Under the pieces are notes generated by a model that saw nothing but the letters and a program-made list of their open reading frames with translations, did not search any database and was not told the origin of the DNA. Positions 1 to 32,616 of a DNA stretch of 32,616 bases are shown here, piece by piece. The stretch covers positions 1-32,616 of the forward strand of contig JAGBUB010000033.1 of the NCBI GenBank assembly GCA_017631035.1, given 5' to 3'. The DNA comes from Alistipes sp. (lineage in GTDB: Bacteria; Bacteroidota; Bacteroidia; Bacteroidales; Rikenellaceae). Position numbers and translations under genes: made by a program. Position 1 is the first letter of the stretch. Each line of letters starts with the position of its first letter.

Positions 1-460
1 AAAATAGTGAATTCACACCTTGCAGAGCCAGCAACATCAGCAGATAACGGCCAAACTTGCCGACAAACATAGTAAATGTAGTGATATAGACATTGCATCG
101 CATCAGGCCTAACAGCACGATAATCACATCGCCCACCCACGGCAGAACTCCAAACACACCCATCCACGCGCCATATTTACGCACCTTGCCCTCGACGCGT
201 TGCATCTTGGAGTGGTCGATCTTGAGCCAACGCTCAATCCATTGCATATTACCCAGATAACCGAGCCAATAGCAGATTAATCCACCCAATGTATTACCCA
301 ACGATGCAGATATAAGACATACAGTAGGATCGGCTCCCATCTGCACCAATACGGTGAGTACCAACTCTGAGCTGAAGGGCAAAATACTACCCGCCAGCAG
401 AGCCGATATGAAGAGGCCGATATATCCCCAATCGATAAAAAATTGAGCTACTGCATCCAT
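1..460 (-). CDS. DedA/YqaA-like VTT-domain inner-membrane protein (partial, 3' end outside window)
   Basis: Read on the minus strand from ATG at 458-460, the frame stays open for 153 codons to the window edge, so the C-terminus is missing. The protein is hydrophobic throughout. An N-terminal membrane segment follows MDAVAQFFIDWGYIGLF, then come the motif LPFSSELVL, a glycine-rich helix (SLGNTLGGLICYWLGYLG) and a later hairpin around GVFGVLPWVGDVI. This pattern fits the VTT (formerly SNARE-associated) fold of DedA/YqaA proteins, a family of membrane transport or lipid-scrambling proteins; many members have no proven substrate. The gene is divergent from the TonB receptor at 591. Family assignment is by motif recognition, and the substrate cannot be inferred. 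Confidence 0.75.
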   Translation of the reverse strand, partial: MDAVAQFFIDWGYIGLFISALLAGSILPFSSELVLTVLVQMGADPTVCLISASLGNTLGGLICYWLGYLGNMQWIERWLKIDHSKMQRVEGKVRKYGAWMGVFGVLPWVGDVIIVLLGLMRCNVYITTFTMFVGKFGRYLLMLLALQGVNSLF

Positions 461-479
461 AATAATCCGTAATAATGTG

Positions 480-487
480 CAAAAGTA
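480..487 (-). promoter_or_regulatory. Candidate -7 box for the VTT gene
   Basis: The minus strand reads TACTTTTG, a match to the Bacteroidota -7 consensus TAnnTTTG, about 20 bases upstream of the ATG at 460. No clear -33 TTTG lies at the usual distance, so this is a weak call. Confidence 0.3.
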
Positions 488-499
488 ATAATTTTTTTG

Positions 500-507
500 T
501 ATATTTG
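500..507 (+). promoter_or_regulatory. Candidate -7 box for the TonB-dependent receptor
   Basis: TATATTTG matches TAnnTTTG. Transcription would start near 511-514 and give a leader of about 80 bases before the ATG at 591. The -33 element is not recognisable. Confidence 0.35.
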
Positions 508-516
508 CCATTGATA

Positions 517-575
517 GCCTTTTCCCATTGGGCATAAAAGGCAACGTGTATTGAACTTGCACCGTAAATAGGTGC
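517..575 (+). other. Two hairpins in the leader of the TonB receptor mRNA
   Basis: Hairpin 1 pairs GCCTTTT (517-523) with AAAAGGC (536-542), and inside it CCC (524-526) with GGG (530-532), leaving the three-base bulge CAT (533-535). Hairpin 2 pairs GCACC (559-563) with GGTGC (571-575) and ends 15 bases before the ATG. Hairpin 1 would sit at the very 5' end of the transcript. Neither is followed by a T run, so they are not terminators. A role in mRNA stability or control of translation is possible but unproven. Confidence 0.4.
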
Positions 576-590
576 CCAAAACAAGCTGTA

Positions 591-3500
591 ATGAAGAAAT
601 TCCTGTGCCTCGTAATGGCATTGTCGTGTGTATTGTATGCCGCGGCGCAAATTACCACAGCCTCTCTGGGCGGTGTGGTCACAAATCAATCTGAAGAGAA
701 GTTAGTCGGTGCTACCGTCATTTTGTCGCATCCCTCTACGGGACGTGAGTATGCTGTCGTGGCCGATGTGCAAGGCCGTTACTCATTGCACGGCATACGT
801 CCTGCCGAAGGCTATGTGCTTGAGGTGAGTTATGTTGGCTACGAGAGTCGGCGAGTGGAGGGTATCACCCTACGAGTAGGCGATATTCACGAAGAGAATA
901 TTTCACTAAAACCATCTACCACGCTCGACGCCGTAGTGGTTACGGCCGACAAAGCGCAGTCGGGCGAACTTACAGGCAAGTTCGACGAATCCCTCATATC
1001 GCAAATGCCCACCGTTTCGCGTTCGCTCTACGACGTGGTACGCCTTATGCCGCAGGCTATTGCAACGAAGAGTGGCGGTATGTCGTACGGAGGTGTGGCT
1101 AACCGCTACAACGCATTTATGATCAACGGAATGGCCAACAACGATATGTATGGTCTTTCGTCGTCGGGCACCAACGGTGGCCTGTCGAACGCTAACCCCA
1201 TTGCTCTCGATGCTATCGAGCAGTTGGAGGTTGTTGTAGCATCGTACGATGTACGTCAAAGCGGTTTTGGCGGTGGAGCGATAAATGCCGTTACCAAATC
1301 GGGCACAAACGAATTTAAGGGTAGCGCCTATACCTATTATAATAATCAGGATTTCTACGGCACAACGGCTGGTCGCAACATCGAACATCGTACACGACTC
1401 GACAAGCAGTCGACGCAAATCTACGGAGCTACGCTCGGTGGAGCTATCGTACGCAATAAGCTATTCTTCTTCCTCAGTGGCGAATACAACCTCGAGACCT
1501 CACCCTCATCATACTTTTTGGGCTACAACGGTACGGCACTCGATGGCGCAGAGTTGCAACGCATATCCGACCGCTACAAAGCCCTCACTGGCTACGACGG
1601 AGGTGGCACAGGTCGCCGCAATGTGGAGCAGCGCTCGGGCTCATTGCTGGCGACATTGGACTGGCACATCAATAGTCGCAACCGACTCTCGGCCAGCTAT
1701 TCGCTGCTTGATGCACGTGCCGAAGAGTATGCTAACTCGCTCACATCCTTCACCTTCAACGGCTCGGGCTATGCCAACTACAGCACGGCTCACTACCTCG
1801 CTCTGTCGCTTGAGTCACGCCTCTCGGATCATACGCACAACACCCTACGCATAGGTTACTCGCGCGTGGGCGATGGCCGAAAGCCCGATGTTGGTGGCGA
1901 TTTGCCGAGTGTAATTATCCGCAATGCTGGTACTACGGGAGGTGTTGCTATCAATATCGGCAATAACCGCTATGCTGGCATTAACGACCTGACTCAAAAC
2001 GTTATAACCATCACCGACGACTTGATTATGGAGCGTGGTTCACACTCAATTACCCTGGGTATGCACCACGAGATTTATAACATTCACAATCGCTACTTAG
2101 CCAACGCCTACGGCACTTACACCTACAACACGGTGGAGGATTTCGAGCGCGACCTTGCCTCGGTATATGAATACAACTACACCGACCCCGATGTAACGGG
2201 CACAACAACGTGGGGACCTAAGTTCCGTGCTGCAGAGCTCAACCTGTATGCACAGGACCGTTGGGCTTTGGGACGTGGTGTACATCTATCATATGGTGTG
2301 CGTGCTACCCTACCGCTTATTTTCAACACCCCGACAGCGAACGACAGCTTCAATGCAAGCGACATTGCCCGCGAGCATAATATACGCATTGGCGATGTGC
2401 CTCGAGCACAGCTGCTCCTTTCACCCCGTGTAGGTGTTTCGTGGAGCCGCAACTACGAGCACGGTCGCCTTACCGTCGATGGTGGCGTGGGTATATTCAC
2501 CGGTCAAGTGCCATTTGTATGGATTGTGAATAACTACTCTAACACAGGTATCGAGCAGAAAGGTCTGCGCCTGACGGGCGAGAACATCGGCGGCGTGATT
2601 ACACGTCCCGCAGCCAACTTCTCGGTAAAGCCCTCACCCACAACGCAATCCAACACACAATTTATGCTCAATGCGATGAATCGCAAGTTCCGCTATCCGC
2701 AGAACCTGAAGGCGAGCGCTGCCGTTGGCTACACCACCGACAACGGATGGGCATTGCGTGCCGAAGCGCTATACACCAAGACTCTGCATAACGCCGTATT
2801 CCGCAATCTGGCAGTTGAGCCTACGGGTGAGAGCATCTACGCAGCAGGTAGCACATCGTCGGCTTTGCCTCTTTATCGCACCGCTACAACCGACTACTCG
2901 GCTGTGTATTATCTCGACAACACCTCTAAGGGTTACTCATACTCGTTCTCGGGCAGTGTGTCGAAGAGTTTCGAGTGGGGACTATCGGCTATGGCTTCTT
3001 ACATTTTCGGACATTCGTATGCCGTGTGCGATGTGCCTTCGACCTCATCGTCGAGCAACTGGAGTCGCACCTATGCTACCGACCTGAATAATCCCGAACT
3101 AACCTACTCGGCATATGACGTGCCACATAAGTTGTCGCTCGCAATCAACTACAGCAAGCGCTACGCACCGCTGTTCGACATCAACGCCTCGCTCGTTTAC
3201 CAGATGACCTCAGGCCAGCGCTACTCGCTCTGTTTTGGCGAATCTGTTGATTTCAATGGTGATGGTGCATTTGGTTCAACACTTATGTACATCCCCACCG
3301 AAGCCGAGATGCAGGGGATGCTCTTTGCCGACGAAACCTCGCGCCAGAAATGGAACAACTACATCGAGGCCGACTCTTACTTAAATTCTCACCGTGGCTC
3401 TTTTGCCGAGCGCAATGCAATGCAGAGCCCAATGGAGCATCGTCTCGATATGCACCTCTCACACGGTTTCTACTTTAGCCGCCAGAGCAATCGCAAGCTA

Positions 3501-3710
3501 GAGCTCTCGCTCGACATCATCAATCTTGGCAATATGATATGCCGCCATTGGGGCGCTTACTACAACGTATCGAACGTACGTCTGCAGCCTGTCAGCATCA
3601 CCTCGGTAGATAACGGCCAGCCCGTATATCGCTTCACCGGAGCCGTGGCTTCGCCCTCGGATTTGCTATCACGTTGGCATATGCAGATTGGAGCAAGAGT
3701 TGTATTCTAA
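591..3710 (+). CDS. TonB-dependent outer-membrane receptor, Oar/SusC-like, with N-terminal carboxypeptidase-regulatory-like domain
   Basis: The product has 1039 residues. It starts with a signal peptide (MKKFLCLVMALSCVLYAAAQ). Residues about 22-112 form a carboxypeptidase-regulatory-like beta sandwich, with GGVVTNQSEEKLVGATV and GRYSLHGIRP typical of SusC/Oar receptors. A plug domain follows at about 113-235, containing LDAVVVTADKA, MINGMANNDMYG and the VVVASYDVRQSGFGGGAINA stretch. The rest is a transmembrane beta barrel ending in RVVF, the terminal aromatic residue expected for insertion by the BAM machinery. Such receptors import large ligands across the outer membrane using TonB energy. 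The lack of an adjacent SusD-type lipoprotein points to the Oar-like class rather than a glycan-utilisation locus. The ligand cannot be told from the sequence. Confidence 0.9.
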   Translation: MKKFLCLVMALSCVLYAAAQITTASLGGVVTNQSEEKLVGATVILSHPSTGREYAVVADVQGRYSLHGIRPAEGYVLEVSYVGYESRRVEGITLRVGDIHEENISLKPSTTLDAVVVTADKAQSGELTGKFDESLISQMPTVSRSLYDVVRLMPQAIATKSGGMSYGGVANRYNAFMINGMANNDMYGLSSSGTNGGLSNANPIALDAIEQLEVVVASYDVRQSGFGGGAINAVTKSGTNEFKGSAYTYYNNQDFYGTTAGRNIEHRTRLDKQSTQIYGATLGGAIVRNKLFFFLSGEYNLETSPSSYFLGYNGTALDGAELQRISDRYKALTGYDGGGTGRRNVEQRSGSLLATLDWHINSRNRLSASYSLLDARAEEYANSLTSFTFNGSGYANYSTAHYLALSLESRLSDHTHNTLRIGYSRVGDGRKPDVGGDLPSVIIRNAGTTGGVAINIGNNRYAGINDLTQNVITITDDLIMERGSHSITLGMHHEIYNIHNRYLANAYGTYTYNTVEDFERDLASVYEYNYTDPDVTGTTTWGPKFRAAELNLYAQDRWALGRGVHLSYGVRATLPLIFNTPTANDSFNASDIAREHNIRIGDVPRAQLLLSPRVGVSWSRNYEHGRLTVDGGVGIFTGQVPFVWIVNNYSNTGIEQKGLRLTGENIGGVITRPAANFSVKPSPTTQSNTQFMLNAMNRKFRYPQNLKASAAVGYTTDNGWALRAEALYTKTLHNAVFRNLAVEPTGESIYAAGSTSSALPLYRTATTDYSAVYYLDNTSKGYSYSFSGSVSKSFEWGLSAMASYIFGHSYAVCDVPSTSSSSNWSRTYATDLNNPELTYSAYDVPHKLSLAINYSKRYAPLFDINASLVYQMTSGQRYSLCFGESVDFNGDGAFGSTLMYIPTEAEMQGMLFADETSRQKWNNYIEADSYLNSHRGSFAERNAMQSPMEHRLDMHLSHGFYFSRQSNRKLELSLDIINLGNMICRHWGAYYNVSNVRLQPVSITSVDNGQPVYRFTGAVASPSDLLSRWHMQIGARVVF

Positions 3711-3771
3711 AAATGTCGCAAAAAATGAACAAAAAATAGCCACAGAGGCGCATAGATTGAAATATTTTGCT

Positions 3772-3779
3772 TATCTTTG
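3772..3779 (+). promoter_or_regulatory. -7 box of pyrimidine operon 1
   Basis: TATCTTTG is a perfect TAnnTTTG match. Transcription would begin around 3783-3787, just before the leader ORF at 3801. An upstream TTTG at the ideal distance is not obvious. Confidence 0.5.
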
Positions 3780-3800
3780 CACGAAATAATTTGGGACGAA

Positions 3801-3926
3801 ATGAATAAGGGAAGAAACATATCACCATCGGTAGCAGCGCAAAACTTTGTAAAGCAATCGGGTTGCTGTTCTTCATTGTTCGTTATCGTTTCTCAGAACG
3901 ACGTTAATACTGTTTTTAATTGTTAA
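3801..3926 (+). CDS. Putative 41-residue pyr operon leader peptide
   Basis: An ORF of 41 codons runs from ATG (3801) to TAA (3924-3926), inside the untranslated region between the promoter-like box at 3772 and pyrC. The peptide begins MNKGRNISPSV and ends NDVNTVFNC, with no recognisable domain. Its second half is encoded by U-rich mRNA, including a run of five T at 3912-3916. The stop codon lies only six bases before the 5' arm of the terminator hairpin at 3933. A ribosome that reaches the stop would therefore cover the hairpin. This is the arrangement of a translation-coupled attenuator such as enterobacterial pyrBI, whose leader peptide is of similar size. Two further hairpins lie inside the ORF: 3853-3867 (AGCAAT with GTTGCT) and 3886-3901 (TCGTT with AACGA). 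Translation has not been shown, and no strong ribosome-binding site is visible. Confidence 0.5.
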   Translation: MNKGRNISPSVAAQNFVKQSGCCSSLFVIVSQNDVNTVFNC

Positions 3927-3931
3927 TATAA

Positions 3932-3956
3932 GGGCGACTGTTTGGTCGCCTTTTTT
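3932..3956 (+). terminator. Intrinsic terminator in front of pyrC (probable attenuator)
   Basis: GGCGAC (3933-3938) pairs with GTCGCC (3945-3950) around the loop TGTTTG and is followed by six T (3951-3956). The G at 3932 can add a wobble pair. The hairpin lies after the leader ORF and 11 bases before the pyrC ATG. It therefore cannot serve the receptor gene, which ends at 3710 and has the operon promoter in between. Its position means that expression of pyrC-carAB-pyrKD depends on readthrough. Confidence 0.75.
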
Positions 3957-3966
3957 ATGATATCCT

Positions 3967-5238
3967 ATGAACACACGAATCATTCTCAAGGGTGGCACAA
4001 TCGTTAGCGAAGGCCGTCAGACGAAGGCCGATGTGGCTATCCTCGACGGCAAGATAGCTCAGATAGCACCCTCAATAGAGACCTCTGCGGAGGATAAGAT
4101 ATACGACTGCCAGGGTTTGATTATCACCAGCGGTTTGGTTGATTTGCACGTTCACCTTCGTGAGCCCGGATTCTCTCGCAAGGAGACCATCGCCACAGGA
4201 ACTGAGGCTGCAGCGCACGGCGGTTTTACCACCGTATGTTCGATGCCCAACCTCGAGCCCGCTCCCGACACTATGGCAAATCTTCAGATGCAGATCGACA
4301 TAATTCAGCGCGACGCAGTCATCAAGGTTATGCCCTACGCCACTATCACTCGCAAGCGCCGTGGCGACGAGTTGGTGGATTTCAAGGCGCTCACACCTTA
4401 TGTCGCTGGCTTCTCTGATGATGGTAGCGGTGTACAGAGCGAAGCGGTTATGCTCGATGCCATGAAGGAGGCTGCAAAGCACGATACAATCATTGCTGCA
4501 CACTGCGAAGTGGATGAGCTGTTGCGTAAAGGTTATATCCACGACGGAGAGTATGCCAAGCTCAATGGCCATCGTGGCATCTGCTCGGAGAGCGAATGGA
4601 AGCAGGTGGAGCGCGATATTGAGTTGGTTGCACAAACAGGCTGCCGTTATCACGTTTGCCACATCTCTACAAAAGAGACCGTTGAGTTGATTCGCCAGGC
4701 GAAGGCTCGTGGCCTAAAAGTTACCTGCGAGACAGGTCCCCACTACCTCACAATGTGCGATATGGATATCAAGGAGGAGGGTCGCTTCAAGATGAATCCC
4801 CCGATTCGATCGGCAGAGGACCGCGACGCTCTTATCGCAGGTTTGCAGGATGGTACTATCGACGTGGTGGCTACCGACCACGCACCTCATACGGCCGACG
4901 AAAAGTCACGAGGCTTGGAGTTCAGCGCAATGGGCGTTGTAGGTTTGGAGACATCGTTTGCCGTAATCTACACCAAGCTCGTAAAGCAGGGCATTATCTC
5001 GCTCGAGAAGGCAATCGAGGTAATGGCCGAGGCACCCCGCCGCATATTTGGCTTGGGCGGTGGACTACGCGAGGGCGAGGCGGCCGACATTGCTGTATTC
5101 GACTTGGAGAAGAGCTTTGCGGTAGATCCCGACACATTCCTTTCGATGGGACGTAGCACTCCATTCGAGGGCTGGCAGTTGCAGGGCGAGTGCTGCCTGA
5201 CACTGGTTGACGGAAAAGTAGCATATGAAAAAAGATAA
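3967..5238 (+). CDS. pyrC: Dihydroorotase, type I
   Basis: The product has 423 residues, the normal size for bacterial type I dihydroorotase, a cytosolic zinc amidohydrolase. It closes N-carbamoyl-aspartate to dihydroorotate, the third step of UMP synthesis. Visible metal and substrate motifs are HVHLREPG (His61, His63), GGFTTVCSMPN (residues 85-95), AAHC (His179), YHVCHIS (His232) and VATDHAPHT (catalytic Asp304). The GFSDDGSGV segment (Asp151/152) has Asp where type II enzymes have a carbamylated lysine, as in Aquifex-type enzymes. The ATG lies 11 bases beyond the attenuator hairpin. carA follows after 24 bases in the same operon. Confidence 0.96.
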   Translation: MNTRIILKGGTIVSEGRQTKADVAILDGKIAQIAPSIETSAEDKIYDCQGLIITSGLVDLHVHLREPGFSRKETIATGTEAAAHGGFTTVCSMPNLEPAPDTMANLQMQIDIIQRDAVIKVMPYATITRKRRGDELVDFKALTPYVAGFSDDGSGVQSEAVMLDAMKEAAKHDTIIAAHCEVDELLRKGYIHDGEYAKLNGHRGICSESEWKQVERDIELVAQTGCRYHVCHISTKETVELIRQAKARGLKVTCETGPHYLTMCDMDIKEEGRFKMNPPIRSAEDRDALIAGLQDGTIDVVATDHAPHTADEKSRGLEFSAMGVVGLETSFAVIYTKLVKQGIISLEKAIEVMAEAPRRIFGLGGGLREGEAADIAVFDLEKSFAVDPDTFLSMGRSTPFEGWQLQGECCLTLVDGKVAYEKR

Positions 5239-5262
5239 ACGAAATAAATAAATCACAAACGA

Positions 5263-6351
5263 ATGAAACCATTTACAAAAAAGTTAGTTCTTGAGAACGG
5301 TCGCGAGTTCCTCGGCTATGGCTTTGGTGCCAACGTGGAGCGCGTGTGCGACATTGTTTTCAACACTTCTGTAGTGGGTTATCAGGAGATTCTTTCTGAC
5401 CCCTCTTGCAGCAACCAGATTGTAGTGATGGCCTATCCTTTGATTGGCAACTACGGTATCACCGACGAGGACTTCGAGTCGAAGACTCCGCAGATTGGCG
5501 GTATGGTGGTAAGAGAGTGCAACGAAAACCCCAGCAACTTCCGTTACACCAAGACCTTCTCGGAGACTTTGGAGGAGGCAGGTATTCCTTGTCTTGCAGG
5601 CGTTGACACTCGCATGCTCGTTCGCATCATCCGCGACGAGGGCTCACAGCGCGCTGCAATCGTGAATATCGACACCACTACCGAGGCTGCTCTGGAGATG
5701 ATTAAGAACACACCCCAGCCCACCGACTTGGTAACAAAGGTAAGCAGCCGCAAGGCTTGGTTCTCACGCACACCCAACCACAAGTACGACATCGTAGCTG
5801 TGGATTGCGGTATCAAGCACAACATCATCCGTTCGTTCACCAGCCGTGGTTGCAACGTAACCGTTGTACCCTACAACACCTCACTCGAGGAGATTATGGC
5901 ATTCAACCCCGATGGTCTGTTTATCTCAAACGGTCCGGGCTCACCCGAGGAGCTTACCGAGGTTATCGAGCTCATCCGAGCAGCAAAGGGTCAGATTCCT
6001 ATGTTCGGCATCTCGCTCGGTATGCAGCTCATCGCCCTGGCTTATGGCGCAAAGGTGTTCAAGATGAAGTGTGGCCACCACGGCTCACCCGCCGTGCGCA
6101 CCGTAGCTTCAGGCCGCATCGATATGACCTCGCAGAACCACGAGTACGCTATCGTTCCCGAGTCGTTGGAGGGCACAAAGCTCACCGTAACACACGAGAA
6201 TGTGTTCGACTCAACAATCGAGGGTATCGAGTGTGCTGAGGATAAGATGTACGCCCTGCAGTTCCACCCCGAGAGTGCTCCGGGTCCGCAGGATTGCTCG
6301 TACCTTTTTGATAAATTCATTAAACTGATGGAGGAGAAACAAAATGCCTAG
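5263..6351 (+). CDS. carA: Carbamoyl-phosphate synthase small (glutaminase-like) subunit with Cys-to-Ser nucleophile change
   Basis: The product has 362 residues. The N-terminal CarA-specific domain (about 1-150) includes FNTSVVGYQEILSDPS. The class I amidotransferase domain (about 172-355) contains NGPGSPEEL, MKCGHHG, SQNHEYA and LQFHPESAPGP. The partner CarB makes carbamoyl phosphate, and CarA normally supplies ammonia from glutamine using a Cys-His-Glu triad. Here the nucleophile-elbow motif reads GISLGMQ instead of GICLGHQ: Ser251, encoded by TCG at 6013-6015, replaces Cys. The residue usually His is Met254. The His and Glu of FHPES remain. A Cys four residues into MKCGHHG is not at the nucleophile position. 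Loss of the thiol predicts poor or no glutaminase activity and use of free ammonia, as in mammalian CPS I. The gene overlaps carB by 8 bases. Confidence 0.93.
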   Translation: MKPFTKKLVLENGREFLGYGFGANVERVCDIVFNTSVVGYQEILSDPSCSNQIVVMAYPLIGNYGITDEDFESKTPQIGGMVVRECNENPSNFRYTKTFSETLEEAGIPCLAGVDTRMLVRIIRDEGSQRAAIVNIDTTTEAALEMIKNTPQPTDLVTKVSSRKAWFSRTPNHKYDIVAVDCGIKHNIIRSFTSRGCNVTVVPYNTSLEEIMAFNPDGLFISNGPGSPEELTEVIELIRAAKGQIPMFGISLGMQLIALAYGAKVFKMKCGHHGSPAVRTVASGRIDMTSQNHEYAIVPESLEGTKLTVTHENVFDSTIEGIECAEDKMYALQFHPESAPGPQDCSYLFDKFIKLMEEKQNA

Positions 6352-9300
6352 AAGAACAGATATTAAGAAAGTAATGGTAATCGGCTCAGGTCCGATTGTC
6401 ATTGGTCAGGCCGCAGAGTTTGACTATGCAGGAACACAGGCGTGCTTGGCACTTAAGGAGGAGGGTTACGAGGTTATCCTTGTGAACTCAAACCCCGCAA
6501 CCATTATGACCGATACCAATATCGCCGACAAGGTATATATGGAGCCTTTGACGCTGGAGTATGTGGCAAAGATCGTTCGTTATGAGCGTCCCGATGCCAT
6601 CGTACCTGGTTTGGGTGGTCAGACAGGTTTGAACTTGGCCGTTCAGCTGGCTAAGAAGGGTATTTTGGATGAGTGCCACGTTGAGATTTTGGGTACTTCG
6701 TTCAACTCTATCGAGGAGGCCGAGGACCGCGAGCTCTTCAAGCAGTTGTGCGTTCGTATCGGTGAGCCCGTATTGCCTTCAGTGGTTGTAAACACTATGG
6801 AGGATGGTGTTAAGGCTGCCGAGGAGATTGGCTATCCCGTAGTTCTTCGTCCCGCATTTACGCTGGGTGGTACAGGTGGTGGCTTTGCCGACAACGAGGA
6901 GGAGTTGCGCGAGATTATGCGTAACGCTCTTGTTCTCTCGCCCGTACACCAGGTACTTGTAGAGAAGAGTATCAAGGGTTACAAGGAGATTGAGTTCGAG
7001 GTGATGCGTGACAAGAACGACACTGCCATCGCCATCTGTAGTATGGAGAACATCGACCCCGTAGGTATCCACACTGGAGACTCTATGGTAATCGCTCCTG
7101 CTCAGACTTTGACCGACAAGGAGTATCAACTTCTTCGTGGTAGCGCACTCAAGATTATCCGCGAGCTTAAGATTGAGGGTGGATGTAACGTGCAGTTTGC
7201 ATTGGATCCCCTCTCATTCAAGTACTATATCATCGAGGTTAACCCCCGTGTATCGCGTTCATCGGCTTTGGCATCAAAGGCCAGCGGTTTCCCCATCGCT
7301 CGCGTAACAGCAAAGATTGCCGTAGGTCTTACCTTGGACGAGATTATGATTGCCAACCGTCCCGCTTGCTTCGAGCCTGCATTGGACTACGTTGTGCTGA
7401 AGGTGGCTCGTTTCCCCTTCGACAAGTTCAGCGACGCATCGAACGAGCTCGGAACACAGATGAAGGCTACAGGTGAGGTTATGAGCATCGGCCGTACCAT
7501 CGAGGAGGGTATCTTGAAGGCTATCCGTTCACTCGAGACTGGCGTTTGCCACATCCACAACAAGAAGTTCGACGACTGGACCACTTCGCAGATGTTGGAC
7601 TACATCCGCAAGGGTACCGACGACCGCATCTACGCCATTGCACAGTTGATTCGCTTGGGCGTTGATTTGCTCATCATCTACAACCATACCAAGATCGATA
7701 TGTTGTTCCTTGAGAAATTCAAGAACATTGTCGAGATGGAGAAGGTTGTTGCCGCAAACAAGGGCTGCATCGCAACCTTGAAGGAGGCTAAGCGTATGGG
7801 CTTCAGCGATAAGTTCATCGGCCAGTTGTGGGATATGACAGAGGCTGAGATGTATGAGTTGCGTAAGAAGGAGAATGTATTCCCCGTATACAAGATTATC
7901 GACTCTTGCGCTGGCGAGATTGACACCTACGTTCCTTACTTCTACTCTACTTACGAGGCTGAGAACGAGTCAATCCGTAGCGACCGTAAGAAGATTTTGG
8001 TACTCGGCTCTGGTCCTATCCGTATCGGCCAGGGTGTAGAGTTTGACTACTCTACCGTACACGCTATCTGGACAATCAAGGAGGCTGGTTACGAGGCTAT
8101 CATCATCAACAATAACCCCGAGACCGTATCAACAGACTATACAATCAGCGACAAGCTCTACTTTGAGCCCCTCACCGTTGAGGATGTTATGAACGTTGTA
8201 GAGTTGGAGCAGCCCGAGGGTATCGTGGTATCACTCGGTGGTCAGACCGCTATCAACCTTGCAGAGCCTTTGGCTGATTTGGGTGTAAAGATTATCGGTA
8301 CAGGTATCGAGGCTATCAACAACGCCGAGGACCGCAAGTGCTTCGAGCGCATTATGAACGAGGTGGGTATCCCCCAGCCCAAGGCTAAGGCTGTAACCGA
8401 CATCGAGTCGGGTGTTGAGGCTGCCAACAACATCGGTTACCCCGTATTGGTACGTCCCAGCTTCGTGCTTGGTGGTCGTGCGATGCAGATTGTTGGTAAC
8501 GAGGAGACTCTGCGCCACTACTTGCGTTCGGCTGTTGAGATTAACGAGAAGTCGCCCGTATTGGTTGACAAATATATTCAGGGTAAGGAGTTGGAGGTAG
8601 ATGCTATCTGCGACGGCAAGGATGTATACATCCCCGGTATTATGGAGCACGTCGAGCACACAGGTATCCACTCTGGTGACTCTATCAGCGTATACCCCAC
8701 CTTCAGCGTAAGCCAGCAGGTTAAGGACACCATCATCGAGTACACTCGTCAGTTGGGTCTTGCAATCGGTATCGTTGGTCTGTTCAACATTCAGTTCATT
8801 GTTGACGAGCAGGAGAAGGTATACGTAATCGAGGTTAACCCCCGATCATCGCGTACCGTGCCCTTCCTCTCGAAGTCTACAGGCGTGCCTATGGCAAAGA
8901 TTGCCACAATGGTAATCCTCGGCCACTCGCTCAAGGAGCAGGGCATCACCGAGATTTACGGCAAGGAGAGCACACGTTGGTTCGTTAAGTCACCCGCCTT
9001 CTCATTCGCTAAGATTCGCGGTGTAGACTCATACCTCTCACCCGAGATGAAGTCTACAGGTGAGGCTATCGGTTATGACAAGAGCCTTAATCGGGCTTTA
9101 TACAAGTCGTTGCGTTCATCAGGCGTAGCTGTAGCTAACTACGGTACTATCTTCGTAACGATTGCCGATGCCGACAAGGAGCGTGCATTGCCCTTCATCC
9201 GCCGTTTCTACGACCTCGGCTTCAACATCGAGGCTACTGGCGGTACCTGCGAGTTCTTGCGTAACAACGGCATCCGCACTCGTCACCTGCTGAAGATCAG

Positions 9301-9526
9301 CGAGGGCTCAACCGAGATTTACGACGAGTTGCGTAAGGGCCACGTTACCTATGTAATCAACACTATCGACGTTAATCAGCACAGCACACGTCGCGACGGT
9401 TATGAGATTCGTCGTGCAGCGGCAGAGAACAACGTGACACTCTTCACATCGTTGGAGACTGTAAGCGTGCTCTTGAACGTATTGGAGGAGATTACATTGG
9501 GTGTTTCAACCATCGACGGTAAGTAA
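6344..9526 (+). CDS. carB: Carbamoyl-phosphate synthase large subunit
   Basis: The product has 1060 residues, close to the 1073 of E. coli CarB. It contains two homologous ATP-grasp halves. The first (about 1-400) opens with [20 protein letters not shown] and makes carboxyphosphate. The second (about 546-925) opens with [20 protein letters not shown] and makes carbamoyl phosphate. An oligomerisation segment lies between them. The C-terminal MGS-like allosteric domain starts near residue 926 ([20 protein letters not shown]) and is the usual binding site for UMP and ornithine. Both halves keep the glycine-rich loops ([12 protein letters not shown] and [11 protein letters not shown]) and the metal-binding EVNPR motifs. 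The ATG overlaps the end of carA by 8 bases, which implies coupled translation. pyrK begins one base after the stop codon. Confidence 0.97.
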   Translation: [1060 protein letters not shown]

Positions 9527-9527
9527 G

Positions 9528-10268
9528 ATGTACAAGAAAGGAATATACACTATCAAGAGTAACCATCCGCTAACGGCTGACGTATGGCGGATGGTACTCG
9601 AGGGTGATACGCAGTGGATTACACGCCCCGGTCAGTTCGTAAATATCGAGCTCGAGGGTCTGTATCTGCGTCGCCCCATCTCTATAAACGATTGGGATGA
9701 GAATACCATCACCATAATCTACAAGGTGGTAGGTCGTGGCACCGAGCAAATGACTTCGATGCAGGCTGGCGATCATCTCGACGTACTCACAGGCCTTGGC
9801 AACGGATTCGACGCCGATGTAGAGTGCCAGAAGCCTCTGTTGGTTGGCGGTGGTGTGGGCGTTCCCCCACTCTATCGTTTGGCTAAGGAGCTTATCGCAC
9901 GTGGCCGCAAGGTGAGCGTAGTGTTGGGCTTCAACACAGAGAAGGAGGTATTCTATGCCGAGGAGTTCCGCGCTTTGGGCATCGATGTATATGTATCGAC
10001 AGCCGACGGCTCGCAGGGTACAAAAGGCTTTGTAACCGACGCTATTCGCGAGAACGCCATCGACTTCGATTTCTTCTACTCGTGCGGTCCGCTACCTATG
10101 CTTAAGGCTCTGTGCGGTTGCACCGAGGTGAGTGGCGAGCTCTCGTTCGAGGAGCGTATGGGCTGTGGCTTTGGCGCTTGTATGGGTTGCAGCTGCAAGA
10201 CCCTTACAGGCAATAAGCGCATCTGCAAGGAGGGTCCCGTAATGAAACGTGAAGAGATAATTTGGTAA
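9528..10268 (+). CDS. pyrK: Dihydroorotate dehydrogenase B, iron-sulfur/FAD electron-transfer subunit
   Basis: The product has 246 residues. It passes electrons from dihydroorotate, oxidised by PyrD, to NAD+. An FAD-binding barrel carries RRPISIND (residues 48-55). The NAD-binding part has LLVGGGVGVPPLYRLAKEL (from about 104) and YSCGPLPML. A C-terminal [2Fe-2S] site is formed by Cys213, Cys218, Cys221 and Cys233 (CX4CX2CX11C, reading GCGFGACMGCSCKT then ICKEGP). The ATG at 9528, one base after the carB stop, is preferred. A GTG start at 9501 would add nine residues inside carB with no family support. The stop overlaps the start of pyrD in TAATG, typical of coupled translation. Confidence 0.95.
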   Translation: MYKKGIYTIKSNHPLTADVWRMVLEGDTQWITRPGQFVNIELEGLYLRRPISINDWDENTITIIYKVVGRGTEQMTSMQAGDHLDVLTGLGNGFDADVECQKPLLVGGGVGVPPLYRLAKELIARGRKVSVVLGFNTEKEVFYAEEFRALGIDVYVSTADGSQGTKGFVTDAIRENAIDFDFFYSCGPLPMLKALCGCTEVSGELSFEERMGCGFGACMGCSCKTLTGNKRICKEGPVMKREEIIW

Positions 10269-11200
10269 TGGAGATGAGTATGGATAAGAAATATGATTTG
10301 TCGGTAGAGTTGTGTGGCGTTAAGTTGGACAACCCCATCATCCCCGCAAGCGGCACATTCGGTTTTGGTCGCGAGCATAACGAGTTTTACGACATCGACA
10401 TCCTCGGTTCAATCTCTATCAAGGGTACTACACGTGAGGCACGCTTTGGTAACCCCACACCCCGCATCGCGGAGTGCCGTTCGGGTTTGATTAACTCGGT
10501 AGGATTGCAGAATCCTGGAGTTGATGCAGTTATCGCAAAGGAGTTGCCCGCACTACGCGAGATTTTCCACAAGCCTATCGTGGCCAACATCAGCGGTTTC
10601 TCTATTGACGAGTATCAGGAGTGCTGTGCCAAGATGGACAAGCAGGAGCAGGTGGCAATCATCGAGGTGAATGTATCGTGCCCCAATGTTCACAACGGAG
10701 GTATGAGCTTCGGTACTCAGCCCGAGATGGCTGCCGAGGTAACACGCGCAGTGAAGGCCGTAACCACCAAACCTGTATTTATCAAGCTCAGCCCCAATGT
10801 GACCGACATTGTGGCTATCGCCAAGGCTTGCGAAGAGGCGGGTGCTGATGGTATTTGCTTGATTAACACACTGCTCGGTATGCGTATCGACACCAAGCGT
10901 CGTCGCCCCGTCATAGCTAATAAGATGGGCGGCTTCTCTGGTCCGGCAATCTTCCCCGTAGCGGTACGTATGGTATATCAGGTGTCGCACGCCTGCTCAA
11001 TTCCCGTAATGGGTTGCGGTGGTGTAGAGTCGGCATCGGATGTTATCGAGATGATGATGGCAGGTGCTACTGCCGTGCAGGTAGGTGCTGCCAACCTCAA
11101 GGATCCCTACGCTTGCAAACGTATCATCGAGGCTCTTCCTGCCGAGATGGAGCGTCTGGGCATCGAGCGATTGAGCGATATTATCGGTATTGTGGAGTAA
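10268..11200 (+). CDS. pyrD: Dihydroorotate dehydrogenase B, catalytic FMN subunit
   Basis: The product has 310 residues and is a class 1B enzyme that oxidises dihydroorotate to orotate and works with PyrK. Motifs are NPIIPASGTFGFG near the N-terminus, GLQNPGVDAV, the catalytic-cysteine loop VNVSCPNV (Cys138; class 1B enzymes use Cys where class 2 uses Ser), LSGPAIFPVAVR-like FMN contacts (GFSGPAIFPVAVR) and GCGGVESASDVIEMMMAGATAVQVG, which binds the FMN phosphate. The chosen ATG at 10268 overlaps the pyrK stop codon. ATGs at 10274 and 10280 are possible alternatives and would shorten the protein by two or four residues. This is the last gene of operon 1 and is followed by a bidirectional terminator. 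Confidence 0.95.
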   Translation: MEMSMDKKYDLSVELCGVKLDNPIIPASGTFGFGREHNEFYDIDILGSISIKGTTREARFGNPTPRIAECRSGLINSVGLQNPGVDAVIAKELPALREIFHKPIVANISGFSIDEYQECCAKMDKQEQVAIIEVNVSCPNVHNGGMSFGTQPEMAAEVTRAVKAVTTKPVFIKLSPNVTDIVAIAKACEEAGADGICLINTLLGMRIDTKRRRPVIANKMGGFSGPAIFPVAVRMVYQVSHACSIPVMGCGGVESASDVIEMMMAGATAVQVGAANLKDPYACKRIIEALPAEMERLGIERLSDIIGIVE

Positions 11201-11222
11201 ATTCTAAATAGGAGATACAACT

Positions 11223-11254
11223 AAAAAGGCTACCCTCGATGGACAGCCTTTTTT
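11223..11254. terminator. Bidirectional intrinsic terminator between pyrD and the LytTR gene
   Basis: GGCT (11228-11231) pairs with AGCC (11245-11248), extended by the flanking A run (11223-11227) and T run (11249-11254), with an inner CC/GG pairing. A and T runs on both sides let it stop transcription from pyrD on the plus strand and from the LytTR gene on the minus strand. A near-copy lies at 20717-20744. Confidence 0.75.
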
Positions 11255-11296
11255 ATTATTTCTAATAAACTTTCATATATTTTTTGACTCACTTCT

Positions 11297-12220
11297 CTAT
11301 GCCTCTTCCTGCTCGTCGTCACTCTGCGCAGTGCCCGAAGGCAGAGCTGAAGCATTGTACTTATCAATCTTCTCGATAAGGTTTTTGAAGTAACTCTTCG
11401 ACACGGGAATAGGCTTGATATCGTCGCTCGAGAGAACAATATAACGAGCCTTGCCACCCTTACGAATATGATTAATCTTCATAACATTTACCATATATGA
11501 GCGGTGGCATCGTACCATACTTGTGTCGGCCAAATTCTCCTCGATGGTCTTGGTACGACTACGCAACATATATGAGAGCAACTTGCCGTTATTCTCGTAG
11601 AAAATCTTTACATAGTTATCCTGCGACTCCATATAGTAGAGCGAATCAGAATTAATCGTAAGTTTCAATGCACCGTTGTAGTCATACAAGTTTATCAACG
11701 AGGGATAAACCACCGATGATTCGGTATTGAGCGACATCTCATACTGCAACATCTGCAACTCCTCGGTCTTGGTTCGATAAGCCGCGTAGAGTGTAATAAT
11801 AGTATAAGGTATAACGATGATGAGCAATATACAGCCAAATGCCTTGAAGACAATATCAACAATGTCCTGTTCGACAGGAGGCACGAATACATAGGTGAAG
11901 TGGGTGTAAAAAATCGAAATGATTACCACCTCGGCCATAACCCACAAGACATATTTCCAAAGCGTGAAGTATATCTTCGATTGCGAGTTATACATTATCA
12001 GTTTGCTAATAGCCAGAATAGCCAATGCAACTACATAGAAAGCCAATGTCGCACCCACGCTCTCGATATTACGCAGACTAATCCACGTAGTATCAGAAAA
12101 TGGGGTATAAATTGCCAAAAACAACACCGAGAAGGTCAAGATAAACACTACCGACGCGATTAGGTAGCGTTTATCAAGCAAAAATTTTGGCAATTCCTTA
12201 TCTTGATATAATTTTGTCAT
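11297..12220 (-). CDS. Membrane-anchored LytTR-family transcriptional regulator
   Basis: The product has 307 residues from the ATG at 12218-12220. An upstream ATG would add 49 residues rich in start-like sequence but without family character, so the shorter form is chosen. After a short cytosolic N-terminus (MTKLYQDKELPKFLLDKRYL) come four hydrophobic segments: VVFILTFSVLFLAIY, LAFYVVALAILAISKLIM, YVLWVMAEVVIISIFY and FGCILLIIVIPYTIITLY. A C-terminal LytTR DNA-binding domain covers about residues 185-290, with YMESQDNYVKIFY, LRSRTKTIEENL, MVRCHRSYMVNV and IPVSKSYF. No receiver domain is present, so the signal is probably sensed through the membrane part. The gene is divergent from fabH across a 221-base intergenic region. 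Whether it regulates the fab genes, itself or something else is unknown. Confidence 0.88.
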   Translation of the reverse strand: MTKLYQDKELPKFLLDKRYLIASVVFILTFSVLFLAIYTPFSDTTWISLRNIESVGATLAFYVVALAILAISKLIMYNSQSKIYFTLWKYVLWVMAEVVIISIFYTHFTYVFVPPVEQDIVDIVFKAFGCILLIIVIPYTIITLYAAYRTKTEELQMLQYEMSLNTESSVVYPSLINLYDYNGALKLTINSDSLYYMESQDNYVKIFYENNGKLLSYMLRSRTKTIEENLADTSMVRCHRSYMVNVMKINHIRKGGKARYIVLSSDDIKPIPVSKSYFKNLIEKIDKYNASALPSGTAQSDDEQEEA

Positions 12221-12330
12221 TGAAGTTTCGATAAATAATCTGTGCAAATATCGTAATTTTACTGCAAAAAACATCGAGTTTACCCCTAAAAAAGTGATTT
12301 TCGTCACAAAAAGGTACTTTCGACCGCAGG

Positions 12331-12344
12331 TGTGATGCATTACA
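12331..12344. promoter_or_regulatory. Candidate operator in the fabH / LytTR intergenic region
   Basis: TGTGATGCATTACA is an inverted repeat with six of seven pairs, centred on ATGCAT. It covers the place where the -33 element of the fabH promoter should lie (about 20 bases before the -7 box at 12357). A bound repressor would block RNA polymerase. Only one copy was seen. Confidence 0.3.
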
Positions 12345-12356
12345 AGTGGTTTTCGA

Positions 12357-12364
12357 TAATTTTG
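12357..12364 (+). promoter_or_regulatory. -7 box of the fabH-fabF-fabG operon
   Basis: TAATTTTG matches TAnnTTTG. It gives a leader of about 70 bases to the fabH ATG at 12442. The -33 position is replaced by the inverted repeat at 12331-12344. Confidence 0.45.
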
Positions 12365-12441
12365 CACCCGACGTTTGAAAAGCGCTAATTACACTTGGCG
12401 CCAACAAACAAATAGTATTTACGAAAACCAAAATTGCTTTA

Positions 12442-13395
12442 ATGAAGATTATCGGAACGGGCAGGGCTCATCCTGCCAAAGTTGTAACAAATGCGATGCT
12501 CGAAGGATTCCTCGACACGAGCGACGAGTGGATACGCACACGCACAGGCATTACCGAGCGACGTGTTATCAGTTCGGAGCGATTGGAGGATTTAGCCACC
12601 GAAGCCTCACTCAAAGCTATTGAGGATGCCGGTTTGACACCTAACGAGATCGACTACATAATTTGCTCGAATGTTGTCAACGAGTACATCACCCCGGGCC
12701 TTAGCTGCATCGTGCAGGGAGCCATTGGCGCTAAGTGTGCTTGTGTAGATATAAACGTTGCCTGCTCTGGATTTATCTACGCACTCGATATGGCCGACGA
12801 CCGTATCCGTAGTGGCAAAGCTCGCAACATTTTGGTAGTGGCAGCCGAGGAGCCCACACGAATGGTTGACTGGGAGGACCGCTCACTATGCGTATTGTTT
12901 GGCGACGGAGCTGGTGCAGTTGTTGTAAGTGGAGGAGATGGTATGATTTGTTCACGCCTGACCACAACATCAAAGACCGACTGCTTGTACTACGTTCGTA
13001 AGCTGGAGTCTACTCCCTACATCACCAAGGATGAGTATTCGGCGCCGATGTATATGAATGGCAAGGAGGTATTCAAGACTGCCGTACTCTCGTCGTCGCG
13101 CGACATTAAGACTCTGCTCGACAAGGCTGGTCTGCGCCCCGCCGATATTAAATATTATGTGTTGCACCAGGCCAATATGCGAATCATCGAGGCTATTGCC
13201 AATTGGCTGAAGCTCGACCTGGACCACTTCCCAACTAACGTGGAGCGTTGTGGTAACACCTCATCGGCCAGCATACCTCTGTTGCTCGACGAGCTTTCAC
13301 GTAATGGCAAGTTGCAGCGTGGCGACAAAATTTTGATGAGTGCTTTTGGTGCAGGATTTACCACCGGAGCTTGTATTATTGAATGGACAAAGTAA
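12442..13395 (+). CDS. fabH: Beta-ketoacyl-ACP synthase III
   Basis: The product has 317 residues, the normal size. The enzyme starts fatty-acid synthesis by condensing an acyl-CoA (acetyl- or branched acyl-CoA) with malonyl-ACP in the cytosol. The catalytic triad is visible as Cys108 (DINVACSGF), His242 (VLHQANMRII) and Asn272 (CGNTSSASIP). Other family motifs are RTGITERR (residues 34-41) and LFGDGAGAVVV (152-162). The first gene of a three-gene fab operon, it ends 17 bases before the preferred fabF start. A possible fabF ATG at 13383 lies inside its end. Confidence 0.96.
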   Translation: MKIIGTGRAHPAKVVTNAMLEGFLDTSDEWIRTRTGITERRVISSERLEDLATEASLKAIEDAGLTPNEIDYIICSNVVNEYITPGLSCIVQGAIGAKCACVDINVACSGFIYALDMADDRIRSGKARNILVVAAEEPTRMVDWEDRSLCVLFGDGAGAVVVSGGDGMICSRLTTTSKTDCLYYVRKLESTPYITKDEYSAPMYMNGKEVFKTAVLSSSRDIKTLLDKAGLRPADIKYYVLHQANMRIIEAIANWLKLDLDHFPTNVERCGNTSSASIPLLLDELSRNGKLQRGDKILMSAFGAGFTTGACIIEWTK

Positions 13396-13412
13396 AAAAA
13401 GAAAATATCATA

Positions 13413-14666
13413 ATGGAACAAAGAGTAGTTATCACCGGTGTAGGCGTTATCTCACCGATTGGAAATAACATCACCGATTTCTGGCAGAGCCTCGAGCAGG
13501 GTAAGTGCGGAATCGACTTTATCAAGGGTATGGAGGGCTACGAGTTGCCCATTAGCGTAGCAGGCCAGGTAAAGGACTTCTCACCCGAGGAGAATGGCTT
13601 GGAGCGCAACGACGTGCGTCGTAACGACACATACTGCCAGTATGCTTTGGCAGCGGCTTATCAGGCTATGCAGGACAGCGGTCTTAAGAGTGACGAGAAC
13701 ATCGCTCCCGAGCGTTTGGGCACATATATCGGCTCTGGTATTGGCGGTATGCACACCTTTGTAAACGAGACCGACAAGTTGCTCCACGAGGGCGTACACC
13801 GAATCTCACCCCTCTTCATTCCGATGATGATTGGCAATATCGCTGCAGGTAATGTAGCTATCAAGTACAATGCACAGGGCGTATGTCTGCCCGTAGTAAC
13901 AGCTTGTGCTACAGGCACTCACTCAGCAGGCGAGGCTTACCGTGCCATCAAGCACGGCTATGCTGATGCTATCATTGCAGGTGGCTCTGAGGCTACAATC
14001 CACCCTCTTGCAATCGGTGGTTTTGCCAACAGCAAGGCTCTCTCACGTTCGACAGACCCAAAGAATGCATCAACACCCTTCAGCGCTAACCGTAGCGGTT
14101 TCGTTATGGGCGAGGGTGCCGGCGTTTTGGTTTTGGAGTCGTTGGAGAACGCTCTTAAGCGTGGCGCTAAGATCTATGCCGAGGTTGTAGGTTATGGTAA
14201 CAGCTGCGATGCTCACCACGTAACAGCTCCTTCACCCGATGGTATTCCCGCTTCGCGCGCCATTAAGCAGTCGCTCACCGAGGCTGGGTTCGACGCAGAC
14301 AAGGATTTGCTCTACATCAACGCTCACGGTACATCTACTCCCTTGAACGATAAGTCGGAGACAGCGGCTATCAAGCTCGCATTGGGCGAGGAGGCTGCAC
14401 GCAAGGCTATGATTAGCTCTACAAAATCGATGACAGGCCATATGTTGGGTGCTGCGGGTGCCGTTGAGCTCATTGCTTGTACACTTGCCCTGAAGAATGG
14501 CATTGTGCCCCCCACCATTGGTTATAGTGAGCCTGACCCCGAGTGTGATTTGGACTATGTTCCCAACGCATCACGCAAGGCCGATTTGACAATTGCAATT
14601 TCAAACTCATTGGGCTTTGGCGGTCACAACAGCTGTGTGGCTCTACGCAAGTGGTCTAACGAGTAA
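13413..14666 (+). CDS. fabF: Beta-ketoacyl-ACP synthase II
   Basis: The product has 417 residues from the ATG at 13413, giving the standard N-terminus MEQRVVITGVGVISPIG. An in-frame ATG at 13383 overlaps fabH and would add ten lysine-rich residues. FabF elongates acyl-ACP with malonyl-ACP. The condensing-enzyme triad is Cys165 (VVTACATGTHSA), His305 (NAHGTSTPLND) and His343 (KSMTGHMLGAAGA), with Lys338 nearby. GEGAGVLVLES and SNSLGFGGHN are also typical. It lies between fabH and fabG with no separate promoter seen. The acyl carrier protein gene is not in the window. Confidence 0.96.
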   Translation: MEQRVVITGVGVISPIGNNITDFWQSLEQGKCGIDFIKGMEGYELPISVAGQVKDFSPEENGLERNDVRRNDTYCQYALAAAYQAMQDSGLKSDENIAPERLGTYIGSGIGGMHTFVNETDKLLHEGVHRISPLFIPMMIGNIAAGNVAIKYNAQGVCLPVVTACATGTHSAGEAYRAIKHGYADAIIAGGSEATIHPLAIGGFANSKALSRSTDPKNASTPFSANRSGFVMGEGAGVLVLESLENALKRGAKIYAEVVGYGNSCDAHHVTAPSPDGIPASRAIKQSLTEAGFDADKDLLYINAHGTSTPLNDKSETAAIKLALGEEAARKAMISSTKSMTGHMLGAAGAVELIACTLALKNGIVPPTIGYSEPDPECDLDYVPNASRKADLTIAISNSLGFGGHNSCVALRKWSNE

Positions 14667-14679
14667 TAAAGCTATAGAT

Positions 14680-15432
14680 ATGAAACTTTTGGAAGGTAAG
14701 GTGGCCATCGTTACTGGTGCAGGACGAGCTACCGGTATTGGTAAAGCTGTGGCTGTGCGCTTTGCAGAGCAGGGTGCCGATGTAGCCATCGTTGTTCGTA
14801 CTATCAATGAGACTACCAACTCTATCGTAAGCGAGTTGGAGTCGCACGGCGTAAAGGCAAAGGCTTATGTTACCGATGCATCGTCGTTCGAGGGCGTGCA
14901 CGAGGTGGTAAAGCAGGTGGTAGCCGATTTTGGACGTGTTGATGTGCTGGTAAACAACGCAGGCATTACAAAGGACGGCCTTATGATGCGTATGACAGAG
15001 TCGCAGTGGGACGATGTGATTAACACCAATCTCAAGTCGGCTTTCAACTTCATCCACGCCGTAACTCCCGTTATGGCCCGCCAGCGCAGCGGCTCGATTA
15101 TTAATATGTCGTCTGTAGTAGGCGTATCGGGTAACGCAGGCCAGTGTAACTACTCGGCCTCAAAGGCTGGTATGATTGGTCTTGCAAAGTCGATTGCCAA
15201 GGAGATGGGACCTCGCGGCATTCGTGCCAACGCCATTGCTCCTGGTTTCATCGAGACCGATATGACAAACAGCCTTCCGCAGGAGGTTCGCGACGGATGG
15301 TATCAGCAGATTCCTTTGCGTCGTGGTGGCACAACAGAGGATGTTGCCAACGTGGCATTGTTCCTGGCTAGCGACCTCTCGTCGTATGTGAGTGGTCAGG
15401 TTATCAACTGCTGTGGCGCAATGAACTGCTAA
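14680..15432 (+). CDS. fabG: 3-oxoacyl-ACP reductase (short-chain dehydrogenase)
   Basis: The product has 250 residues from the ATG at 14680, 13 bases after the fabF stop. It reduces 3-ketoacyl-ACP with NADPH. The Rossmann dinucleotide motif reads TGAGRATGIG (12-21), followed by NNAG (92-95). The catalytic Ser145-Tyr158-Lys162 lies in SSVVGVSGNAGQCNYSASKAG. APGFIETDM is the usual substrate-loop motif. The extreme C-terminus is odd: where FabG usually has a VDGGM-like ending, this protein reads INCCGAMNC, with three cysteines in its last seven residues. It closes the fab operon and is followed by a strong terminator. Confidence 0.92.
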   Translation: MKLLEGKVAIVTGAGRATGIGKAVAVRFAEQGADVAIVVRTINETTNSIVSELESHGVKAKAYVTDASSFEGVHEVVKQVVADFGRVDVLVNNAGITKDGLMMRMTESQWDDVINTNLKSAFNFIHAVTPVMARQRSGSIINMSSVVGVSGNAGQCNYSASKAGMIGLAKSIAKEMGPRGIRANAIAPGFIETDMTNSLPQEVRDGWYQQIPLRRGGTTEDVANVALFLASDLSSYVSGQVINCCGAMNC

Positions 15433-15469
15433 AACAAGCATAAACAGGTATATAATACCTCTCTATACT

Positions 15470-15499
15470 GCAGTATCGCACGAGCGATACTGCTTTTTT
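15470..15499 (+). terminator. Strong intrinsic terminator after fabG
   Basis: GCAGTATCGC (15470-15479) pairs perfectly with GCGATACTGC (15484-15493) around the four-base loop ACGA and is followed by six T. It separates the fab operon from pyrF. Confidence 0.92.
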
Positions 15500-15511
15500 A
15501 TTTTGTGGCTA

Positions 15512-15542
15512 TTGTTATTCTCGTTGGAATGTGCTAAATTTA
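15512..15542 (+). promoter_or_regulatory. Candidate promoter of pyrimidine operon 2
   Basis: A TTG (15512-15514) stands 20 bases before TAAATTTA (15535-15542), one base off TAnnTTTG. The spacing fits the Bacteroidota -33/-7 pattern. The start point would be near 15547 and pyrF begins at 15584. No leader ORF or attenuator is visible here, in contrast to operon 1. Confidence 0.4.
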
Positions 15543-15583
15543 CACTTTGAAAAGTAACTATAATCAAAAAATCAGACAACCCA

Positions 15584-16285
15584 ATGAGCAATAGAGATGT
15601 AATCATTGCGTGTGACTTCGACAGTGCCGAGACCACGCTCGCTTTTCTTGATAAATTCACCGATTGCAAGCCTTTCGTAAAGATTGGTATGGAACTTTAT
15701 TACGCTGCAGGCCCCTCAATTGTTAAGGAGATTAAGGCTCGCGGCCACAAGATTTTCCTCGATCTTAAGTTGCACGATATTCCCAACACGGTAAAGAAGT
15801 CGATGGCCGTACTCTCGAAGATGGATGTTGATATGTGCAACCTGCACGCCGCTGGTACTATCGAGATGATGAAGGCTGCCCTCGAGGGCCTCACTCGCGA
15901 GGATGGCACTCGTCCCCTGCTTATCGCCGTAACTCAGCTTACATCGACAAGCGAGGAGCGTATGCAGAAGGATCTTTTGATTAACGCATCAATCAACGAT
16001 ACAATCGTTCACTACGCCAAGAATGCACAGGTGGCAGGTCTTGATGGTGTTGTTTGCTCTCCGCTGGAGGCCGGTATGGTTAAGGAGGCTTGCGGCAAGG
16101 AGTTCGTGACCGTTACTCCCGGTGTACGTTTTGCCGATGGCGAGATTGGTGACCAGGTACGCGTAACAACCCCTGCGCGCGCCAAGGAGATTGGCACCGA
16201 CTACATCGTAGTGGGTCGTCCTATCACAAGCGCTGCCGACCCCGTTGCAGCATACAAGCGTTGTATGGCAGAGTTTGCCGAGTAA
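15584..16285 (+). CDS. pyrF: Orotidine 5'-phosphate decarboxylase
   Basis: The product has 233 residues, the size of the short bacterial (group I) OMP decarboxylases. It converts OMP to UMP, the last step of the pathway. The catalytic charged network is visible as Lys33 ([10 protein letters not shown]) and the signature [13 protein letters not shown] with Asp60, Lys62 and Asp65. The phosphate-binding end has [17 protein letters not shown] and [11 protein letters not shown]. It is the first gene of operon 2. The glutaredoxin-like gene begins three bases after its stop. Confidence 0.96.
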
Positions 16286-16288
16286 AAA

Positions 16289-16549
16289 ATGAAAAAAGTA
16301 AAACTGTTTTATCTACAGCATTGCCCCTTCTGCAAGAAGGCATTTCGCTATATCGAAGAGGCAAAGTTAAAACACCCCGAGCTGGCCGACCTGGAGATTG
16401 AACTAATCGAGGAGTCGGAGCAGGCCGATGTGGCCGATAAGTATGACTACTACTATGTGCCGACCTTCTATGTCGATGGACAGAAGGTGCACGAAGGTGG
16501 CATCTATTACGAGGAGGTAGAGCAGATTTTACTCAGTTGTTTGGAATAA
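16289..16549 (+). CDS. Glutaredoxin-like thiol-disulfide protein
   Basis: The product has 86 residues with a thioredoxin-fold pattern. Strand 1 (KKVKLFYLQ) is followed directly by the redox motif CPFC (Cys12, Cys15), and a cis-proline loop YVPTF (Pro58) precedes VDGQKVHEGG. Size and motif fit glutaredoxin or a NrdH-like protein, which reduce disulfides or glutathione adducts. The gene sits three bases after pyrF and 17 bases before pyrE. It is probably cotranscribed with them, though its link to pyrimidine synthesis is unknown. Substrate and electron donor cannot be told from the sequence. Confidence 0.8.
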   Translation: MKKVKLFYLQHCPFCKKAFRYIEEAKLKHPELADLEIELIEESEQADVADKYDYYYVPTFYVDGQKVHEGGIYYEEVEQILLSCLE

Positions 16550-16566
16550 ATTAAATACTATATATT

Positions 16567-17199
16567 ATGGAAAAGAGTATTGCCAAAGACCTGCTCTCTA
16601 TCGGCGCAGTATTTTTGCGTCCCGAGCAGCCGTTCACTTGGGCCAGCGGTATCAAGAGCCCTATCTATTGCGACAACCGTCTCACACTTACTGCACCCGC
16701 CGTACGCGACAACGTGGAGAAGGGTTTGGCCGAGCTCGTTAAGACTCACTACCCCGAGTGCGAGGTATTGATGGGTACCAGCACAGCAGGTATTGCTCAC
16801 GCCGCTATCGTTGCTACTATTATGAACTTGCCGATGGGTTATGTTCGCAGTGGCGCAAAGGATCACGGCCGCACTAACCAGATTGAAGGTAAGTTGGAGA
16901 AGGGTCAGAAGGTAGTTGTAGTTGAGGACCTGATCTCAACAGGCGGTAGCTGCATCGAGGTTGTTAAGGTTCTTCGCGAGGCTGGCGCCGATGTTTTGGG
17001 TGTTGTGAGCATCTTCACCTATGGTATGAAGAAGGGCTTGGATCGTATGGCTGAGGCTGACGTTAAGAACTACTCGCTTTCAAACCTCGACGCACTCGTA
17101 GAGGCTGCAGCCGAAGAGGGTTACATCAAGCAGGAGGATTGCGCACGCATCATCGCCTTCCGTAACAATCCCTCTGACGAGAGTTGGATTAACAAATAA
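16567..17199 (+). CDS. pyrE: Orotate phosphoribosyltransferase
   Basis: The product has 210 residues. It joins orotate to PRPP to give OMP. The type I PRPP-binding motif [13 protein letters not shown] lies at residues 116-128. The flexible loop with catalytic Lys and His reads [12 protein letters not shown] (about 97-108), and the N-terminal orotate site has [15 protein letters not shown]. The length is typical. It stands between the glutaredoxin-like gene and pyrB (gap of 12 bases) in the same operon. Confidence 0.96.
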
Positions 17200-17211
17200 A
17201 CCACACCGCTT

Positions 17212-18297
17212 ATGCGACACTTAATCGATACGACCGATATTTCGGTTGCCGAGGTTGATCAAATCATCTCAACGGCACTCGATATTATTGACAACCGCGA
17301 GAAATATAGCCAGGCATGCAAGGGTAAGAAGCTCGCTACGCTCTTCTATGAGCCTAGTACTCGCACACGTCTGAGCTTCACATCAGCAATGATGGAGTTG
17401 GGCGGCAATGTGCTCGGTTTCTCGGATGCCGCCTCATCGTCGGTATCGAAGGGTGAGACCGTAGCCGACACTGTGCGTGTTATTGGTTGCTTTGCCGATA
17501 TCATAGCTATGCGCCACAGCAAGGAGGGTGCTCCGCTGGTGGCTTCGCACTATGCCGATGTACCCATCATCAATGCTGGTGATGGTAGCCACGCCCACCC
17601 CACACAGACTCTGACCGACCTTTTGACCATCCGTCGCGAGAAGGGTCGCTTGGATAACCTCACAATTGGTTTCTGTGGCGATTTGAAGTTTGGCCGCACG
17701 GTACACTCGCTCATTAAGGCTATGTCGCGCTACGAGAATATCAACGTAGTGCTCATCGCCCCCGAGGAGTTGCGTCTGCCTTCATACATCCGTCGCGAGG
17801 TGTGCGACAAGAACAATGTTCCCACACGTGAGGTATCGACAATGGAGGAGGTATTGCCCGAGTTGGATATCCTCTATATGACACGTGTGCAGAAGGAGCG
17901 TTTCTTGGACGAGGAGGAGTTCGAGCGTCTGAAGGATAGTTTCATCCTCAATCCCGAGCGTATGAAGCTTGCCAAGGAGGATATGATTGTTCTGCACCCT
18001 CTGCCCCGCGTGAACGAGATTACCCGCGATGTGGACAACGACCCCAGAGCGGCTTACTTCCGTCAGGTGGAGAATGGTAAGTTCGTGCGTATGGCACTCA
18101 TCTACACTCTATTGCAGTGGGCTAATGAGCGTCCTGCCGATAAGATAACACCGCGTCTTGGCAACGAGCTCGTACGCAACGACTGGCGATGCAGCAATCG
18201 TCAGTGTGTATCGGCAACCGAAGATGTCGACCACCTCTTCCACCAGACCGAGGATGGCTATCGCTGTGCATACTGCGAGGCTCGAGTAAAACATTAA
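17212..18297 (+). CDS. pyrB: Aspartate carbamoyltransferase fused to a C-terminal PyrI-like zinc module
   Basis: The product has 361 residues, about 50 more than a plain catalytic chain. The catalytic part (about 1-310) has the carbamoyl-phosphate motif STRTR (49-53), the mobile-loop Lys80 (SVSKGE), [10 protein letters not shown] (129-138), the aspartate-site loop [10 protein letters not shown] and HPLPRVNEI. It transfers carbamoyl phosphate to aspartate. The tail carries four cysteines: Cys327 and Cys332 (CSNRQC), then Cys352 and Cys355 (CAYC). This is the CX4C...CX2C pattern of the zinc domain of the regulatory chain PyrI, which contacts the catalytic chain. The PyrI nucleotide-binding domain is absent and no pyrI follows; purT begins 18 bases later. 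The enzyme may thus have its structural zinc domain built in while lacking CTP/ATP control. Confidence 0.93.
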
Positions 18298-18315
18298 AAA
18301 ACACTAATACAACTT

Positions 18316-19506
18316 ATGGTAAAAATAGGAACACCGATGACCACCGTTGGCAAGAAGGCTATTTTGTGTGGTTCGGGTGAGTTAGGCAAGGAGGTTGCGA
18401 TTGAGTTGCAACGCTTTGGCGTCGAGGTAATTGCCCTCGACAAGTATGAGAATGCTCCCGCAATGCAGGTAGCACATCGTTCGTATGTGTTGTCGATGTT
18501 GGATGGTGAGCGTCTGCGTGAGATTATCGAGAAGGAGAAACCCGATTATATTATTCCCGAGGTAGAGGCTATCGCTACTCCCACACTCGTAGAGTTGGAG
18601 AAGGAGGGCTACAACGTAATCCCTACAGCTAACGCTACCCTGCTTACAATGAACCGCAAGGGCATTCGTCAGCTGGCAGCCGAGACCCTTGGCATCAAGA
18701 CCTCACCCTACCGTTTTGCAGCTACACGTGAGGAGTTCGACGCCGCTATTGCTGAGATTGGCACACCTTGCGTTGTGAAGCCCATTATGTCATCATCGGG
18801 CCACGGTCAGAGCGTATGCAAGACAGTAGAGGGAGCCGACAACTCTTGGAAGATTGCCCAGGAGGGTGGTCGTGCAGGAGGTGGCGAGGTTATCGTTGAA
18901 GGTTTTGTTAAGTTCGACTACGAGATTACTCTCTTGACCGTACGTCACTCGGGTGGTACACTCTTCCTCAACCCCATTGGCCACCATCAGGTGGATGGCG
19001 ACTACCGCGAGTCTTGGCAGCCTCAGCCTATGAGCGAGAGTGCTATTGCTCAGGCACAGGATATTGCTAAGAAGGTAACCGATGCTCTTGGTGGCTACGG
19101 TATCTTTGGTGTAGAGTTGTTCGTATGCGGCGATGAGGTACTCTTCAGTGAAGTATCACCCCGTCCGCACGACACAGGTATGGTTACAATGATTTCGCAG
19201 GATTTGTCGGAGTTCGCTTTGCACGCCCGCGCCGTTTTGGGTCTTCCCATCCCCTCAATTAACTTCTACGGCCCGAGTGCATCGAAGGCTGTTGTTGTAG
19301 AGGGTGATAGCGACAAGGTTGTATTCTCTAACCTTGAGGAGGTACTCGCCGAGCCTAACGTTCAGGTGCGTATCTTCGGTAAGCCCGAGGTTAAGGGTCA
19401 CCGCCGTATGGGCGTGATCTTGGCTCGTGGCGAGAATGTGGAGGATGCTCTTGCAAAGGCTGAGAAGGCATACTCAACACTCAAGGTAGAAGTATTGCCA
19501 CGATAG
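18316..19506 (+). CDS. purT: Formate-dependent phosphoribosylglycinamide formyltransferase
   Basis: The product has 396 residues, the normal PurT length. It uses formate and ATP to formylate GAR in purine synthesis, without folate. It is an ATP-grasp protein. The N-terminal pre-ATP-grasp part has [20 protein letters not shown]. The central part has [15 protein letters not shown] and [19 protein letters not shown]. The metal-binding end has FGVELFV and [23 protein letters not shown] near the C-terminus is typical. It is the last gene of operon 2, so one purine step is encoded together with the pyrimidine genes. A bidirectional terminator follows. Confidence 0.95.
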
Positions 19507-19524
19507 TGCATTATACCTATAGAT

Positions 19525-19554
19525 AAAAGGGAGTTCCTTTCGGGACTCCCTTTT
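19525..19554. terminator. Bidirectional terminator between purT and the sigma-factor partner gene
   Basis: AAAAGGGAGTTCC (19525-19537) pairs with GGGACTCCCTTTT (19542-19554), with one T-G wobble, around the loop TTTC. It works in both directions and lies between convergent genes. It reaches to within four bases of the minus-strand stop codon at 19558. Confidence 0.88.
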
Positions 19555-19557
19555 GCT

Positions 19558-20136
19558 TTACTCATCAAATTGTTTGAGTGCCGAGATTCTTTGTCTGATC
19601 TCTATGATGCGCTCTCGTTCAATCATATATCGCCAACCTCCAGCAATAGCCGAGGCGATGATGGTGAGAATCATCCACAACCACCACGAAGGTGTCAACA
19701 CTGCGTGGCGAGCCAAAGCCTCAATAATAACATAGGCAAAAAGGCAGGCGAAGAAACACCCCACTACAATACTGCGGCGAACAAACATCCGCTCAAAGCG
19801 GATAATCATCTGCTCCTGCTCGATGATCGAATCCTCAAATCTGGCCAGACGCTTCAGTATGCGATACATCGGAGCAAAGAGGAACAGATCCATCAACAAC
19901 ACAATTCCGATAACAATCCACCCAAAGGGATCATCCTGAATACCCTGCACAAAGAGCAATACAACAGTGCCAACCAGCACCAGCCAGCCCAGGTATTGAT
20001 TCATCTTTATTCGATTGTTGTAGGTGGTAATCTTATTCTCCATCACCATTCTCAACTCCCGTTGATGGATCACCTCTTCACGCTCCAAGCGCTCTGTTAG
20101 CTTATCCCACGACTGTTTCAACTCATCAAGATTCAT
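19558..20136 (-). CDS. Membrane protein encoded with an ECF sigma factor (putative regulator of it)
   Basis: The product has 192 residues. A charged N-terminal helix (MNLDELKQSWDKLTERLERE) precedes four predicted membrane segments: WLVLVGTVVLLFVQ, GWIVIGIVLLMDLFLFAPM, IVVGCFFACLFAYVIIEAL and WLWMILTIIASAIAGGW. The loop between the second and third pairs is rich in charged helix (RFEDSIIEQEQMIIRFERMFVRR). The gene starts 13 bases after the ECF sigma gene and is surely cotranscribed with it. By position and topology it could hold the sigma factor at the membrane. It shows neither a zinc anti-sigma motif nor a FecR domain, so the role is inference from context only. Confidence 0.65.
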   Translation of the reverse strand: MNLDELKQSWDKLTERLEREEVIHQRELRMVMENKITTYNNRIKMNQYLGWLVLVGTVVLLFVQGIQDDPFGWIVIGIVLLMDLFLFAPMYRILKRLARFEDSIIEQEQMIIRFERMFVRRSIVVGCFFACLFAYVIIEALARHAVLTPSWWLWMILTIIASAIAGGWRYMIERERIIEIRQRISALKQFDE

Positions 20137-20149
20137 AATTGTAATAGTT

Positions 20150-20626
20150 TTAAGCGTTAAACATCTCTTTAATTTTATTCTTTGCGCGCATAAGTTTCAC
20201 CGACACATTCGCCTTCGTCAGGCCCGTCACCTCGGCCATCTCATCGTAGGAATAACCATCGAGCCACAACATCACAAGCGCCCTATCAAGATTAGCCAGG
20301 CGGTTAATGACCGAATGCAACTCCTCGACCCGCTCCCTGAGAGCTGCATCCTCATCCGACGAGAGGTCAAACGTGAGCGATACGGACGCCGGGCGTTTGC
20401 GTCTTACGAACGATATACAGGTAAAGAGCGCCACACGATAGATCCACGTTGATCGCTTGCTACGTCCATCGAACTGGTCGAAGTTCTGCCACAGATTGCA
20501 GAGCACCTCCTGATAGTAATCATCGACCATCCCCTGCGGTGCATACATATAGCAGACTTTGTAGATGATACCACGATGAGCGTGTACCACCTCGGTAAAT
20601 TGCTGTTCTTTTTCTTGCGTTTTCAT
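20150..20626 (-). CDS. ECF-type RNA polymerase sigma factor
   Basis: The product has 158 residues, the size of a minimal two-domain sigma factor. Region 2 (about 12-78) includes DDYYQEVLCNLWQNFDQF and the -10-binding WIYRVALFTCISFVRR. A short linker leads to region 4 (about 105-156), with a helix-turn-helix in LWLDGYSYDEMAEVTGLTKANVSVKLMRAKNKIKEMF. It would direct RNA polymerase to a small regulon, perhaps including its own gene. The 3' partner is a membrane protein (19558-20136). The region upstream (20627-20710) lacks a TAnnTTTG box and holds two direct TTGCGAC repeats. Confidence 0.92.
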   Translation of the reverse strand: MKTQEKEQQFTEVVHAHRGIIYKVCYMYAPQGMVDDYYQEVLCNLWQNFDQFDGRSKRSTWIYRVALFTCISFVRRKRPASVSLTFDLSSDEDAALRERVEELHSVINRLANLDRALVMLWLDGYSYDEMAEVTGLTKANVSVKLMRAKNKIKEMFNA

Positions 20627-20650
20627 TGGTGTTAATCGTTTGCCCTATTA

Positions 20651-20686
20651 GTCGCAAAAAAGGATAGAAAAATTACAACGTCGCAA
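20651..20686 (-). repeat. Two direct TTGCGAC repeats upstream of the ECF sigma gene
   Basis: The minus strand carries TTGCGAC at 20686-20680 and again at 20657-20651, 29 bases apart, about three helical turns. Both lie 25-60 bases upstream of the sigma-factor start. They could be promoter or regulator sites for autoregulation. Chance cannot be excluded for a seven-base repeat. Confidence 0.25.
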
Positions 20687-20716
20687 TATTTTTTTACCTA
20701 ACGCTTAATTCTAAAC

Positions 20717-20744
20717 AAAAAAGGCCACCCTCAGGGCAGCCTTT
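20717..20744 (-). terminator. Intrinsic terminator after the DUF5606 gene
   Basis: AAAGGC (20720-20725) pairs with GCCTTT (20739-20744), and an inner CCCT/AGGG stem fits between them. On the minus strand it ends in a six-base T run (20722-20717). It ends the mscS-like/DUF5606 transcript before the sigma-factor gene. Confidence 0.75.
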
Positions 20745-20763
20745 GATATCCTATACTGAAAGA

Positions 20764-21183
20764 TTACTCCTCCTCCGCAGGCTCCTCGTCGCTAGGCAGA
20801 GTAAACTCGGTCATACCCGCAGCAACCAGAATGTTGAACCAAGCAAGAGCCTTCTTAATATCAGACACGTGCACACGCTCGCGATCGTACTCGGGCAACA
20901 CCTCAGCGAAATATGCCTTCATCTTGTCGGCAGACTCCTTGTGTGAGAGTCCCTGCTTGCCCTCGGTGTGAGCATACATGCGAGTGAACACCTCTGCAAG
21001 TGCGATATCCTCACCCTCGGTAAACATAGAGATATCAGAAAGTGCGCTCACGCGTGATGTTGCCGATGCATTGGTACGACGGCCATCCTCCAATGACTCT
21101 ACGATGATACCACGAGTAGACTGTGCTACATACTTGTAAAGGCCGGGCATACCCGAAATAGCCAAAATATCCTTAAATTCCAT
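20764..21183 (-). CDS. DUF5606 domain protein
   Basis: The product has 139 residues and no signal or membrane segment. The N-terminus, MEFKDILAISGMPGLYKYV with TRGIIVESLEDGRRT, matches my memory of the Bacteroidota-specific DUF5606 family. The tail is acidic (PSDEEPAEEE). A conserved-looking core follows: SDISMFTEGEDIALAEVFTRM and KMKAYFAEVLPEYDRERVHVSDIKK. Its function is unknown. It lies 24 bases downstream of the MscS-type channel gene on the same strand, so the two are probably cotranscribed. The small size and lack of transport signals indicate a cytosolic protein. Confidence 0.78.
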   Translation of the reverse strand: MEFKDILAISGMPGLYKYVAQSTRGIIVESLEDGRRTNASATSRVSALSDISMFTEGEDIALAEVFTRMYAHTEGKQGLSHKESADKMKAYFAEVLPEYDRERVHVSDIKKALAWFNILVAAGMTEFTLPSDEEPAEEE

Positions 21184-21207
21184 AGTGTAAAATATTTATA
21201 ATTATCA

Positions 21208-22137
21208 TTACTTATTATCATGTGTAAGATGTACATCCAACTGCGGGAAGGGGAAGTGCGCACCATGCTGGGGCAACTCCTTGTAGAATGCCTCGGTTAT
21301 GGCATCATAGAAATCCCAATACTCAGCATTCTTTACCCATGCACGCGCTTCGATGATGATAGCGCTATCGGCCATAGCATCAATACGGACATAGGGCGCA
21401 GGCGTCTCCAATGCTCGGCCATCACGCTTAATGATTGCATACATCGCATCGCGGATTGAATCGTAGTTATCGCCATACGACACCGACACCTTCCAACTGC
21501 ATCGACGGGTCTGAGCCGTCGACGAGTTATTGATAATAGATGTCGAGATGGCATTATTAGGGATGTATATTGTTCTCTTATCTGTTGTATGAACCACCGT
21601 ATTGAACAGGCTAATACTTGCCACAGTTCCACTTACACCCTGTGCCTCAATAAAATCGCCTACTCGGTAGGGACGAAGCACAAGAATCATCACACCACCA
21701 GCGAAGTTCTGCAACGTACCACTGAGTGCCATACCAATGGCCAAACCCATTGAGGCGAGAACGGCAATAAAGGATGACGAGTTGAAGCCGAGTACCGACA
21801 CAATAATCAATACCAGCAGAACATATCCCAATGTTTTGATGGCCGTCAGGATAAACGAATGGAGTGACACCTCCACCTCGCGGCGGGTCATAACGGCATC
21901 TATCAAACGAATAAGTTTACCCAGCAGCCAGCGACCAATGTAGTAAATGATCAGCGAGATGAGGAACTTGATTCCTGTCCATACCAACCAATTCAGCATC
22001 TCGCCACCTATATCACGTACAAACTCCTCATCGGCCAGGCGTGTTATAGCCTCGGCAAAACGGGCCTTCTGCACACTATCGGGCACGATTAGATTCTCTA
22101 CGGCAGCAGCATCGCTTTGTAAAAAAACATTCAACAT
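21208..22137 (-). CDS. MscS-family mechanosensitive ion channel
   Basis: The product has 309 residues from the ATG at 22135-22137. A TTG start at 22176 would add 13 residues but lies close to the -7 box and is less likely. After an amphipathic N-terminal region come membrane helices near WTGIKFLISLIIYYIGRWLL and TLGYVLLVLIIVSVLGF. The pore helix is rich in Ala and Gly (LASMGLAIGMALSGTLQNFAGG), the hallmark of MscS TM3. It is followed by the beta domain with RPYRVGDFIEAQGVSGTV and TDKRTIYIPNNAI. The channel releases solutes on hypo-osmotic shock in the inner membrane. It is probably cotranscribed with the DUF5606 gene. Confidence 0.93.
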   Translation of the reverse strand: MLNVFLQSDAAAVENLIVPDSVQKARFAEAITRLADEEFVRDIGGEMLNWLVWTGIKFLISLIIYYIGRWLLGKLIRLIDAVMTRREVEVSLHSFILTAIKTLGYVLLVLIIVSVLGFNSSSFIAVLASMGLAIGMALSGTLQNFAGGVMILVLRPYRVGDFIEAQGVSGTVASISLFNTVVHTTDKRTIYIPNNAISTSIINNSSTAQTRRCSWKVSVSYGDNYDSIRDAMYAIIKRDGRALETPAPYVRIDAMADSAIIIEARAWVKNAEYWDFYDAITEAFYKELPQHGAHFPFPQLDVHLTHDNK

Positions 22138-22184
22138 CTTTGAACAATTTCCTAGGTCTATACCACCGTGGCACAAACTGCTGG

Positions 22185-22192
22185 CAAAAATA
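22185..22192 (-). promoter_or_regulatory. -7 box of the mscS-like gene
   Basis: The minus strand reads TATTTTTG, a match to TAnnTTTG, 48 bases before the chosen ATG. The -33 element is not clear. Confidence 0.4.
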
Positions 22193-22276
22193 CAGATTTT
22201 TCCTCAAAATTCACTATCTTTACACTATAAATAAACATCCTAACCTGCCGATTATCTACCCATAACCTACTCCGAA

Positions 22277-23074
22277 ATGCGTATCACGGTCCACATACTG
22301 CATCTATGCCATTGGCTAATGCTCGGTCTTGGCATCACACTTGCATCGTGCAAGCATTTCGACGAGCCTGAACCAAAGGTTGAGATACCACCCACACCAA
22401 ACATATCCATTGCCGACCTGCGCTTGTTGGTTGACCAACAACGCGTAACTATCGATGAGCCGATTATAATCGCAGGCTACGTTACAACAAGTGACCAGGA
22501 GTCGAACTTCTACCGTTCGTTCTATATTGAGGATGGCTCGGGCGGTGCGGAGGTTATGGCAGGATTATACGACCTACACAACATCTACCCTGTGGGATCA
22601 TATGTAAGTATCTCTCTCGAAGGATGTGCCGTGGGCCTTCACAACTCGGTGTTGCAGATTGGCACAGAGTCGGCATCATATAGTCAATACCCTACCGACT
22701 ACTTTGCATCAAGAGTTCTACTCGACAGACACGTAAAGGGGTATAACAAATTCTCCTCGGTAGCACCTAAACCGATATCATTCAGCGACTTTTCGCCCTC
22801 GCTTTGCGGATGTTTGATCAATATGCACGATTTGCAGTTTGTATATAACGCCACCGAAGAGCAATCTCAAAAGTGGAGCGGCTACAGCATATTTGCCGAC
22901 CACGATGGTAACGCCATAGCAGTATACACATCATCGTCGGCCAGCTACGCCCACAAGAGCATCCCCTTGGAGCGGGTGAATGTCACCGGCATATTGCAAT
23001 ATGGCGATGTGGAGGGCGAAGATATGTACATAATAAAGATGCGTTATGAGAAGGATTGTATGCTTGCTGACTAA
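22277..23074 (+). CDS. DUF5689-type lipoprotein (first of a tandem pair)
   Basis: The product has 265 residues. It starts with a lipoprotein signal peptide with lipobox LASC (Cys25). The residues after the Cys (CKHFDEPEPK) are charged and acidic, as in the Bacteroidota surface-export signal. The core holds the DUF5689 pattern: SIADLRLLVDQQ, IAGYVTTSDQESNFYRSFYI and DGSGGAEVM, then an OB-like strand region ending in GDVEGEDMYIIKM. DUF5689 proteins are outer-membrane lipoproteins often encoded beside TonB receptors. A role in binding a ligand is inferred. The last 29 bases overlap the next gene, a paralogue. Confidence 0.78.
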   Translation: MRITVHILHLCHWLMLGLGITLASCKHFDEPEPKVEIPPTPNISIADLRLLVDQQRVTIDEPIIIAGYVTTSDQESNFYRSFYIEDGSGGAEVMAGLYDLHNIYPVGSYVSISLEGCAVGLHNSVLQIGTESASYSQYPTDYFASRVLLDRHVKGYNKFSSVAPKPISFSDFSPSLCGCLINMHDLQFVYNATEEQSQKWSGYSIFADHDGNAIAVYTSSSASYAHKSIPLERVNVTGILQYGDVEGEDMYIIKMRYEKDCMLAD

Positions 23075-23819
23075 CATACTCCTGTTACTCATCGCAGGAG
23101 GTTGCTCCGACGCCACATTGGGCCAGTACAACGATCGTCCCAAAGGTAGAATATCGATTGCTCACCTAAAAACAATGGCCAAGAGTGCATCGGCGACCAT
23201 CGTCGATGACATTTCAATCGAAGGCTACGTTGTAGCCAATGATCTGTTTGGCGAATACTACAAGTCAATTATCATAAGCGACGCATCGGGTGGTGTAGAG
23301 GTTAGTGTTGACCTACTAGATACTGCTACCGAATTTCCCATATCGGCTCGTGTAGTGATACACTGCTCAGGTCTGGCGATAGGCTCAAATGCCGGACGTC
23401 TGGTATTAGGAGCACAACCCGAAGCGGAATACACCATTGACCGAATCCCCAGGGATGAAATATCTCGTTATATATCAGTCGATAAGAGTAATCCTCAGGC
23501 AATAAAGGCTACTCCGCTCACCATAGACGAGCTCACCGCAGCCCACATCGGCAACTACATAGTAATCAAATGCCTAAGCTTTGGCGACCAGGCGGGTAAG
23601 GCGTGGTGTGAACGAGACCAACTGACGGGCAAACACATCACTACCCAACGCACAGCATACGACAGAAATGGACAAGAGATTGCCATCCGCATCATATCGA
23701 CCTGCGACTACCGTGAAGAGTCCATTCCCTCGGGCGAGGGCGATATATATGGCATTGTGGAGTGTTTTAACGGGGAATACTCGCTACGCATCGTAAATCA
23801 CAGAATAATATTCCAATAG
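23046..23819 (+). CDS. DUF5689-type lipoprotein (second of a tandem pair)
   Basis: The product has 257 residues, with signal peptide and lipobox IAGGC (Cys20). It has the same fold pattern as the previous gene: ISIAHLKTM, IEGYVVANDLFGEYYKSIII, DASGGVEVSVDLLD and a C-terminal strand region (GDIYGIVECFNGEYSLRIVN). It starts 29 bases inside the upstream gene, so translation is probably coupled. The two proteins differ widely in sequence. The pair therefore looks like an old duplication with divergent ligands, not a recent copy. A bidirectional terminator follows, and obgE lies on the opposite strand. Confidence 0.78.
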   Translation: MRRIVCLLTNILLLLIAGGCSDATLGQYNDRPKGRISIAHLKTMAKSASATIVDDISIEGYVVANDLFGEYYKSIIISDASGGVEVSVDLLDTATEFPISARVVIHCSGLAIGSNAGRLVLGAQPEAEYTIDRIPRDEISRYISVDKSNPQAIKATPLTIDELTAAHIGNYIVIKCLSFGDQAGKAWCERDQLTGKHITTQRTAYDRNGQEIAIRIISTCDYREESIPSGEGDIYGIVECFNGEYSLRIVNHRIIFQ

Positions 23820-23822
23820 AAA

Positions 23823-23859
23823 AGGCTCTCCAACCTCACGGTTAGAGAGCCTATATTTT
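23823..23859. terminator. Bidirectional terminator between the DUF5689 pair and obgE
   Basis: AGGCTCTC (23823-23830) pairs with GAGAGCCT (23845-23852). Inside it AAC (23832-23834) pairs with GTT (23841-23843) after a one-base mismatch. The plus strand ends in ATATTTTT and the minus strand in TTTTC, so it can stop both convergent transcripts. Confidence 0.85.
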
Positions 23860-23873
23860 TCGTCTTGCTGAAA

Positions 23874-24887
23874 CTATTTCTGCAGTGCATCCCAAAGCAT
23901 ATCCTTGAGCTTTGTAATGTTCATATTCGCAACCGACGAGATGAACACTGACGGCACACCCTCGGGCAACGTAGGACGCATCTCCTCGATGAGTTCATCG
24001 TCCAACATATCGCACTTGGTAATGGCCAGCAGACGCTGCTTATCCAACAACTCGGGATTATACTGAGTAAGCTCACCGAGAAGAATCTCATAGTCCTTAG
24101 CTATGTCATCGCTATCAGCCGGCACCATAAACAACAGCACCGAGTTACGTTCGATATGACGCAAGAATCGGGTACCAAGACCTTTACCCTCGTGAGCTCC
24201 CTCGATAATTCCAGGGATATCGGCCATTACAAACGACTTATGGTCACGCACCTCAACAATACCCAGGTTGGGCTCGAGTGTTGTAAATGCATAGTTAGCA
24301 ATCTTGGGCTTTGCGGCCGATACAACCGAGAGCAGCGTGCTCTTACCCGCATTGGGGAAGCCAACCAAACCCACATCGGCCAACACCTTAAGCTCGAGGA
24401 TAAATGCACCCTCATCGCCATCCTCGCCAGGCTGAGCATAACGAGGAGCCTGATTAGTAGCGCTCTTGAAGTGCCAGTTACCCAAACCACCACGACCACC
24501 CTTCAACAAGGTCAAACGGTCGCCGTGCTCGGTTACCTCGCCAACATACTCAATCGTTGTAGTGCCATCCTCCTGCTCCACCAAACGGCGAGCCACTGTA
24601 CCAAGAGGCACGGGGATAACGATATCGGCAGCATCCTTACCCGACGAACGTGCTCCGTGGCCACCTTCGCCATCCTCGGCAAACTGGTGACGCTGATACT
24701 TTAGGTGAATCAGAGTCCAATACTGGCGGTCACCCTGCAGAATGATACTACCACCCTTACCGCCATCACCGCCATCGGGGCCTCCGAAGGCAACGAATTT
24801 CTCGCGACGGAAGTGGCACGAGCCAGCTCCACCGTGGCCCGAACGAGCAAAAATTTTCACATAGTCCACAAAGTTTGAACCTGCCAT
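23874..24887 (-). CDS. obgE: GTPase Obg/CgtA
   Basis: The product has 337 residues. The N-terminal glycine-rich Obg domain (about 1-165) contains [27 protein letters not shown] and [12 protein letters not shown]. The G domain has G1 GFPNAGKST (176-184), G2 TTLEPNLG (202-209), G3 DIPG (223-226), G4 TKCD (290-293) and a G5 SS motif near FISSVAN. It is an essential GTPase of large-ribosomal-subunit assembly and stress signalling. The C-terminal OCT extension of Firmicute Obg is lacking, as is common outside that phylum. A textbook promoter lies just upstream. Confidence 0.96.
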
Positions 24888-24915
24888 AAGAATCTGATTT
24901 ATCGTTTAACGTCTG

Positions 24916-24947
24916 CAAAGATAGAGTTTTCCTACGAAACGACCAAA
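24916..24947 (-). promoter_or_regulatory. obgE promoter with -33 and -7 elements
   Basis: The minus strand has TTTG (24947-24944), 20 bases of spacer and TATCTTTG (24923-24916), an exact fit to the Bacteroidota TTTG-N20-TAnnTTTG pattern. The transcript starts about 21-25 bases before the obgE ATG. The -33 element lies three bases beyond the stop codon of the outer-membrane barrel gene at 24950. Confidence 0.75.
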
Positions 24948-24949
24948 TT

Positions 24950-27388
24950 CTACATCTTCCACGACACCACAACGTAGTAAGTTCGTGGGTAAGCATAGGT
25001 CAACATATCATCCTGCGGTGTGTAGATTCGTTGCGTGCCACTGCGGTAATTGCGTATGCGTGAAGACTCATAGCCTCCGTAGACTATATCGTCAGTACCC
25101 AGCAGGTTGCGCACCGACAATGTGAGTGCCAAACGCGAACGACCTATGTCGAACCAACGCGATAGCGATGCATCAATGGTCACCGCATCACCAAGACGCT
25201 GCTGATGCATAAAACGATGGAAAATCTCCTCCGACGATGAGCCCTGAATGGCCACCCTCTCTGTACGACGCACCACCGAAGGCTCAACATAACGTGCTGC
25301 GGCTAGCTGAGCACCGAGCGAAGCCGACCAACCGTTATAGTCGATGTAGGTGAGTTCAGCCGTAGCACTCAACTGCGGTGCTCCGCCAATATAGCAATTG
25401 CCCATAAAGCTCTCTGAACCACTGCTCACCACCCTATTGTCAGTGTCGGCATAGTGCGTAACAATAGGATTTTCGGAAAATATATATCGCCCGGCGGCAG
25501 CTGTCAGCGAGGCACGCAGATAGGATGTAAAACGTATCTCGGAGGCAAACTCCACACCATAACGCAACGCTCCAAGGCGGTCAATGTCGACATCGCAATA
25601 GGTACGTGATAAATCATCATAAAGTCGCATTGTCTGTCGCTGATCACGCACCGATGTGGCATATGCCGTTGCAATCAGGTCCACACGCTGACCAGTATAT
25701 TTATACTCTAGCTCGGCCGCAAGATGCCGCTCCGAAGATGGGTTATCCACCATACGATTATTGTAGAGCGGATTTAGAAACATATTCCTTGCCTCGGGCA
25801 ATCGGTTTGCCACCATAGCATCTACCCGAAGATGATGCTGCACAGAAAAAGTGTAACCCACCGAAGCCTTAAGCAGATAAGGATTAAAGTGCAAGCGCTC
25901 CGAACGCCCCAGCGAGGCCGATAAGGGAAACAACTCCTTCTCGAAATAACCTACACGCTGTATAGATGCACGCCCTACCTGCAAATCGGCAGCAAAAAGC
26001 CAACGCCCCAACGGATACTCTGCCGCCAGGGTTGCCATCAACAAGCGAGTACGCAGGTCGTAATCGTAGGAGAACCTGTCGCCGTGGCCTATGGCCAAAT
26101 TATCGGCAAGCAGATTATTGCGCAGTTGAGCCGAGTAGGTGTCGTCATCCATCAGGTAGTAATCTACATCATCGAGGTGTGTAGAGCCCATCAAATCATC
26201 CATCAGCTTATAGTTGCGAGATGAGTGATACTCTCCCCTAAGGCCATAATGCAGGGTGAGATTTGAACCCACATCGGTCTTGAAATCAAAAACCATCTGG
26301 CCTCGCGCAATACGCTCAACACGATAATCCACAGCATATACAGCGCCATCTGCTGACATTCGATTTTGCTGGTACATATCATCCCAGCGCACCTGTGTAT
26401 AATCGGGATTCTCGACTCTCCACTCATTGGCCACAGCCGAGGCAACATCCACATCGGCATAATAACTCGGCATATAACGATAGTTATCGGGGCGAGGAGT
26501 CATTGCATCGTACCACCCCAGCGATGAGTATCTGCGATGACCATAGTCGCCACCCACAGATATTTGCATACGAGTCGATGAGGTTATGGGTTGTGTATAT
26601 GTAGCCATCACAAAGGGCACGGCATCACGCCTTGTGCGAGAGTTCCTCACTCGCCCTGCCTGATAGCCCCACGAGGGGTTGTAGAGTTTATCACCCGTCA
26701 AAGTAAAAGCCTCCTGGGTAGAAGCCGAGCGCAAACCTCGCTCGCCAACGGTTGAGAGTGCCACCACGGCAAACTGTGCACCCGAGTCGAACGATTTTGC
26801 CAGACGCAGGCCTACGTCCAGCGTATTATTATATACACCCTCTACATACAAATCATCACCACCGCGCGCCGAGGCATAAAACGTCGCACTCCACCCCTTA
26901 CGCATAAGCGCACTTAGCGAGGCTCGCACTCCGCCAAGATAGCCTTTGCCCGAGAAGAATGTGCCTATGTTTATGGCATCAAATGGTACTCCGTCGGTGG
27001 TTGTGAATTCATCTACGCCCGCCATCGCTCCTGCGTGCGTAGGGCAGTGCGATAGGCCTGCATAACTTCGTTCAGCAAGTCCCAAACGACGCAACAGAGA
27101 GCGATTCGATGGCCTCACTTCGATTCCATCGAGCACCACATTACGGGAGGTGTAGTACATTCCGCGACGAGCAAAATCGACATACGAAAAACGATATGCG
27201 GTAATCTCGTCATACAAATCAGTACTCAGGTGCGAGGAGCGATAGAAGAGCAGAGTATCGGTCTCGACAATACGGTCCTGAATCTGCTCAGCATCGAATT
27301 TATACATCCGATAGTCATCTTCAATCTCCTGCGCTGAGGCTGTCACACATCCCATCAAGGCTAATATGAGAATATAAAATAGACGCAT
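24950..27388 (-). CDS. Outer-membrane beta-barrel protein, TonB-receptor-like but without the usual N-terminal domains
   Basis: The product has 812 residues. After the signal peptide (MRLFYILILALMGCVTASAQ) the mature protein goes almost directly into the late part of a plug-like domain (YRFSYVDFARRGMYYTSRNVVLDGIEV, residues about 65-95). It then enters a long barrel with alternating aromatic residues, such as YFEKELFPLSASLGRSERLHFNPYLL. Neither a carboxypeptidase-regulatory domain nor a clear TonB box is seen. It resembles the 800-900-residue barrels often encoded beside DUF5689 lipoproteins. Here that pair lies on the opposite strand across obgE. The C-terminus is SWKM rather than the usual aromatic. 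Transport energised by TonB is doubtful, and the ligand is unknown. Confidence 0.78.
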   Translation of the reverse strand: MRLFYILILALMGCVTASAQEIEDDYRMYKFDAEQIQDRIVETDTLLFYRSSHLSTDLYDEITAYRFSYVDFARRGMYYTSRNVVLDGIEVRPSNRSLLRRLGLAERSYAGLSHCPTHAGAMAGVDEFTTTDGVPFDAINIGTFFSGKGYLGGVRASLSALMRKGWSATFYASARGGDDLYVEGVYNNTLDVGLRLAKSFDSGAQFAVVALSTVGERGLRSASTQEAFTLTGDKLYNPSWGYQAGRVRNSRTRRDAVPFVMATYTQPITSSTRMQISVGGDYGHRRYSSLGWYDAMTPRPDNYRYMPSYYADVDVASAVANEWRVENPDYTQVRWDDMYQQNRMSADGAVYAVDYRVERIARGQMVFDFKTDVGSNLTLHYGLRGEYHSSRNYKLMDDLMGSTHLDDVDYYLMDDDTYSAQLRNNLLADNLAIGHGDRFSYDYDLRTRLLMATLAAEYPLGRWLFAADLQVGRASIQRVGYFEKELFPLSASLGRSERLHFNPYLLKASVGYTFSVQHHLRVDAMVANRLPEARNMFLNPLYNNRMVDNPSSERHLAAELEYKYTGQRVDLIATAYATSVRDQRQTMRLYDDLSRTYCDVDIDRLGALRYGVEFASEIRFTSYLRASLTAAAGRYIFSENPIVTHYADTDNRVVSSGSESFMGNCYIGGAPQLSATAELTYIDYNGWSASLGAQLAAARYVEPSVVRRTERVAIQGSSSEEIFHRFMHQQRLGDAVTIDASLSRWFDIGRSRLALTLSVRNLLGTDDIVYGGYESSRIRNYRSGTQRIYTPQDDMLTYAYPRTYYVVVSWKM

Positions 27389-27395
27389 AGCAATA

Positions 27396-27403
27396 CAAAT
27401 TTA
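27396..27403 (-). promoter_or_regulatory. -7-like box directly before the barrel gene
   Basis: The minus strand reads TAAATTTG, a TAnnTTTG match only seven bases before the ATG at 27388. If active, the mRNA would be nearly leaderless. No -33 element is visible, so this may be chance. Confidence 0.25.
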
Positions 27404-27422
27404 GGAAAAAAGAGGACTCATT

Positions 27423-27454
27423 ATTGTAAATACTGCCCGTATTTTGTATTTTTG
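27423..27454 (+). promoter_or_regulatory. pepD promoter
   Basis: ATTG (27423-27426) is followed after 20 bases by TATTTTTG (27447-27454), a perfect -7 box. This decides the pepD start: an in-frame TTG at 27452 lies inside the -7 box and cannot be used, so the ATG at 27476 is correct. Confidence 0.6.
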
Positions 27455-27475
27455 TTCAAATTTGATTTGCACATT

Positions 27476-28924
27476 ATGCTTATACGAGATTTACAACCGA
27501 AAGCAGTGTGGGAGCAGTTCGACGCTATCACCCGTATTCCCCGCCCCTCAAAGAAGGAGGCGCAGATTATCGATTTCTTGATTAACTTCGCACAGGTCAA
27601 CTCATTGGAGTGGCAGCGTGACGATATTGGCAATGTAGTAATACGCAAAGCTGCAACCGCAGGCTACGAGGATCATCCTACCGTTATTCTGCAGTCGCAT
27701 ATGGATATGGTATGCGAAAAGAATAGTGATGTAACGTTCGACTTCGACCGCGATCCCATCCGCACTGTAGTAGATGGCGACTGGGTACGTGCCGAGGGCA
27801 CTACTCTTGGTGCCGACTGTGGTATAGGTATGGCTGCTGCGATGGCTCTGCTCCTTGACGAGGAGGCCGAGCACGGACCTCTGGAAGCACTCTTCACCGT
27901 TGACGAGGAGACCGGCCTTACAGGCGCATTCAACCTCGGTGAGGGTATGCTTACGGGTAAGTATCTTTTGAACCTCGACTCGGAGGATGAGGGAGAGATA
28001 TTTATCGGCTGCGCAGGAGGCATTGACACCTTGGCTACATACTCGGTAGCCTACGAAAGCGCACCGAAAAACTATACATTCTATCGCATCGATGTATCCG
28101 ACCTTAAGGGAGGCCACTCGGGCGATGATATTAACAAGGGTCGTGCTAACTCAAACAAAATTGTGGCACGCCTGCTACTCATCGCACAGGATGAGTTCGA
28201 GGGTCGTATGAGTTACTTCGACGGTGGCAACCTGCGTAATGCCATCCCACGCGAGGCATATGCCATAGTTGGTGTCCCCTTGCGACTGAAGGATTCGTTT
28301 GAAGCTCGCGCCGCACGTTTCATTGCAGAGGTTAAAGAAGAATTCAGCATCACCGAGCCCGATATGCGCATAGCGCTGAGCGATATGCCTCAGGTGGAGG
28401 ATGTGCTCGATATGGCGTCGCAGTGCAACCTGCTCGGAGCATTGGTGGGCGTACCTAATGGTGTGATTGCAATGTCGGCCGCTATTGAGGGCTTGGTGGA
28501 AACATCAACAAACCTTGCTTCTGTAAAATTTGCCTCACGCGATAGCGTCGTGGTAACAACCTCGCAGCGTTCATCCGTAGAGAGTGCCAAGCACTACGCC
28601 AAGCAGGCCGTAGAGTCGGTATTCCTGCTCTCGGGAGCCGATGTAGTTCACTCGGATGGCTACCCGGGCTGGGCACCCGATCCCAATTCGCATCTACTCA
28701 GATGTGCCGTGGAGTGCTACGAGCGTCTGTTCGACAAGGAGCCCAAGGTAAAGGCTGTACACGCAGGGCTGGAGTGCGGTCTGTTCCTCGAGAAGTATCC
28801 CCACCTGGAGATGATTTCATTTGGTCCTACCCTGCGTGGCGTACACTCGCCCGACGAGCGACTGGAGATTGCTACCGTTGATAAATTCTGGCGCCACCTG
28901 AAGGAGATCGTCAAGAGTCTATAA
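27476..28924 (+). CDS. pepD: Aminoacyl-histidine dipeptidase (cytosol nonspecific dipeptidase, M20 family)
   Basis: The product has 482 residues, the typical PepD length. It cleaves dipeptides such as Xaa-His and uses two zinc ions. The metal and catalytic motifs are SHMDMVCEK (His75, catalytic Asp77), LGADCGIGMA (bridging Asp114), TVDEETGLTGA (catalytic Glu144, metal Glu145), LLNLDSEDEG (Asp168) and RGVHSPDERLE (His457). The usual GADNGIG reads GADCGIG here, with Cys in place of Asn. There is no signal peptide, so it acts in the cytosol. It may be cotranscribed with the downstream lipoprotein gene 85 bases away, since no terminator is visible between them. Confidence 0.95.
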   Translation: MLIRDLQPKAVWEQFDAITRIPRPSKKEAQIIDFLINFAQVNSLEWQRDDIGNVVIRKAATAGYEDHPTVILQSHMDMVCEKNSDVTFDFDRDPIRTVVDGDWVRAEGTTLGADCGIGMAAAMALLLDEEAEHGPLEALFTVDEETGLTGAFNLGEGMLTGKYLLNLDSEDEGEIFIGCAGGIDTLATYSVAYESAPKNYTFYRIDVSDLKGGHSGDDINKGRANSNKIVARLLLIAQDEFEGRMSYFDGGNLRNAIPREAYAIVGVPLRLKDSFEARAARFIAEVKEEFSITEPDMRIALSDMPQVEDVLDMASQCNLLGALVGVPNGVIAMSAAIEGLVETSTNLASVKFASRDSVVVTTSQRSSVESAKHYAKQAVESVFLLSGADVVHSDGYPGWAPDPNSHLLRCAVECYERLFDKEPKVKAVHAGLECGLFLEKYPHLEMISFGPTLRGVHSPDERLEIATVDKFWRHLKEIVKSL

Positions 28925-28957
28925 CATTATTTATTAACCATTTAATACTTAAACATT

Positions 28958-28990
28958 ATGAGAAAAATCACCCCCCCCAACGGACTTTAA
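28958..28990 (+). other. Ten-codon mini-ORF with a run of eight C, out of frame with the next gene
   Basis: ATG at 28958 opens ATGAGAAAAATC, then a run of eight C (28971-28978), and ends at TAA (28988-28990), giving MRKITPPNGL. The upstream sequence looks like a normal AT-rich Bacteroidota leader. With one C fewer the frame would run without stop into the downstream gene at 29010, adding 17 residues before its first Met. It could be a short upstream ORF, a slippage site or a relic start. None is proven. Confidence 0.35.
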
Positions 28991-29009
28991 CGCTAAAAAT
29001 CAGCGAGTT

Positions 29010-30101
29010 ATGAAATCTTTAGCAGGAATCATCCTTTCGCTTATGCTCTTCGTCGGTTGCGCGCCGTCGCAACCATCGGGCACGCTGTTCCTTTGGGGTA
29101 GTGACATTAACCTAAAATTTACGCGCTACGTAGCCGACCTCACGGGGAAGGAGAATCCGCATATTCTCTACCTGCCCACGGCGAGTGGCGACCATCAGGA
29201 CAACATCCAAGTGTGGGAGTCGTTATGCAAGATTGTGGGCATTGAGCCACACATTATGCGTGTATGGATTGATTCGTCAGCCGAGCAAACCTTTGAGGAG
29301 CAGATAGCCGAGGCTGATGCTATTGTAGTTGGAGGAGGTAATACTCTCAATATGTTGGGTATATGGCAGGCGCAGGGCATTGACCGTATGCTCATAGAGG
29401 CAATGCAGCGTGGAGCAATCATCGCCGGCGGCAGTGCAGGCTCTATTGCTTGGTTCGACACAGGTGTGAGTGACTCTCGTCCTGCGGGATTGAGCATTGT
29501 CGAGGGTCTGGGCATATTGTCCCACAGCAACTGCCCCCACTATGGCGACGAGGCCAAACGATCGCTCTACCACCAAATGTTGGAGCAGGGCAAGATCGAG
29601 GGCGGCTACGCTATGGACGACAAGGCGGGCATACTATTCCGTGACGGAGAGGTTGTCGAAGCGGTGACATATAGCCCCGAACATCAAGCGTATTATGTAG
29701 ATGTAGTGCAAGGCAAGGCTACGGCCACACCTATCGAAACACGCCTGCTGCTTGAAGATGGAGCGATTGATGCCAACGCCTACACCGCAAAACCTATTGG
29801 CCGAAGTGTCAAAGATTTGACACAGGCTGATGGCGCAGTGGGCACGTTTGTCACCAAGGCAGGTGCTGATGCCACCACACGCATTGAAACACTACTGACC
29901 TACGGCAAGTTGGCAGCCGTCATTCACGACCAATATATGGATTTGTTTGGCAGTTACGCCATCCGATTCCTATATAACCACAACGGCACTTGGCACTTGC
30001 AGGGCGAGGATTTGGGTGCGACCATCGCAGAGAGCGAGGTTACATTCCGCGAGAAGGCCGCCACAATGCTTCGTCAAGCCGAAGAGAAGTATAAAGAATA
30101 A
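29010..30101 (+). CDS. Lipoprotein of peptidase family S51 (peptidase E / cyanophycinase-like)
   Basis: The product has 363 residues. A lipoprotein signal peptide ends at lipobox FVGC (Cys17), so the protein is exported and lipid-anchored. Most peptidase E enzymes are cytosolic. The S51 core (about 25-235) has IVVGGGNTLNML (105-116) and the nucleophile elbow IIAGGSAGSIAWF with Ser142. His177 in CPHYGD is the likely catalytic His. Family members cut Asp-Xaa dipeptides or the polymer cyanophycin. Residues about 255-363 form an extra C-terminal domain (AAVIHDQYMDLFGSYAIRF and NHNGTWHLQG) that I do not recognise. It is followed after five bases by the next gene, in a three-gene operon. The substrate is not known. 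Confidence 0.8.
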   Translation: MKSLAGIILSLMLFVGCAPSQPSGTLFLWGSDINLKFTRYVADLTGKENPHILYLPTASGDHQDNIQVWESLCKIVGIEPHIMRVWIDSSAEQTFEEQIAEADAIVVGGGNTLNMLGIWQAQGIDRMLIEAMQRGAIIAGGSAGSIAWFDTGVSDSRPAGLSIVEGLGILSHSNCPHYGDEAKRSLYHQMLEQGKIEGGYAMDDKAGILFRDGEVVEAVTYSPEHQAYYVDVVQGKATATPIETRLLLEDGAIDANAYTAKPIGRSVKDLTQADGAVGTFVTKAGADATTRIETLLTYGKLAAVIHDQYMDLFGSYAIRFLYNHNGTWHLQGEDLGATIAESEVTFREKAATMLRQAEEKYKE

Positions 30102-30106
30102 AAAAC

Positions 30107-31633
30107 ATGAGAAGAACCCTTTTAACCGCTATTGCCTTGCTATGGGGTGTGTGCTCAATGGCACAACGTCCCATGGCTGAGCTAAGCCTCGACGATTTAA
30201 CCTTCGTTAGGCAGTCGTTTGTGCGTAATTTCTACACTTCGCACAAGGTGATGAGTCAAATCAATATGGAGGGGACAGATCTCTTCCTGCCCAACTCTGC
30301 AAACCTCATTGTTGAGAGCAAAAATGGCGAGCCCACACTTACTCAGAAAGGTCGTGAGCTCGAAATCGCGAGCGAGCAAGGCTCGGAGTCGGTTATAAGG
30401 GTTGGTGCTTTTCATCCCTACCTCTGCTACGAGGCTGAAATTGGCGATCTCGACGCAAACGACACGGCAGGTATCGCATTCTATCCCAACAACGGTGATG
30501 GCCGCGCTGTATGCATCATCTACCAGGATGGACGAATTGCAGCCGTTGCCAACGGCTCAACGCTGGCAGAGAAGGAGATAGGCAAGCAGACCAAAGTATC
30601 GCTCAGAGTACAATATACTGGCGTAAGGTTTCACGTCTTCAATATTCAGGATAACGGGCAGGCCGATCTGTTATTCAGCGTCGAGAATGATATGCGCTCA
30701 ATAGAGAGCTGCACAACCTACTCTTTTGGTGTCTATACAGCACTGCCAGCCGGTAATAAGGTCACCCTGCACAAGGCACAGAGTCTGCTCACAAGTGGCA
30801 CCGGTCAGGCCGACCCGCAGGTGATTCAGACCACCGATGGCAAGCCCTTGATCCGCGACGGCAGATTGTACATCTGCTTCACGACGCGCGGTTTTGAGCG
30901 TATCTTCGACTCATATCAGGGTGTATATTCGCTCGACTTGGACTCATACGAACTTCGTCTGGAGGGAGCCTTGTTCTTTGGTAAGGGCGACGGCATAATG
31001 TATGGTTTTCACGCAACGAAGGTGGTCTACGATCCCGCAACAGCGGAGTATCTGGTGATGACTACCACACATGAAGACACTCACACCCTTGCTTGGGCAC
31101 GCACAAAGGCCGACCTGCTGCACGGTATGCACTATCTGGAGTGCACGGAGCTGGACTTCCCGCATAGCTACACACGCGGAGCGGGCTTCAATACCGAGGA
31201 TCCCGACTTCTTCTACGATAGCGAGGCAGGCAAGTGGCGCCTGGCATATTGTGCCCTGAAGGATAAGTCATACGTCACATATCTATGTGAGAGCGACACT
31301 TGGAACGGCACATATCGTCAGATAGCCGAGTCGAAGCAGAACAACAATACGGGCATACGCATCACAGAGGTGGGAGGCCATCGCTATGTGCTTAGTGGAG
31401 GCTCGGAGACTACGTTCTACATCTACGACTACCCCACGCTCGAATACAAGGGCACATTCCAGCAGCAATACGCCAACGGCGGTTTCCGTGGCTGGCCGAC
31501 AATCGTACCTTTGCCCTATGGCAACTACGAGCGTTATTTATGGATTACATTCGACCGTGGAGCGCAGACAGGTCGCTACTCGTATGGCACGCTATACTTC
31601 TATTTAGGCGATAAAATGTGGAAAAAAGAGTAA
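30107..31633 (+). CDS. Secreted glycoside-hydrolase-like protein (five-bladed propeller, GH43/GH32-like), function uncertain
   Basis: The product has 508 residues with a signal peptide (MRRTLLTAIALLWGVCSMAQ). Residues about 25-225 look like a concanavalin/LamG-type beta sandwich (YLCYEAEIGDL, AGIAFYPNNGDGRAVCI, SLRVQYTGVRFHV). The part from about 230 on has repeating blade-like units: ICFTTRGFERIFDS, YLVMTTTHEDTHTLAW, DPDFFYDSEAGKWRLAYCAL and GWPTIVPLPYG. These resemble families GH43 and GH32 of clan-F/J type hydrolases, whose sites use acidic residues. The acidic catalytic residues cannot be fixed by eye. It may instead be a carbohydrate-binding or inactive relative. It lies five bases after the S51 lipoprotein gene and four bases before msrC. 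Confidence 0.5.
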   Translation: MRRTLLTAIALLWGVCSMAQRPMAELSLDDLTFVRQSFVRNFYTSHKVMSQINMEGTDLFLPNSANLIVESKNGEPTLTQKGRELEIASEQGSESVIRVGAFHPYLCYEAEIGDLDANDTAGIAFYPNNGDGRAVCIIYQDGRIAAVANGSTLAEKEIGKQTKVSLRVQYTGVRFHVFNIQDNGQADLLFSVENDMRSIESCTTYSFGVYTALPAGNKVTLHKAQSLLTSGTGQADPQVIQTTDGKPLIRDGRLYICFTTRGFERIFDSYQGVYSLDLDSYELRLEGALFFGKGDGIMYGFHATKVVYDPATAEYLVMTTTHEDTHTLAWARTKADLLHGMHYLECTELDFPHSYTRGAGFNTEDPDFFYDSEAGKWRLAYCALKDKSYVTYLCESDTWNGTYRQIAESKQNNNTGIRITEVGGHRYVLSGGSETTFYIYDYPTLEYKGTFQQQYANGGFRGWPTIVPLPYGNYERYLWITFDRGAQTGRYSYGTLYFYLGDKMWKKE

Positions 31634-31637
31634 TATT

Positions 31638-32105
31638 ATGGCAGAGAATCTATTGATTGCCGAGGGTGGCAAGGAGGAGAAATATGCGTTGTTGTACAAG
31701 CAGATAGCCTCGCTTACGGAGGGCGAGAGCGACCAGATAGCCAATATGGCTAACGTAGCAGCAATGATACATGCAACATTCGGTTTTTGGTGGACTGGAT
31801 TCTATCGCGTTATGGGCGAAGTGCTGGTTTTGGGCCCATTTCAAGGCCCGCTGGCGTGCAGTCGCATAAAATATGGCCGAGGAGTATGTGGCACGGCCTG
31901 GAAAGAGCAGACAACGCAGGTTGTACCCGACGTGGAGCTCTTCCCCGGGCATATTGCGTGTAGCAGTCTTTCGCGCAGCGAGATCGTAGTTCCCGTATGG
32001 CATGGCAATGAGATAGTGGCCGTGCTCGATATTGATAGCGAAGAACTTGCCACGTTTGACGAGGTGGACAAAGTGTGGCTTGAAAAAATCGTGGCACTTC
32101 TCTAA
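31638..32105 (+). CDS. msrC: Free methionine-(R)-sulfoxide reductase (GAF domain)
   Basis: The product has 155 residues and is a single GAF domain. It reduces free methionine-(R)-sulfoxide in the cytosol. The conserved motifs are FQGPLACSRI (Cys74), GRGVCGTAW (Cys84) and FPGHIACSSLSRSEIVVPV (Cys108). The spacing of the three cysteines (10 and 24 residues) equals that of E. coli fRMsr (84, 94, 118), where they form the catalytic and resolving set. It is the last gene of the operon with the S51 lipoprotein and the glycoside-hydrolase-like gene, an unusual partner set. Confidence 0.93.
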   Translation: MAENLLIAEGGKEEKYALLYKQIASLTEGESDQIANMANVAAMIHATFGFWWTGFYRVMGEVLVLGPFQGPLACSRIKYGRGVCGTAWKEQTTQVVPDVELFPGHIACSSLSRSEIVVPVWHGNEIVAVLDIDSEELATFDEVDKVWLEKIVALL

Positions 32106-32110
32106 AGTGA

Positions 32111-32138
32111 AGGTAGAACTAAAGTTCTACCTTTTTTT
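32111..32138 (+). terminator. Intrinsic terminator after msrC
   Basis: AGGTAGAAC (32111-32119) pairs with GTTCTACCT (32124-32132) around a small TAAA loop and is followed by a T run to 32138. Confidence 0.9.
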
Positions 32139-32278
32139 ACCCCCTACTCTTGATTGAAATTGTGCTAAAAATAATCGGCAAATAACTTGGTTACTGCGTT
32201 ATATTCGCATCAGACATTACGACGTTCGCACTGCAAAATTACATCCGAAAAGACATATAGTACACTACCATACACAAT

Positions 32279-32311
32279 AAAAAATCCCAACCCTTTCGGG
32301 CTGGGATTTTT
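32279..32311 (-). terminator. Intrinsic terminator after tsf
   Basis: AAAATCCCA (32281-32289) pairs with TGGGATTTT (32302-32310), with CCC/GGG (32291-32293 and 32298-32300) inside and the loop TTTC. On the minus strand it ends in a T run (32284-32279), 20 bases after the tsf stop. Confidence 0.9.
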
Positions 32312-32330
32312 CTTATGATAGTGGGAACTA

Positions 32331-32616
32331 CTATGCCTCCAAAGCGAAACGCTTGTAAGCAACAACAGTAGCCTCCTTATCAGCCTGCTGCAAGAACTCG
32401 CGGATAGAGATCTTCTCGCCAACGAGAGCCTGGTTCAAGAGAGTGTTCTCCTCATAGAACTTACGCATCTTACCCTCAGCGATCTTAGCCAAGATCTCCT
32501 CAGGCTTGTTAGCGTTCCTAGGATCCTGCTTCATCATCTCCAAAGCGATAGCCTTCTCCTTCTCAACTACCTCAGCGGGGCAGTCGTTCTCGTCGATAGA
32601 GATAGGAGCCATTGCA
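32331..32616 (-). CDS. tsf: Elongation factor Ts, C-terminal part (partial, 5' end outside window)
   Basis: Ninety-four codons are present, ending at TAG (32333-32331). The frame stays open to the window edge, so the N-terminal domains lie outside. The visible part is the C-terminal dimerisation region of EF-Ts: AEVVEKEKAIALEMM, NKPEEILAKIAEGKMRKFYEENTLLNQALV and SIREFLQQADKEATVVAYKRFALEA. EF-Ts regenerates EF-Tu-GTP. The ATG at 32610-32612 is internal, since the same frame reads on upstream (Ala before Met). The rest of the gene, and probably rpsB, lie beyond 32616. Confidence 0.92.
   Translation of the reverse strand, partial: AMAPISIDENDCPAEVVEKEKAIALEMMKQDPRNANKPEEILAKIAEGKMRKFYEENTLLNQALVGEKISIREFLQQADKEATVVAYKRFALEA

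Follow-up and report, generated by a model that had tools for sequence, protein, structure and literature searches.

A PyrI-type zinc module without the allosteric domain, fused to aspartate carbamoyltransferase in the Alistipes group

Known classes of aspartate carbamoyltransferase

Aspartate carbamoyltransferase (ATCase), a textbook allosteric enzyme that opens the pyrimidine pathway, occurs in bacteria in three classes as outlined in PMC6022934 and, similarly, in PMC4581275. Class A works with dihydroorotase, class B with regulatory subunits that may or may not be fused to the catalytic chain, and class C, in the account of PMC6022934, consists of the catalytic trimer only, with no zinc domain. 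The protein described here is encoded in a 32,616-nucleotide stretch of DNA from the gut bacterium Alistipes sp. (contig JAGBUB010000033.1, referred to as the window). By its domain content, it appears to have half of the class B partner and to fit fully into none of classes A, B, and C. The PyrI allosteric domain (PF01948) that defines class B is absent, a module derived from the regulatory chain sets it apart from class C, and a dihydroorotase-like gene in the window offers a possible link to class A.

The E. coli class B enzyme, a PyrB/PyrI dodecamer, shares with it the catalytic chain, the order of the Cys4 zinc domain, and, for the most part, the equivalents of Asn111 and Glu142. In the Alistipes protein, by contrast, a single chain takes the place of the two, the nucleotide-binding domain is missing, and residues at the Lys139 and Lys143 equivalents are almost never basic. 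In Thermotoga maritima, the regulatory part is likewise fused to PyrB in one polypeptide, which is reportedly allosteric, going by a paper title; a domain-search control found both PyrI domains there, whereas the Alistipes protein has the zinc domain only. Another Bacteroidales genome (G338, L063 1480-2883) likewise encodes a complete fusion, a 468-aa PyrB-PyrI protein that contains both PyrI domains. The Bacillus subtilis class C enzyme is an unregulated trimer, which we would also expect the Alistipes enzyme to be, although the latter carries a zinc module. Work from the Schachman laboratory is said to have found that the zinc portion of PyrI, as a free fragment of 70 residues, binds to the E. 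coli catalytic trimer and changes it. In both cases a zinc domain would act on the trimer without the allosteric domain, but the fragment formed a laboratory complex in trans, whereas the Alistipes arrangement is natural, in cis, and near-universal in the genus. Among the matches listed in a search of full-text literature, judged by title or abstract and with most subscription papers outside its scope, no paper describing a zinc-only fusion was found, and the architecture may already be listed in domain databases.

Table 1. Features of the fused pyrB gene and its neighbors in the window
Feature	Coordinates	Strand	Basis or remark
pyrB fused with PyrI-type zinc module, 361 aa	17212..18297	+	translation, Pfam, NCBIfam
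catalytic ATCase part, residues 1-301 (OTCace_N + OTCace)	17212..18114	+	TIGR00670, Pfam
linker, residues 302-325	18115..18186	+	0/24 columns invariant (77 proteins), dN/dS 0.168
PyrI_C zinc module, residues 326-361	18187..18294	+	Cys codon starts 18190, 18205, 18265, 18274
pyrE	16567..17199	+	NCBIfam; directly upstream of fused pyrB
purT	18316..19506	+	NCBIfam; directly downstream of fused pyrB, no pyrI between
pyrF	15584..16285	+	Pfam, NCBIfam
dihydroorotase-like gene, carA, carB, pyrK-like gene, pyrD (remaining UMP pathway)	3967..11200	+	

Domain architecture of the fused protein

The ATCase equivalog model TIGR00670 matches the 361-residue translation over the full catalytic length (350.1 bits, residues 2-301, cut-off 236.95), and Pfam places OTCace_N and OTCace on residues 2-141 and 149-299. 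The tail matches PyrI_C (PF02748) on residues 326-360 at 8.4e-8, with 32.4 bits against a curated cut-off of 23.4 (36.7 bits in a six-frame search). PF01948 was not found in the protein by Pfam. Two NCBIfam PyrI models match the tail weakly (6.5e-6 and 3.5e-4), far under their cut-offs.

The first-pass annotation had described Cys327/332/352/355 as CX4C and CX2C pairs in PyrI order, separated by a shorter gap than in PyrI. The translation bears out both points, as the distance from the second to the third cysteine is 20 compared with 24 in E. coli PyrI (NC_000913.3). Its assignment of the tail to the PyrI zinc-domain family is upheld by the Pfam match above, and the reading that the allosteric domain is missing and that purT follows directly also stands, with purT starting 18 bases past the stop codon.

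Further comparisons point to the same family. Searched against PDB sequences, a 13-row profile of the last 78 residues gave 15 matches at E<=1. The best 12 are ATCase regulatory chains, matched on zinc-domain residues (5.8e-7 to 0.0067), and the last three are catalytic chains (E 0.36-0.96). In hhalign, the fused tails align on columns 102-146 of standard Bacteroidales PyrI with a probability of 97.4 (E 1.4e-11). Against a profile of 25 standard Bacteroidales PyrIs, 76 distinct fused tails reach a median of 23.45 bits (9.9-35.5). Shuffled tails with fixed cysteine positions (1520 shuffles, 1456 scored) have a median of -1.0 and a maximum of 15.1 bits, so that the two distributions overlap at the edge while their bulk is separate. 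The match of the tail to the PyrI zinc domain exceeds chance. Identification of the tail as a PyrI zinc domain is well supported by Pfam, profile-profile, and PDB-sequence comparison and, weakly, by NCBIfam, and we infer that it binds zinc.

Distribution across genomes

The fusion is a lineage trait of the Alistipes group. The family was sampled with 150 genomes, of which 139 contain PyrI_C and 63 PF01948. Fused PyrB is present in 78 of the 85 genomes of Alistipes and genus g20 of the same family, the window's own genome included; per-genus tallies were counted by hand from the domain-search lists. Within Alistipes, where the fusion is near-universal, 56 of 62 genomes (own included) are of the fused type, three have a standard pyrB and pyrI (G104, G108, G121), one has a tail-less PyrB (G126), and two gave no PyrB match (G139, G148). 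One of the 56, G102, lacks a Pfam PyrI_C match yet ends in a short tail that shows the Cys4 pattern. Genus g20 contributes 22 fused genomes out of 23, the remaining one (G098) being without a convincing PyrB. Another fused PyrB (L135, G086) has a frame of only 229 aa within a long contig, with its N-terminal part outside the frame, reflecting either an assembly error or real damage.

A separate pyrI, raised in the first-pass annotation as an alternative source of regulation, was sought and none was found. PF01948 occurs in 19 of the 20 other genera of the family sample and in none of the 78 fused-type genomes at E<=0.001, many of them 98-99% complete. The window's own genome gave nothing even at E<=10, which is weak evidence because that genome is only 57% complete.

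In a sample of 247 Bacteroidales genomes from 166 genera, PyrI_C was detected in 232, PF01948 in 230, and both in 229 (the PyrI_C match frame was seen for 150 rows; 21 genomes were re-examined and 19 matched). PyrI_C without PF01948 was confined to the window's own genome and two of g20, the only three members of the fused group in that sample. In the phylum sample, PyrI_C was found in 4 of 296. Named records were represented by the best 80 of 534 relatives, of which 78 had a complete ORF and 73 were aligned with the window protein, five being left out. These records overlap in assemblies with the genome samples, and the two sets are not summed.

Origin of the catalytic domain and of the fusion

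The catalytic domain is Clostridia-like and not of the native Bacteroidales type. For the PyrB tree, 66 loci were chosen and one without PyrB (L018) was dropped. Among the resulting 65 rows, 30 fused rows group with the tail-less G126, Lachnospira eligens, one viral contig, two f2 genomes, and Acetoanaerobium, apart from native Bacteroidales PyrBs (support 97/92). The two available Clostridia PyrBs, with which the domain groups and one of which is that of Acetoanaerobium, are the only named ones in the tree and too few to show a donor. PyrB of L. eligens is 64% identical to the window protein, with no pyrI seen within 8.9 kb, and the two f2 genomes carry a separate PyrI. In genus g23 of another Bacteroidales family (L051, L052), a PyrB 61% identical to the window's is accompanied by a separate short PyrI that we take to be Clostridia-like. 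Scans of viral contigs with Acetoanaerobium PyrB, f2 PyrB, and f2 PyrI returned no relatives, and a further scan with A2 yielded 10 loci, where no match extends past residue 305.

Constraint tests used 63 rows, without the long L219 and L226. Origin from a native Bacteroidales PyrB, which required 30 fused and 25 native rows to form one group together with the tail-less one, was rejected at p-AU 0.0013, and a single clade of fused rows and Acetoanaerobium at 0.00036; these values are optimistic because both groups were chosen after the first tree had been seen.

Acetoanaerobium noterae encodes a PyrB of 357 aa whose tail matches PyrI_C (1.2e-8). Its 2.6-Mb record has no PF01948 match above the cut-off, only two sub-threshold ones (E 0.17 and 0.40), and the gene that follows its fused pyrB resembles a dihydroorotase gene on visual inspection. 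Rejection of the one-clade constraint favors two origins, and on thin sampling the Acetoanaerobium fusion is probably of separate origin. A single origin followed by later losses may also be compatible with that rejection.

More of the pathway cluster looks displaced, since the window CarB (6344-9523) is 79-95% identical to CarB of nine genomes of its own genus (eight fused-type and G126) but 40-43% identical to that of other Rikenellaceae genera, three standard-type genomes of its own genus, and g20 (28 genomes searched, 26 with any match). In a quick CarB tree, ignoring two wrong-frame picks (L236, L237), G126 nests inside its own genus (SH-aLRT 96), which suggests that G126 lost its tail. 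The PyrB tree disagrees and places G126 outside all fused rows (99/87) on a long branch of 0.59; read literally, this would put the fusion after the split of G126.

Conservation of the tail and its contact residues

The pattern CX4C-X15-23-CX2C is kept in all 78 fused proteins, among them the partial frames L097 and L135, and PyrI_C matches 74 of 74 proteins, namely the window's and 73 from the named records (best 80 of 534 relatives). Seven columns of residues 326-361 are invariant among 77 proteins (the partial frame L135 left out), comprising the four cysteines, Glu337, Arg351, and Tyr354, while the linker between catalytic part and tail varies in both sequence and length. Across 144 pairs at 90-100% identity, drawn from the window gene and 36 chosen named-record genes, dN/dS is 0.032 for the catalytic part and 0.060 for the zinc module. 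The lower value of the module relative to the linker (Table 1) suggests that the tail is under selection; as the pairs have branches in common, these figures are descriptive, with no statistical test attached. The tail-less PyrB of G126 keeps 119 of the 122 positions invariant across 76 fused rows, which argues that the tail is dispensable.

In the R state of the E. coli enzyme, a bond joins PyrI Asn111 to catalytic Glu109 (PMC6056424). According to PMC6981877, Asn111, Asn113, Glu142, and Lys143 lie at the interface, and mutating them has effects on feedback or the T state. Of the 78 fused tails, 75 have Asn at the Asn111 equivalent; at the Glu142 equivalent, 69 have Glu and 6 have Asp. Among 77 fused catalytic parts, Glu109 corresponds to Glu in 71 and to Asp in 6. 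By comparison, Asn113 is matched by Asn in only 2 of 78 tails and Lys143 by Lys in none; a basic residue stands at the Lys139 equivalent in 0 and at the Lys143 equivalent in 1 of 78. Among 28 standard PyrIs, Asn111 is invariant (28/28), Asn113 is Asn in just one, and Lys143 is Lys in 26 (25 by script, in which the pattern slipped register on L059). Both true exceptions are PyrIs of f2, so the loss of Lys143 may predate the fusion and have been inherited. Glu109 is also kept in tail-less Lachnospira-type PyrBs and is therefore no proof of docking. For the same reason, the change of Glu109 to Ala in the tail-less G126 was dropped as proof of docking, the G126 protein being on average ~67% identical to the fused rows. 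The contact residues as aligned fit docking without proving it.

Proposed role of the zinc module and alternative explanations

We propose, at a probability of roughly 60%, that the zinc domain docks on its own catalytic trimer and stabilizes or activates it without CTP/ATP feedback. The catalytic chain would bear the regulatory-chain zinc domain on a variable linker of ~24 residues, with no nucleotide-binding domain. The zinc domain would then dock on its own or a neighboring chain of the trimer, at the site that the PyrI zinc domain occupies in the E. coli enzyme, and the docked domain would stabilize or activate the trimer. As nothing in it corresponds to the allosteric domains that take up nucleotides and connect one trimer to another, the enzyme would be expected to lack CTP/ATP feedback and to show little cooperativity, and the Alistipes ATCase is probably free of feedback control. 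We infer the docking site, the effect on stability or activity, and the loss of feedback from homology, conservation, and the precedent of the free zinc fragment.

A first alternative is that the tails cross to a second trimer and join two trimers as a hexamer in place of PyrI dimers, perhaps with some cooperativity. In E. coli, residues at the zinc-domain interface have been linked both to feedback and to the balance of T and R states (PMC6981877, PMC6056424). The variable linker is compatible with such swapping, but no tail retains the Lys143 equivalent. Bridging in class B is carried out by dimers of the allosteric domain, which is absent here, and we regard this arrangement as unlikely.

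The tail could also serve as a docking handle for a pathway protein, dihydroorotase or CarAB, in a channeling complex resembling class A. Upstream of the fused pyrB, the window encodes a dihydroorotase-like protein, CarA, and CarB, and the gene next to fused pyrB in Acetoanaerobium fits this picture. The conserved tail residues nevertheless correspond to those of PyrI's zinc domain, a domain known to partner with PyrB, and three of the five g20 genomes tested (G019, G037, G053; each 99% complete) are of the fused type yet without a full CarB match, which leaves such a handle rather improbable.

The tail-less PyrB of one Alistipes genome would suit a scar without function, left when a deletion brought pyrB and the end of pyrI together, but retention of all four cysteines in every fused protein and a dN/dS below that of the linker make a scar very improbable. 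Least probable of all is a separately encoded allosteric domain, diverged past Pfam detection, that still exerts control by binding to the zinc module: far relatives can escape a family profile and absence from an incomplete genome counts for little, yet PF01948 was found in none of the 78 fused-type genomes at E<=0.001 and Acetoanaerobium offers only sub-threshold matches.

Should the self-docked module stabilize or activate the trimer as proposed, this natural form would separate the docking and sensing roles of PyrI. It would also show a route by which feedback control can go while the structural part stays. More tentatively, and at somewhat less than even odds, such zinc-clamped trimers may represent a further architectural ATCase class that arose at least twice (in the Alistipes group and in Acetoanaerobium) by dropping the nucleotide-sensing domain and keeping the zinc domain as an in-cis activator or stabilizer; this would show that the PyrI zinc domain has a role independent of allostery. 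For annotation, it matters that the fused protein passes the plain PyrB model TIGR00670.

Further observations in and around the window

An 86-aa ORF between pyrF and pyrE (16289-16549, +) has a CPFC motif and is presumably glutaredoxin-like, judging by eye from that motif. A similar ORF adjoins pyrE in the tail-less G126 (L050 3018-3278). A candidate PyrE-PyrB fusion, suggested by open frames of 598 and 630 aa (L043, L193, L189), was rejected, as the letters 5' of the PyrB start do not encode PyrE and look like a wrong-frame reading. The Rfam scan of the window gave no match at gathering scores. A full-length CarB match was present in two of the five g20 genomes tested. Further downstream in the window, two adjoining ORFs for DUF5689 proteins (22277-23819) overlap by 29 bases.
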